Source of the DNA: Magnetococcales bacterium
GTDB lineage: Bacteria; Pseudomonadota; Magnetococcia; Magnetococcales; JADFWT01
NCBI GenBank assembly: GCA_015233785.1
Contig: JADFWT010000006.1
Location: 1 to 53,663, forward strand
Direction of reading: 5' to 3'
DNA length: 53,663 nt
Shown here: positions 1 through 53,663 of the stretch, in pieces
How the letters are laid out: every line of letters starts with the position of its first letter
Position numbering within the stretch: the stretch's first letter is position 1
Notes under the pieces: model-generated
The model's database searches: none
What the model was told of the DNA's origin: nothing
Seen by the model: only the letters and a program-made list of their open reading frames with translations
Made by a program: the position numbers and the translations under genes

Positions 1-1
1 C

Positions 2-1258
2 GCCTATACCGGCCTCGCACCATCCCTCTGTCGGTGGGAATCCGGCACCATGAAAGTGCTCTACAACCCTAAAGGAGCCCCCAAGGCGCTCAGCGCCTAT
101 ACGATGATCCAGTTGATCGAAAAGGGGTTCAGCCAGTGGGAGAGCGCCAGCCGTATCAAAGTCTATGTCCAGGGCATCACCAGCAAAGGCATCAAGGAGA
201 TCCCAGAAGGGTATGTACTCTTCTATTGGGGTGATCTGGAGTCACTGGGGCGGGGGGGATGCAACGCCTGTTCCACCATCTCGCAACGGCGGCTGGGCTA
301 CAACACCTGCCTCAAGGGGCATATGAAGCTCTCCACCAAACGCCGCTTTTGGGAAAATCGCACCGACAGCAATAACGAAAAACGCTTTGTGCGCGCTCTG
401 ACCCACGAGTTGGGTCATGTGCTGGGATTGGGCCACTCGGAGCACCCCTACTCCATCATGTACGCCAATCCCTACAACGATATCGCCACCATCACCGATG
501 ACGACGTGGAAGGAATCCAGGCACTCTATGGACGCGCTCCACGACCCTTTCAGCTTTTCAAACCCATTACCGACCTGATCCACCGCACGCCGCCCCATCC
601 TGCGGCCAAATGGATCAAAGCTGAGATTTTCGACCGCGCCGAAGAGAAGGGCGCCAGCCTGATCTCTCAGGTGGATGAAACCACCCCCATAAGCAAAGAG
701 CGCATCATGCTCAAGGTGCGCTTCCGAGGGCTGAGAAAGGGCCGCCCACTTACCGTACTGGTCATCGATCCATTTGGTCACGAACGCAATCGACACACCT
801 TTTCCATCAATTTTCCCAACGGCTGGGTCGCGGTCACCGGACTCACATCGGTGAAAGAGATCCGCTCCATTCCCGGCCAGTGGCATATCATGGGACAACT
901 GGAGGGGAAACGGGCGTTTCTCAAGACCATCCCCTCCCGCTCGGCCCCATTCTGGAATCAGCCGCCACGCACCCGCATGGCGTTTGATCGCATACGTGGC
1001 CGTGCACCACTCTCTGTGCAGGCTACCTTCAAGGCGGTGGATCCCGAGGGAGATAGCATCTCCAGCACATGGCATATTCCCGGCCTACGCAAGCCAAAAC
1101 GCTTCCTGAACCAGAACCGCATTCAGCACAGCTTCACCTTGCGTAAACCGGGCAAATACACCCTCTTTATCGCCGTCAACGATGACGCCAAACTCTATGG
1201 CCGTGCCGGTGTGGGCTTCCGGCGTCTGCTGCACCAAGAATTCATCGTCGATCCATAG
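2..1258 (+). CDS. Secreted matrixin-like zinc metalloprotease with C-terminal PKD-like domain (5' partial)
   Basis: This is probably an extracytoplasmic zinc peptidase. It carries the extended zinc motif HELGHVLGLGH, followed about 7 residues later by the Met-turn SIMY, which is the metzincin/matrixin signature. The reading frame stays open to the first base. The residues before the ATG at 50 (ending in CRWESGT, then MKVLYN) look like the usual start of a matrixin catalytic domain, so the ATG at 50 is read as internal. The true start and signal peptide would lie outside the window. Downstream of the catalytic domain (about residues 1-165 from that Met) is a region of unclear fold. The last 90 residues (RAPLSVQATF to AVNDDA) look like a PKD/Ig-type beta-sandwich. 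The stop lies 6 bases from the stop of the convergent TPR gene. The substrate is unknown. The protease family call is firm; the PKD call is moderate. Confidence 0.8.
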   Translation, partial: AYTGLAPSLCRWESGTMKVLYNPKGAPKALSAYTMIQLIEKGFSQWESASRIKVYVQGITSKGIKEIPEGYVLFYWGDLESLGRGGCNACSTISQRRLGYNTCLKGHMKLSTKRRFWENRTDSNNEKRFVRALTHELGHVLGLGHSEHPYSIMYANPYNDIATITDDDVEGIQALYGRAPRPFQLFKPITDLIHRTPPHPAAKWIKAEIFDRAEEKGASLISQVDETTPISKERIMLKVRFRGLRKGRPLTVLVIDPFGHERNRHTFSINFPNGWVAVTGLTSVKEIRSIPGQWHIMGQLEGKRAFLKTIPSRSAPFWNQPPRTRMAFDRIRGRAPLSVQATFKAVDPEGDSISSTWHIPGLRKPKRFLNQNRIQHSFTLRKPGKYTLFIAVNDDAKLYGRAGVGFRRLLHQEFIVDP

Positions 1259-1264
1259 ATGCCA

Positions 1265-2620
1265 TCAATCCTTGTCTTTTTTTTCGGGGGGCACATAACT
1301 TGGAAAACTGAGAAACAGATCGCGCACCCGGCCAGAGAACATAATATAAAGCAATACCAATGCATTGCCGCCCAAGAAAAGTAGAGGAACCAACGGGAAC
1401 GTATGCAGGGTGTCACCATGATCGTACAGAATCAGGCCAGAGTCGATCACGATGGCCAACATCAGGAGCCAGCGCCCCAACCGCCATAGCCGACGAACTT
1501 TAGGGCCCGCCTCCGGCAGACGACTGCCCACCGCAAAGCCCACCACCATCGGAAAGATATCCCCCACCAGATAGATCGGCTGTTCCAGCGCCCAGCCCAC
1601 CACCCATGGTGTACGACCAAAGACCCCCAAAATCAGCAAAAGAACGTGACGCATCTGGTAGAACATCGCCAACCACAACAACGGCGGCACCTTCAACACG
1701 TCCAGCAGAGGGTTGTAGTAGCTCACCGGATAGCGGGTGCGCCATGTCTCCTCTTGGGGCTTCTCGACCGGCGCCAACGGGGGAGCCTTCTCCTGCTCTT
1801 CTTCCGCTTTCACCTTCTCTTCTTCCGCACTCACCTTGTCGATGTCGCCATCACCGGCCTGCCCTTCTGTACTGGTCTCTTCCATCTCCGGAGCTGGCTG
1901 ATGGCGCCCAAAGAGCCCCTTTTCGAGAATCTCTTGAGCATCCTCCTCTTCAACGCCCAGATAAGTGCGCATGGGATCCGGTACATTGGAACGCAGCCGG
2001 GCCGCCACAGCGGGATCATAACGGTCACTGAGCTCAAACTCTTTAAAGGTCGCCTCCAGATTCTGCTTGGCCAACTCATAATCGGGCCGAACTTCCAAAG
2101 AGCGGCGAAACATCTGGATCGCCTCCACATACTCCCCTTTGGTACGAAGACAGTGGCCAAGATTGTTCAGCGCCAGTACCAGCTTGGGCTGGACATCTAC
2201 CACCTTGCGGAAAAAATCCGTGGCCTGATCAAGCTGCCCAGTCTCCAGAAACAGCAAGCCAAGGTTGTTCATCGCCTCCACCAAATCAGGCTGAATCTCC
2301 AGCGCCATCTCATACTGGGGAATCGCCTCCTCGGCCCGACCCAGGGCACGCAGAGTTTCGGCCAGATTATTATAGTACATGGCCTGATCGGGTCGCACCT
2401 GAATCGCCCGCTGAATCAGCTCCAATGCCCGATCATCACGACCCGCCTGATGGGCAATCACACCCAGAAGATGCAATGCATCGGGATAATCCGGCTCTAC
2501 CGTCAATATCTGCCGGTAGATATCCCGGGCCTTCTCAAGCTCCCCATTCTGGTGGTGATCGATGGCGACCTGAATCGCCTCTTCGATGGTCATGGTCTGG
2601 GTCTGATCAGTACTTGCCAT
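1265..2620 (-). CDS. TPR-repeat protein with C-terminal membrane segments
   Basis: The 451-residue protein has about five tetratricopeptide repeats in its first 190 residues, with repeated A..LL..L, A...Y..AL and NNL patterns. A charged Glu/Lys-rich linker follows at about 235-285, then a C-terminal third (about 305-440) with three or four hydrophobic segments, ending in a lysine-rich tail. The TPR part is predicted to sit on the cytoplasmic side as a protein-binding scaffold, but topology is inferred. It starts at the ATG at 2620 with only a weak upstream GGA-type ribosome site. It is monocistronic and convergent with the metalloprotease. No enzymatic domain is visible, and no partner can be named. 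Confidence 0.75.
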   Translation of the reverse strand: MASTDQTQTMTIEEAIQVAIDHHQNGELEKARDIYRQILTVEPDYPDALHLLGVIAHQAGRDDRALELIQRAIQVRPDQAMYYNNLAETLRALGRAEEAIPQYEMALEIQPDLVEAMNNLGLLFLETGQLDQATDFFRKVVDVQPKLVLALNNLGHCLRTKGEYVEAIQMFRRSLEVRPDYELAKQNLEATFKEFELSDRYDPAVAARLRSNVPDPMRTYLGVEEEDAQEILEKGLFGRHQPAPEMEETSTEGQAGDGDIDKVSAEEEKVKAEEEQEKAPPLAPVEKPQEETWRTRYPVSYYNPLLDVLKVPPLLWLAMFYQMRHVLLLILGVFGRTPWVVGWALEQPIYLVGDIFPMVVGFAVGSRLPEAGPKVRRLWRLGRWLLMLAIVIDSGLILYDHGDTLHTFPLVPLLFLGGNALVLLYIMFSGRVRDLFLSFPSYVPPEKKDKD

Positions 2621-2881
2621 TTGTGTTTCCGTCCGTTACGCCCGCCTGTTGGTCCAATCTGCCGGTCCATCCAATAGGATCCTGAAATCCAGACTCTGAT
2701 TGTAAGACTAGCCGCCCAAGGTTTCACCCCCCGCCCGTCAAATCCGCACCATAATTAAATTTATGTATGGATGATAAGTTTTTTTGTTGCAGAATATTAG
2801 ACTATTCTGATACTCTGTTTCCAGCATTGAGGACAACACTGGATAAGCACTCGCAACGCAACCGATTTAAGGGGAAAAATT

Positions 2882-3022
2882 ATGGATCGTTTTAAAATTG
2901 AGATTGCCGAAGCCGGTTACAGCATCCGTGACAACGAAGAGAACATCAACATTATCGAAGGCGTGTCCGACTGGAGCATCGCCTGTGAACTGCAAGAGAT
3001 GGTCGCCGGCGAGTCCGAGTAA
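2882..3022 (+). CDS. Small acidic protein of 46 residues, unknown
   Basis: An ATG at 2882 is preceded 8 bases upstream by AAGGGG, a good ribosome binding site. The 46-codon frame is strongly acidic, starts MDRFKIEIAEAGY and ends in VAGESE. It has no signal peptide or membrane segment. It lies alone downstream of a 260-base AT-rich intergenic region and is followed 73 bases later by a second small frame on the same strand. No family is recognised. A leader or precursor peptide is possible, but no modifying enzyme is adjacent. The start signal and the coding-like composition are the only support. Confidence 0.5.
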   Translation: MDRFKIEIAEAGYSIRDNEENINIIEGVSDWSIACELQEMVAGESE

Positions 3023-3095
3023 CCCCAACAGTCTCACACCTGTTACGCCTTTTGATAAACACTCAGTGATCCATTGAGGGAACGAGATAACCACT

Positions 3096-3248
3096 ATGAA
3101 CAAGCGTTCAGATTCCATGATCATTTCCGCCCGTGACAGGCTTTGTCAGTGCATCGGCGCAGGTATGGTTGTTGTTGGCGCCTTTGGTCTAGTCCTTCTC
3201 CCTAGAGTCATCTCATGGTCCCTGGCCGACCGTTTGCCGCTCTATTAA
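3096..3248 (+). CDS. Small single-pass membrane protein of 50 residues, unknown
   Basis: A 50-codon frame starts at the ATG at 3096. It has a basic N-terminus (MNKRSDSM), two closely spaced cysteines (CQC), one hydrophobic helix (about residues 21-40, GAGMVVVGAFGLVLL) and a short polar tail. This is the shape of a small inner-membrane protein. The upstream ribosome site is weak (GAGGGAACGAG lies 12-22 bases away). It follows the 46-residue acidic frame and may be cotranscribed with it. No family is recognised, and it could be a chance frame. Confidence 0.4.
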   Translation: MNKRSDSMIISARDRLCQCIGAGMVVVGAFGLVLLPRVISWSLADRLPLY

Positions 3249-3338
3249 GGGTCTCGGATCCTGTTGAAACAAGATTGCCCTGGGTCATAGTCCAAGGGGT
3301 GAACCTCTCTCCCCAATGGCCTCCACCCTCCGGCTTTG

Positions 3339-4394
3339 TTATGCCAGATCCTGCCAGCTCACTTTTCCACCTTGGCGAAGCGCCTGCTTGGTCGTGCGCC
3401 CCACCACCAACTGAATCAAGTTGGGAGGGATGCCGCCGGATGGCCGTAAAGCAATCAGATCCGCCTCACCGATGAGCTGTCCAGCCGCAAGATCCCGTTT
3501 TAAATAGAGACTTCGCCTCGCCACAGCCCGCGTATCGGCCTCTTCCGGAACCGGAGCTTTGATACCATCTCCCAACGCCGATTCAACAATACGAATGCCC
3601 CGAGCCAGAGCCGTCATCTCATCCGGGGTGATGGATGCAGTGTGGTCCGGGCCGGGAAGCGCCTTATCCAGCGTAAAGTGCTTCTCCACAATACAGGCCC
3701 CCAACGCCACCGCCGCAAAAGCGGATTCCAAACCCGGCGTGTGGTCCGAATAGCCCACAGGCACCCCAAATGCTCCAGCCATCATGGGAATGGCGCGCAA
3801 ATTGGCGCTTTTCGGATCTGCCGGATAGTTGGACGTACACTGCAACAGCGCCAGATCCTCACATCCCGCCTGCCGCAACACCCGCACCGCCTCATCCACT
3901 TCGGCCAGTGTGGCCATCCCGGTAGAGAGAATCACCGGTTTACCCTGACGCGCCACATGGGCCAAAAGCGGGTGATTGGTGATCTCGCCGGAAGGAATTT
4001 TAAAGAGAGGAACCTCCAAAGTCGCCAATAGATCGACACTGTGGTGATCAAACGGCGTGGAGAAAAACAGAATGCCCTGATCACAGGCATGGCGCTGCAA
4101 CTCAGCAAAGGCCCGATCCGGCAGTTCCAGAGCACGCACCATATCAAGCTGGCTCTCATCAGCGCCGGTGGAACGCTTCTGATAGGCCGCCTTGGGCGCT
4201 TCGGCCGCAATGACCTGTTCTGACTTAAAAGTCTGAAACTTAACCGCATCGGCCCCCGCCGCCCGAGCCGCATCAATCAGGCTGCGAGCCAGTGTCATAT
4301 CGCCATTATGATTCACACCCACTTCGGCGATCAAAAAACAGGGACGACCCGGACCGATCTTCAGATGGCCCGTACGTATCACACGATTTGACAT
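3339..4394 (-). CDS. neuB: NeuB-family sialic-acid-type synthase (N-acetylneuraminate / legionaminate / pseudaminate synthase)
   Basis: The protein condenses phosphoenolpyruvate with a 6-carbon N-acyl sugar to make a nonulosonic acid for glycoconjugates. The TIM-barrel NeuB domain spans about residues 15-260 (FLIAEVGVNHNG, DAVKFQTF, STPFD, KIPSGEI, STGMA, LLQCTSNYP, GYSDHT, EKHFT). A C-terminal antifreeze-like SAF domain follows (RRSLYLKRDLAAGQ, LIALRPSGGI). The full length is 351 residues, as usual for the family. I chose the second ATG, at 4394, because GGAAGG sits 6 bases before it; the ATG at 4400 abuts that site. The sequence alone does not separate sialic, legionaminic and pseudaminic acid. 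No CMP-transferase or other pathway gene is adjacent, so the rest of the pathway must lie elsewhere. Confidence 0.9.
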   Translation of the reverse strand: MSNRVIRTGHLKIGPGRPCFLIAEVGVNHNGDMTLARSLIDAARAAGADAVKFQTFKSEQVIAAEAPKAAYQKRSTGADESQLDMVRALELPDRAFAELQRHACDQGILFFSTPFDHHSVDLLATLEVPLFKIPSGEITNHPLLAHVARQGKPVILSTGMATLAEVDEAVRVLRQAGCEDLALLQCTSNYPADPKSANLRAIPMMAGAFGVPVGYSDHTPGLESAFAAVALGACIVEKHFTLDKALPGPDHTASITPDEMTALARGIRIVESALGDGIKAPVPEEADTRAVARRSLYLKRDLAAGQLIGEADLIALRPSGGIPPNLIQLVVGRTTKQALRQGGKVSWQDLA

Positions 4395-4600
4395 ACTCAT
4401 CCTTCCACTCTGAATGCGCCCAAGGCGACATCATCGTCGCATCCCGTTGGAAAATCACCGTTTCATCAACCTGACAGACCATATGCCGGAGCATTAAAGA
4501 TCGACCTCGACTTGGACATACAAGTTGAATGATTTGATATTTTTATACAAAATTGAGATATTACAAAGAAATATCAGGCTCTACAGCAGGGATTAACAGC

Positions 4601-6808
4601 ATGGCCCATATTCGCAAAATCAAGGTTGCCAACGGTATTTTCTGGGTAGAGATTCAGGAAATCGACTTCCGGTTGCTCTGCGGCTGTCCGGCCGATAGCG
4701 TCAAGCATCTCCTGAAACGTGGCCTGATCATGCCGGTGGAGCAAGATGGCGTAACCTATGAAAGTGGCCCCAATGCCATTTTGCTCTCCGATGTCCTGAT
4801 TCAAAACGGCGACCTCTGCAATCTGGCCGAATTCCCGGTACTACAGATGCTCTACCGCCAGGGCATGATCCTACCCGGCCACCCCAACAATACCGGACGC
4901 AAGCCCCTCTTGATCGGCTCGACCGGGCAGGTGGCGGCACAGATGGATTATATCTACCGGGGCAACTACGGACTCACCAACGAAAAAGAGATTCTGGAAG
5001 CCGGTATCGGGCCGGATGAGGCCAAACGCATGATGGCGCTCAAACTGCAATTTGCCTTCGGGAGTATCCGCCCCAGCGAGGAGCTACTGGATGTTCGTGT
5101 GATCCACAGCACCGATCCAACCACCATCGTCGATGGTGTTGAGATGCAACGACTGGCCCTGAACCACTTTGCACTACGCTATCAAGGCGAAGAGATAGAG
5201 ATTGATCTCAATCTGGAATCCAACGCCTCCTATGCCCTGCCCTATCCGCTGAGCTACCACAAAACGCCTCGTGAGTATTTCGGTATTATCCATGCCGGTG
5301 AAGGCGACGGTTGGGATATCAATCGCCCTACCATGTCCAGCATTCTTATGTTTCAGGGAAAAATCTATCTCATTGATGCCGGCCCCAATCTCCACTACAG
5401 CCTGACGGCGCTCGGCATCGATATCAACGAAATTGAGGGGATTTTTCATACCCACGCCCACGATGACCACTTCTGCGGCATCACCACTCTGATTCGGGCC
5501 GGACATCGCATCAAGTATTACGCCACGCCGCTGGTGCGCGCCTCGGTCACCAAAAAGCTCTCGGCACTGCTCTCTCTGGAAGAGGGGTTCTTCGACCACT
5601 ATTTCGAAGTCCACGATCTGACCTTTGACCAGTGGAACGATATGGATGGCCTGGAGGTAAAACCAATCTTCTCGCCCCATCCGGTGGAGACCAATATCTA
5701 CCTGTTTCGCACCCTCTGGGAGGATGGCTACCGCTCCTATGCCCACTACGCCGATATTGTCGCCCTGGATGTGTTGCAACGGATGGTAGACCCCAAAGCC
5801 AACGGGCCCTGCGATATCTCCCAAGACTACTTCAACCGGGTGCGTGATGAATATCTCATCCCGGCGGATATAAAAAAGATCGATATCGGCGGCGGCATGA
5901 TTCATGGCGTCGCCAAGGATTTTACTGAGGATCAGTCGAAAAAAATCATCCTATCCCACACTTCTCTAAAGCTAACAGCCCGAGAAAAAGAGGTGGGATC
6001 CAGCTCACCATTCGGCACCATCGATGTCCTGATTCCCAACCACACCGATCATGTCCGGCGCATCGCCTTTAAATTTCTCCATGCCTATTTCATGTCGATC
6101 CCGGAACATCTGCTCAACATTGTGCTAAACAATCCAGTCGTTCACTTCAGCCCCGGCTCTATCCTGTTGAAAAAAGGCCAAGTAAACCAGGACATCTATC
6201 TCATTATCACCGGTAGCGTTGAGGTGATATGGCCCGATCAGGAGATGGCCAGCACCCTCCCTTCCGGGGCGTTGATCGGTGAGTACGACGGACTCCTCAC
6301 CCTGAAGTCACGAGGCACCTATCACGCCGTGAGCTATGTGCAGGCACTGCGTATTCCGTGCAGCCTCTACAGTGCATTCATTAAACGCAATAAGCTCTTC
6401 TCCAAGGTGGAGCGAGTGCATACAAATCACCAATTTTTGCAGCAAACCTGGCTCTTTCAAGAGGAGATCTCCTACGCCACCCAGAACCGTATCGCCATCG
6501 CCATGGAACGCCTTACCTACCCCAAGACCGGCACAAAGCTGATTGTGGATGATGAGTGCGCCCTCTATCTGGTCATCAGCGGCGAGCTCTCCAGAATGCA
6601 CAAGGGAAAAGAGCTGGAACGCCTAAAGCCTAAATCATTCTACGGTGAAGAGGATATGATCGATAAACCGCACACCCGCTGCCACTTTCGCACCTTGGGT
6701 GAGGTGGAACTCTATAAGATTCCCTGCACCATTCTGAAAGATATTCCCATCGTGCGCTGGAAGCTGTTTGAGATGCATGCCAAGCGGGTACGCATGGGCG
6801 CGGTGTAA
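4601..6808 (+). CDS. Metallo-beta-lactamase-fold protein fused to two cyclic-nucleotide-binding domains
   Basis: This is a soluble protein of 735 residues. An N-terminal region of about 200 residues has no family I can name. The metallo-beta-lactamase fold at about 225-500 has the metal ligand motif HTHAHDDHFCG (about 283-293) and later His/Asp positions (IDIGGGMIHG, SHTSL). The C-terminus has two cNMP-binding beta-rolls at about 520-620 and 640-730, recognisable by SPGSILLKKGQVNQDIYLI and by GELSRMHKGKELERL with FYGEED. The start is the ATG at 4601 (AGGG about 11 bases upstream). An in-frame TTG at 4553 would add 16 residues but has no ribosome site. The architecture suggests hydrolase activity gated by cyclic nucleotide; ligand and substrate are unknown. 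It is divergent from neuB and convergent with the glycyl radical operon. Confidence 0.8.
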   Translation: MAHIRKIKVANGIFWVEIQEIDFRLLCGCPADSVKHLLKRGLIMPVEQDGVTYESGPNAILLSDVLIQNGDLCNLAEFPVLQMLYRQGMILPGHPNNTGRKPLLIGSTGQVAAQMDYIYRGNYGLTNEKEILEAGIGPDEAKRMMALKLQFAFGSIRPSEELLDVRVIHSTDPTTIVDGVEMQRLALNHFALRYQGEEIEIDLNLESNASYALPYPLSYHKTPREYFGIIHAGEGDGWDINRPTMSSILMFQGKIYLIDAGPNLHYSLTALGIDINEIEGIFHTHAHDDHFCGITTLIRAGHRIKYYATPLVRASVTKKLSALLSLEEGFFDHYFEVHDLTFDQWNDMDGLEVKPIFSPHPVETNIYLFRTLWEDGYRSYAHYADIVALDVLQRMVDPKANGPCDISQDYFNRVRDEYLIPADIKKIDIGGGMIHGVAKDFTEDQSKKIILSHTSLKLTAREKEVGSSSPFGTIDVLIPNHTDHVRRIAFKFLHAYFMSIPEHLLNIVLNNPVVHFSPGSILLKKGQVNQDIYLIITGSVEVIWPDQEMASTLPSGALIGEYDGLLTLKSRGTYHAVSYVQALRIPCSLYSAFIKRNKLFSKVERVHTNHQFLQQTWLFQEEISYATQNRIAIAMERLTYPKTGTKLIVDDECALYLVISGELSRMHKGKELERLKPKSFYGEEDMIDKPHTRCHFRTLGEVELYKIPCTILKDIPIVRWKLFEMHAKRVRMGAV

Positions 6809-6841
6809 AGAAGATCACTCTGATATCAACACTCCGACACT

Positions 6842-7801
6842 TCATGGCCGGGCATTAAAGAGAAGTTCCGCGCAACGCTGCGCCTCTTCTGCGGTCATAT
6901 ACCCACGAGATGGGTAGCGAGCAACGCGTCCAGCTCCGGGAATCTCTGAGCCGAAAAGCGCCCCCCTGTCCCGACTCATGGGGTTGTATGGCAGCAGCGA
7001 ACAGTTACCCACTTGATGACGGCGCAAAAAGGCCCCCAACTGGATGAGGTTTTCACGCCTGTCGGTAATGCCGGGGATCAGAGGAATACGAGGGCGGATC
7101 GGGATGGTGGCTTCCTGATTAAGACGGATAAAGTTATCCAGGATACGTCGATTGGAGCGACCGGTATGGCGACGACTTTCGGCCTCATCCATCAACTTTA
7201 GATCAAAGTAGATAAGATCCAAATAGGGCAAAATCAGATGCTGAAAACGGTCATAGTCAAAATGGCCGCAACTCTCCAGAGCAGTATGAATGCCCCGCGC
7301 CTTGAGCCCTCTGAGCAGGAGATGCAAAAACGCCATCTGGGCCGTGGGTTCGCCGCCTGAACAGGTCACCCCTCCGCCGCTGCTGAGAAAAAAAGGCGCA
7401 TCAATCAGCACCCGTTCCAACAGTTCATCAACCTCCATCCACCAACCGGAAGGGCGCAGTGCCCCACTCGGGCAGTGGGAAAAGCAAGCATCGCAACGAG
7501 CACAGCGCGCGTGCTGCACCTGGATTGAAACCTCTCCCGGCATCAGGCATCCGCTCTCACACCGGGAGAGGCAGGGAGCACCACAGCGTTCCGTTCGGCA
7601 ACGCCCGACCTCAAACAGCAGGGATGCCCTGGAAGCCAACCCCTCAAGATTGTGGCACCAAGAGCATGAGAGCGGACACCCTTTGAAAAACAGCGTAGTA
7701 CGGATGCCTGGACCATCCTCACTGCTGTTGCGCTTTATATCAAACAGCAACCCCTTCGGACCATCGTCCATTACAAACGGCGCTTCTCCCTCTAAACTCA
7801 T
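6842..7801 (-). CDS. Glycyl-radical-enzyme activating enzyme (radical SAM)
   Basis: The protein uses S-adenosylmethionine and a [4Fe-4S] cluster to place the glycyl radical on its partner, the glycyl radical enzyme of the same operon. The radical SAM cluster motif CPLSCSWC (CX3CX2C, about residues 42-49) follows the usual DGPGIRTTLFFKGC context. A cysteine-rich insertion (about 68-112, including CARCDACFSHCPSGA) would bind extra ferredoxin-type clusters, as in activases of glycerol-dehydratase and benzylsuccinate-synthase type rather than classic PflA. SSGGGVTCSGGEP is the SAM-binding GGE-type motif. The start is the ATG at 7801, sharing one base with the upstream stop (TGATG), which implies translational coupling. 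It is the last gene of a four-gene operon. Confidence 0.9.
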   Translation of the reverse strand: MSLEGEAPFVMDDGPKGLLFDIKRNSSEDGPGIRTTLFFKGCPLSCSWCHNLEGLASRASLLFEVGRCRTERCGAPCLSRCESGCLMPGEVSIQVQHARCARCDACFSHCPSGALRPSGWWMEVDELLERVLIDAPFFLSSGGGVTCSGGEPTAQMAFLHLLLRGLKARGIHTALESCGHFDYDRFQHLILPYLDLIYFDLKLMDEAESRRHTGRSNRRILDNFIRLNQEATIPIRPRIPLIPGITDRRENLIQLGAFLRRHQVGNCSLLPYNPMSRDRGALFGSEIPGAGRVARYPSRGYMTAEEAQRCAELLFNARP

Positions 7802-8439
7802 CAACGGGCAATGGCAAGCGTCTCTGTGACGGCGCTCTCCAGATTGGTGGCGACGGCTCCCAACTTGAAGAGATGTCCCGTATTGCCGGTCAACTGCACC
7901 ACATTATCTAACAGCAGCCCCACCATATCGGCATTGCCGCGACTCACCAGACTGACGATAGAGGCGCTATCCTTGAAGCGGATGATCAAATCCACCGCGT
8001 TAGGATTCTGCTCCATTCGGTCGGCCTCCTCCTCATTCAGCACCCCGGATTCAATGATGGCATCCGGGTTGAGAATCTTCTTTCCAAACAACCAATAACG
8101 CTTACGGAACAGCTTGTCAGGATTCGGACAGAAATGAAACCAAACGTTCATGTCGTCACCGCGGGTTTTGGTACGGATCAGAAATTTGCCCTGGTAAAAT
8201 CTCACCCCATCCGGAGCATCAGGATCAACAAAGACGAATGCATCTTTGAACATCCTGTTGGCTCTCTCCACCTGTCGATTATTGAGCAAAGAGTCGCGAA
8301 ACAGAATGGCAAAGCCCCACTCCAACGCCGTGGCCATCACCTGGGCCAGCGCCCGCCCCGCCAGCCTCTCAAGATACTTCTGATTAAGACCCAGAATCTT
8401 TTCAAGCCCCTGGGGGAAACGCGGAAATCCTGCATGCAT
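7801..8439 (-). CDS. SCP2-like small protein in glycyl radical operon
   Basis: The 212-residue protein is soluble, with no signal peptide. The C-terminal half (VDLIIRFKDSASIVSLVSRG, then a helix, then GHLFKLGAVATNLES) resembles the SCP2 sterol-carrier fold: a beta-sheet, a G-x-x-D helix pair and a terminal Leu-rich helix. That would give a hydrophobic ligand pocket. The assignment is by eye and only moderate. I chose the ATG at 8439 because GGGAGAG lies about 7 bases upstream; a longer frame would run back into the end of the glycyl radical enzyme. It lies 16 bases after that enzyme and overlaps the activase by one base, so the three are almost surely co-expressed. It might bind or deliver a hydrophobic substrate or product. 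Confidence 0.6.
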   Translation of the reverse strand: MHAGFPRFPQGLEKILGLNQKYLERLAGRALAQVMATALEWGFAILFRDSLLNNRQVERANRMFKDAFVFVDPDAPDGVRFYQGKFLIRTKTRGDDMNVWFHFCPNPDKLFRKRYWLFGKKILNPDAIIESGVLNEEEADRMEQNPNAVDLIIRFKDSASIVSLVSRGNADMVGLLLDNVVQLTGNTGHLFKLGAVATNLESAVTETLAIAR

Positions 8440-8455
8440 AAGATCTCTCCCGAAA

Positions 8456-11329
8456 TCAAGCGATTGGCGCGGCGTGCAGCTCAACGCCGGACGTCATGTC
8501 AAAGTTTGCACGGTCGATAATTTCCCGGCGCATTTCGGGGCTCAGCGTAATAAAATAGGCCGAGTAACCCGCCACACGAATCATCAAATCCTTAAAGGGG
8601 ATCAAAGCTTCCTGCTCGGCATCGCCTGCCCCCTCCTGAGAGGCTTTTGTAGCGGCCTTATCCGCCTTCTCCAGATGCTCCAGCGAGGTGACGCAAAGCT
8701 GTACCAGAACGCCGTTATGCTCCATAAAGGCCCGCACATGATTGGAGAAGAACGACGCATCTTCCGCCACATGATCCGGTCCGCGGGGCGTTAAGCTCAG
8801 GTTGTAGGTGTAGCCGTTACGAACCGCCATATAATCCACATTGGCCACCGACAACATGTGATCAAGAAGATTAACCGGACTGCCATCTTTTTTGACAATA
8901 CCGGGACAAGGAGTGATGCCCCCCGCAAACGCAGCCCCAGAGCGACGACCATTGGGGGTCGCTTTGGTCAACATGCCAAACCCAGCATGGTTGGTCATGC
9001 TCCAGTAGCCAGCGAGATAACGCCCGCCACGGTGGGTACGATAGGCGTAAAACACCTGATCAATCATTCGTGTCAGGCGGTTGGTGTTTTCCAAGGCCAT
9101 GCTGTTATCCAGCGGCCCCTGGCGCTCAACACCCGCTCCATATTTTGGTGCCAAACGAATCGCCTGGATAATCTCCTGCAGGCGATCCTTACCCAGTGGG
9201 CCTGGATCCTCCAGGTCGAAGTCGGCGGCCATGGCATCCAGCAGCTCCTGGGCACTTATATTCCCATCGAATACCAGCGACTCGATGACACAAAAAGCAT
9301 CGATAATATCGGCCAAACCGATGATGGCAATGCCGGCTGAGTTGTATTTTGCCCCTCCGGCAGTGAGATCCCGGAACACCGCCCCCTTACCTCCAGGCAA
9401 ATTGGTGGGACCGATAAAGAGTCCTGACAAAAACGGGGATGGACGCGCCTTCTCGAAGAAGCGACCCAAATAATTATTGTTACGCACCACCTCCTGAGCC
9501 ATAGCGTCCAGTTGGGTTCGAAAAGCCGCTTCAAACTCGTCCATAGACGCCATTTCGGTGAGTGGCTTGGAGGTGTAGGCCGGGGTTCCGGTGATCAGAC
9601 AGGGATCGTTCGGCTCCACGCCATCACTACGATGTTTGCCACCAAACAGCGTCAGCTCCAAAACCGCCGGCAACACCATCAACGATGAACCAGTATGGCC
9701 GTAATGCTTACCCACGGCATTCTGTTCAATACAGCCAATAGAGGCATAGTCCGCCGCATCCGCCAACGCCTCCTCTCTGCTCACCCCCTCATGAGCAGCG
9801 TAGTAGTTGGCCATGGTCTCAATCACCGGAGCATCACCATGAATGGCCGGTGTGGCGCGCGTCAGGAGATTCACCTGACAGATGCGCTCCATGTAAGGAT
9901 CGTTCTGCCCCTCGGGGAGCTTATTGCCCGCTGCATCCCGATGGTGTACGTCGCTGTGATAACGGGCATGAACGTTGGGATCCCGGATAGCCAGAAGCTC
10001 GGTGGCCTTAAGCACAATGTAGGTCATGTCGTTGACCGCATCCACCAGTTGGCCGTCCTCCACACGGACCCCCCCCACGGTCAACGCCTGATTGGAGCCA
10101 CTTCCAGCAAACAGCTTCTCTGAGCCCTCGGTGGAAAGCGGAACATGATCGGAACAGTGCAGAAAAAAGTTCCCTACCAACTCCACGGCATGGGCTACGT
10201 AGCCGGCCTTCTCCTGCTCGCTATCCAGCCGATTCCAGTCCTCCAGATAGAAGCGGTTGAGTAGCTGATCCAGACGTCCCACCGAAAGGCCAAAGTTGGT
10301 GTTCTCCTGAAGCAGAAGGTGGTAACAGATCCAGACGGCGGTTACCGCCTCATCCAGCGTCGTAGCCGGATGGGACGGAACACGGCGACAGATCTCTGCC
10401 AGCTTCCTATTGCCGTTCTTCTCCGCCTCTTCGGCCAGATGCTCTGCGTAGGTAATGGCCCCCTCGAAGACCTGGATGACACTCTCCAGAAAAGCACTCT
10501 GTTCGCTGTTCTCTCGGGCGCTCCCAGCCAAATCCATCTGCATCTGCTCAATCAGCCCTCGAAGGCCGTACTGCAGCATGCGATCAAAATCGGGCACAGT
10601 ATGCGAGACAGCCGTCGCCTTATCGGAGAGATAGAAGGCGACCCGCTCCATCAACTCCTGACACTTGGGCGTGGTTCCCGCCTTTTTCTTCAAAGGTGGA
10701 TCGATGGATTGACCGGCCACCGTATCCCGATTTTCGTAATGGGTCGTATCGTAATGGCTATAGCGCGCCACCTCCTGCACCGAACGCCGGTTCAGCCAGT
10801 AAGGAAAGACCTCTCGATTCAACTTGTTGGCGGTCTCGGGCTGAATTAGAAATGGATTCTGAGGCCGCTTGGAGACGTTGTTCAGCTCCGGCCAGATGCA
10901 GTAGCCGATGGTATCCATATAGACCACCGGGCCGACAAAACTGGTGGTGGTACTGCCGGGAAGCAGATCGTTCTTCTCAACCTGAGGACGCTTCTTGGAG
11001 AAAATATGGTGCAACACCTCAGCACGCCGTTTGGGGGTATGGCCTAAAGACTCGGTGCGACGCATGGCCTCCGTCTGCAATGTCGGCAACTCCGGGCAGA
11101 TCTCCGGCAGACCGTTAGCCTTAAAAAGCCGATTCCGCCACGCCTTCATCTCGGGAAACACATCCAGAGTCAGATGGCTCAGCGCCAGATCATCCATAGT
11201 CTGAACCCGCGCTGGATAAGGATTCTTCAACTTGGGCGCGGCCCCAGGGGAAGCGTTGCTCTTTGGCGCATCGGTCGTCCCACTCAGATCAATGTTGATC
11301 TCACTACTGGCGATTGGCGTCGTCTGCAT
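8456..11329 (-). CDS. Glycyl radical enzyme (pyruvate formate-lyase superfamily), substrate unknown
   Basis: The protein has 957 residues, longer than the 750-870 typical of the superfamily because of a disordered N-terminus of about 50 residues. The thiyl-radical site is GCIEQ (Cys about 533, Glu about 535), which places it with the non-PFL dehydratase/lyase group; PFL itself has two adjacent cysteines. The C-terminal glycyl loop is RVAGYSAYF (Gly about 921). Other family landmarks are LSVGRLDQ, LTVGGV, DPNVHARY, AKYNSAG and MTNHAGFG. I chose the ATG at 11329 because GGAG lies 7 bases before it. It works in the anoxic cytoplasm once activated by the downstream radical SAM protein. I cannot match the active-site residues to a known class, so no reaction is named. 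Confidence 0.88.
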   Translation of the reverse strand: MQTTPIASSEINIDLSGTTDAPKSNASPGAAPKLKNPYPARVQTMDDLALSHLTLDVFPEMKAWRNRLFKANGLPEICPELPTLQTEAMRRTESLGHTPKRRAEVLHHIFSKKRPQVEKNDLLPGSTTTSFVGPVVYMDTIGYCIWPELNNVSKRPQNPFLIQPETANKLNREVFPYWLNRRSVQEVARYSHYDTTHYENRDTVAGQSIDPPLKKKAGTTPKCQELMERVAFYLSDKATAVSHTVPDFDRMLQYGLRGLIEQMQMDLAGSARENSEQSAFLESVIQVFEGAITYAEHLAEEAEKNGNRKLAEICRRVPSHPATTLDEAVTAVWICYHLLLQENTNFGLSVGRLDQLLNRFYLEDWNRLDSEQEKAGYVAHAVELVGNFFLHCSDHVPLSTEGSEKLFAGSGSNQALTVGGVRVEDGQLVDAVNDMTYIVLKATELLAIRDPNVHARYHSDVHHRDAAGNKLPEGQNDPYMERICQVNLLTRATPAIHGDAPVIETMANYYAAHEGVSREEALADAADYASIGCIEQNAVGKHYGHTGSSLMVLPAVLELTLFGGKHRSDGVEPNDPCLITGTPAYTSKPLTEMASMDEFEAAFRTQLDAMAQEVVRNNNYLGRFFEKARPSPFLSGLFIGPTNLPGGKGAVFRDLTAGGAKYNSAGIAIIGLADIIDAFCVIESLVFDGNISAQELLDAMAADFDLEDPGPLGKDRLQEIIQAIRLAPKYGAGVERQGPLDNSMALENTNRLTRMIDQVFYAYRTHRGGRYLAGYWSMTNHAGFGMLTKATPNGRRSGAAFAGGITPCPGIVKKDGSPVNLLDHMLSVANVDYMAVRNGYTYNLSLTPRGPDHVAEDASFFSNHVRAFMEHNGVLVQLCVTSLEHLEKADKAATKASQEGAGDAEQEALIPFKDLMIRVAGYSAYFITLSPEMRREIIDRANFDMTSGVELHAAPIA

Positions 11330-11445
11330 GCCATGACTCCTCACAAGAGGGCCTGAGAACGGCGCTCCCAAACCCAATGGTCTGCAATATCACTGAACAA
11401 GGGCATCCCTCAAATACACGACAGTTGGAATGCCCAACCTGATCG

Positions 11446-12012
11446 TTAGGGCTCCAGAAGGGGGGCGCGCTTTTTCAACCAGCGCACCATCACCACAAAT
11501 CCAATCACCATGCTGGACATCATGACAATCCAACCGGAGAAAAAGGGGGCCTCCCAAAAGGGGTATCCGCCGCCCTCCACCACCATCTCCTGATACATAT
11601 CTACCTTCAGCCATACTCCCCACCGCAGAAGAAACGGCAGCACGGTCAGACCAAAGCCCAGAATAATGCTATTCCGAACCCACTTATCCCGACCCTCCCG
11701 ATACCAGTGGTGGCCCAACATGAAACCAACATTGGCCAGCAGTACCATAACGATGCCGAACAACACATAGAAGCCTGCTGCGAGAGGACGGTTGTACGGC
11801 CCCTCCAACCAGTCGGTAATGTACATCACCTCCCAGGTGGGCCAGCCAATCATCAGGATCCCCACAGGAACAAAGAAACAGATCATGAAGAGATTGACGG
11901 GACCCGTAAGGCGGTTAGTGAAGAGCCGCGGCTCTTTGCGAAGATATTCACTGGAAAGCGCTGCAAACAGTTGCCCAACGACAAAGGCTGCGGGGAGGTC
12001 GACCTGAACCAT
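11446..12012 (-). CDS. Integral membrane protein leading the glycyl radical operon
   Basis: The 188-residue protein has four clear hydrophobic helices (about residues 37-56, 78-98, 115-132 and 158-178) and a possible fifth at the extreme N-terminus. It is rich in Trp and Tyr and has a GHHWYREGRDKW loop with two adjacent histidines. It starts at the ATG at 12012 with an excellent GGAGGTG ribosome site 6 bases upstream. It lies 116 bases ahead of the glycyl radical enzyme in the same direction, so it is probably the first gene of the operon. No family is recognised. A transporter for the substrate or a membrane redox or anchoring protein are both guesses. Confidence 0.65.
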   Translation of the reverse strand: MVQVDLPAAFVVGQLFAALSSEYLRKEPRLFTNRLTGPVNLFMICFFVPVGILMIGWPTWEVMYITDWLEGPYNRPLAAGFYVLFGIVMVLLANVGFMLGHHWYREGRDKWVRNSIILGFGLTVLPFLLRWGVWLKVDMYQEMVVEGGGYPFWEAPFFSGWIVMMSSMVIGFVVMVRWLKKRAPLLEP

Positions 12013-12396
12013 GAGAACACCTCCATTCAGGGCGGCGCTCTCTTCCAGCCCGAGAGCCTACGGTTGCCGCTCATGAACAATAAAGCCGGGGTTAACTGCG
12101 CACTGTGCAAGACGCACAACCAAGACGCACAACATGGACTTGAGGTTAATTAATTATGAGTCTTCTCTCTACTCTTAAGACGAATATTAAATATTAATGG
12201 AATGATAATCAAGGGAAAAATAACACATTACTATATATGAAACTAAATATAGAAATAATAACCCCGACTGCGGGATGGAACGAGGGTGGTTGGAGGGGGG
12301 TGCAGAAACGCCCTCCCAAATGGTATTCGGGAGGGCGCAATCATCTCTGGAGTGGTATGGGAAAGCATGCTACAGGAGAGACAGTCCGCTCAAAAC
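12013..12396. other. Intergenic region between glycyl radical operon and HtrA gene
   Basis: This 384-base stretch has no supportable gene. The part next to the membrane-protein gene (12150-12260) is very A+T rich and is the likely promoter region of the glycyl radical operon, reading on the minus strand. The other side holds the terminator of the HtrA gene. Short frames seen here on the plus strand lack ribosome sites. Confidence 0.6.
12309..12337 (-). terminator. Hairpin terminator after HtrA-type gene
   Basis: A perfect 9-bp stem (CGCCCTCCC with GGGAGGGCG) has an 11-base loop. On the minus strand it is followed by GTTTCTG, a short T-rich tract. It lies 60 bases beyond the HtrA stop codon. 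Confidence 0.6.
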
Positions 12397-13560
12397 TCAG
12401 GAGATATCCACTATCTCCACCCGTACCCGAACCAGACGCCCGCTTCGACGCAGGGTCAGCACGGCTTTCTTGCTGATGCCGAGTCGTTGAAATGCGGTAG
12501 CCACATCAGCCACGGTGCGAACCTGCTTACCATTGACTTGGGTAATCACATCCCCCAATCGTCCACGCCGACGATCCACACCCCGCAGCCCAGCCGCTTC
12601 AGCCGGACCACCCTTGATGACGCTTTCAATTACTACGCCAGTAACACCGATACGGGCCGACTCCTCTTCCGAGAGTATCAAAATGCCGATACCAGGCTTC
12701 TCCACCTTTCCCTTGGCAATCAGATCCGGCACCACCCGATTCACCACCGAAACAGGCACCGCAAAACCAATGCCCGTGGAACCGCCGGATTCAGAGATGA
12801 TGGCCGTATTAACACCGATCAAACGCCCTGATGAGTCCAAAAGCGGCCCGCCGGAGTTGCCGGGATTGATGGCGGCATCGGTCTGAATCACTCCGCGAAT
12901 CTCCCTCTGAGTGCGGGTGGGAAGGCGCCGATTCAAGGCACTGATGATGCCGGAGGTCAGGGTGCGACTCAGCCCATAAGGGTTGCCGATCGCATACACC
13001 GTCTGCCCAACCTGAAGTGAAGATGACGCCCCTACCGATAACGGTCTTATCCCTTTGGGAGGCGCGGTGAGACGCAGTACGGCCAGATCGTAATCCGCCG
13101 CCGCGCCAATCAATTTGGCCGGCACCAACTTGTCGTCCGCCACCCGCACCAAAATCTCTTCCGCCCCAGTGAGCACATGGTGATTGGTCACCACATGACC
13201 CTTACCATCCCAGAGAAAGCCGGAACCGGTGCCCACTCTTTTGGCGCTTCGCAATACTGCTGCGCCCTTGCCGCGACGCGTACGGGTGATGATGTAGACC
13301 ACTGATGGAGAGGCGTTCTTAAACAGCTCTATGAGGTGGCGTTCCTGGGCGGAAACCGCACCATTGTCCACAACCTCCACCCGCTTTGGCACTTCCGGGT
13401 TGCTGGAATCGGACGTTAAGACCACATAGAGCCCCAAAATGGTCGCCAGCATCATAATCCAAATCAGTAGCCAGCCTGGAAACTGCACGTCTCCAAACCC
13501 GGACCTATCCGTCCCGTGTCCCGGATGGGGACTCTTCTTATCTGTAGCGTGGTGGCTCAT
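12397..13560 (-). CDS. HtrA/DegP-family membrane-anchored serine protease with one PDZ domain
   Basis: This is a periplasmic quality-control or regulatory protease. A single N-terminal membrane anchor lies at about residues 28-48. The trypsin-like domain has a complete catalytic triad: His in TNHHV (about 128), Asp in DYDLAVL (about 158) and Ser in GNSGGP (about 236). One PDZ domain follows (about 290-385, with GGPAEAAGL and GDVITQVNGK). At 387 residues with one PDZ it matches the DegS/HhoB layout rather than DegP with two. It has no CXXCH haem motif, so it is not MamE-like. It is monocistronic and divergent from cobO. Confidence 0.9.
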   Translation of the reverse strand: MSHHATDKKSPHPGHGTDRSGFGDVQFPGWLLIWIMMLATILGLYVVLTSDSSNPEVPKRVEVVDNGAVSAQERHLIELFKNASPSVVYIITRTRRGKGAAVLRSAKRVGTGSGFLWDGKGHVVTNHHVLTGAEEILVRVADDKLVPAKLIGAAADYDLAVLRLTAPPKGIRPLSVGASSSLQVGQTVYAIGNPYGLSRTLTSGIISALNRRLPTRTQREIRGVIQTDAAINPGNSGGPLLDSSGRLIGVNTAIISESGGSTGIGFAVPVSVVNRVVPDLIAKGKVEKPGIGILILSEEESARIGVTGVVIESVIKGGPAEAAGLRGVDRRRGRLGDVITQVNGKQVRTVADVATAFQRLGISKKAVLTLRRSGRLVRVRVEIVDIS

Positions 13561-13716
13561 GGCTTAATCACTGGGCTGCATGGATGCAATGTGATCCCCT
13601 CAGTCACGGTCATTGGCACCAACGCCCCCCTTTGGGCACAATAGGGAACCCGGTTTGACCAATGGACCGATACACACGGGGCTTTCAACCAGAGAAAGAT
13701 GCAGGAGCGATACCAA

Positions 13717-14277
13717 ATGTCAGAGGAAACGCCAAACCCACAGCCGAAAGACGATAAAAAAAAAGGGGTCGTACTGGTCCTTACCGGGCCAGGCAAGGGC
13801 AAATCCTCCAGCGCACTAGGGATGGTGCTACGTGCTCTGGGATGGGGCATGCGGGTCTGTGTGATTCAATTCATTAAGGGACAACGCAAAACCGGTGAAG
13901 AACAAGCCATCCAAAAGTTTTCCAACATCGAATGGCACGCCCTCGGAGACGGCTTTACTTGGAAAACCAAGGATCCCGAGCAGGATCGGATAACAGGTCG
14001 GGAGACCTGGCGCTTTGCCCGTCAGAAGATCCAGACGGGGTGTTTTGACTTGGTACTGCTGGACGAAATCAACTATGCCGCCCATTATGGCTGGATCAGC
14101 GGCAAGGAGATCGCCACTTTTATCACCCATGAGAAACCAGCCAAAACCCACCTGCTTCTCACCGGACGCAACGCCCCACTGGAGGTGATTGAGGTCGCCG
14201 ACACCGTCACAGAGATGCAGGCCGTGAAACACGCCTATGAAAAAGGCATTACAGCCAAAAGAGGCATTGAATTCTAG
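13717..14277 (+). CDS. cobO: Cob(I)yrinic acid a,c-diamide adenosyltransferase
   Basis: The protein transfers the adenosyl group of ATP to reduced corrinoid in cobalamin synthesis or salvage. It is 186 residues long, as usual for CobO/BtuR. The P-loop is TGPGKGKSS (family usual TGNGKGKTT). ALGMVLRALGWGMRV, VIQFIKG, LVLLDEINYA and TGRNAPLEVIEVADTVTEM are all family landmarks. I chose the ATG at 13717, not 13699, because AGGAG lies 8-12 bases before it. It precedes a lipoprotein gene. A cobA/sumT gene lies 17 kb away. I saw no cobalamin riboswitch upstream. Confidence 0.92.
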   Translation: MSEETPNPQPKDDKKKGVVLVLTGPGKGKSSSALGMVLRALGWGMRVCVIQFIKGQRKTGEEQAIQKFSNIEWHALGDGFTWKTKDPEQDRITGRETWRFARQKIQTGCFDLVLLDEINYAAHYGWISGKEIATFITHEKPAKTHLLLTGRNAPLEVIEVADTVTEMQAVKHAYEKGITAKRGIEF

Positions 14278-14418
14278 GCTTCCATTCTCCACCACGGCTG
14301 TTCTACAATCGTGCAGTCATCGGCACGTCGACTCCACTTTTTGGCCATAGGGCCATATGTCTCTTGGAAATCGTGTGGTCGATCCAAAGATCCACCGGAA
14401 ACACGTCTGGAGCCCATT

Positions 14419-14985
14419 TTGACCCTCTCCACCCCTTCGCAGACTCCATCAAAGGCACGTCTAACCACTGTTTTTGCAGTGATACTCCCCCTGTTCGGAC
14501 TTCTTGTCGGCGGCTGCCAGCAGAATGAAATTGTGTTTAAAGAGCGTTATGTGGTGTTGGAATCCCAAGGGCAAAACCGTCTGCCGCTCTCGCCTCATGT
14601 ACTGAAGGTGCAAGCCCAGCCCACTGAAAAAATGAAGATGGAGCAACTGGGAACGCTACTTCAATTTCGCATTCTCGATAAACGCACCCTCCAAGTACAC
14701 AGCCTTGAAGTGGCCGTGGGCGAGGTGAAAGCCGGACCTTGGGAGGGCATGGTGAAACCACTGGCCTTTGTGCCGGATCTGGTGCTGAGGGACGGCTTGG
14801 CACTGCACGGCGAAGAGGGACACGTCAATCCGGCCACCTGGATCGTGCTGGAAGATGCCGGCGGTGAGGTGCTGCACCAAGGCTGGGTCTTTTCTCGGGA
14901 TAGCGCCCAGACCGCCTGGGATAACCATCGCTACGATCTCACCTTCCTGGGAACAGGGGATGAACCACCAGGAGAGGGCTCCTGA
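14419..14985 (+). CDS. DUF2155-like lipoprotein
   Basis: The protein is probably periplasmic and lipid-anchored. A TTG start at 14419 has GGAG about 7-10 bases upstream and gives a normal lipoprotein signal ending in the lipobox LVGGC about 33 residues in. An ATG at 14311 would give an implausibly long leader. The mature part (about 155 residues) contains RILDKRT, WEGMVKPLAF, GWVFS and a closing HRYDLTFLG, resembling the DUF2155 pattern of alphaproteobacterial envelope proteins, here without the family cysteines. Function is unknown. It is followed after 40 bases by tadA. Confidence 0.6.
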   Translation: MTLSTPSQTPSKARLTTVFAVILPLFGLLVGGCQQNEIVFKERYVVLESQGQNRLPLSPHVLKVQAQPTEKMKMEQLGTLLQFRILDKRTLQVHSLEVAVGEVKAGPWEGMVKPLAFVPDLVLRDGLALHGEEGHVNPATWIVLEDAGGEVLHQGWVFSRDSAQTAWDNHRYDLTFLGTGDEPPGEGS

Positions 14986-15025
14986 CGTCTCACCTGATAC
15001 CAGAAGATCATCGCAGGATCTCCCC

Positions 15026-15538
15026 ATGTGCCATTATCTATCCGACGATCAGGCCGCTATGACCCTGGCGCTGGTTCAGGCCGCCCAGAGCGGGGCCGAG
15101 GGTGAAATTCCGGTAGGCGCTGTGGTGCGGGATCGGCTGGGGCGCTTTCTGGCTGAAGCCGGCAATCGCGCCGTGGCCGACCATGACCCCACCGGCCATG
15201 CAGAGATTCGCGCACTGCGGATGGCCGCTGGCCGCATCGGCAACTATCGCCTCACCAACTGCACCATGAGCGTCACCCTGGAACCCTGCCCCATGTGCCG
15301 CCATGCCATCGGAGAGGCGCGGATTGCACGGGTCACCCATGCTGCACCCCGTCTGGCAGAGCTGCATCAAGGATTGAGCCGCCCCCCAGAATCGGCGGCT
15401 TTAAATCCCCTCCCTGCCCCGGATATGGCCGCCCCAAACGCCCCCCATCAGCCCCTAGACGAGACCCCATCCAGGCACCTTTCTGCACTGGCTGAGAATT
15501 TATTACGATTTTTCTTTGTAGAGAAACGCAAAACCTGA
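15026..15538 (+). CDS. tadA: tRNA-adenosine deaminase TadA (divergent C-terminal part)
   Basis: The protein converts adenosine-34 to inosine in tRNA-Arg(ACG). The zinc and catalytic motifs are HAE (in TGHAEIRAL) and PCPMC. The N-terminal helix and EIPVGAVV match the family. It starts at the ATG at 15026, with AGGA about 9 bases upstream. After PCPMC the usual GAxDPKxGA segment is missing and is replaced by a proline/alanine-rich stretch of about 35 residues. The last helix (LLRFFFVEKRK) again matches TadA. The family is certain; the exact substrate is slightly less so because of that replacement. Confidence 0.85.
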   Translation: MCHYLSDDQAAMTLALVQAAQSGAEGEIPVGAVVRDRLGRFLAEAGNRAVADHDPTGHAEIRALRMAAGRIGNYRLTNCTMSVTLEPCPMCRHAIGEARIARVTHAAPRLAELHQGLSRPPESAALNPLPAPDMAAPNAPHQPLDETPSRHLSALAENLLRFFFVEKRKT

Positions 15539-15564
15539 TTTAATTCTGCGCTCAATCGTAGTAC

Positions 15565-15654
15565 GGAGAGATGACCGAGTGGTTGAAGGTGCACGCCTGG
15601 AAAGCGTGTGTACTGTAACAGGTACCGAGGGTTCGAATCCCTCTCTCTCCGCCA
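15565..15654 (+). tRNA. tRNA-Ser (anticodon GGA)
   Basis: A 90-base cloverleaf has a long variable arm. The acceptor stem is GGAGAGA/TCTCTCC, the discriminator is G, and CCA is encoded. The anticodon loop CTGGAAA gives anticodon GGA, and the T loop is GGTTCGAATCC. The long variable arm confirms a class II serine tRNA. Confidence 0.97.
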
Positions 15655-15736
15655 CTTCTTCCCCCCTGTCAATAAAATGTAATCTTACATTGCGTCAATA
15701 CGATTGTGCAGTCGTGGTTGATGGCCCCTTGCGCTC

Positions 15737-17113
15737 CTAAACCGACGCGTTCTGCTTCACAAAGGTCTGGTAAGGCAGATCCTTCACCAACTTGAACGAG
15801 ACCCAGTAGGTGGCGGAGAAGGTAACCAGCGTCGAGAGAAAATAGCCGTAACCGTAATAGGGAAAGCCCAATTGCAATGTGATGTAGGTAAACCCGGCAT
15901 TGGTGACGAAAAAGAGCGTCTGAATCCCCAGCGTGACCCGGCGAAAATCAAAATAGGCCAGAAGAATCATAAAGAAGAGCGCCATAGCGTGGTAGAACGA
16001 CCCCAATACGCCAATGCGGAACATGCTCATCTGTAGATAGTTCACGCCCAACCAATCAAAAATATTGGGCGCAAGCATGATGGCTGTCAGTGAGATACTT
16101 CCCTGAAGAATAAGGAAATTACGACCACTCTCCATCACCCCGGCCATCATCACCTTGTGATTCTTATCGATACGCTCCCAGGGGGCGTGGCGCTGAATAT
16201 CACGATAGAAGGTGAGATAGTTCTCAAAAAAGCTGGTCTCCATACTGATCACAAACGACGACATAGCCGGAATAATGGTCAAAAAGGCCAAAAACATGGC
16301 GCTGTCGTAGTCGGGATAGGAGACCATGTGCGATAGAACCGTCTCCGACTCCGGGGCCGTCCACATGATGATCTTGTCGATCCAGGCCCCCAGATTGTAG
16401 ATAAACCCTCCCAGCGCCAACTCCCAATAAATTCTAAAATAACGCAAAAAGGCAAACGGACGTACCGGGCGATAGGGGTACTCCGATAGAATCCGCGCCA
16501 TCAGCGAAAAGAAAATATATCCCAGGCCGAGATTGAAGCCGGTCAGCATGCCGGACATGCCATACTGCTCGGAGAAGAAGACATTCAGAATCATCCCCAG
16601 CACCATGCCGATGCCAAAGGTGCGAATGATGGGATTGAAATCCTTAAGAGCGCTTAGAAAGACGCCGGTCAGCCAAATACCATTGATCAAAAAGAAGTTA
16701 ATCACCGCCAACACGCGTGTGATAGGTTCCAGATCCACAAAAAACATATAGAATGGAACCGCCACCGGCACCTGAATCAACATCAAAAGCGTCAAGGCCC
16801 CCATCACCATGCCGGGCACCTCCTTGACGTCTCGCTTATAGACCATATCGGCCAGATAGCGGGTCACTACCATGATCACCGGGCCGGAAAAAACCAGCGA
16901 GAAGGCGAAATTGTAGATGATGATCAGGCGAAACGCCGCTTGCTCCTCCCAGGTGGTAAAGGCCGATCCGGCATAGAGCGAACCGCCCAGCGCCAGACTG
17001 GTAAAAATCCACGGCCCGGTGGCCACCAGGGCCGAATAACCATACCCGGAGACCAATCCCATCAGGTCATCCCGACGCGTCAGGTTTCTCAGTACAAATC
17101 CAATACCGGCCAT
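15737..17113 (-). CDS. pelG: PelG, inner-membrane Pel polysaccharide transporter
   Basis: PelG is a flippase-like membrane protein that, with PelD and PelE, forms the inner-membrane complex moving the nascent Pel chain. The 458 residues are hydrophobic throughout, with about 12 helices, and the N-terminus MAGIGFVLRNLTRRDDL is typical of PelG. METSFFENYLTFYRDIQ and SYPDYDSAMFLAFLTIIPAM are conserved cytoplasmic and helix motifs. It starts 3 bases after the pelF stop and is the last gene of the operon. The length matches PelG of Pseudomonas (about 456). Confidence 0.93.
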   Translation of the reverse strand: MAGIGFVLRNLTRRDDLMGLVSGYGYSALVATGPWIFTSLALGGSLYAGSAFTTWEEQAAFRLIIIYNFAFSLVFSGPVIMVVTRYLADMVYKRDVKEVPGMVMGALTLLMLIQVPVAVPFYMFFVDLEPITRVLAVINFFLINGIWLTGVFLSALKDFNPIIRTFGIGMVLGMILNVFFSEQYGMSGMLTGFNLGLGYIFFSLMARILSEYPYRPVRPFAFLRYFRIYWELALGGFIYNLGAWIDKIIMWTAPESETVLSHMVSYPDYDSAMFLAFLTIIPAMSSFVISMETSFFENYLTFYRDIQRHAPWERIDKNHKVMMAGVMESGRNFLILQGSISLTAIMLAPNIFDWLGVNYLQMSMFRIGVLGSFYHAMALFFMILLAYFDFRRVTLGIQTLFFVTNAGFTYITLQLGFPYYGYGYFLSTLVTFSATYWVSFKLVKDLPYQTFVKQNASV

Positions 17114-17116
17114 GAA

Positions 17117-18673
17117 TCATCCATCCCCGCGAAACTGCGCATCCAGCTCTGGACGCGGAACGTCATCCATGGCTTTCAGCTCTTCATAGAGCCCACCATA
17201 GGCCTTTTTCAGATCTTCTTTGTCGTAATAGGTGCGAATCCGTTCGGCAATAGCCTTTTGGCAGCGCTGAAACCAGCCGCGATTGGTCAGCAACTTCACC
17301 ACCTCCTCGGCCACCACCACCGGATTAGCCACCGGCGATATGGCGCCAGCCGGTCCCAAAGGGGGATCCTCATCCGAACGTCCCAGCAACATCTCACTAC
17401 AGGCCCCAACATCGGTAGAGACCGATGGAATACCAGCAGCGCCCGCTTCCAAAATCACCAATGGCTGTCCCTCACTGATGCTGGTCAACACCATCACATC
17501 CACATCGCCCAAATACTCCACCAGCTTCACCCGCCCGGTAAACTCTACCGTATCCTCAAGGGCCAGATACTGCACCAAATCCTGACACTCATCGAAATAG
17601 TCCTGGTCCTCATCCGTAGGCCCCATGATCCAGACCCGCACATTGCCCACCACCTCTTTGATCAGAGCGCAGGAACGCAGAAAGCTCTTGATATCCTTAA
17701 TCGGCACCACACGTCCAATCAGAGCAATGGTAGGGGGACGGTCGGGATCCTCATTGCGCTCAATGGCGGCAAAGGTCTGCCAATCGATACCGTTGGGAAT
17801 CGCCGACATTTTTTCGGGATTTGCCCCGTCGGCAATCTGGAACTTCTGGTTGCCCTCAAAAAGCGTGATGATCTTTTCGCACCCCTCGTAACACGCCACC
17901 GAATAGGTCTTGAATGCCCCAATCCAGAGGCTTTTGATATCCCGCACCGTGTCATCGATACTCAGGGTATCGCTGGGCCGCTCATAGAGCCAATCGGCCA
18001 TGGCGATCTCAATGCGCCGCTCATTGGTGTAAATACCATGCTCGGTGAGCATCACCGGCCTGCATGTCTCCAGCCGGGCCCGTGCCGAATAGAGACCCGC
18101 ATAGCCGGTAGAGACCGGATGATAAAGCCGCGCCTTGGGCAGGGGGGACAACAGCAGGGTAAAAAGATTCCCCAGCAAAAAACGCCAAGTCCAGAAGAAG
18201 TCCAAAAACGGCCCGTTGGGAATCAGCTCGTTATACATGCGAAGCATCAGCTTCCAAGCCGGTTTGGAATCGAGCAATACCGCCTGATTGAGCAGTGGGC
18301 GATGGGGGGCGATAATGCGAATAATCGCATCCAGAGAGGCCAGGGATCCGGTGAGCTGAAAGGCGATCAACGGCTTAAAGAGCCGGTCGAAAAAATCATC
18401 CGGCACCTTGACCTTGCGTCCCTGATAAAGCTTGGGAATCTTCTGCAACTCCACCTGGGTAATGCCGGTGACATTTTCCGGCACCTCGTAGCGCAGCTTG
18501 GTGTCCGGGTTGGGCGGCAAAATCGCCAACAGGTGGAATTTCAGGTGCGGCAGCGAGGTGATAATATCGTGCGTCCAACTGGAGACGCCCCCCGCCACAT
18601 AGGGGTAGGTGCCTTCAACCACCAGACAGACATCATTTTCAGGTTCCGACTCAAGCACTGGCTGGCTCCCCAT
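17117..18673 (-). CDS. pelF: PelF, cytosolic GT4 glycosyltransferase of Pel synthesis
   Basis: PelF polymerises UDP-activated amino-sugar on the cytoplasmic side for Pel. The N-terminal nucleotide-sugar fold begins EGTYPYVAGGVSSW, the PelF hallmark. The C-terminal donor-binding domain includes IGRVVPIKDIKSFL, VWIMGPTDED, EFTGRV and SISEGQPLVILEAGAAGIP, with the GT4 E-x7-E type signature. I chose the ATG at 18673, overlapping the end of pelE by 23 bases. An in-frame TTG at 18691 would add six residues. The length of about 518 is close to Pseudomonas PelF (507). Confidence 0.93.
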   Translation of the reverse strand: MGSQPVLESEPENDVCLVVEGTYPYVAGGVSSWTHDIITSLPHLKFHLLAILPPNPDTKLRYEVPENVTGITQVELQKIPKLYQGRKVKVPDDFFDRLFKPLIAFQLTGSLASLDAIIRIIAPHRPLLNQAVLLDSKPAWKLMLRMYNELIPNGPFLDFFWTWRFLLGNLFTLLLSPLPKARLYHPVSTGYAGLYSARARLETCRPVMLTEHGIYTNERRIEIAMADWLYERPSDTLSIDDTVRDIKSLWIGAFKTYSVACYEGCEKIITLFEGNQKFQIADGANPEKMSAIPNGIDWQTFAAIERNEDPDRPPTIALIGRVVPIKDIKSFLRSCALIKEVVGNVRVWIMGPTDEDQDYFDECQDLVQYLALEDTVEFTGRVKLVEYLGDVDVMVLTSISEGQPLVILEAGAAGIPSVSTDVGACSEMLLGRSDEDPPLGPAGAISPVANPVVVAEEVVKLLTNRGWFQRCQKAIAERIRTYYDKEDLKKAYGGLYEELKAMDDVPRPELDAQFRGDG

Positions 18674-19838
18674 CGGCAACGACCTGATCAACGCTCAGCT
18701 CTCCGGCCCAGAACTGCACCGTCTCAATGACCTGCATATTGCCATCCTCGCCAATCTCCCGAACATGGGCCAGATAGCCCCTGGCAGCCTCTTCCAGATC
18801 GTTATGGCGCCCCAAAAGAAACAGGCTCTCCATGTACCACATGCGCATCTGAGTTACAGCCCCCTCATGGGTAGCCAGCGGCTCCAAAAAGTCAGCCGCC
18901 TCCTGCACCAGATCCCGCCGCATAAGATTGCGTCCCACCGCCAATTGCACCCTTGTATCGCCCGGCTTCAGCTCCAAATAGTGGCGATAGACCTGAATGG
19001 CCTGGTCACGATTCTCCCGCTCCCGCACATCATCAAGAATGCCGGTAAAGGCGTAATCGTCATAATGACGCGCCAGTTCAAGCAGGAACTCCGGGTCGTT
19101 GGGCCGTAATTTCTGCTCCTCTTCCAGCTTCATGGTACGTTCAAGAAAACGATTCTCCAGATGGGTGATGGCGGTGGCAGCCTGCACTCGCACGGCATTA
19201 TCCTGATCCAACAGCGCCTGCTTCAATACCGGCGCGTAACGAGGCTGAAACTGTTTTAGCGCCATGGCGATCATGGCCTGCTTTTGACTCTGCTCGCCAT
19301 ACTTCAACACATCGGCAAACGGCATCACCGAGCCACTGCGCCCCTCCTGAGCATCCATATCCAGCTTCTCGGCCAGAATTTCGGCATCACCGGTCTCCTC
19401 CTCGGGAAACAGGGCGCTGAACCACTCTTCGGCGGGTCGCGTATAGCGCCGATAACGCATATCCAACCAAAAGGTGAAAAGTGCGCCAATGGGACCGCCC
19501 GGCCCCAAGAAGGTGGTGCTGATGGTCAAAAATGCACACCAACCCCAGCTACAGAGCGTCTTGCGCATCAGAAGCGTGACAATCAGCAGCAACAACGCCA
19601 ACGAAGCATGAACACCCATAGCCACCATACGGCCAATGGCACCGCCCACATAAAGGCCAAACAGCCCGCTCTCCACCATGGTGGAGATAATGGCTGCGAT
19701 GGGAAAAACCAGTACGCACCCCTTCTGCTTCCAACTGATAGTTTTTAAGCGCTCCTCATCCTCGGCAGCTCTCTCAGCAGCGCTAAGATCTTGGGACTCC
19801 TCGTCCTCCCCTTCGGCTGGTTTTTTGTCATCGGCCAT
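18651..19838 (-). CDS. pelE: PelE-like membrane protein with TPR repeats
   Basis: This is an inner-membrane scaffold of the Pel synthase. After an acidic N-terminal stretch of about 35 residues come two or three hydrophobic segments (about 42-62, 68-95 and 100-125). A soluble part then has HEAT/TPR-like helical repeats (AVRVQAATAITHLE, FLLELARHYDDYAF, QVYRHYLELKPGDTRVQLAVGRNLM). Position between pelD and pelF and the two-part layout match PelE. Sequence conservation of PelE is low in general, so the call rests partly on gene order. It starts two bases after the pelD stop. Confidence 0.85.
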   Translation of the reverse strand: MADDKKPAEGEDEESQDLSAAERAAEDEERLKTISWKQKGCVLVFPIAAIISTMVESGLFGLYVGGAIGRMVAMGVHASLALLLLIVTLLMRKTLCSWGWCAFLTISTTFLGPGGPIGALFTFWLDMRYRRYTRPAEEWFSALFPEEETGDAEILAEKLDMDAQEGRSGSVMPFADVLKYGEQSQKQAMIAMALKQFQPRYAPVLKQALLDQDNAVRVQAATAITHLENRFLERTMKLEEEQKLRPNDPEFLLELARHYDDYAFTGILDDVRERENRDQAIQVYRHYLELKPGDTRVQLAVGRNLMRRDLVQEAADFLEPLATHEGAVTQMRMWYMESLFLLGRHNDLEEAARGYLAHVREIGEDGNMQVIETVQFWAGELSVDQVVADGEPASA

Positions 19839-19840
19839 GG

Positions 19841-21262
19841 TCAGGACGCTTCTTCCTGAGGACGATGCAGAACCTGAACCGAGAAGTCAAAATGGGCCTC
19901 GGGAACCACGCTATGAACATGCTCTTCAATGGCCTCATCAAGCTTGCTCAGCACAATATCCATATGCTTCTCCGGCGTTGCGGGGAGCAAAATGGCAAAC
20001 TCGAAGCCAGGACGCTGATAGTCGAAGGCCATGTCCGTATTACGAAATACGACCTCGGTGGCCTTACTGATGGCCTTGGGAACCAGTTTCAGTTGATCGC
20101 GGGAGATATCTTCGGAGTTGTCCAGACGGATCACCAGCAGGCACACCTCAAACTTGAGGCGACGCCCAAGGGCCACGATGAACTGGGTCTGCTTGGGCAA
20201 AAAGCCGTAGGAAAAAAGCTGGTGATCGGAATTGGTAACCCGGTCCCCTTCAGCATCCTGAAATGCAGCAGCATTGACATAGGCTGCTCCAACCCACTCG
20301 CAGAGCACCTTGAAGTTCTCTACCGTGCTGAGATTGAAGTCCATAAAACCAAGCTTTTCCACCTTCAGCATGCCGACCACGGCATTGGTCTCGCGGTTGA
20401 TCAGCGGACCGGCCATCAGGCTGTCTTCCTCCCGAAGCGCCGGACGGGCACTGGCATCGGAAGCAATCAAAAAGCGCTGCTGACCGATCACCTCCTGATA
20501 GAGTATGTGCTTGGAATCGAGAGTGGCGTTATAGGTATCCCCAGTGACCCACCCCTCTTTTAAATGGGCCTTGAGGGTATCCTCTTCCAGCAGGAAAACG
20601 GAGAATTTCTGCGGCCCCAAAGTGGAACGCACCATCTCGGCAGCCCCGGATATCACCTGGGCAGGATCCAACTGCTCCATGGCCTTGGCTGCCTTGTAGG
20701 CTGTCACTACGGTGCGCATCTGCCCGGCAATTCGCCCTTCCAGATCACTCTTTACCTTGCTCAACTGGGCATAGGCTTTGGTGATGGTCTCTTCACGCTC
20801 CTGGCTATCGAGGGCCTCTCTGCGAAGATCATCCCGCTCGACAATATGCCGGGTACGCAGCTCTCCCAATACCACCGCCGCTGCAAACCACATCAACGGT
20901 CTGTGCAGCAGATCGAACAGATAGGTAAACTCATCCTGAGTAAGGGAGCGCTCCGGGACATTGCCCACCATCAGAAACAGCGAGGCCACCACCGCCGCCA
21001 GCAGCCCATCGCCCGTGCCGTACTGTACCGAGAGCAGCAGTACTGGAATCCAGAACGGATGGGGTGATACCGATATGAAACGCTCGCCCATCATGAAAAA
21101 ATAGTCGAGCAGCACCGGCACACCCATCAGAACCAGCATCTCAATCATAGCGGTCGCACGAAAGCCCAGAATCTTCATTCCGGGCTTTCGTGCAGCTGCT
21201 TTTGATATTTCGGCGGTTTCTTCGCTGTCCGCCTTTTCGTCCGTTACCGCGTTTTGCGTCAC
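19841..21262 (-). CDS. pelD: PelD, c-di-GMP receptor of Pel synthesis
   Basis: PelD is the inner-membrane regulator that activates Pel polymerisation when c-di-GMP binds. About four N-terminal helices (about residues 30-130) are followed by a signalling coiled coil (about 135-170), a GAF domain (about 185-330) and a degenerate GGDEF domain (about 340-465). The active GGDEF motif is lost (PGFEF), while RNTD at about 407-410 fits the RxxD inhibitory-site motif used by PelD to bind c-di-GMP. It starts with GTG at 21262, overlapping the pelC stop by four bases (GTGA). The length is 473, near Pseudomonas PelD (455). Confidence 0.93.
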   Translation of the reverse strand: MTQNAVTDEKADSEETAEISKAAARKPGMKILGFRATAMIEMLVLMGVPVLLDYFFMMGERFISVSPHPFWIPVLLLSVQYGTGDGLLAAVVASLFLMVGNVPERSLTQDEFTYLFDLLHRPLMWFAAAVVLGELRTRHIVERDDLRREALDSQEREETITKAYAQLSKVKSDLEGRIAGQMRTVVTAYKAAKAMEQLDPAQVISGAAEMVRSTLGPQKFSVFLLEEDTLKAHLKEGWVTGDTYNATLDSKHILYQEVIGQQRFLIASDASARPALREEDSLMAGPLINRETNAVVGMLKVEKLGFMDFNLSTVENFKVLCEWVGAAYVNAAAFQDAEGDRVTNSDHQLFSYGFLPKQTQFIVALGRRLKFEVCLLVIRLDNSEDISRDQLKLVPKAISKATEVVFRNTDMAFDYQRPGFEFAILLPATPEKHMDIVLSKLDEAIEEHVHSVVPEAHFDFSVQVLHRPQEEAS

Positions 21263-22182
21263 GAACCATCCCCCGTCAACATGGCCATATCCCCGAGCCC
21301 CAACAGCTCAGGCGTCTCTTCATACAAGGTGATCTCGTCGATAATTCTGATCTCATCGACTTCATTATCCTGATACATCTCGGTGTCGTCCTGCACCTCT
21401 TTCATGGTTAAATCATCGGTCACGGGCAGCTCATCCATCACCACTTTTTCTGATTCATCGGTGCGCTTCATGGAAACCTCATCACCTGCGGCGATTCCCT
21501 GCATGTTCTCCTCCTCCAATTCCACCGAGGAGTCTTCCGTGCCCATGGGCTCATCATCATCATAGGATTCTGTGGCGACCGCTTCCATCTGTGGCCCTGG
21601 GCTGCGCATCATGATATTGACGGTACGCCGCACTGAACGCTGTGCCACATGCACCAAGCTATCCCGCTGCAAGAAACCGGAACCGATATCGGAACGGCTG
21701 GCACTCCAGATCACCTCACCATCGCCAACCCGCACCATACGCATGCTGAAACCAACCGCAGGCTCTTCCCGAAGGCCGTGCTGATAGGCGTACTCGGCGA
21801 CGCTACCGATGATCACCCCATCCACACCCAACATAGCGCCCACCTGACGGGCTACCGTGGAGTCGAACAGGCGGTTCATATCCACCTTTTTGGCGGCCAG
21901 AACCCGGCGCAGTTCACTCTCTTCCATCTGCAGAAACACCTGACGGGTGTACAGCTCTGCCGTCATGAGTTGGGAGACGATCACCCCGGCATTGGGATTA
22001 TCAGTCAAATTCTCAAACGGCAACACCGCTACCTTCAGACGAGGATCCGGGATGGCGTCCTTGTCAACAAAATGACGCCCTTCCCCACCCGCACAAGCGG
22101 AGAGCATGACAGCCAGTATGATCATTAAAAACAGAACCGCTGGGCCGGTCCGGTCAATCATGGATGCGCGGATTCCATTCAT
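21259..22182 (-). CDS. pelC: PelC-like outer-membrane lipoprotein with acidic C-terminal tail
   Basis: The signal peptide ends in the lipobox LSAC (about residue 30). The first 200 residues have the PelC/CsgG-like core: KVAVLPFENLTDNPNAG, SQLMTAELY, GVDGVIIGSVAEYAY, GDGEVIWSAS. PelC forms a ring at the outer-membrane inner face and guides the polymer to PelB. It is odd in length: 307 residues against about 170 in Pseudomonas. The extra 100 C-terminal residues are very rich in Glu and Asp with few basic residues. It lies 105 bases after the barrel gene, with inverted repeats in that gap, and overlaps pelD by four bases. Confidence 0.87.
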   Translation of the reverse strand: MNGIRASMIDRTGPAVLFLMIILAVMLSACAGGEGRHFVDKDAIPDPRLKVAVLPFENLTDNPNAGVIVSQLMTAELYTRQVFLQMEESELRRVLAAKKVDMNRLFDSTVARQVGAMLGVDGVIIGSVAEYAYQHGLREEPAVGFSMRMVRVGDGEVIWSASRSDIGSGFLQRDSLVHVAQRSVRRTVNIMMRSPGPQMEAVATESYDDDEPMGTEDSSVELEEENMQGIAAGDEVSMKRTDESEKVVMDELPVTDDLTMKEVQDDTEMYQDNEVDEIRIIDEITLYEETPELLGLGDMAMLTGDGS

Positions 22183-22212
22183 AGCTTATCTCTCTCTAAC
22201 CTTCGTTACTAT

Positions 22213-22235
22213 TGTAAACATAATTCACATTGTGA
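22213..22235. promoter_or_regulatory. Overlapping inverted repeats upstream of pelC
   Basis: TGTAAACATAATTCACA (17 bases) is an imperfect palindrome. It overlaps a second one, TCACATTGTGA, with perfect 5-base arms. They lie 31-53 bases before the pelC start, in the only sizeable gap of the second half of the operon. This looks like a CRP/FNR-type or other dimeric operator, possibly with an internal promoter. The regulator is unknown. Confidence 0.35.
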
Positions 22236-22287
22236 CCCAAAATGTAAAAACTCCCGATTCGTCCCTTATCCCCGGTCTGCCCGGCGA

Positions 22288-24468
22288 CTAGTAGACATAT
22301 TTAATTCGAGAACCAAACAGGTTGAGAACCGAGTCAACACCATCTTGGTAGGTGTGTTCGTATTGATAGAACGCTTCAGCTTCCAGCTCCGCCAGCGGCT
22401 TATAGAGCATGTTGAATGTGGCGGACGGCTTACCGGTCTCGCCCTTGAAATCGTGGGCATACTGAAACAGCGCTCCACCTCTCAGATAATCAGTGAGGAG
22501 CGAAGACCATGCCAAACTGGCGGTATGGGTGTTTCTTCCCGTGAGCGGCATGGGGAAGAATCTGGCCCCAGCGCTGTTTGTCGCCTGCTTTTTGGTGATG
22601 ACATGCTCTTGGCTGATCTGATAGTTGGCGGTGAGATCCGGTCCCAACAGGTCATAACGCAACGACATCAAAAACTCCGAGGCCGATGCGGCAAAGTCGT
22701 ACCCTTTTACGCCATAGCGGTTATAGGAACCCGCCACGGTGCCGTACCATCCCCAGCCCAAAGGCTGCCGCATGTTCAGCTCCATCCGATCTCGCACACC
22801 CTCATCGGCGATGCCGCTCAACAGCCCCCAATAGGGCTCCCGGTAGCGACCAGAGGCGGTAACCTCCAGATCCAACAGATCAATGTCATAGTCGTAGCCC
22901 GCACCCACCACACCGCCATCATTCATGAACACGCGCATGGTACTGGCGCTGGTATCGCCATGATCAAAGCCATAGTAGACCTGACCTTTGCCCCCTTTGA
23001 AGTCCAACTGCTGCAAATCACCGCCAGCGCGCTGTTGGCTGTTGCTGCGTGATTCGTTCCACGACCAGTCAAAGCCCACCTCCCCATTACGATCCATGGG
23101 GTAGGCACCGCTGACATAGTAGGTACCGCGATCTTCATCATTGAGGCTGATGCCCTGACCGGTATAGCCTGCTTCAAAACTACGGCCATGGAGTTCACTG
23201 AGAGAGCTTTTGGCAAAGATGATATTGGGCTCGCCGGGCGCTTGGGCCAATGCACGGTTATAGAGCGCCAATCCCGACCGCCAACGCCCCAAATCTCGCT
23301 CCTGGGTACCAAGATCCTGAAGATACTCAACGGTTTTAGGAGCCTTCGCCAACACCTTGGAGACCTGAGCGCGGCCAGGAAAAATGCCTCCTGAATCCTT
23401 GGTCAGTCGTGCGGTTAGAAACTCCAGACGACGCGCTTCGGCCTTCTCCTGCTCAATCTGGGCCGCCTCTTTCTCTTCTGGAATGCGCATCTCAATCACC
23501 GTCTGTCGCCCATTGGCGGAGACGTCGAGGAGAATATCCGGGCGAATGGCGCGAATCAGAATGGCGTCGTAACCGTAGCGCACATCTTCCAACCAACCGT
23601 TGAGCGCCTTAATCATACTGCTCAAGTCCCGCACCACCATGGGACGATCAAAGCGCAACAGCACCTCGCGTCCATTGAACTCCGGCGTCACATTGACCGG
23701 CTTATCCCAATGCAGAATGATCCGTGCGCCCTGCCGATCCCGTTCGGTCTCAAAGCCGGGTCCGACCCCTTTAGGGACCAGAACGCTCTTGCCGCTATCG
23801 GCTAGCCGTTGGGCTGGTGGCTGCTTGGCAGCGGTTTCACTAGCCGTCTTCACAAGAAGTTCCCGGGCGGTTTTCCGGGGCGCCTCCTCTGCCCTGCGAA
23901 TGCTCTGGATGACGCGCTTTTGGGTGGGCTTATCCGCCGAAGAAGTGCTCTCTGTCTCTACCACATCCAACAGATCGACATTCTCAGTCAGGAGATGCTC
24001 CGAAGAGAGCGGCTCTGGAGGGGGTGGTTCCACACCGACCGTCACATCGGAGATGGACTCCGAAGGTGACGGTTCTTTGACGATTGATTCTCTACGGTTC
24101 AGATCAGGTAACTCGGCAGGCTCTACGGATGGCACCGATTTCCTGGAGAGCGGAATGGTGGTGACCGTTTCCGAAGGGAGCTGCTCCGCAGAACGCGCTT
24201 CCGGGGGAGGTGGGGCGGCAGGCTCCTTAAACAGCAAGGCAATATTCTGGCCGAGCAGCTCCGAGGATGGGTGATCCATGGACGCCGATGCCATCATGAA
24301 ACGCGACTGTGACACAGATCGATCCACCATGGTCACATTTGGCGGAAACTTGGCAGCCTCCAGATCGGCAACTACCATCTGAGCCGCCAGACAGAGCAGA
24401 GACAGAGGGACCAAACCCCGATATGGGGCTCCCTTACAACGTCTCTGGTGATCTTGGCGCTCTGTCAC
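22288..24468 (-). CDS. pelB: PelB C-terminal part as a separate protein: outer-membrane beta-barrel exporter
   Basis: The 726-residue protein has its own signal peptide (hydrophobic GLVPLSLLCLAAQMVV). A Ser/Glu/Pro-rich stretch follows (about 60-210), then a small beta domain (about 225-330), a TPR-like helix pair (about 360-420), and a C-terminal region of about 300 residues with alternating Gly and aromatic strands (GEVGFDWSWNES, GWGWYGTVAGSYNRYGVKGY). It ends in an aromatic residue (YVY), as outer-membrane barrels do. In Pseudomonas this barrel is the end of one PelB polypeptide; here it is a gene of its own. The start is GTG at 24468 with a weak purine-rich ribosome site. Its substrate would be the Pel chain. 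Confidence 0.83.
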   Translation of the reverse strand: MTERQDHQRRCKGAPYRGLVPLSLLCLAAQMVVADLEAAKFPPNVTMVDRSVSQSRFMMASASMDHPSSELLGQNIALLFKEPAAPPPPEARSAEQLPSETVTTIPLSRKSVPSVEPAELPDLNRRESIVKEPSPSESISDVTVGVEPPPPEPLSSEHLLTENVDLLDVVETESTSSADKPTQKRVIQSIRRAEEAPRKTARELLVKTASETAAKQPPAQRLADSGKSVLVPKGVGPGFETERDRQGARIILHWDKPVNVTPEFNGREVLLRFDRPMVVRDLSSMIKALNGWLEDVRYGYDAILIRAIRPDILLDVSANGRQTVIEMRIPEEKEAAQIEQEKAEARRLEFLTARLTKDSGGIFPGRAQVSKVLAKAPKTVEYLQDLGTQERDLGRWRSGLALYNRALAQAPGEPNIIFAKSSLSELHGRSFEAGYTGQGISLNDEDRGTYYVSGAYPMDRNGEVGFDWSWNESRSNSQQRAGGDLQQLDFKGGKGQVYYGFDHGDTSASTMRVFMNDGGVVGAGYDYDIDLLDLEVTASGRYREPYWGLLSGIADEGVRDRMELNMRQPLGWGWYGTVAGSYNRYGVKGYDFAASASEFLMSLRYDLLGPDLTANYQISQEHVITKKQATNSAGARFFPMPLTGRNTHTASLAWSSLLTDYLRGGALFQYAHDFKGETGKPSATFNMLYKPLAELEAEAFYQYEHTYQDGVDSVLNLFGSRIKYVY

Positions 24469-24588
24469 GAAACAGTCTCACTCTCTTGATTTCTGGTTTA
24501 ACGGCTCAAAACAATGGAGCCTTTATCAGATTAGAGAGTAAGCAATTACCAGACCACGCAACGTAATATTGTAACAAAACCGAAAAAC

Positions 24589-27500
24589 CTAACCAGAATA
24601 GGCGTTATCCAGCCTTTGCATGTTTAGATGACTCTGCCGATTCATAGGCGGACGACTCTTGAGAGGGAACGGTTGATTTCTTGGGGAGAGCCGCCGATCC
24701 GGCAACCGTCCGGTGATGGGCAATGGCTCCGCTTCCGGAACACTGGCCGGCATGTTGAGCACATTACGCGCCGCCCGTAAACGCCCGGTCTCAAGCAGCA
24801 GCTCCACATAATCCGCCCGCAGCCGCTTATCGTTGGGATGCTCCTTCAATAGCTGCTTGAACCCCTTCAACGCTTCGTTGGTGTTCTCCAGCCGCTGATA
24901 GATCCGCGTGCGGGTCATGCGTACCGTATAGGGCTTCTCCTTCAGAGCGGCAATCTTCTTCAGCGCCGCATGATAGAAGCTATCGGCCTTCTGCTTCTGC
25001 CCCCAAGACCAGAGCACCTCGGCTAGATAAAACTGGCTCTCGTAATCACCATCATAGCGTCGCAGGTAGCGCCCCAGATAGTTCTGCACTCCTTTCCAGT
25101 CGCCATCAAAAAAGGCCATGTAACCCAATCGTTTAAGGGCAACCTCATGATCCGGAACAAACGTCAGCGTCCGCCGGTAGGCCGCAGCGGCAATCTCCGG
25201 GAAGTTCTCCCCCTCCGCCAGACTGGCCAGATCGGCAAGCCGTTCCGGGCGCTGGGCTTTGGGAATCTCCTGGCGTAGCATCTGCGCCAGTAGGGTGGAG
25301 TTTTTACGTAGATGCTGAAGGCGCTTGAGATAGCCCATCATCTCGGGATCATCTTCCGGCGGCTTGGCGTTGCCGCTGAGAATTTTGGCCAGTTGCGCCA
25401 ATTTTTTGCGATCCTTCAGCTCGGGAATCGGCTTACGAATGGCCATAATCATCTGCGGCCCCTGACGCAACGAAGATAGCGCCTGGAGATAGACCTTCAA
25501 AATAGGACCGCCCTGCCCCGCTTTGGGCAGACGTTTAGCCGCCAACTCCGAAGCATGGAAGGCGTCCCCAGCCCCCACCAACATGCTTAACCACTGAGCC
25601 GCCTCTTTGTCACCACGAGCCTTTTTAGCCCGAGCGACGATCCAATTAAGTGCGGTCTCGTCCGGCCTTGGCCCCCAAAGATAGAGCAGTTGCTGCACCT
25701 CGGGGCTGTCGGGCGGCAGGCGAGTGGCCAAATTCTGGAAAATACGAGTTGCCGATTGAACCTGCTTTTTATCCAGCAGAAGAAAGGCGTGCTCACGAAG
25801 GTGCTTCTGCCACGCCTTACGATCTTTTTCGGTCTTTGCCTTAGACATCTGGGCCAGCAGCCACTGTTCAGTCTCCGGCCCCGGTTGATCGGCCATGGCA
25901 GCGATCAGGCCATTGACCTCATCGCTATCCGGTCCCGCCCCTTCAGCCAGAACCAGAAAAATCTCTTCGGCCCGATCCTTATAGCCGGTCTGCATAAAGA
26001 TGGTCGCGTAGGTCAGGTTCTCATCCGGGGTGGGATCGATGTGCCTGAGCCGCTGCTCCAAAAACAGCGCAATCTCCTCATCCGGTATGGCCTTGTCCCG
26101 CCAGGCGGCAATCAATACCGCCTCCAGAACCGCCCCCTCTTCACCAGCAATACTCAGCTCACCCAACGTCTGAATCTGCTCCAGCGCCAAAACCGGCTGA
26201 CCCGCTTCCGTGAGCACCCTGGCCAGCATCATCACCGATGGCTTGCCGGGATAGTGCTCCGCCAAACGGGTGGCCAAACTTGACGCCAGCTCAATACGCT
26301 CCACTTGAAGCGCTATACCGGTAAGATCCAAAAAACTCTGTTCCGCCAACTCCGGCGTCTCATCCACCCACTTGAGCACAGCGTCATCCTTGCCCGCCGC
26401 CGTCGCCAACATTCCCCAAAAATAGTCAACACCCGCTGTATTGCGTATCGGGCGAATCTTTTCAAATAACCCCAACCCCTCGGGAATATTCTCCGAACGG
26501 ATAAAGAACCAAGCCAGATCCTGAAGCATCCACTCCGGCATGGTGGGCAGATGGGCCACCTGTTGCAGACGGCGCATCCCCTCCTCCTTACGCCCAATGC
26601 GCACCATCAGCGAGGCGAGCCGGATGCGACCAGCATCATCCATGTTGCGGGCGCTGGAAGCCATCTCCAGCCAGCGGTCGACCTTCTCCATGTCATCGGC
26701 TCGATGGGCCATCTCAGCAGCCAGAATCGGATGACGATCCAGATACTCCGTTGGAACACGCTCCAGCAGCCAGACCGGTAGATCCTCATCCTGCTTGTCG
26801 TTGACCGAAAAGGTGATCAGATCGGTCATGGTGGACTCCGGCAATTGCTCGTAATCAATCCCCTCCAGGCTGAAACGCACCGAATCCGGCTGCTCCATGG
26901 CCACCGCCAACTCAACAAGATAGATGCGCTCCTGTCGGCCCAACTCTCCTTCGCCCAAACGACCAAACAGCTCATCAAGCATACGCTGGCCTCGACCAGT
27001 GGCAGCCGCAGCCTGCACCACCTCGGAGAGCAGGCCGTTGTTGGAGGCGGTCCGGTCGATCCACGGCTCCAGGAGTGTCCAAGCCATCTCCGGCTTGCCA
27101 CGGGTACGAAACAGCCGTGCCAGCTCCGTGGTAAAACCAAGATCCGGGCTCTCTTTCAACCATACGGTAGCCTCTTTGAGGGCCTCCTCATAACGCTTCG
27201 ACTCAAACAGCAGGTTGATCAAAAAACCGATGTGATCCTCCTCCATCTCTTGTGGGTGCCGGGAGCGCATACTCAACAGCGTCTGAGCCGCCTCCCCGAA
27301 CCGTTTTCGAGTGGCATAGAGCCGAGAGAGACCATCGTAACTGCGCGGCTCCTCAGGATAGAGCTTTACCATCTGCTCCAAAATCTTGATTTGATCGTCG
27401 TATTGACCATGAAAGTTGTAGAGATCCGACAGGGTTTGCAGCGACTCCTTGGTAGGATCCAAACGGGCCATCTCCTGGAGATTCGTGAGAAAATCTTCCG

Positions 27501-27819
27501 GTCGCTGGGAGTACTTGTAGAGCGTTCCGAGCTGTTTACGCCCCTCCATATGATTGGGATTCAGTTCGATAAAACGCTCCAGCAGGCTGGTGGCACTGTC
27601 CACATCACCATACTGCAGATGCAACTTGACCAACGGCATCACCACCGGGCCGGTCATGTCGCCATCAGAGAGTCGCTTTTCATAGTGGGATTTGGCGGAG
27701 TCAAACTCCTTGTCTTTCAAGTTCATCAAAGCCAGCACGTCATCACTGGGATAGAGCATCCAGGCCACACCGAGACCAGAACAGATGAGAAAGGCCAGAT
27801 AGAGATAGATTCGAGTCAT
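24589..27819 (-). CDS. pelB: PelB N-terminal part as a separate protein: membrane-anchored periplasmic TPR scaffold
   Basis: The 1076-residue protein has one N-terminal membrane anchor (about residues 4-22) and then almost entirely TPR repeats (for example FIELNPNHMEGRKQLGTLY, MVKLYPEEPRSYDGLSRLY, TLTFVPDHEVALKRLGYMA). In PelB the TPR superhelix lies in the periplasm and binds PelA while the polymer crosses. The protein stops after the last repeats with a short Arg/Pro-rich tail and carries no barrel. It overlaps the preceding deacetylase gene by four bases (ATGA). A gap of 120 bases separates it from the barrel gene. Confidence 0.88.
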   Translation of the reverse strand: MTRIYLYLAFLICSGLGVAWMLYPSDDVLALMNLKDKEFDSAKSHYEKRLSDGDMTGPVVMPLVKLHLQYGDVDSATSLLERFIELNPNHMEGRKQLGTLYKYSQRPEDFLTNLQEMARLDPTKESLQTLSDLYNFHGQYDDQIKILEQMVKLYPEEPRSYDGLSRLYATRKRFGEAAQTLLSMRSRHPQEMEEDHIGFLINLLFESKRYEEALKEATVWLKESPDLGFTTELARLFRTRGKPEMAWTLLEPWIDRTASNNGLLSEVVQAAAATGRGQRMLDELFGRLGEGELGRQERIYLVELAVAMEQPDSVRFSLEGIDYEQLPESTMTDLITFSVNDKQDEDLPVWLLERVPTEYLDRHPILAAEMAHRADDMEKVDRWLEMASSARNMDDAGRIRLASLMVRIGRKEEGMRRLQQVAHLPTMPEWMLQDLAWFFIRSENIPEGLGLFEKIRPIRNTAGVDYFWGMLATAAGKDDAVLKWVDETPELAEQSFLDLTGIALQVERIELASSLATRLAEHYPGKPSVMMLARVLTEAGQPVLALEQIQTLGELSIAGEEGAVLEAVLIAAWRDKAIPDEEIALFLEQRLRHIDPTPDENLTYATIFMQTGYKDRAEEIFLVLAEGAGPDSDEVNGLIAAMADQPGPETEQWLLAQMSKAKTEKDRKAWQKHLREHAFLLLDKKQVQSATRIFQNLATRLPPDSPEVQQLLYLWGPRPDETALNWIVARAKKARGDKEAAQWLSMLVGAGDAFHASELAAKRLPKAGQGGPILKVYLQALSSLRQGPQMIMAIRKPIPELKDRKKLAQLAKILSGNAKPPEDDPEMMGYLKRLQHLRKNSTLLAQMLRQEIPKAQRPERLADLASLAEGENFPEIAAAAYRRTLTFVPDHEVALKRLGYMAFFDGDWKGVQNYLGRYLRRYDGDYESQFYLAEVLWSWGQKQKADSFYHAALKKIAALKEKPYTVRMTRTRIYQRLENTNEALKGFKQLLKEHPNDKRLRADYVELLLETGRLRAARNVLNMPASVPEAEPLPITGRLPDRRLSPRNQPFPLKSRPPMNRQSHLNMQRLDNAYSG

Positions 27820-30188
27820 GAAGCACCTCCCCCAGCAACACGCACCACGACACGTACCGGATTCACCACGGCCAGAGGTGGCGGCGAGATGGTCAGGTAT
27901 CCCAAATCATCGGTTTGGGCGCTCCCCTTGTGCAGCCGCTTGCCTTCTTTATTGTACACATCATAAGTATAGCCCTGAGAGCCTTTCGGCATGCGCCACC
28001 GGCTCTCGGCGCGCCCGAAGCCAAAGCCCCGGTAGGAGAAAGTGCCACGCCCCTCTGGATCAAGTTTCAGATGGGAAATCTCCCAGCGAGAACCAATCAG
28101 GTAGGGCCGCTTCTCGAATGGATCAATATCAGCCCGCCCCAATGCCCTTAGTACAATGCGCGGTTCGGCCTTGGCGGCATCCAAAGAAACATAGAGACTG
28201 CCTTGGTAGTGCGTTTGACCGATTACACCCTGGGAACGATCAAAATCCACCCCCTTGAACACCGCATGGTCAATACGTATGGTCTGGAGCCCGTTACGCC
28301 CCTTAACCCGCCAGCCGCCCCCCTGCTCTGGGATCATCTGGGTGGTAAAAAAACCTTCCACCACCTCGGTAAACCGGCTGGTATGAACCGGAATCAGCTT
28401 TTGGCTGCGGGCGTAGTTGAGGTTGGCCCGAAGCGCATTGAGACTGGAAAGACGTTCGCCGGAGTACATGTGGTAATAGACATTGAACGGCTTTACCCGA
28501 TTGGGTGCCTCGGTGTTCATCACCGTCCGCACCAGATGTTTGAAACCGAAAAAGCGGTCAGTCCATAGATCGGTGTAGGTGTTTTCATTGCTGTTGGAAG
28601 CATACACCTGCTGGATACCGTTTAATCGCCGTCCCAGAGGAGAGACCCAGGCCACCGAGGGGAACTCCCGATCAAAACGGGTATCGCCACCGTTAATGTT
28701 GAATAAATTGTATTTTTTAGTCATGCTCAGCGCCCCTTTAAAGGGCGAGGTGTTGCCCGACCACTGCATGACCCGCACCTTCTTGCCGCGGGGCGCTAAC
28801 TTTTCGATCACCTCTACCGAACCAATCAACTCTTTATAGAGTTCAAAAGGCTCAACACCGTAGGCCCTCGGCGTCCGGTAGTGACTGGAGAGATACGGCT
28901 GGACCACCTTTTTTTGGACGCTCTTCTTGTTTAAGACCCTCCGCCAACCGGGCGAGTCCGGCAATGAACCTTCCTGCTTTCGCTTCAAACCAAACGCGTG
29001 CATGAAGCCCCGCACCCCTTCCAGACGACGTGGCGGGAACAGATCCAAATACGGCTCTTCGGCGCGGGGGTTATACGCTTCAAAAAAACCCCACTCCAAC
29101 GGATGGCTGTACGTGTGCGATCCCAGCTCCACATGTGGGCGCTTCAGAATCTCAATCGCCAGCGCCCGGGTGCGGTCGGTACCATACCAGCTCTTATCCA
29201 GATCCGCGGCGATGGGACCGACAGTCACTGGAAAATCGGGAAAGGCATCGATCACCTCATCCAACACCACCCTGGAGACCAGGGCACTCTTCTTCTTATA
29301 GGCTTTGATCTGCGTCAAACTGCGCCAACCGTCACCGTCGATATGGCTGTAGTACATGCGCCTCCCAGAGAGGGTATTGGTCTCCGGTTTGGGAAGATCG
29401 CCGGTCGCAAACGCCTCACCGAAAAACTCAAACGGGTTGAGGTACCACTGCCGCTGGGTGTTTTCGTCATCCGTATAACGCGCATAACCCGCCGCTACAT
29501 AGCCTCCATTGGGGGTTACCATCACCAAATGGGCGGCTTCTTGATCGGTGACGCCGTAGCGTGCCACCAGATAGGAGCGGGCGGAAAGATCCTTGGGAGT
29601 CATCACCTCGAACGAAGAGAGCACCCCGGCATGACGGCGCTCAAACTCCACCATAAAGCTGCGCTTTTTGGTGAATTGAACTTTATATGTTCTACGAACC
29701 CACTGATTTTCAGCGTGAATTCCAAGGTCCTTCCAAAACTGATTCAACACCTTAAGCGAAACCGGTTTTTGATCCTCATTCTGATAAAAAGGGGCGCTCC
29801 CCATAACGACAAAGCGCTTTCCGGCTTTGATCATGGCGCTGGACCAACGCAGGAATGCCTCCGGGTCCGGCAGCGACTCCATATTGACCCACAACAGAGC
29901 GCCACGCACTTCCGGGATGCTGGATGGTTCGGGAAAAGGGTCACGAATATCGTGGTAGCGCACCTCCAGCCCCAGATGGTTCAGCGGCAGTTCGGCATAA
30001 GCATGAACATGGCCAAACCACAACTCATCAAGACTCTTCTGGCTATCGTAAAAAGCCAGAATGGTCCGTGGCATGGCCGCTTGCTCCACGGCACCACTCT
30101 CGGTGGCCATAGGCAACTGAAGCAGCAACGCCATAATCATCCAAACCAGGCCAACGCCTCTGCACACGAAATAATCCCAACGCATCAT
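27816..30188 (-). CDS. pelA: PelA deacetylase part as a separate periplasmic protein
   Basis: The 790-residue protein has an N-terminal signal or anchor (about 9-27). A Rossmann-like region (about 40-260) precedes a polysaccharide deacetylase domain starting YYSHIDGDGW (metal Asp) with the two-His motif SHTYSHP, both as in PelA. The C-terminal 250 residues are beta-rich, like the PelA carbohydrate-binding end. It would partly deacetylate the Pel amino-sugar polymer in the periplasm, making it cationic. It overlaps both its neighbours by four bases (ATGA), so translation is coupled. The glycoside hydrolase that normally forms the N-terminus of PelA is the preceding gene. Confidence 0.9.
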   Translation of the reverse strand: MMRWDYFVCRGVGLVWMIMALLLQLPMATESGAVEQAAMPRTILAFYDSQKSLDELWFGHVHAYAELPLNHLGLEVRYHDIRDPFPEPSSIPEVRGALLWVNMESLPDPEAFLRWSSAMIKAGKRFVVMGSAPFYQNEDQKPVSLKVLNQFWKDLGIHAENQWVRRTYKVQFTKKRSFMVEFERRHAGVLSSFEVMTPKDLSARSYLVARYGVTDQEAAHLVMVTPNGGYVAAGYARYTDDENTQRQWYLNPFEFFGEAFATGDLPKPETNTLSGRRMYYSHIDGDGWRSLTQIKAYKKKSALVSRVVLDEVIDAFPDFPVTVGPIAADLDKSWYGTDRTRALAIEILKRPHVELGSHTYSHPLEWGFFEAYNPRAEEPYLDLFPPRRLEGVRGFMHAFGLKRKQEGSLPDSPGWRRVLNKKSVQKKVVQPYLSSHYRTPRAYGVEPFELYKELIGSVEVIEKLAPRGKKVRVMQWSGNTSPFKGALSMTKKYNLFNINGGDTRFDREFPSVAWVSPLGRRLNGIQQVYASNSNENTYTDLWTDRFFGFKHLVRTVMNTEAPNRVKPFNVYYHMYSGERLSSLNALRANLNYARSQKLIPVHTSRFTEVVEGFFTTQMIPEQGGGWRVKGRNGLQTIRIDHAVFKGVDFDRSQGVIGQTHYQGSLYVSLDAAKAEPRIVLRALGRADIDPFEKRPYLIGSRWEISHLKLDPEGRGTFSYRGFGFGRAESRWRMPKGSQGYTYDVYNKEGKRLHKGSAQTDDLGYLTISPPPLAVVNPVRVVVRVAGGGAS

Positions 30189-31072
30189 CGACTCCCCTCT
30201 TTTGGCTCGATGACAATCCGATCCAACTTCGGTACCGATACATAGGGACTGAAGCCATTCTGACGCTGAATGCGGTAGATCTCACGAAGACCGGCCGCAT
30301 CATCGGGATTCCAGTAGTCCAGCGAAAAAATCTTCAGACGTGGGTGGCGCTTCTTGGCCTTCTTGAGCTGTTTTACCTGCCAAAGATAATCCTTCTCCAC
30401 CACACGAGCGTAACCAGACGATGAGGCGTCATGGCGGGCATAAACCGACTCCCCAGTCAGCATATCAATCTGGTCCCCGACCAATGGCACCAACTCATAG
30501 CCCCGGTTGATCATGATCACCAGATAGGGGTAGTGACGACGAATCGTGCGCACCAGACGAGCCCCGGCCTCCACCATGCCGTGATATTTTTTTGGATCCA
30601 AGCGCTCCAAATGTCCGGCATTGTCCAACGTATCGAGAAAAACTCCTTGAAAACCGCGCTTGACAATCGATGGGACCAACTCCTCCACCACCCGCTTCAC
30701 CCAACGGGGATCGCGCAGATCGACATAAAAGCTTCCAGGCCATGCAGGATTCTCCGCACCTAAGATCCCCTGCTGACGCATCTCCTCGTACCAATCGGCG
30801 TCACTGGCCACTTCACCAAGACTTAGGTAGCCCAGCAAAGTCTTGCCGCGATCCGCCAATGGACGCAGCGGTGGATGGTAGCGGCTGTCCAGTACCAGCA
30901 ATGAGTGATTCTTAAAGGCTCCCACCGGGGCTTTATCTGAATAGTAGACCAGCCAACTCATCTCATCGTTCGCCCACACCGCATCCGGCCCCGCCATACC
31001 AAGAGAGAACAGCGCCACGATCCAAAGCCGCCATAGTTTGTTACGTACACCTGTGCGCACCCAGCTCAACAC
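30185..31072 (-). CDS. pelA: PelA hydrolase part as a separate protein: GH166/TM1410-type alpha-1,4-galactosaminidase
   Basis: The 295-residue secreted protein has a signal peptide ending near AVWAND. A TIM-barrel follows with LLVLDSRYHPPL, LLGYLSLGEV, FYVDLRDPRWV, GVFLDTLDNAG and MLTGESVYA. Asp in FLDTLD and Glu in GESV are candidate catalytic acids, as in the PelA hydrolase domain. In Pseudomonas this is the N-terminal domain of PelA; here it ends in its own stop, overlapping the deacetylase gene by ATGA. It is the first gene of the operon. It may trim or process Pel, or act on matrix outside. Confidence 0.9.
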   Translation of the reverse strand: MLSWVRTGVRNKLWRLWIVALFSLGMAGPDAVWANDEMSWLVYYSDKAPVGAFKNHSLLVLDSRYHPPLRPLADRGKTLLGYLSLGEVASDADWYEEMRQQGILGAENPAWPGSFYVDLRDPRWVKRVVEELVPSIVKRGFQGVFLDTLDNAGHLERLDPKKYHGMVEAGARLVRTIRRHYPYLVIMINRGYELVPLVGDQIDMLTGESVYARHDASSSGYARVVEKDYLWQVKQLKKAKKRHPRLKIFSLDYWNPDDAAGLREIYRIQRQNGFSPYVSVPKLDRIVIEPKEGSR

Positions 31073-31219
31073 TCACGCCCCCTTTCAAAGAGACACCATC
31101 TCAGATGGGATACGTTTAGCACCCCTTCTTAACAAATCGGCCAAACCATCTGATTTCTTGATTTAATAATAGATCAACCATGACCGACAATGCATGGCTT
31201 GGCACGTACAAATGTAACG

Positions 31220-31245
31220 CCGATAACAGTAAATATCGGTTTTTT
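31220..31245 (+). terminator. Orphan hairpin with T tract upstream of pel
   Basis: CCGATA and TATCGG (6 bp) enclose an 8-base loop and are followed by six T on the plus strand. No plus-strand gene ends nearby, so it may end a small RNA or act as an attenuator ahead of the small ORF at 31314. Confidence 0.45.
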
Positions 31246-31259
31246 CATGTATTTTTAAG

Positions 31260-31277
31260 TGTAAACGATAGTTCACA
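31260..31277. promoter_or_regulatory. Operator-like palindrome upstream of small ORF and pel
   Basis: TGTAAACGATAGTTCACA is an 18-base near-perfect inverted repeat (arms TGTAAAC/GTTCACA, one mismatch). It resembles the repeat ahead of pelC at 22213. It lies about 37 bases before the small ORF start at 31314 and about 190 bases from pelA. Confidence 0.35.
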
Positions 31278-31313
31278 TGGGGAGCGTTCAGACAAAAACA
31301 GGAGGATGTTGCG

Positions 31314-31394
31314 ATGTTAGGGTTATTTTCAGTCCTAACAAAGCCTCGCAACAAAGGCTACACAGAGCATCAGATCATTTATACAAAACGTTGA
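31314..31394 (+). CDS. Small ORF of 26 residues with strong ribosome site
   Basis: The ATG at 31314 follows AGGAGG by 8 bases, the best Shine-Dalgarno in the window. The frame encodes a basic 26-residue peptide starting MLGLFSVLTKPRNKGY and stopping at 31394, ahead of the convergent cobA/sumT gene. No family is recognised. It could be a real small protein, a leader peptide or a chance frame. Reality of the start signal is clear; function is not. Confidence 0.4.
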   Translation: MLGLFSVLTKPRNKGYTEHQIIYTKR

Positions 31395-31406
31395 AAAGAA
31401 TAATGT

Positions 31407-32225
31407 TTATGATGCTGCACAGGGAAAACTCTCGTCCGGGAACCAAGCCAGCTCCTTCCGATAGCGCACCACATCGCCAATCACGATGATAGCAGGCGGT
31501 TTGATGCCGCAACTGGCCACATCATCCACTGCCTGAGCCAACGTGGAAACCAACGTCTGCTGCCGCTTGGTGGTCGCCCAGCGAATGATGGCTACCGGTG
31601 TATCGTGGTCCCGACCGCCCTTGATGAGCCGCTGGGTGATCAAATGTAAATTCTGCATGGCCATAAAGAGCACCAGCACGGGAAACGCCTTACCTACCGA
31701 CTCCCAGTCAATGCGGGAGATGCCGGGATCCGCACTCCCTTCGGCCTTCTCATGGCCAGTGATAAAAGCCACGTTGGCGTTCACCGAACGGTGCGTCACA
31801 GGAATGCCCGCATAGGCCGGACCCGCTGCACCGGCACTGAGACCAGGCACCACCCTAAAACGGATCCCCTCCCCTGCCAGTCGGGCCGCCTCTTCACCAC
31901 CCCGCCCAAAGATAAAGGGGTCTCCCCCCTTTAGACGCACCACCCGCAGCCCCTCCTGGGCCAGGGAGACCAAGGTATCGGAAATATCATTCTGATTGGC
32001 AGAGGGGCCGCCACCGCGCTTCCCAGCATGAACCTTACGACACCCTTCGGGGATCATGTCGAGTATCTCCGGCGACACCAGTGCGTCATGAACTACCACA
32101 TCCGCCGACTGGATCGCCTTATAGGCCGCCAGCGTCAACAGGTCCGGGTCACCTGGGCCTGCACCTGTCAAAGCCACTGTACCGGGCTCCAGATAGCTCT
32201 TATCCACCATTATCTCATGGGCCAT
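31407..32225 (-). CDS. cobA: Uroporphyrinogen-III C-methyltransferase
   Basis: The enzyme adds two methyl groups from S-adenosylmethionine to uroporphyrinogen III, giving precorrin-2 for sirohaem, haem d1 or cobalamin. It is 272 residues. Family motifs are LTGAGPGDPDLLTL near the N-terminus, VRLKGGDPFIFGRGGEEA, VVPGLSAGAAGPAYAGIPVTHR and the closing AIIVIGDVV. It is the single-domain SumT type, with no CysG dehydrogenase part. I chose the ATG at 32225, 13 bases after the deacetylase gene's stop. An upstream TTG at 32258 would overlap that gene and has no ribosome site. It may supply the cobO pathway. Confidence 0.92.
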   Translation of the reverse strand: MAHEIMVDKSYLEPGTVALTGAGPGDPDLLTLAAYKAIQSADVVVHDALVSPEILDMIPEGCRKVHAGKRGGGPSANQNDISDTLVSLAQEGLRVVRLKGGDPFIFGRGGEEAARLAGEGIRFRVVPGLSAGAAGPAYAGIPVTHRSVNANVAFITGHEKAEGSADPGISRIDWESVGKAFPVLVLFMAMQNLHLITQRLIKGGRDHDTPVAIIRWATTKRQQTLVSTLAQAVDDVASCGIKPPAIIVIGDVVRYRKELAWFPDESFPCAAS

Positions 32226-32238
32226 TCGGATACTCGCT

Positions 32239-33195
32239 TTAAGACGATTTATTGCCAACCAACGATGCGACCACCTCGCACCACGCTTCGGCCAAGTTGG
32301 TCATATCATACCCACCACCGCCGACAGCCATCACCCTACCATGGCCTAGCTCATCCGCTATGTTTACCAGTCGGGCCGCCACATGGCCATGCGCTGCCGG
32401 GGTCAACCCCATATGTGTCAGTGGATCGTTACGGATAGAGTCGGCCCCGCACTGCAACAGAATAAAATCGGGCTCCGCCTCACGGACAAACGCCTCAACC
32501 CGCTGCCACTCCTGAAAAAAAGCCTTATCGTCGGTCTGGGGCGGAAGGGGAATGTTCAGCTTCTTGCCCTTGCCGGGGCCGGAGCCCTGCTCCGAGGCCG
32601 CTCCGGTGCCGGGATAAAGATAGTGCCCATCTTCGTGAAGATCAGCAAAAATCAGATCAGGATCGGACTCAAAAGCATAGAACACCCCATCACCATGATG
32701 CGCATCAATATCCACATAGGCGATTTTTTTGATGTCATACTGCTCCCGGAGGGTAGCGATTACCACGCCGCAGTCGTTAAAAACACAAAACCCAGCCGCC
32801 CCATCCGGACGGGCATGATGCAGCCCGGCAATGGGCACAAACGCACGCTTTACCCGACCATCCATGATTCTGGCCAGACCATCCAGGGTCGCCCCCACCA
32901 CATGAGAAGCCGCCTCAAACACCCCTTTGAAAGCCGGCGTATCCCCTTGATCCAGATAGCCGTCGCCAGTCATGGAGAGCGACTCCACCCGGACAATATG
33001 GCCTGGATGGTGAAAGCGGGCCAGCTCGGCCCTGGTGGCGGGCCTGGTCTCCAACACCTCTACCTGCTGGTGGAGTCCACGCCGTTGCGCCTCACGCCAG
33101 AAGGCATCCATCCGATTTTCATTGAAGGGGTGACCGGGACCAAATCCATAGCGGCCCAAGGCGTCGCTGATGTGGAGACAGACATCGAAGCTCAT
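32239..33195 (-). CDS. Histone-deacetylase-family (AcuC/acetylpolyamine amidohydrolase-like) hydrolase
   Basis: This is a zinc-dependent amidohydrolase that removes acyl groups from lysine or polyamines. Over 318 residues it shows GLHHARPDGAAGFCVFND (the two catalytic His), VDIDAHHGDGV (zinc ligands Asp and His), LLQCGADS (zinc Asp) and GGGGYD (catalytic Tyr). All active-site residues are present. It starts at the ATG at 33195, with a purine-rich AGAGAGA upstream. It lies between rquA and cobA/sumT, all on the minus strand with gaps under 30 bases. The substrate cannot be told from sequence. Confidence 0.9.
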   Translation of the reverse strand: MSFDVCLHISDALGRYGFGPGHPFNENRMDAFWREAQRRGLHQQVEVLETRPATRAELARFHHPGHIVRVESLSMTGDGYLDQGDTPAFKGVFEAASHVVGATLDGLARIMDGRVKRAFVPIAGLHHARPDGAAGFCVFNDCGVVIATLREQYDIKKIAYVDIDAHHGDGVFYAFESDPDLIFADLHEDGHYLYPGTGAASEQGSGPGKGKKLNIPLPPQTDDKAFFQEWQRVEAFVREAEPDFILLQCGADSIRNDPLTHMGLTPAAHGHVAARLVNIADELGHGRVMAVGGGGYDMTNLAEAWCEVVASLVGNKSS

Positions 33196-33222
33196 GGCGT
33201 CTCTCTGAGAGGCAGAACGACA

Positions 33223-34035
33223 TTAACGCGTGAAAACAACCTTCTGGTAGAGCCCACCGAAGTAGGTCTCCTTCTCCACTTGAGCCGGACGCATGCTCTC
33301 CGGCAACCAATCGATGATCTCCTTGCGCCACATATCCATGGCAAAGGGCTCCAGAAGCCTCAGAATCGGAATCATGACGTAGCGGAATGGGTTGATCAGG
33401 GAAGGTCGGTGATAATCGACAAAAATCACCTTGCCGCCAGGGCGCGTGACCCGCACGGCCTCACGAATGGTCTCAACACGCGCTTCCAACGGCTGCTCAT
33501 GGAGCAGAAAAAAAACGATGGTGTTGTCATAGTGGCCATCGGCAATGCGGAGGCGCGTAGAGTCCTGGCGCTGAAGATGCACATTGGCCACGCCGTCAAT
33601 CTTCTTTTTGAGATTTTCAAGCTGAACCGGGGCAATATCCACCACATCCAGCCGGGCATCTGGTGCCAACCGCTGGGCCACTTTGGGGGTAAAGTCGCCG
33701 TAGACACAGGCCACCTGCAAATTACGCCCTTCCAGCCGATCACCAATCTCGGCCAGCGCATGATCCCGGAGCCGGGCAAAGTTGCCCCACAAAATAAGAT
33801 TGACCAACCACTGACGCTCAAAAAAACGAACGGCATTGGGATGCAGATAGGCCCACCAGTAGGTGTTCTGCAGATAATCGGGAATCTGAAGATCCGACTC
33901 GTTCTGTACAGAATCAGAGTCGGACTCGACGATGGTCAAGACGCGCTGCGGTGATGTAGTAGGATCGGAAGAGACAACCATCTCTTCCGAACTCTTTTCC
34001 GCCATCGCCAACGATGAAACTGATGCCTTTTCCAT
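33223..34035 (-). CDS. rquA: RquA, rhodoquinone biosynthesis methyltransferase-like enzyme
   Basis: RquA converts ubiquinone to rhodoquinone, the low-potential quinone used for fumarate reduction under anoxia. RquA hallmarks are IPDYLQNTYWWAYLHPNAVR and FERQWLVNLILWGNF, followed by LQVACVYGDFTP (a modified SAM-binding motif I) and VDYHRPS. The N-terminal 55 residues are a Ser/Glu-rich leader. I chose the ATG at 34035 because GGAAGGAGT lies about 10 bases upstream. A longer frame from 34086 has no such site. The family name is from memory of the motif pattern and is good but not proved. Confidence 0.82.
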   Translation of the reverse strand: MEKASVSSLAMAEKSSEEMVVSSDPTTSPQRVLTIVESDSDSVQNESDLQIPDYLQNTYWWAYLHPNAVRFFERQWLVNLILWGNFARLRDHALAEIGDRLEGRNLQVACVYGDFTPKVAQRLAPDARLDVVDIAPVQLENLKKKIDGVANVHLQRQDSTRLRIADGHYDNTIVFFLLHEQPLEARVETIREAVRVTRPGGKVIFVDYHRPSLINPFRYVMIPILRLLEPFAMDMWRKEIIDWLPESMRPAQVEKETYFGGLYQKVVFTR

Positions 34036-34153
34036 ACCAGTCGACTCCTTCCATGCTGAAGAGATTGCCAACCCAGCGCAGGACACTATTACGGTTTTGG
34101 CAGGTCCGCCACATTACCGGGCAGGGACAGTCTTAATGCATGGAGGAAAATAG

Positions 34154-34229
34154 TGGTGGAGGTGAACGGGTTCGAACCGATGACCCCCTGCTTGCAAAGC
34201 AGGCGCTCTCCCAGCTGAGCTACACCCCC
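34154..34229 (-). tRNA. tRNA-Ala (anticodon TGC)
   Basis: A 76-base cloverleaf has acceptor GGGGGTG/CACCTCC with one G-T pair, the anticodon loop TTTGCAA giving TGC, the T loop GGTTCGAACC and an encoded CCA. It follows tRNA-Ile by 24 bases in the same direction. Confidence 0.97.
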
Positions 34230-34253
34230 ACACGGGCATTAAACAAAAAATGA

Positions 34254-34330
<77 letters not shown>

Positions 34331-34346
34331 CTACTGAAGGCCAAAC

Positions 34347-34376
34347 CTTATACCGCACCTTTGCCGATCAAGTCAA
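34347..34376 (-). promoter_or_regulatory. Sigma-70-type promoter for tRNA-Ile/Ala
   Basis: On the minus strand, TTGACT and TATAAG are separated by 18 bases, and the -10 element lies 17 bases before the mature tRNA-Ile 5' end. This supports separate transcription of the pair. Confidence 0.6.
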
Positions 34377-34452
34377 CCCAGGTCGGTAACCGATTTGACG
34401 AACCGGAATCTACCACGATTCTCTCCGAGAGAAAAGGTGGTATTAAATAGCA

Positions 34453-34481
34453 TTGACAAACTTTTTCGTTCGATGTTCAAT
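34453..34481 (+). promoter_or_regulatory. Sigma-70-type promoter for tRNA-Ser(GCT)
   Basis: TTGACA and TTCAAT are separated by 17 bases. The -10 element ends 21 bases before the tRNA 5' end. It is divergent from the tRNA-Ile/Ala promoter. Confidence 0.65.
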
Positions 34482-34502
34482 TCGGGCTGTTCACAACGTT
34501 GC

Positions 34503-34592
34503 GGAGAGATGGCCGAGCGGCTGAAGGCGGCACCCTGCTAAGGTGTTATATCTGTAAAGGTATCGAGGGTTCGAATCCCTCTCTCTCCGCCA
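34503..34592 (+). tRNA. tRNA-Ser (anticodon GCT)
   Basis: A 90-base class II cloverleaf has acceptor GGAGAGA/TCTCTCC, the anticodon loop CTGCTAA giving GCT, a long variable arm and an encoded CCA. It shares its acceptor and T arms with the tRNA-Ser(GGA) at 15565. Confidence 0.97.
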
Positions 34593-34605
34593 CCCTTCAA
34601 AAATC

Positions 34606-34621
34606 GTAGGGTTTTCCCTAC
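34606..34621 (+). terminator. Hairpin after tRNA-Ser(GCT)
   Basis: GTAGGG and CCCTAC form a 6-bp stem on a TTTT loop, 13 bases after the tRNA. No T tract follows, so termination is only probable. Confidence 0.4.
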
Positions 34622-35346
34622 TACAACTTCGGATTATCCTCCCCCCGATCCCCTTGCCTTACCACAGCTTTTTCACTTTTCTTTCGCATCAAATAATTTT
34701 TTTCTGTCTTTATCCTTCTCCATTGTTTTCCCCTCTTTGAGCCAAAATACGACGTGAAAAATTATATTATCAAAGACACTAAATTGCAATTAAATCATTC
34801 ACTTAGTCAGAATCTGGATATAATTTATCAACCAACCATTAACGGAAAACCACACTTTCAGAAGCGTAATAAATTCACCAACAAATCCTTTTCAATTGAA
34901 TTTTTCATGCAGAAAATCTTTGCAGAAACATAAAGAACGGGGAATAATTACGTTCCATGAACAGGGGGCTTCCTTTGACGTCCATCCAGTGGAACACGAT
35001 CCACTGAGAGGTGCATCATCTGGAAACCGGCCTGTGACTACCTGGGCAATAGGGTGTCTTGGATGGATCCCAAACTGAGTCGTATGGCTTGGGATGACGC
35101 ATATTGTTGGATGCAGGGCCTTCTCTTCCAACACCAGACCAATCCTGTGCCAAGTAATAGATATCAGCTGTATGGATTGATTGGTATGACTATTCAGCCG
35201 ATTGCATGAGGTGACTTGTTCCCCACAAGTCCAGATGGCCCGATCCTGATGCTCGGCCCTGTTGTTACTCGTTGGCAGACCCATAACATGGGTCGTACCA
35301 GGGGGTAGATCGTTATCCTAGATGAGACGTTGAGGAACAATAAGAA
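34622..35346. other. Long intergenic region ahead of ihfA
   Basis: This stretch of about 725 bases has no supportable gene. The first 280 bases are strongly A+T rich. From about 34930 to 35330 composition returns to the genome average and a 130-codon frame exists on the minus strand (34892-35284), but it has no ribosome site or family likeness, so I leave it out. The part could be a decayed gene or a long ihfA leader. A perfect inverted repeat sits at 35278-35294. Confidence 0.4.
35278..35294. promoter_or_regulatory. Perfect inverted repeat upstream of ihfA
   Basis: GACCCAT and ATGGGTC are perfect 7-base arms about a 3-base centre (AAC), 52 bases before the ihfA start. It could be a dimeric operator or a short RNA hairpin in the ihfA leader. 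Confidence 0.4.
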
Positions 35347-35631
35347 ATGACAAAAACGGATATTGTAGCCGCCGTTTACGAGCAGTTAGGCCTCTCCAGG
35401 AAAGAGTCTGCCGAGTTGGTGGATGAGGTTCTGGAGGTCATTCGCGAGCGGCTTGAGCGCAGTGAGAATGTAAAACTGTCGGGCTTTGGTCAATTTAATG
35501 TGCGACAAAAAAACGCCCGCCGTGGCCGCAACCCAAAAACCGGAGAAGAGGCCGAAATCACCGCACGAAAAGTAGTGACTTTCAAGGCCAGCCAAATTCT
35601 TAAACAGAGAGTGATGGGCACTGCCAACTGA
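35347..35631 (+). CDS. ihfA: Integration host factor alpha subunit
   Basis: This is a sequence-specific DNA-bending protein that pairs with IHF-beta. The 94 residues start MTKTDIVAAVYEQLGLSRKE, and the DNA-binding arm has GRNPKTGEEAEITARKVVTF, with the proline that intercalates into the minor groove. LSGFGQFNVR is the typical alpha/beta core. IHF-alpha rather than HU is favoured by the N-terminal MTKTDI and the RRGRNPKTGEE form. GAGGAAC lies about 8 bases upstream of the ATG. It is monocistronic, with a strong terminator after it. Confidence 0.92.
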   Translation: MTKTDIVAAVYEQLGLSRKESAELVDEVLEVIRERLERSENVKLSGFGQFNVRQKNARRGRNPKTGEEAEITARKVVTFKASQILKQRVMGTAN

Positions 35632-35662
35632 GCAGACGCCTCACCCAACTCCGCATAAAGGC

Positions 35663-35698
35663 AGCGGGGGGTCGTTCATCCAGCCAAGACCCCCCGCT
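35663..35698 (+). terminator. Hairpin terminator after ihfA
   Basis: A perfect 11-bp stem (AGCGGGGGGTC with GACCCCCCGCT) around a 14-base loop begins 31 bases after the ihfA stop. The T tract is poor (TTCC), but stem strength is high. Confidence 0.65.
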
Positions 35699-35731
35699 TC
35701 CAACGCCGCCGATACCATCTTCTATCCACTT

Positions 35732-36130
35732 TTAGTGGTCTGTTCGCTCCTGCCCCAAAAAAATTACTTTGACGTCCGGCCACACAGGATGGATCGCTGC
35801 GATCATCTCATGCACGGCCCGCTCAATATCCTGGTGATCCTCTTCATAGGTATGCATCGCCACATCGGCCTTCATGCCGTAGAGAGGCCACTCACCCACA
35901 TCATCCAGATAGCTCTTGGCCAGAACATAAGCCCAACAGGGAAGATCCTCCGGCTCCTTCAAACGGGCCGTAAAACGTCGTGGGTGACGCGCCTCTCCAT
36001 CCTGAATGATCACAGTCCAAACGGCTCCAGGTGATGCCTCGTAGGATGCAATCCACTCTGGCGGACGCCCTTTGGCCATCCCCTGCCAACGAATTTTTCT
36101 CTCCAGAAAGCTCATCTCACTCTGTTCCAT
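35732..36130 (-). CDS. Hypothetical soluble protein downstream of hybrid kinase
   Basis: The 132-residue protein is soluble and has no family I recognise. It is Trp-rich at the start (IRWQGMAKGRPPEWIASYE), has GAVWTVIIQDGEARHPRRFTARL in beta-like context, then helices, and ends in DVKVIFLGQERTDH. I chose the ATG at 36130 because GGGAGAG lies about 8 bases before it. It overlaps the end of the hybrid kinase gene by 14 bases on the same strand, so it is likely co-translated and may act with that kinase. No partner can be shown. Confidence 0.6.
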   Translation of the reverse strand: MEQSEMSFLERKIRWQGMAKGRPPEWIASYEASPGAVWTVIIQDGEARHPRRFTARLKEPEDLPCWAYVLAKSYLDDVGEWPLYGMKADVAMHTYEEDHQDIERAVHEMIAAIHPVWPDVKVIFLGQERTDH

Positions 36131-39100
36131 CTGACACTCTCTCCCTATATGCATCGGCACATGCGCGAAACTCCTGCAATATGCTGCTCATGTTCTCAAT
36201 CACCAACTCTGCGGCCGACCACGCCTCCTCTTCCACATGGCTGCGCAGACGCTCACAGTGCCCCGTCATCCCTCTGGCCTCCATATTGACACTGGCCCCA
36301 TACAACTCACGACACAACGCTTCCAGTGACACCTCATCCTGCCCTTCAAGCGCGCCGGTCATGTGATCCACCGATCGTTCCGCCATACTAATATAGGCGT
36401 CCAATAACTCTAAAATCACCTCTGGAGAGGCTCCAAAGATCTCCTCCAGACGGCGTATCCGCACCAAACCTCCTGGACAAGCCTCCCCACGCACCCTCCC
36501 CGGCTCTCCAGGCTTAGACTTTTCAGCAGCCACGCTATCTCCACCGGCAGAGCGACCACCCTCCAGAGCAGGCATCCACTGGGTGAGCTTCTGCCGCAAC
36601 AGATCCCAAACCACAGGTTTGGCCAGAAAATCATCCATACCGCACGCTTCACAACGCTGACGGTCCTCTTTGCTAGCATTGGCGGTCAAGGCGATGATCG
36701 GCATATGGGGACGCTTCATCTCCTGCTCCATCCGTCGGATGGCCTGAGTAGCCTGGAAACCATCCATAATCGGCATCTGACAATCCATCAACACCATCGC
36801 GTAACGGCGATTTTGAACCGCCTCCAGCGCTGCCAGACCATTCGACACCATATGCACCGTGTGGCCCATCCGTTTGAGCTGGAGCTGCGCCACCTTCTGA
36901 TTGACCGCATTGTCCTCTGCCAGTAGCACCATGGAAACCGGATGATCTTCATCACGCTGGGCCGCCTCTGGCGGAATCACCAACAGACGCGGACCAGGGG
37001 TCGAGCCAGGCGCAGGCGGAGGTAACGGCTTCTCGATGAGACTCTTACCAGGAACCCGCTTCAAGGAGAGCTGAAACCAGAAGGTGGATCCACGCCTCTT
37101 CTTGCTGCTCAACCCCATCTTGCCCCCCATCAACCGCACCATCCGCTCGGCAATGGTCAACCCCAGACCAACACCGCGAAATCGACGACGGGATCCACCA
37201 TCGCCCTGCATGAACGGCTCAAACAACTGCCCCCGTATGGACTTTGGAACACCTACACCGGTATCTGCGACAGAAATCTTCAGCGATGCCTTGCTGCGAC
37301 TCTTCTCCAGCACGTCGACACGCACCACCACCTCGCCCTTTTTGGTAAATTTAACGGCGTTTCCAAGCAGATTGTTCAGCACTTGACGCAATATCTGAGG
37401 ATCACCCACCACCCAACGGGGCGGCTTGGTGCGTCCCACCTCTACCAAGAGTTGCAGCTTCTTACGAGTCGCCTCTTTCTTCCAGACGCCAACCGCTCCT
37501 TCAATCAGCGGCATCAGATCAAATGTACTCTCATGAAGCCCCAGATCCCCGGCCTCAATGCGGGCGTAATCGATCAGATCATTCAGGGTAGCAAGCAGCT
37601 CGCCGGCAGAGCCTTTGACCGTCTCCAGAAGATCCTTCTGCCGACCCTCTTCAACAGGCGCGCTCAGCAGTAGATCGGTCACCCCAACCACACCATGAAT
37701 GGGGGTGCGAAACTCGTGACTCATGTTGGCCAAGAATTCACTTTTGATGCGCGATGCGGTCTCGGCCCGATCCTGAGCCTCCCGGACGGAGGTCAAATCC
37801 TGAAAAATGGAGATCGCCCCTCGTCGAGCGCCATCCCGCCCCACAAGCGGTGAAAACACTACCTGTACAGGCATGGGGGTGCCATCTCGACGATGCAGAA
37901 TGCGCTCTTCGGTTCGCGGGGCCATATCATGCCCTGCAACAGAGTGTGCAAGAACCCCCATCGATGATGAACCTTGATGCTCCTCCTCGGGCTCAAACAT
38001 CAGCGGATCAATACGCCGCCCAATCAACTCCGACTCCCGGCGCTCCAGCAGCCTTTCCGCCACCGGATTAAGATGGGCCAAACGCCCCGCCTCATCCAAC
38101 ACCAACCCACCCTCATTCATCAGACGGAAGGTGTTTTCAAACAATAATTTCCAATGATTAGCCCGATTTCTCTGAGCGGTGAGCGTCCGCTCTAACTTCA
38201 CCTCGCAATCCCGAAGCCCCCGGGCCTCCTCCTCAAGATGGCCAAAACGCTCTTCCATCGCCTGCCGCTCTCCACTGGCCTGCTTACGAATGGCCAGACG
38301 CTGGGTTTCCGCCTCTTGCTGCAACTGGTTTGCATCCTCCTCCAGACGAGCCCGCTCCAGGCTAAAAGAGCGCTCCAGTTGCTTAAGCGCTCGACTATGC
38401 TGCTGGCTTTGGGTGAGAAACTGTTGGTGAAGTGAACGCCGTTGACGCTCTGCCTGAGAGCTGGTTTCGGCCAGCTCCTTTCTCAATTGCGCCAGAGCGG
38501 CATCCTGTTGACGTTGCATCTGTTGATGGTGATTGTCGGACTGCTCCAGCTCACGGATACGCGCTACATGATGACGAATCTCCTGCTGCGCCGCCTCATC
38601 CAGCGCCGAGCTCCGCCCCTCCTCCTCGCCATCACCATACTCTGAACCGCTAGAGAGCATCGCATCCACACGACGCCCCTCCATCACCTCTAAAACCGTC
38701 TCACTTCGCGACTTCGCCGCCTCTATACTCCCCAGGGCCGCCAGATCGGCATCACGACGCGCCTTCAGCTCCGTCAAAGCCGCTTCACTCTGACGCACCC
38801 GCTCCGCCAACGCATCGGCCCGCTGCGCCTCCCCTGCTTTTCGGTCCTGCTCCTGGTCCAGCAGCTTGGAGAGTCGCTCCGCCTGTCGATGCTCCTCCTC
38901 CAACTGCTGCTCCAACGCCTCCAATGCCTCCTTGGGTGCCATGCAGCGACGTTGATCATCCAACGTCTCCTGAAGAGCCATCGCGGTAGCATGCTGCTCA
39001 TTGAGTTGAGCTTGCAATGCCGAAATGGCCATCCGGTAGCGGGTCTCCAGCGCCTGGGCCGATGACTCCACCTCCTGTTCCACCCGCCAATATTGCAGGA

Positions 39101-39494
39101 GAAGATCCTCCAGCATACGGGCCAAATGCTGGGTCTCATCACGACGGTTTGAGGGAAGTGACAGCAGAGGCTTGAGAGGGCGGGCAGGTGTCGCATGCAC
39201 CGGAGAACCGGTGGACGCTCCCTCGACCACATGAATGGCTTCACTGGGGGTGCGGAAGGCCTTTTTACCATCCTGATAGACTAGATGATCCAATGCCGCG
39301 ATGAGACGCCTTAAGGTATGTAAGAGTCGATGGGGCAGCCAGAATGCCAACAAAAGAAAGAACACCGCCATTCCAAAAACCACTCCAGGACGCGCCAAAA
39401 GCCCCTCAACATGCATCCAGAAGCCGAGTCCAGCCGTCGCGATGACCAGCAGCAAAAAAGAGAGGCTGATTTTGGTCGAAAGCCCGATTTTCAT
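36117..39494 (-). CDS. Hybrid sensor histidine kinase with coiled coil, PAS, receiver and His-less HPt domain
   Basis: The 1125-residue protein has two N-terminal membrane helices (about 5-30 and 36-54) with almost no periplasmic loop. A very long coiled coil (about 125-440, rich in Gln, Glu and Arg) is followed by a PAS domain (about 450-570), HisKA with MSHEFRTPIHG (phospho-His about 593), an ATPase domain with NLLGNAVKF, DTGVGVP and GVGLGL, a receiver domain (phospho-Asp about 904 in LMDCQMP), and an HPt-like end. In the HPt the phospho-His position holds Arg (RELYGASVN, about 1062), so it should not take up phosphate. The start is the ATG at 39494; ribosome site weak. The output regulator is not nearby. 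Confidence 0.88.
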   Translation of the reverse strand: MKIGLSTKISLSFLLLVIATAGLGFWMHVEGLLARPGVVFGMAVFFLLLAFWLPHRLLHTLRRLIAALDHLVYQDGKKAFRTPSEAIHVVEGASTGSPVHATPARPLKPLLSLPSNRRDETQHLARMLEDLLLQYWRVEQEVESSAQALETRYRMAISALQAQLNEQHATAMALQETLDDQRRCMAPKEALEALEQQLEEEHRQAERLSKLLDQEQDRKAGEAQRADALAERVRQSEAALTELKARRDADLAALGSIEAAKSRSETVLEVMEGRRVDAMLSSGSEYGDGEEEGRSSALDEAAQQEIRHHVARIRELEQSDNHHQQMQRQQDAALAQLRKELAETSSQAERQRRSLHQQFLTQSQQHSRALKQLERSFSLERARLEEDANQLQQEAETQRLAIRKQASGERQAMEERFGHLEEEARGLRDCEVKLERTLTAQRNRANHWKLLFENTFRLMNEGGLVLDEAGRLAHLNPVAERLLERRESELIGRRIDPLMFEPEEEHQGSSSMGVLAHSVAGHDMAPRTEERILHRRDGTPMPVQVVFSPLVGRDGARRGAISIFQDLTSVREAQDRAETASRIKSEFLANMSHEFRTPIHGVVGVTDLLLSAPVEEGRQKDLLETVKGSAGELLATLNDLIDYARIEAGDLGLHESTFDLMPLIEGAVGVWKKEATRKKLQLLVEVGRTKPPRWVVGDPQILRQVLNNLLGNAVKFTKKGEVVVRVDVLEKSRSKASLKISVADTGVGVPKSIRGQLFEPFMQGDGGSRRRFRGVGLGLTIAERMVRLMGGKMGLSSKKRRGSTFWFQLSLKRVPGKSLIEKPLPPPAPGSTPGPRLLVIPPEAAQRDEDHPVSMVLLAEDNAVNQKVAQLQLKRMGHTVHMVSNGLAALEAVQNRRYAMVLMDCQMPIMDGFQATQAIRRMEQEMKRPHMPIIALTANASKEDRQRCEACGMDDFLAKPVVWDLLRQKLTQWMPALEGGRSAGGDSVAAEKSKPGEPGRVRGEACPGGLVRIRRLEEIFGASPEVILELLDAYISMAERSVDHMTGALEGQDEVSLEALCRELYGASVNMEARGMTGHCERLRSHVEEEAWSAAELVIENMSSILQEFRACADAYRERVSDGTE

Positions 39495-39584
39495 AGGGGA
39501 ACCTGAGAGAGAGAGATCAATGGCGCATCGTGTTGACCCCAAGCATAGCCCAGAGTGTTCAACAATGCATCGTCACCCAAAACG

Positions 39585-40580
39585 CTACCCGGCGGGAAAG
39601 GCCCCCTCCAATAGCGCCATGAGCCGCCCCATATCCTCTGGTGGTGGAATCTCAAACTGCATGCGCTCACCACTTACCGGGTGCTCAAATCCCAATACCG
39701 CCGCATGCAACGCCTGACGCCGAAATTTACCCAGTGACGTCCGCAACGCCTCCGGCCAGTCGCCGGGTGGTTGAAAGACCCGCCCGTATAGCGGATCCCC
39801 CAACAGCGGCATCTTAAGGTAGGCCATGTGAACACGTATCTGGTGGGTCCGCCCGGTCTCCAAGCGGCACGCCACCTGAGCAAACGGTCCCAACCTGCGA
39901 AGTACCCGATAGTGGGTCACCGCCCGCTTCCCCTGCCCTGGAGGACGCACAGCCATTTTAATCCGTCGATTGGGGTGACGCCCGATGGATTGATCAACCG
40001 TCCCTTTCATTTTTACCGGCCTCCCCTTTAGGATGGCCATATAACGTCGGGTGATGGTGTGGGCATGGAACTGCTCTGCCAGGTGGCGATGTGCTTCATC
40101 GTTTTTGGCGACCAGCAGCAGGCCACTGGTCTCCTTATCCAACCGATGAACAATACCAGGGCGCAGAACACCCCCTATACCTGATAGATCATCGCAGTGG
40201 TGCAACAGGGCATTCACCAGTGTTCCTGCGGGGTTGCCGGCACCCGGATGAACCACCAAACCGGCAGGCTTGTTGACCACAATCAGATGGCGATCCTCAA
40301 AGATCACATCCAGAGGTATGGGTTCCGGCTGGGCTTCGGCAGGGGTGGCTTCAGGGATCTTTATAAGATAACACTCTCCCGCCCGAGCCTTGCGCTTGGG
40401 GGTCAACACTACAGGAGGATCAAGGCTCACCGCCCCATCTTTGATGAGCCGCTGAACCGCCGCTCGACTTAGATCGTCAGAGAGCTGCGTCAATACGGTG
40501 TCAAGGCGTTGACCATCACACGCATCGGGAACCGTCACTCTCCGCTGAGACGGCATCGACTTGGGGAAATTGGAAGCCAT
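39585..40580 (-). CDS. rluD: Ribosomal large subunit pseudouridine synthase D
   Basis: The enzyme makes pseudouridines in helix 69 of 23S rRNA. The N-terminal S4 RNA-binding domain (about 15-85, GQRLDTVLTQL) is followed by the RluA-type catalytic domain with HRLDKETSG (catalytic Asp), RRYMAILKG and GRTHQIRVHM. The length of 331 residues is normal. It starts at the ATG at 40580; a second ATG at residue 9 is also possible. It lies 90 bases upstream of no partner and is separate from the kinase gene after it. Confidence 0.93.
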   Translation of the reverse strand: MASNFPKSMPSQRRVTVPDACDGQRLDTVLTQLSDDLSRAAVQRLIKDGAVSLDPPVVLTPKRKARAGECYLIKIPEATPAEAQPEPIPLDVIFEDRHLIVVNKPAGLVVHPGAGNPAGTLVNALLHHCDDLSGIGGVLRPGIVHRLDKETSGLLLVAKNDEAHRHLAEQFHAHTITRRYMAILKGRPVKMKGTVDQSIGRHPNRRIKMAVRPPGQGKRAVTHYRVLRRLGPFAQVACRLETGRTHQIRVHMAYLKMPLLGDPLYGRVFQPPGDWPEALRTSLGKFRRQALHAAVLGFEHPVSGERMQFEIPPPEDMGRLMALLEGAFPAG

Positions 40581-40640
40581 CTGGCGTCACTACTCCATTA
40601 CATAGAATGACCCAACAAGAATGAGAAGGATTCTCGCCCC

Positions 40641-40952
40641 ATGAAGGTATTCAAGGCTATCGTCATCCTCGTCGCCATTTCGCTAGTGGCTGGTTTTGTT
40701 GCACTCTTCAACCAAATGCAGAACAAAAAAGCCAATGCACGCGCCGAAGCCGCTACGCTACTCCCTGCCCCCAAAGGGCCAGCCTTTGACCTGGCCATCC
40801 AGGGAAAGGTCTCCCAACTGATCCCACATGGCAAAGGTTTTGCTTTGTTGGTGGATGAGCCCAGCAAGAACCAAGAGCTGATTCTACTGGACACCAAGGG
40901 CAACCCACTGCGCCGTATACGCCTTATCCAGGCCTCCGACGCAGAACATTAA
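40641..40952 (+). CDS. Small membrane-anchored protein, unknown
   Basis: The 103-residue protein has one N-terminal membrane helix (about 4-24) and then a soluble domain with a beta-rich pattern (GKVSQLIPHGKGFALLVDE, ELILLDTKGNPLRRIRL). This layout resembles small alphaproteobacterial proteins annotated DUF6476, but I give no firm family. AGAAGG lies about 11 bases before the ATG. It is convergent with ubiG and the two genes overlap by four bases at their stops. Confidence 0.65.
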   Translation: MKVFKAIVILVAISLVAGFVALFNQMQNKKANARAEAATLLPAPKGPAFDLAIQGKVSQLIPHGKGFALLVDEPSKNQELILLDTKGNPLRRIRLIQASDAEH

Positions 40953-41671
40953 GCCCCTTGTTTGACGCCGAAGCCGACAAAATTGACGCTGGCGTCCTTG
41001 CTTAGATACCAGTGATCACGCAGCGGTTTATAGCTGATGCCAGAGATATCCTTCACTTGGATATTCAAAGGCTTCAACCACTGGTACAGCTCCGATGGAC
41101 GGATAAATTTATGGTATTCATGGGTGCCGCGAGGCAGCCAGTTGAGAATGTACTCCGCACCGACAATTGCCATAAGGTAGGACTTTGGCGTTCGGTTAAG
41201 CGTGGCAAAAAAGAGCTTGCCGCCGGGTTTCAGGAGCGCCGCGCACTCTTCCAAAAAGAGCGCCGGGTCAGACACATGCTCCAGCACCTCCATGCTGCAA
41301 ACGGCGTCGAAGCTTTCAGGCCGCTCCTTGCCTAAGTCGGCTGCGGATTGGACACGATAGTCCACACTGGATCCACTCTCTCGCTGATGGATACGGGCTG
41401 CACCTACGGTCTGCTCCGAGCGATCAATGGCCACCACGTTGGCTTTCAGATCGCCTAGCGCCTCAGAGAGTAGCCCGCCGCCACAGCCGATGTCGGCAAT
41501 TGCAAGATCAGTAAGGTGGGCGTTGGGAGAACCGGCTAAATGTTCGCGGATATAGGCCACCCGCACCGGATTGATACGATGAAGGGGACGGAATTTTCCG
41601 TTAGGATCCCACCAATCATGGGACATCTCTTCAAATTTGCGAATCTCCGCTGGATCAACGGTGGTTGGCAT
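40949..41671 (-). CDS. ubiG: Ubiquinone biosynthesis O-methyltransferase UbiG
   Basis: UbiG catalyses both O-methylations of ubiquinone synthesis. It is 240 residues and starts PTTVDPAEIRKFEEMSHDWWDPNGKF, a UbiG hallmark. The SAM-binding motif is IADIGCGGGLLSE, and the later motifs MEVLEHV and KPGGKLFFATLN are typical. It is monocistronic. Its product ubiquinone is the substrate for RquA seen 6 kb away. Confidence 0.94.
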   Translation of the reverse strand: MPTTVDPAEIRKFEEMSHDWWDPNGKFRPLHRINPVRVAYIREHLAGSPNAHLTDLAIADIGCGGGLLSEALGDLKANVVAIDRSEQTVGAARIHQRESGSSVDYRVQSAADLGKERPESFDAVCSMEVLEHVSDPALFLEECAALLKPGGKLFFATLNRTPKSYLMAIVGAEYILNWLPRGTHEYHKFIRPSELYQWLKPLNIQVKDISGISYKPLRDHWYLSKDASVNFVGFGVKQGA

Positions 41672-41792
41672 ACATCAACTCCAATTGGTGTAACGATTAC
41701 AGAGTAAAGACGTCCTGGGCGTCGCCAAACCAATAACGTAGCATACCTGAAGCTGTGATGGGATGCGCGAACCACAGGAAAGGAGAGTTAAG

Positions 41793-42959
41793 TTGGATTT
41801 TGATCGTCGCCTTCTGCTGAAAGCCATGAGTCTGACTGCGGGTGGTATCCTTCTCCCCCGAGCGGCTGAAGCGGCCATCCCCTCAAAAGTCCGCGATATT
41901 CGCATGTGGACCGCACCGGACCACACGCGGTTTGTCTTCGATCTGGATCGGCCTGCCAAACACTCCCTGTTTCGACTCAAGTCGCCTTCTCGGGTGGTGC
42001 TGGATATCGATAACGCCGTATTGGCCGGAGGGGCATCCAAACGCGCCTTTTCCGATCCGGTGGTACGCCGTTTTCGCACCGGCTCACCCCGCCGTGGTGC
42101 CACACGGGCGGTCTTCGAGCTGGCTCGTGATATTCGTCCGCGCTCTTTCATGTTGAAAGGAAACGGCAAGAAGGGGCCACGCCTGGTGGTGGATCTGTTC
42201 CACAAAGAGGCCTCACGCAGTGTCTCTTCCGGGAGCAGAGGTCGTCACAAACGACGCAATGCGGTGATCGTGATTGATCCCGGTCATGGTGGTGAGGATC
42301 CAGGTGCCATCGGTAGACACGGAACCGAAGAGAAAACCATCGCGCTCTCCGTGGGTCGCAAACTCTATCAACGCATCAACGACACCCCCGGCTATGAAGC
42401 CCACCTGACCCGCAAGGGAGATTACTATGTGTCGCTGCGTCGTCGAGTGGCCATCGCCCGGCGTCACAGCCCGGATCTCTTCATCAGCCTGCATGCCGAC
42501 GCCTTCAAGCAACAGTCGGCCCGTGGGGCCTCGGTCTACTGCCTCTCAGAGCGCGGCAAGCCCACCCCTGACCACGCCATCAAGGCGTTGGTTCGTCGGG
42601 AAAACAACGCTGACCTGATCGGTGGGGTCAACCTACATGAGGTGATGGATCCTGAAGTGGCAGGCATTCTGATGGATCTCTCCCAGAGAGACTCCATTAA
42701 TCGAGCGCTGGTACTGGGTAAGCAGCTTTTGCGTTCGCTGAAACGGACGCCACGCTTCAAGCTACACTTCAAGCAGGTTAAGCAGGCCGGTTTTGCCGTG
42801 CTCAAGGCCCCGGACATGCCTTCGGTACTGGTGGAGATGGCCTTTTTAACCAACCCCAAAGAGGAGCGTCAACTTCGCAGGGATAGCCATCAGAACCAAT
42901 TGGCCGATGCACTGTTTCGCGGTACACGCCGCTTTCTGGACACCTCGCATCGCGCCTGA
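41793..42959 (+). CDS. amiC: N-acetylmuramoyl-L-alanine amidase of AmiC type (Tat signal)
   Basis: The enzyme cleaves peptidoglycan stem peptides at the septum. A TTG start at 41793 has GGAGAG about 7 bases upstream and yields a twin-arginine signal (RRLLLKA) ending near AEA; an ATG at 41763 has no site and would add 10 residues. An AMIN domain (about 30-140) is followed by an Amidase_3 domain (about 165-385) with IDPGHGGEDPGA (zinc His and Glu), FISLHAD and SVLVEMAFLTNPKEE. E. coli AmiC is also Tat-exported. A terminator follows. Confidence 0.92.
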   Translation: MDFDRRLLLKAMSLTAGGILLPRAAEAAIPSKVRDIRMWTAPDHTRFVFDLDRPAKHSLFRLKSPSRVVLDIDNAVLAGGASKRAFSDPVVRRFRTGSPRRGATRAVFELARDIRPRSFMLKGNGKKGPRLVVDLFHKEASRSVSSGSRGRHKRRNAVIVIDPGHGGEDPGAIGRHGTEEKTIALSVGRKLYQRINDTPGYEAHLTRKGDYYVSLRRRVAIARRHSPDLFISLHADAFKQQSARGASVYCLSERGKPTPDHAIKALVRRENNADLIGGVNLHEVMDPEVAGILMDLSQRDSINRALVLGKQLLRSLKRTPRFKLHFKQVKQAGFAVLKAPDMPSVLVEMAFLTNPKEERQLRRDSHQNQLADALFRGTRRFLDTSHRA

Positions 42960-42985
42960 TTTCTAAGGAAACCATGAATATATTC

Positions 42986-43016
42986 AACCCCGTCAGTTGT
43001 TTTGGCGGGGTTTTTT
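42986..43016 (+). terminator. Intrinsic terminator after amiC
   Basis: A 7-bp stem (AACCCCG with CGGGGTT) around a 13-base loop is followed by six T (43011-43016), 27 bases after the amiC stop. The T tract abuts the convergent TPR-sulfotransferase stop. Confidence 0.85.
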
Positions 43017-44986
43017 CACCCCTCCCCTTCCCCATAGCCAAACGCCTCTATAAAGGGCTGCACCTTCTCTACGGTCTCCGCCATCTGCGACTCATAACGC
43101 CGCCAACGATAGCGGGCATGGGTATAGATGGGCCGGGTCACTTGATGATAGCTAGGGGTCGTAATCTCACGCTTTAGAGCGTGGCGATCATAGGCCAACA
43201 CCGCATCATCCCATGGCACATCCAGAAATGTGAGCAGATTGTGGACCTCGTTGTTGAAGTCCGCCACCACCGACTCGTAACGAATCGGATGTACTTTCAA
43301 CTCAAATAACACCTCACTTCGCCGCCAAAACGCCATCGACCGACAGTAGAGCTCGGTAGCTTCCTCCAGCGAGAAAAAGTGCGCCATGGCATCATTCACC
43401 ACAAAACGCTGCATAAAGCCGCTCAATATGGCATCACAGGGGTGGCGCAAGGCCAGAATGATAGGTGCCTCTGGAAACAGGCGGGCAATCAACGGAGCAT
43501 GCACCAAATTGAGGGGCATCTTGTCTACCCGCAAAAGACCGGGACGCCCACGGGGTAGATAACGGTTAACCTCCTCCACATAGCGCTTGCGAAGATCAAG
43601 AATCTCCGTGGCACTCAGCGCCGCCAGGGCGGAAAGATAGCCGCCAGGGCGGGTGGCCAACTCAGAATAGAGCACCCCCAGGGCCGGCTTCTCCTCCATC
43701 ACCTGGATATCAGGATGGCTGTCGAGAATTTGATCCAACAACGTGGTGCCGGAACGGGGAAATCCCACCAAAAAGACCGGAGGCGCTACCTCAGGATTGT
43801 GAGCCAAACGCAGTTCATCCCGCGGGGAGAGTGCAGTCTGAATCTCCGACGGATCCAACGGCCCAGGTCGCCCCAAAGGCCCAGGCGGTTCCGCAGGCCC
43901 AGGCGTACCGAGGCCACCCGTCACCTCCAGCGGCCCGGGACGCCCAAGAGGACCGGGGGCCAGCAAAGGACCAGGAACCCCCAATGATCCCTCCATCTTC
44001 ATCTGGTCGGAGAGTGACAGGGGGCCACCAACGGCCTGATCTACCCGCCAACTACTCAACCACCCCTCATGCATCTGCTCATCCAGATGGTCCAGAAGAT
44101 CCAAGTAGACCCCTTTGCGCACATCTAGATCGGTAGTTTGCGCCCGCTGTAGGCGATTTCCAGCCGCAAAATGCTCAAAAGCCCGCGCACTCTCCTGCTT
44201 TCGGTCATAGAGCTTGCCCAACTGCTGATGGATATGCGCCTCCTCATGCGCTGTAGCCCCCTCTTTCAACACCTGCTCAAAGAGATCTATCGCCTCATCC
44301 GCCCTCCCCTGCCTTCTAAACAGCATGGCAAGGGCGCTACGGGCCAGATTCAAACCGGGTTGAAGCTGCAACGCACGCTGAACAACCGCTTCAGCCTCAT
44401 CCAGCAACCCCTTCTTCTCATAAAGAAGCGCCAAATTGGCGTACGCCTCGGCGTAATCAGGGTTCAGCTCCAGCGCTTTGTGAAAACGCGCCAGGGCCAA
44501 CTCCCCCTCGCCGAGTCCATGTAGACATACCCCAAGGTGGTTCTGTGCCTCGGCATCATCCGGATTGATCCGAAGCGCCTCCAGATAACAAGGCCGGGCC
44601 GACTCTGAACGCCCTAGAACCATCAGCACCGTGGCTTGTAAAAAATGGGCCTCAAAATCATCCGGAGCCAACAGCGCCGCCCGATCAAAGCAGCGCTCAG
44701 CCGTCACACTATTATTGAGCGCATGGTGAATCTTGCCCATGGCCTTTTGGGATTCGGCGTTGTTGGGTTCCAACGCTATCGACCGCTCTAAAAACTCTGC
44801 GGCCCGCTCCATCTGGCCGGCCTGAAAAGCGATCACACCAAGATGGTGCCAGCTTGGCGCATGCTCAGGCTCTGCCTCTACAATGGCGCCATAGAGCTGC
44901 TCTGCCTCTTCCAGACGGCCCTCCGTATGCGCTGTTACCGCCCGTATCCAAACCTGTTCCAACGTCAAGGTTTCCGCCCCGGACAT
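43016..44986 (-). CDS. TPR-sulfotransferase with proline-rich hexapeptide linker
   Basis: The 656-residue protein has about eight TPR repeats (about 10-285), a linker of about 45 residues made of PGPxxx hexapeptides (about 335-380), and a C-terminal sulfotransferase domain (about 400-650) with the PAPS-binding loop VGFPRSGTTLLDQILDSHP and the 3'-phosphate motif RHPCDAILSGFMQ. This TPR-plus-sulfotransferase layout is known in bacteria and is thought to modify sugars or proteins; the substrate here is unknown. I chose the ATG at 44986 because AGGAGG lies about 8 bases before it. A longer frame (to 45076) has no site. Confidence 0.85.
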   Translation of the reverse strand: MSGAETLTLEQVWIRAVTAHTEGRLEEAEQLYGAIVEAEPEHAPSWHHLGVIAFQAGQMERAAEFLERSIALEPNNAESQKAMGKIHHALNNSVTAERCFDRAALLAPDDFEAHFLQATVLMVLGRSESARPCYLEALRINPDDAEAQNHLGVCLHGLGEGELALARFHKALELNPDYAEAYANLALLYEKKGLLDEAEAVVQRALQLQPGLNLARSALAMLFRRQGRADEAIDLFEQVLKEGATAHEEAHIHQQLGKLYDRKQESARAFEHFAAGNRLQRAQTTDLDVRKGVYLDLLDHLDEQMHEGWLSSWRVDQAVGGPLSLSDQMKMEGSLGVPGPLLAPGPLGRPGPLEVTGGLGTPGPAEPPGPLGRPGPLDPSEIQTALSPRDELRLAHNPEVAPPVFLVGFPRSGTTLLDQILDSHPDIQVMEEKPALGVLYSELATRPGGYLSALAALSATEILDLRKRYVEEVNRYLPRGRPGLLRVDKMPLNLVHAPLIARLFPEAPIILALRHPCDAILSGFMQRFVVNDAMAHFFSLEEATELYCRSMAFWRRSEVLFELKVHPIRYESVVADFNNEVHNLLTFLDVPWDDAVLAYDRHALKREITTPSYHQVTRPIYTHARYRWRRYESQMAETVEKVQPFIEAFGYGEGEG

Positions 44987-45146
44987 GGCACGCCTCCTCC
45001 TGATATCCTGCCGATTAAGGCTTCCGCCTTCGGAAGCTTTCTGAGTGAAGCAATCGGTTCCGTTCACACGCTCCATTAAGCTAGAGCAGACTACCTATAT
45101 TTGTACCGTTTGACGACATGAAACAAAATTCACAATAGCGAACACG

Positions 45147-45184
45147 AAAAAACCGCGACCCCCATACAGGAATCGCGGTTTTTT
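45147..45184. terminator. Bidirectional intrinsic terminator
   Basis: A perfect 12-bp palindromic stem (AAAAAACCGCGA with TCGCGGTTTTTT) around a 14-base loop has its T tract inside the stem on both strands. It closes the P-loop/small-peptide transcript on the minus strand. Confidence 0.85.
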
Positions 45185-45210
45185 CAAACCTCGGCATGCT
45201 ATGGCCAGGT

Positions 45211-45315
45211 TTAGACCGGCCAAGCATCCAGCCATTTTAGTGTTTTGCGAATCTTCTTCGGCATCTTCTTATCCGAAACAGGCTTGCTCTTCCCATGGCC
45301 TGACAACTTACTCAT
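45211..45315 (-). CDS. Small basic protein of 34 residues, unknown
   Basis: The 34-codon frame starts at the ATG at 45315 with GGAGAG about 9-14 bases upstream. It has 11 Lys/Arg, begins MSKLSGHGKSKP and ends LKWLDAWPV with two Trp in a hydrophobic tail. It lies 80 bases after the P-loop gene, same strand, and just before a strong terminator, so it is likely the last gene of that transcript. No family is recognised. A substrate, RNA-binding peptide or membrane-active peptide are all guesses. Confidence 0.5.
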   Translation of the reverse strand: MSKLSGHGKSKPVSDKKMPKKIRKTLKWLDAWPV

Positions 45316-45395
45316 AATCTTCTTCTCTCCAATCGTAACAACGTGTGATTTCCTGATGTTTCCCAAGCAACATCAACCAATAAGATGGATACTCT

Positions 45396-46070
45396 CTAGT
45401 GCAACCAAGCACTTCCATCCCGGTCGAAGCTCTCACCAGACATGCCCAACATGCCGTCCAGATCAAACAGCCGCGGCGCTCCAGAATAGCCTTCACGAAG
45501 ATAGACATCGAAGCCGTTGTTGCGCAGTACCATGGCCGCCTGACGGTAAAGGGTAATCTGCCGCTCCACGATAGAGGGAGAGAGAGAGCGATCCACAAAG
45601 TGGGTTCCGGTCTCAAAGCGTTCCCGACGCTTCCTCAGCAGTGCGGCCGAAGGGGGCAACAGAAACTCAAAGACAAATCGCGCCCGCCAATCAGGCATCC
45701 AAAACCGCTTCGGCTCGGGAGGCATGATGATCCGGGAGGGATCCAGCTCCATCGCTTCATGGTTGTCGATCCACTCGGGCTCAAAGACCGCCAGTGCTTT
45801 CTTTACACCCTTAAATGGAAATCCGAAATGCACCTCACGGGGCCGATGATGCAGACATGGCGAACGCCACCAGTGATTCTGGGTGAGATCCACATACCCC
45901 TCTTGAGGAATGCCTCCCAAACGCTCTACCTGGGTGCTCTTTCCCGATCCGGGAGGGCCGGTAACAATCAACTTGCGAAACCCAACACCCTCCGGCAAAT
46001 CAACACCGCGAATTTCGCGGGTACGGGGGGCTGGTCGTGTTCTGGTCCAATCCATCTGTTCGGTGTACAT
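45396..46070 (-). CDS. P-loop nucleotide-binding protein, unknown
   Basis: The 224-residue protein has a Walker A motif GPPGSGKST (about 42-50) and a downstream RSLSPSIVERQITLYRQA helix of kinase-like type. QNHWWRSPCLHHRPREVHFG is a His/Trp-rich segment that could bind substrate. It resembles small P-loop kinases (AAA_33-like), but I cannot name a substrate. I chose the ATG at 46070 because AGGGGT lies about 8 bases before it. It is followed by the small basic peptide and a terminator; its upstream region is divergent with the Hsp70-like gene. Confidence 0.65.
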   Translation of the reverse strand: MYTEQMDWTRTRPAPRTREIRGVDLPEGVGFRKLIVTGPPGSGKSTQVERLGGIPQEGYVDLTQNHWWRSPCLHHRPREVHFGFPFKGVKKALAVFEPEWIDNHEAMELDPSRIIMPPEPKRFWMPDWRARFVFEFLLPPSAALLRKRRERFETGTHFVDRSLSPSIVERQITLYRQAAMVLRNNGFDVYLREGYSGAPRLFDLDGMLGMSGESFDRDGSAWLH

Positions 46071-46195
46071 CTGTCTACCCCTATTCAAAAACGTCAAACG
46101 CTGTTTCCAACGATTTTTCGTCTGTGGCTTGCTTGCTGACCTACAACCAAGCAATGGGCATGCCAATACATATATAAATACATAATTTCAATATG

Positions 46196-46222
46196 TTGAC
46201 AATATCATTATACCCTTATAAT
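46196..46222 (+). promoter_or_regulatory. Sigma-70-type promoter upstream of Hsp70-like gene
   Basis: TTGACA and TATAAT are both perfect consensus, separated by 15 bases (shorter than the usual 16-18). The leader to the ATG at 46448 is about 220 bases with no gene I can support. Confidence 0.5.
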
Positions 46223-46447
46223 AAGTTTCGATACATTGAATCACCCCCCAACAGCCCCAAAGAACGTTACAAACCCCCCTCCCCCGTCGAAATCCTGACA
46301 CAATCTTCCGGCGATAACATTCATGACTGGCGACGTTTGCAGCACCACACCTTCTTCCACGCACCATGGCATGGTGATTGCCTCCCCTGGCATTATGTTA
46401 AAAAGATGACGTCGCCGTGAGATGTATAACCGAGTGGAGCGCTTTCC

Positions 46448-49339
46448 ATGAAAGTCGATAAAGTCTGGTTCAAAAGAAACCAGTTGGTCCCTGAAAAGCA
46501 GATTGTCAGCGAGCAGGCCCCCAAAGAGGCGCTTAACGCCCTGCGTAAGGAGATCATGGCGCTGCTAACCCGTCAGCGCTTTGTCTCTTTTGCCAAGCAA
46601 GCCCGTTTCTATTATGACAACCAGCTCAACTGTCTCTGGCTCTTCTATGACTTCAAATCGTCGCCGGAGGAGATGTTTCAATACGTCACCAAGCTGAAAA
46701 TTTACGCCTTCAACGAATGGGAGATCCCCAACGTCGATCAGCTGCGCTCCATGACCCTGGACCAGCTCTATGAAGATGGCGAAAAGCTGCATGGCGTTAC
46801 TGCGCTCTCCAGCACCCCTTCCAGGGCCAAAGACGAACCAAACCATTTCAAGACCGTCACCATCGGCTATGGGGCCACCGGCTCTTCCGACAAAACCCAC
46901 ACCATCATCCCCATTCACCAGGTGGCTCAGCGGGATATCTTTTCCTTTATTCTTGCCCACTCGTTGATGCCGAAAAATGTGCCGGGGATTGAACAGAAGC
47001 TTAAAGAGCTCTATCGCATCTCCACCAATGTCAAGGAGGGCAAGCCCATGACGCGCTTTGAGCCCTCCCTCCCCGCCCTGAAACAGACCCTGCTGGAAGG
47101 GGATTACATTCGTGCCCGCCTTCCGGTGCTGGAGCCCGCCTATCTCTATGATATGGGCAAAGGCCTCTGGGAGCTGCACCAGCCCACTCGCCCTACCGGC
47201 GAGGAGTGGCAGGAGGTGTCGCTAAAAGAGCCCTGGGAGGCACGCAACCCCGAAATGGATGTACGTGACGGCGTGGTAGCCATCGACTTCGGCACCAGCT
47301 CCACCGTGGTGGCCTATCGGGAGCACGGAAAAACCGTTCTTCTGCGGGTCGGCATGAACGACTTCTACCAGGTTCCCAAGCCGGAAGATTATCAAAACCC
47401 CACCACCCTCACCTTTCTGAATCTACCCGACCTGATGCTGGCCTGGAATACCGAAGCGTATCGCCCCATGACCCGATGGGAAGATTTTCACTTCTCTCAT
47501 CAGGCACTTAGCCAGTTCCGAGAGAACGAAGCCGACCGCCGAGTGGTGGCCAGCGTATTGACGGCCATCAAGCAGTTGCCGCTCCAGGCCACCGCCTCCG
47601 ATTTTCGGCTGCGCATCACCGACCAAGGCAGCGGCGCCGAGATGGATATTCGCCCCGGCAACAATCCCATGCCGGTACGCGGCCAGCCCATCACCGTCTC
47701 CGAAGGGGATGCACTGGACCCCATCGAGCTATACGCCTACTACCTGGGGCTGTTTATCAACCACCGGGCCAATGGGCTGTTTCTCGAATACCACATGACC
47801 TTCCCCATCACCTACCCGAAGGAGATCAAACAGCAAATCCTCTCCTCCTTCGCCCGTGGCCTTCAGCGCAGCCTGCCCCTCTCGCTGATCAACAGTCACA
47901 AGATGCAACGCTTCGTGGTTCAGGAAGAGGCCTCAGAACCCGCCGCCTATGCTGCGTGCGCCCTGGGCGAGCTGGAAATTGAAGCCACCGAGGACGGCAC
48001 CGCCTATGCGGTGTTTGATTTCGGCGGCGGCACCACCGATTTTGACTTCGGCATCTATCGCCAGCCCACCGAGGAGGAAGAGGACCAGGGCTACGAAAAG
48101 GTCATCAAGCACTTTGGAGCCAGTGGCGACATGTATCTGGGGGGTGAAAACCTGGTGGCCCATCTGGCCTACCTCACCTTTCAACACAATCTGGATAGCT
48201 GTCGACAGAACCACATCCCCTTCTCCCGCCCCCAGGAGGCGGAGCTCTTCCCCGGCCATGAGATGTTTATCGACAACTCCCACGTCGCCCAAACCAACAA
48301 CTCGCTACTGATGGCCAAGGTGCGCCCGCTCTGGGAAGGGTTTATGTGGCAGGTGAAGGAAGAGGTGGAGAAAAAGCCTCCAAAGAAAGCCAAGAAACGC
48401 CGCCGCCTCTCGGATCGCATCAGCGACGCCCTCTGCCGCTCGGTGCTGAATGAATCGTTTCAGGTGGATCCCCTGGCGGAGAGCGTGGATCCAGACGAAG
48501 GAATGATCAAAGTCCGGGTGGAGCTGTTGAATCGCTCCCGCGAGAAGGTGCCGGTCACCCTGACCATCGACCGTAATCGCCTCAATCATTTTCTCACCCA
48601 GCGCATTGGCCAGGGTATTCACCGCTTTTTTATCGCCATGCGCCAAGCCTTCGACAGCCACGGATTCTACCCGGAGCAGGTGCACATCCTTCAAGCCGGG
48701 AACGCCAGCCGCTCCCTGTTGGTGCAAGCCCTCTTTGCCGCCATTCTCCAGAAAAAGATGGTGGGCTGGACCCCCACCAACTCCAAGGAGACCCCCAACC
48801 CTGCCATGGAGAAGATTCGCGAAGCGGTGGCCTACTCCCGATTCATGGTCCACCGTCCGCCGCCGGAAGATCCCAATAATCCCTATAAACCCACTGCCAA
48901 GACCGGCGTAGCCATCGGCCTGTTGAAGCTGATTCCCGGCGAGACACTGCTGGCCATCACCCCCCAACAAGACGATATGGATGCCGGAGAAGCCCCGTTC
49001 CGCTACTTTGTCGGACGGCTGAAAAAAGGCCACATGACGCCCATTCTCAAACAGAACGGCCCCTATCAGCAGTGGTTTGAGCTGGGCATTCCCACAAGAG
49101 GCGTCTTCAACCTTATCTACTCCAGCTCGCCACAGGCCGGACTCGGCACGCTGAAACGGGGATCGTCAGATCTACAGGAGCGCAGTCTGCGTTTCTATCA
49201 GGGATTTGAAGGGAAACGGCTCTATATTCGCGCCATCGGTCCCACGACCGTGGAGGTATTCATGGCCGACGCCCTGGAACAGATTCTCAAGCAGCCGGAG
49301 AAGATCGCACACCGAGAGGTCATCGAGTTGACCAATTAA
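46448..49339 (+). CDS. Large Hsp70/actin-fold ATPase-like protein with N-terminal extension
   Basis: The 963-residue protein has a 270-residue N-terminal region of unknown fold ahead of an Hsp70/actin ATPase core. Phosphate-1 is VVAIDFGTSSTVVAY (about 276-290), and phosphate-2 is VFDFGGGTTDFDFG (about 521-534). FPITYPKEIKQQ and the EPAAYAACALGE helix between them are like the Hsp70 subdomain. There is no substrate-binding SBD of DnaK type; the end is mixed beta. GGAG lies about 9 bases before the ATG. It could be a chaperone-like or SrfB-type protein, but no function is proved. It is monocistronic, with a hairpin after it. Confidence 0.75.
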   Translation: MKVDKVWFKRNQLVPEKQIVSEQAPKEALNALRKEIMALLTRQRFVSFAKQARFYYDNQLNCLWLFYDFKSSPEEMFQYVTKLKIYAFNEWEIPNVDQLRSMTLDQLYEDGEKLHGVTALSSTPSRAKDEPNHFKTVTIGYGATGSSDKTHTIIPIHQVAQRDIFSFILAHSLMPKNVPGIEQKLKELYRISTNVKEGKPMTRFEPSLPALKQTLLEGDYIRARLPVLEPAYLYDMGKGLWELHQPTRPTGEEWQEVSLKEPWEARNPEMDVRDGVVAIDFGTSSTVVAYREHGKTVLLRVGMNDFYQVPKPEDYQNPTTLTFLNLPDLMLAWNTEAYRPMTRWEDFHFSHQALSQFRENEADRRVVASVLTAIKQLPLQATASDFRLRITDQGSGAEMDIRPGNNPMPVRGQPITVSEGDALDPIELYAYYLGLFINHRANGLFLEYHMTFPITYPKEIKQQILSSFARGLQRSLPLSLINSHKMQRFVVQEEASEPAAYAACALGELEIEATEDGTAYAVFDFGGGTTDFDFGIYRQPTEEEEDQGYEKVIKHFGASGDMYLGGENLVAHLAYLTFQHNLDSCRQNHIPFSRPQEAELFPGHEMFIDNSHVAQTNNSLLMAKVRPLWEGFMWQVKEEVEKKPPKKAKKRRRLSDRISDALCRSVLNESFQVDPLAESVDPDEGMIKVRVELLNRSREKVPVTLTIDRNRLNHFLTQRIGQGIHRFFIAMRQAFDSHGFYPEQVHILQAGNASRSLLVQALFAAILQKKMVGWTPTNSKETPNPAMEKIREAVAYSRFMVHRPPPEDPNNPYKPTAKTGVAIGLLKLIPGETLLAITPQQDDMDAGEAPFRYFVGRLKKGHMTPILKQNGPYQQWFELGIPTRGVFNLIYSSSPQAGLGTLKRGSSDLQERSLRFYQGFEGKRLYIRAIGPTTVEVFMADALEQILKQPEKIAHREVIELTN

Positions 49340-49356
49340 GCACGGCCACGCAATAA

Positions 49357-49383
49357 GCGGCCCGTATCCAAGCTACGGGCCGC
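49357..49383 (+). terminator. Hairpin after Hsp70-like gene
   Basis: A perfect 10-bp stem (GCGGCCCGTA with TACGGGCCGC) with a 7-base loop begins 17 bases after the stop. No T tract follows, so it may need Rho or act for both convergent genes. Confidence 0.55.
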
Positions 49384-49458
49384 ACCTCTCACCAAACTCC
49401 GTTTTCATCACACATAACGCTTTACACCCTTAGCAACTACAGCGTTCGTGTCAATTAT

Positions 49459-50241
49459 TTACCCATCCCAACAGGGCATCTCTCCCTTTAACAACGCCCT
49501 TGGATGCTCCACACACATACGCTCAGCCTTCTCAACCCCGATCAACCCCGCCGCCACCTGAAGCCCATCGGAAAGCACCGGCTGACGACGATAAAAACCG
49601 TGACCATCGCTGGCGATAAAGTGAATCCAGCCCCGCTCCATCAGCATCTCCGCCGTACGGGCGCTGGCGTTGCTCTTGCTGCGGGTCAACGACATGGCCG
49701 TAAGCTGGGTCAGACACCCCATATCCAAAAACGGCTTCAGGGCGTTGATATCCCGCCGTACACCACCATTACGCTCCGGGTGGGCGATGATGGGGGTGTA
49801 ACCCATATTGCAGATCATCTCCACCATATGCTCCGCCCCCGGCGGAATGCGACCATGCTCCAACTACAGCAGAAAAAAGCGGTGCGGCCCCTCCTGATTA
49901 TAGAGCGGCAACTGCCCCCGCTTCAGCAGGCCGATCACATGCGGCCCCAGTCGAACCTCTGCCGCCAAACGAACCTTCAAGGGAATCTTGGCCTCCTCCA
50001 AATGCTCCATGAACACCGCTGCCGTATGTTGGATAGTTGCCATGGTGTTGTCGTAGACCCCCGGTGTGATATGCGGCGTCGCCACAAGCGTCTCGACACC
50101 ATTGGCAACAATCATCCGCGCCATTCCCAGTGCCTCTTTGATATCCTTGGCCCCATCATCCAACCCCGGCAACAGGTGACAATGAATGTCGATGCGCCGG
50201 GCAGGCTTCTTATGAGAGTGCTGCGGGATCGCTTCAGGCAC
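49459..50241 (-). pseudogene. CpsB/YwqE-type PHP-domain tyrosine phosphatase gene interrupted by an in-frame amber codon
   Basis: This gene family makes manganese-dependent phosphatases that act on tyrosine kinases of capsule and exopolysaccharide synthesis. The first part (GTG start at 50241, GGAG about 10 bases upstream) has the PHP motif DIHCHLLPGLDDGAKD and TPHITPGVY. A TAG at 49866-49864 follows RFFLL. The same frame then goes on with LEHGRIPPG, AHPERN and SDGHGF (further metal ligands) to 49459. So the two halves are one gene split by one codon. A single change from GAG (Glu) would explain it. It may be a pseudogene, a sequencing error or a suppressed stop. Confidence 0.8.
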
Positions 50242-50447
50242 CAGTGGGGCTCCTTTCAGGTGGGGGAATATCCTCTGGATACAATCAAAAAACGTACCAG
50301 TACGGCAGCTGATGAATTAGACTTCAAAATGGCCATGGGATTCCACGCCACGGAACCCGCGACACCCCCGCGAAGCTTTTCGTAACCCGTGATCCACATC
50401 ACCACTCTTCCGGCATTCACAAAAGCACGATAGACACTCCAGGCCCT

Positions 50448-53400
50448 ATGAGTAAATTTCACCCCCTGTTGACCCCCCTGGAACCGCTGGATGGCGGCTC
50501 TTCCAGCGAACGCTATATTCGTGACCTGCCCGGCGGATCCACCGCTTGGTTTGCCACTGCATTGGCCAGTGCGGCCAGGGCACCCGTGGTTTTGGTGGCG
50601 TCCAACCCAGCCCGAGCCGAAGCGTTGGGGCGGGAAGCTCTCTTTTTCAGTCGCGGCCAGCCACAACCGCCGCCACTGCTCTCCTTTCCCGCCTGGGAAA
50701 CCCTCCCTTTTGAGAGTATCTCCCCTTTCGGACCTATTGTTGGCGAACGTCTTGCCACACTGTCTCGATTGATTCAGGTGAGCGGCAGCGGGCCAATTCT
50801 TGCCGGACCGGAAGAGGCCCCGCGACGGGCCCTGGTGATCACTACCCCGGCGGCGTTGATGCAGCGTACCATTCCCAATGAGGTGCTGGCGGAGAATGGC
50901 TTCTCGGTCTCCGTGGGAGATCAGCTGGACCTGCCCGCTTTCCGGGAGTTTCTGGCCAAGGCCGGCTATCGAAATGTAACCCAGGTCTCTGAACCCGGTG
51001 AGTTTTCAGCTCGGGGCGGGATTGTTGACTTCTTCCCGTCGGGCCATCCACAGCCGGTGCGGGTGGAGCTGTTTGGTGATGAGGTGGAGTCCATGCGCCT
51101 CTTTGACCCCATGACCCAGCGCTCCTCGGATCCAATTCCACAGGTACGGGCGCTTCCGGTCTGCGAGGTGGTCTTAACCCCGGCCTCTATCGGACGCTTC
51201 AGAACACGTTATCGGGCAGCATTCGGCGGCGGTGCCTCGGCGGACGAAAACTACCGCTTGCTCTCGGATGGCACCCCCTTTATCGGCATGGAGCAGTATC
51301 TTCCCTTCTTCTACGAACAGCCCCACACTCTGTTCAACTATCTGCCAAACGAAACGACCTTCCTGCTGGAAGCGGATGTGGAAGAGGCCACCGAAACCCG
51401 CATCGCGGAAATCATGGAACGCCACAAGCAGCTCACCTCCTCCGCCTCTCAAGAGATGGCCTCGGGAGCGGCGCGGGTTCTGCCGGACCCAAGATGGCTC
51501 TACCCCACTTTGGAAGAGTATCGTCGCCAGCTCGCCTCACGTCGCATCGTGCGCCTCTCCCCCCCCGATAACGGGCGCGGCATCTCACTTGGCTGCCAAT
51601 CTTTGCCGACCTTCTCCCAGGCACTGAAGCAAAATGATCCCAAAACGGTGATGCAGAACGTTGCCGAATTTTTGAAGGAGATTCGCAACAAAGGTGGCCG
51701 CGTGGTCTTTACCGCCCGCACGGTGGGCCAGCGGGAACGGCTGCGTGAGATGCTGGAGGAGCAACGCATCGATTGCGCCGATTTGGAGAACTGGAATCCA
51801 CTCCCTGGCAGCGGAGACAAACCGGCTCTGCTCGCACTGGGAGACATCAGCGCCGGATTTCACCACCCCGCCTCCAAGCTGGCGCTAATCTCCGAAGAGA
51901 CCATCTTCGGACATCGGGTACGCCGACGCGCCGACCGCAAATATATCGACCAGCTTATCGCCAGCTTTGCCGACCTCTCCCCCAACGATCCGGTGGTACA
52001 CAGCGACCACGGTATCGGACGCTATGTGGGACTGGAGTCCCTTAAAGTAGGAGAGATTCAGAACGACTTCATGCTGATCCGCTACACTGGAGATGACAAG
52101 CTCTACGTGCCGATGCAGAACCTCGATCGGGTGGGCAAGTACATGGGCGGCGAAGAGGCCCCTCTGGACAAACTAGGCGGCATTCGTTGGGAGAAGACAA
52201 AGAAAAAAGCCCAAAAAGATCTGATGGCCATGGCGGCTGAACTCGTTCGACTCCAGGCGGAACGCAATGTCCACACCGGCTTTGCATTCTCAAAACCTGA
52301 TGCCCTCTATCAGGAGTTTGCCGCATCGTTCCCCTACGAGGAGACCCCCGACCAGTCCCAGGCCATCGAAGCGGTGCTGGATGACATGGCCGGAACACGC
52401 CCCATGGATCGACTGGTGTGCGGTGATGTGGGTTTCGGCAAGACCGAAGTGGCACTGCGCGCCGCCTTTCGTGCCGTGATGGATGGCAAACAGGTGGCGC
52501 TTCTGGTCCCTACTACCATTCTGGCCCAGCAGCACTACCAAACCTTCGCCAATCGCTTCGCCCCCTATCCGGTCAATATCCACCAGCTCTCCCGTTTCCG
52601 CCCTCTCAAAGAGCGCAAAATCAGCATTGCCGGTCTGGCCAGTGGTCGTGTGGACATCATCATCGGCACCCATCGCCTACTACAAAAAGATATTGAATTT
52701 AAGGATTTGGGCTTGCTGATCGTAGACGAAGAGCAGCGCTTCGGTGTCGCGCATAAAGAGAAAATCAAACGCTTTCGCGCCACTGTGGATCTGCTTACAC
52801 TCACCGCCACGCCGATTCCACGCACCATGCATATGGCCATGTCCGGCGTTCGGGACATCTCTATCATCGCCTCTCCTCCTCCAGATCGCCTCTCCATCCA
52901 GACCGTGGTGGTCCCCTTCGACCCACAACGCATTCGTGAGGCAATCCTTCGGGAACTCTACCGGGGCGGACAGGTGTTCTACCTCTATAACCATGTGGAA
53001 GATATCGACAAACAGGCGGCCAAGCTGGCGGAACTGGTGCCCGAGGCCAAAGTAGGCGTGGCCCACGGCCAGATGCGCGAAACCCGCCTTGAGAAGATCA
53101 TGCACGCCTTCTACCAGCAAGAGTTCAACGTACTGGTCTGCACTACTATCATCGAAAACGGCGTCGATATCCCCAGCGCCAATACCATCATCATTCATGG
53201 GGCCAACCGCTTTGGTCTGGCCCAACTCCATCAGCTGCGCGGGCGCGTAGGACGCTCTCGCCATCGCGGTTATGCCTACATGCTGATTCCCCATCAGGAT
53301 CGCCTCTCCAAGGATGCCAAAAAGCGTTTGGAGGCCATCGAATCTCTGGGAGATCTCGGCTCCGGCTTTATGCTGGCCACTCACGATCTGGAGATTCGCG

Positions 53401-53663
53401 GCGCAGGCAATATTCTCGGCGATGCCCAGTCGGGGCAGATTCGTGATGTGGGCTATGAGCTCTTCAACCAGATGCTTACCGAGGCAATTCAATCCATTAA
53501 AGCGGGTGGCGATGGCGTTATCTCCGCAGAGGATAAAAGCGCCAAAAAAAGCGACGAAATCGTGCCGGAGATCAATCTCAACCTCTCTACATACATCCCG
53601 GAAGATTACATACCAGATGTTAAGATGCGCCTTTCCATCTACAAGCGCATTTCACAACTAACG
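50448..53663 (+). CDS. mfd: Transcription-repair coupling factor Mfd (3' partial)
   Basis: Mfd frees RNA polymerase stalled at DNA damage and recruits UvrA. The frame from the ATG at 50448 stays open for 1072 codons to the end of the window; full Mfd is about 1150, so about 80 residues are missing. The UvrB-like N-terminal modules carry LPAFREFLAKAGY and RGGIVDFFPSGH. The RNA-polymerase-interaction domain has VVHSDHGIGRYVGLE. The translocase has GDVGFGKTEVALRAAF (Walker A), VDEEQRFGV (box II), TATPIPRTMHMAM, ENGVDIPSANTII and QLRGRVGRS. The C-terminal UvrA-inhibitory region is only begun (INLNLSTYIPEDYIPD). Confidence 0.96.
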   Translation, partial: MSKFHPLLTPLEPLDGGSSSERYIRDLPGGSTAWFATALASAARAPVVLVASNPARAEALGREALFFSRGQPQPPPLLSFPAWETLPFESISPFGPIVGERLATLSRLIQVSGSGPILAGPEEAPRRALVITTPAALMQRTIPNEVLAENGFSVSVGDQLDLPAFREFLAKAGYRNVTQVSEPGEFSARGGIVDFFPSGHPQPVRVELFGDEVESMRLFDPMTQRSSDPIPQVRALPVCEVVLTPASIGRFRTRYRAAFGGGASADENYRLLSDGTPFIGMEQYLPFFYEQPHTLFNYLPNETTFLLEADVEEATETRIAEIMERHKQLTSSASQEMASGAARVLPDPRWLYPTLEEYRRQLASRRIVRLSPPDNGRGISLGCQSLPTFSQALKQNDPKTVMQNVAEFLKEIRNKGGRVVFTARTVGQRERLREMLEEQRIDCADLENWNPLPGSGDKPALLALGDISAGFHHPASKLALISEETIFGHRVRRRADRKYIDQLIASFADLSPNDPVVHSDHGIGRYVGLESLKVGEIQNDFMLIRYTGDDKLYVPMQNLDRVGKYMGGEEAPLDKLGGIRWEKTKKKAQKDLMAMAAELVRLQAERNVHTGFAFSKPDALYQEFAASFPYEETPDQSQAIEAVLDDMAGTRPMDRLVCGDVGFGKTEVALRAAFRAVMDGKQVALLVPTTILAQQHYQTFANRFAPYPVNIHQLSRFRPLKERKISIAGLASGRVDIIIGTHRLLQKDIEFKDLGLLIVDEEQRFGVAHKEKIKRFRATVDLLTLTATPIPRTMHMAMSGVRDISIIASPPPDRLSIQTVVVPFDPQRIREAILRELYRGGQVFYLYNHVEDIDKQAAKLAELVPEAKVGVAHGQMRETRLEKIMHAFYQQEFNVLVCTTIIENGVDIPSANTIIIHGANRFGLAQLHQLRGRVGRSRHRGYAYMLIPHQDRLSKDAKKRLEAIESLGDLGSGFMLATHDLEIRGAGNILGDAQSGQIRDVGYELFNQMLTEAIQSIKAGGDGVISAEDKSAKKSDEIVPEINLNLSTYIPEDYIPDVKMRLSIYKRISQLT

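Follow-up and report, generated by a model that had tools for sequence, protein, structure and literature searches.

A conserved glycyl radical enzyme system with a predicted SCP2-like partner in nitrogen- and methane-cycle bacteria

The operon analyzed here belongs to a conserved glycyl radical enzyme (GRE) system that is undescribed within the open papers searched, and the predicted fold of its partner protein is new for GREs there. In these papers no GRE paired with SCP2 is on record, and a window-type GRE is not recorded in Nitrosomonas, methanotrophs or anammox bacteria. In our reading, the operon encodes a radical eliminase of the CXE type, whose substrate would be hydroxylated and lipid-like and would be held by the SCP2-like protein; we assign this reading a probability of about 0.5.

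The window, i.e., the whole stretch of 53,663 nucleotides from a Magnetococcales bacterium (contig JADFWT010000006.1), holds four intact genes on the minus strand (Table 1). They encode a membrane protein, the GRE, a 212-aa protein and a radical SAM activase, and are spaced by 116, 16 and -1 bases in this order, exactly as an earlier sequence-only reading had described. The activase ATG shares one base with the stop codon of the 212-aa gene. Converging on the operon is a gene for a 751-aa protein (window 4553-6808, plus strand) which by eye appears metallo-beta-lactamase-like, followed by cyclic-nucleotide-binding-like repeats. The host genome is 3.36 Mb and 72% complete, and the operon GRE is the sole PFL-like gene found in it.

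Table 1. Genes of the operon and putative active-site codons of the GRE, with positions in the window.
Feature	Position	Strand	Basis
Membrane protein, 188 aa, about 4-5 hydrophobic segments, matches no known family	11446..12012	-	
Glycyl radical enzyme (GRE), 957 aa from ATG	8456..11329	-	Pfam PFL-like (PF02901), E 2.9e-104; PF01228, E 3.5e-06
Putative SCP2-like protein, 212 aa, without transmembrane segment	7801..8439	-	AlphaFold and Foldseek, hhalign, adjacency
Radical SAM GRE activase, dicluster type, 319 aa from ATG at 7801	6842..7801	-	NCBIfam TIGR02494
His243 codon of GRE	10601..10603	-	Family-invariant; aligned with HypD His160
Catalytic Cys533-Ile-Glu535 (CXE) codons of GRE	9725..9733	-	Invariant in 27 sequences; CXE alignment
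Gly921 codon of GRE, glycyl radical site in RVAGYSA	8567..8569	-	Motif and alignment

Identity with a known enzyme was rejected, as every NCBIfam equivalog fails. The GRE passes none of the named-enzyme cut-offs (CutC, HypD, HpsG, HPAD, IAD, PFL and PflD), and the best equivalog scores 208 bits where 1050 are required; the comparison with IAD is by cut-off alone, as the tree took in no IAD reference. The tree, which used E. coli GREs and GREs labelled by NCBIfam as references, places the window GRE family in a single clade (support 100/100) outside the CutC, HypD, HpsG, PflD, YbiW, HPAD and PFL references. On this point the sequence-only reading is supported: the enzyme lies in no named GRE clade. 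A second family, in which the GRE is fused to an SCP2 domain, is sister to the window clade (100/99), and the two group together with an outgroup of two loci, L120 and L125 (100/100).

In a scan of genome contigs, relatives with about 55-66% identity to the window GRE were found at loci L002-L053, beyond which identity falls sharply to 32-36% in the SCP2-fused family (L054-L080). The hosts of the closer group include Nitrosomonas, Methylomonas, Methylobacter, Crenothrix, Gallionellales, Chromatiaceae and Sedimenticola, as well as Nitrospirota, Brocadiales (Scalindua, Anammoxibacter, Brocadiaceae), Acidobacteriota, Desulfobulbaceae and a Sulfuricurvum MAG. The window GRE family spans six named phyla, with lithotrophs and methanotrophs among them, and the operon is found again, conserved as a unit, in nitrifiers, methane oxidisers, anammox bacteria and iron/sulfur bacteria. 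Of 13 host genomes examined, the window counted, 11 have a window-type GRE as their sole PFL-like enzyme; 10 of 12 sampled hosts have one PFL-like match and the remaining two have one extra. Within the class of the window host, the 212-aa protein was found in none of 47 other genomes. The proposal of an anaerobic reaction in the sequence-only reading fits the oxygen sensitivity expected of GREs, but many of the hosts come from aerobic or microaerophilic genera.

The 212-aa protein has no match in sequence searches of Pfam, NCBIfam or the PDB, and the Pfam SCP2 model (PF02036) does not match it. Therefore, its fold had to be approached through structure prediction. The AlphaFold model (pLDDT 84.8, 34 homologues in the alignment) has UbiJ-SCP2 as its best Foldseek match (probability 0.96, E 0.034), and the eight top places all go to SCP2 folds, among them human SCP2, sterol carrier protein 2cx7 and the alkylsulfatases SdsA1 and Pisa1, which have an SCP2-like C-terminal domain; the SCP2 matches have weak E-values, of 0.03 and above. 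In profile comparison by hhalign, the free-standing protein matches the fused SCP2 domain of the sister GREs (P 90.5, E 1.3e-6), and this fused N-terminal domain gives sub-threshold matches to Pfam SCP2 (0.004-0.034). Taken with the conserved adjacency to the GRE, these comparisons support the prediction that the protein is SCP2-like, as first proposed from sequence. Beyond the SCP2 core, the family adds a long N-terminal helical part and a beta insertion.

The coupling of the two genes was assessed wherever 600 bp or more followed the GRE, which was so at 45 loci. The SCP2-like gene lies directly 3' of the GRE in 44 of these and an activase is present in 44, the exceptional locus being on a chromosome where the GRE gene is in two separate parts (CP091134.1, Nitrosomonas MAG_20; L046 and L049). 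These parts lie about 237 kb apart, due to either rearrangement or misassembly. When the SCP2-like profile was searched independently of the GRE in 201 genomes from the order of Methylomonas, 11 had a match, and a GRE of the window clade was found in the identical 11, adjoining the SCP2-like gene. The probability of such identical sets would be about 2e-18 under independence with kinship ignored, which overstates the significance because the genomes are related. The pairing of GRE and SCP2-like protein is not due to chance.

The relatives of the window family carry the same link in other forms. In the sister family the SCP2 domain is fused at the N-terminus of the GRE, while in the outgroup an SCP2-like protein is encoded by a gene of its own that sits between GRE and activase, in the gene order of the window. 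Since free-standing, fused and outgroup forms are all linked to SCP2, the association is older than the split of the three families. The fused family, which is not described in the open papers searched, shares the SCP2 domain and the CXE motif with the window system, but differs in sequence, in the fusion itself and in having TetR and 3-beta-HSD-like neighbours. Some lineages have several fused GREs per genome, and these often occur with a TetR regulator, an activase and a 3-beta-HSD/HpnA/OleD-like dehydrogenase; one member (L163) adjoins a CrtI-like oxidoreductase.

Adjacency and fusion would be explained equally well if the SCP2-like protein were a permanent subunit rather than a carrier. 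It could be a small structural or protective GRE subunit that binds no lipid, in which case a small, soluble substrate is possible. Both 4-hydroxyphenylacetate decarboxylase (HPAD) and benzylsuccinate synthase have small subunits, and this precedent, like the long helical addition and the beta insertion beyond the SCP2 core, counts in favour of such a role. However, the proteins nearest in structure have the lipid-binding SCP2 fold, lipid-type hydrolases adjoin some of the loci, and to our knowledge the known GRE small subunits have other folds. We therefore consider a purely structural subunit rather unlikely.

The active site bears on the type of chemistry. Cys533, Ile534, Glu535, His243, Gly921 and the RVAGYSA motif are invariant among 27 aligned family sequences. 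The CXE motif is a feature of GRE eliminases, in which its Glu is the proposed base, and His243 aligns with His160 of HypD, which is essential in that enzyme (PMC7077986). The window GRE resembles the eliminases (glycerol/propanediol dehydratase, CutC, HypD, IslA/HpsG) in its PFL-like barrel as detected by Pfam, its glycyl motif, its single catalytic Cys within CXE and its dedicated radical SAM activase. It differs from them in being about 25% identical and in having other pocket motifs (SHT, GSGSNQ, HGD, WSMTNH), and none of them is recorded with an SCP2-like partner. According to the alignment, HPAD also carries CXE; therefore elimination is favoured, not proven, and we regard the window GRE as a CXE-type GRE and a candidate eliminase.

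A hydrophobic substrate could also undergo other chemistry, such as decarboxylation or C-C bond formation or cleavage. The CXE motif of the decarboxylase HPAD is in line with this, as is the multiplication of fused sister GREs in sulfate reducers and Smithella, which are lineages with hydrocarbon and fatty-acid metabolism. The X-succinate synthases (BssA, AssA/MasD) are members of the GRE superfamily with hydrophobic substrates. However, the CXE Glu is missing from PFL (ACCVS, with two adjacent Cys) and from L137 (ACMSP), a C-C bond former by its presumed identity as an X-succinate synthase, and the window clade is separate from HPAD, PFL and L137/L150 in the trees. L137 is on another branch than the window GRE, and the PDB entries of MasD and TutD score far lower in the window GRE search. 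Thus, chemistry other than elimination seems distinctly unlikely.

UbiJ and UbiT are small, cytosolic, lipid-binding accessory SCP2 proteins; the 212-aa protein has no detectable sequence similarity to them (Pfam, NCBIfam, PDB) and is tied to a GRE and not to ubiquinone genes. As UbiJ-SCP2 is the best fold match, the operon might serve in an oxygen-independent step of quinone synthesis, in which the SCP2-like protein would play the part of UbiJ/UbiT. This is very improbable: the hosts include menaquinone-using lineages (Scalindua, Sulfuricurvum, Desulfobulbaceae), occurrence in just 11 of the 201 genomes from the order of Methylomonas means that this is not a core pathway, and no ubi gene was noticed near the loci. 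Hopanoids were rejected as substrate: among 35 genomes searched, 30 of them with the window GRE family, squalene-hopene cyclase was above cut-off in 12, and many carriers of the GRE family had none.

The sequence-only reading had named the leading membrane protein as one of the unusual parts of the operon; it proved not to be a general one. Homologues were found in Scalindua (L041, 58%), a Sulfuricurvum MAG (L012, 51%) and Anammoxibacter (L033, 30%), so that with the window 4 of 30 operon-bearing genomes have the protein, each time adjoining the GRE; a fifth match is weak and has internal stops. As credible matches occur in only four genomes and other genes take its place elsewhere, it was rejected as a core part and is a minor, lineage-specific component. 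The suggestion of a membrane-delivered compound is not supported as it was stated.

Commoner neighbours of the GRE are a protein of about 800 aa (near 34 loci) and a DUF6765 protein (near 26 loci), neither of which is encoded in the window or elsewhere in the 72% complete genome. The larger companion is also present in the 11 of 201 genomes mentioned above, plus two fragments. Its AlphaFold model (pTM 0.56) gave no significant fold match, and a viral fold library gave no match; recurrent weak matches to NanoLuc, a beta-barrel (probability up to 0.16), are only a lead to a possible NanoLuc-like fold. DUF6765, which is not mentioned in the open papers searched, resembles zinc phospholipase C at a marginal E of 0.07. 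In the outgroup (L120, L125) DUF6765 adjoins the GRE, and one of the two loci also has a companion of the 800-aa type. Furthermore, a lipase/thioesterase-like hydrolase is found near Methylomonas loci and phosphatases near Scalindua loci; these hydrolase neighbours are not kept across all hosts and are missing from the window.

The window activase scores 238 bits against the NCBIfam activase model TIGR02494 (cut-off 174) and has CxxxCxxC as well as ferredoxin-type cysteines. Of the 44 activases, 22 have fewer than 270 aa; these short forms come mostly from Nitrosomonas, Gallionellales and Sedimenticola (loci L007, L009, L013, L016, L034 and L048 among them), and those inspected keep CxxxCxxC and lack the ferredoxin-type insert. 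A natural activase-GRE fusion of 1101-1112 aa was observed in another clade, in four genomes (L142 130-3468, plus strand; L164 and L165, minus; L166, plus), with CxxxCxxC at about 43-55, GCxE at about 702-713 and the glycyl motif at about 1075-1086.

In the proposed eliminase mechanism, the activase would put a radical on Gly921, from which it would pass to Cys533 as a thiyl radical. The SCP2-like protein would hold the lipid-like substrate while Cys533 abstracts a hydrogen atom from the substrate's hydroxyl-bearing carbon. Glu535, with His243 tuning it, would deprotonate the substrate hydroxyl, and the neighbouring group would leave, in the manner of diol dehydratase or choline lyase. GRE biochemistry accounts for the steps as far as the thiyl radical, and we infer the lipid and the leaving group. 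A hydrophobic compound, as suggested earlier, follows naturally from the SCP2-like partner, and the substrate would likely be the polar, hydroxylated end of a membrane-derived lipid. Because of the lipase/thioesterase-like and phosphatase neighbours and the marginal likeness of DUF6765 to phospholipase C, a glycerol-containing lipid is at best a fair guess.

The eliminase reading is the best supported one, in view of the GRE hallmarks, the single Cys with CXE, the predicted SCP2 fold, adjacency, co-occurrence, fusion and the one 100/100 clade. The CXE motif of HPAD, the weak Foldseek E-values, the structural roles that SCP2 folds can have and the patchy hydrolase neighbours speak against it and hold it at the even odds given above. 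More tentatively, the whole GRE clade might act directly on membrane lipids presented by the SCP2 domain, with radical elimination on an intact lipid, e.g., a glycerol lipid, in the low-oxygen life of nitrifiers, methanotrophs and anammox bacteria; we find this conceivable but doubtful.

GREs are mostly known with small soluble substrates, from fermenters, gut bacteria and hydrocarbon degraders. Here, a GRE is tied to a predicted lipid-carrier fold by operon, fusion and co-occurrence. If the clade does act directly on membrane lipids, these would be the first GREs of lipid metabolism, as opposed to small-molecule catabolism. This gives a testable claim, namely that radical enzymes may take part in lipid metabolism in bacteria of global importance to the nitrogen and methane cycles.
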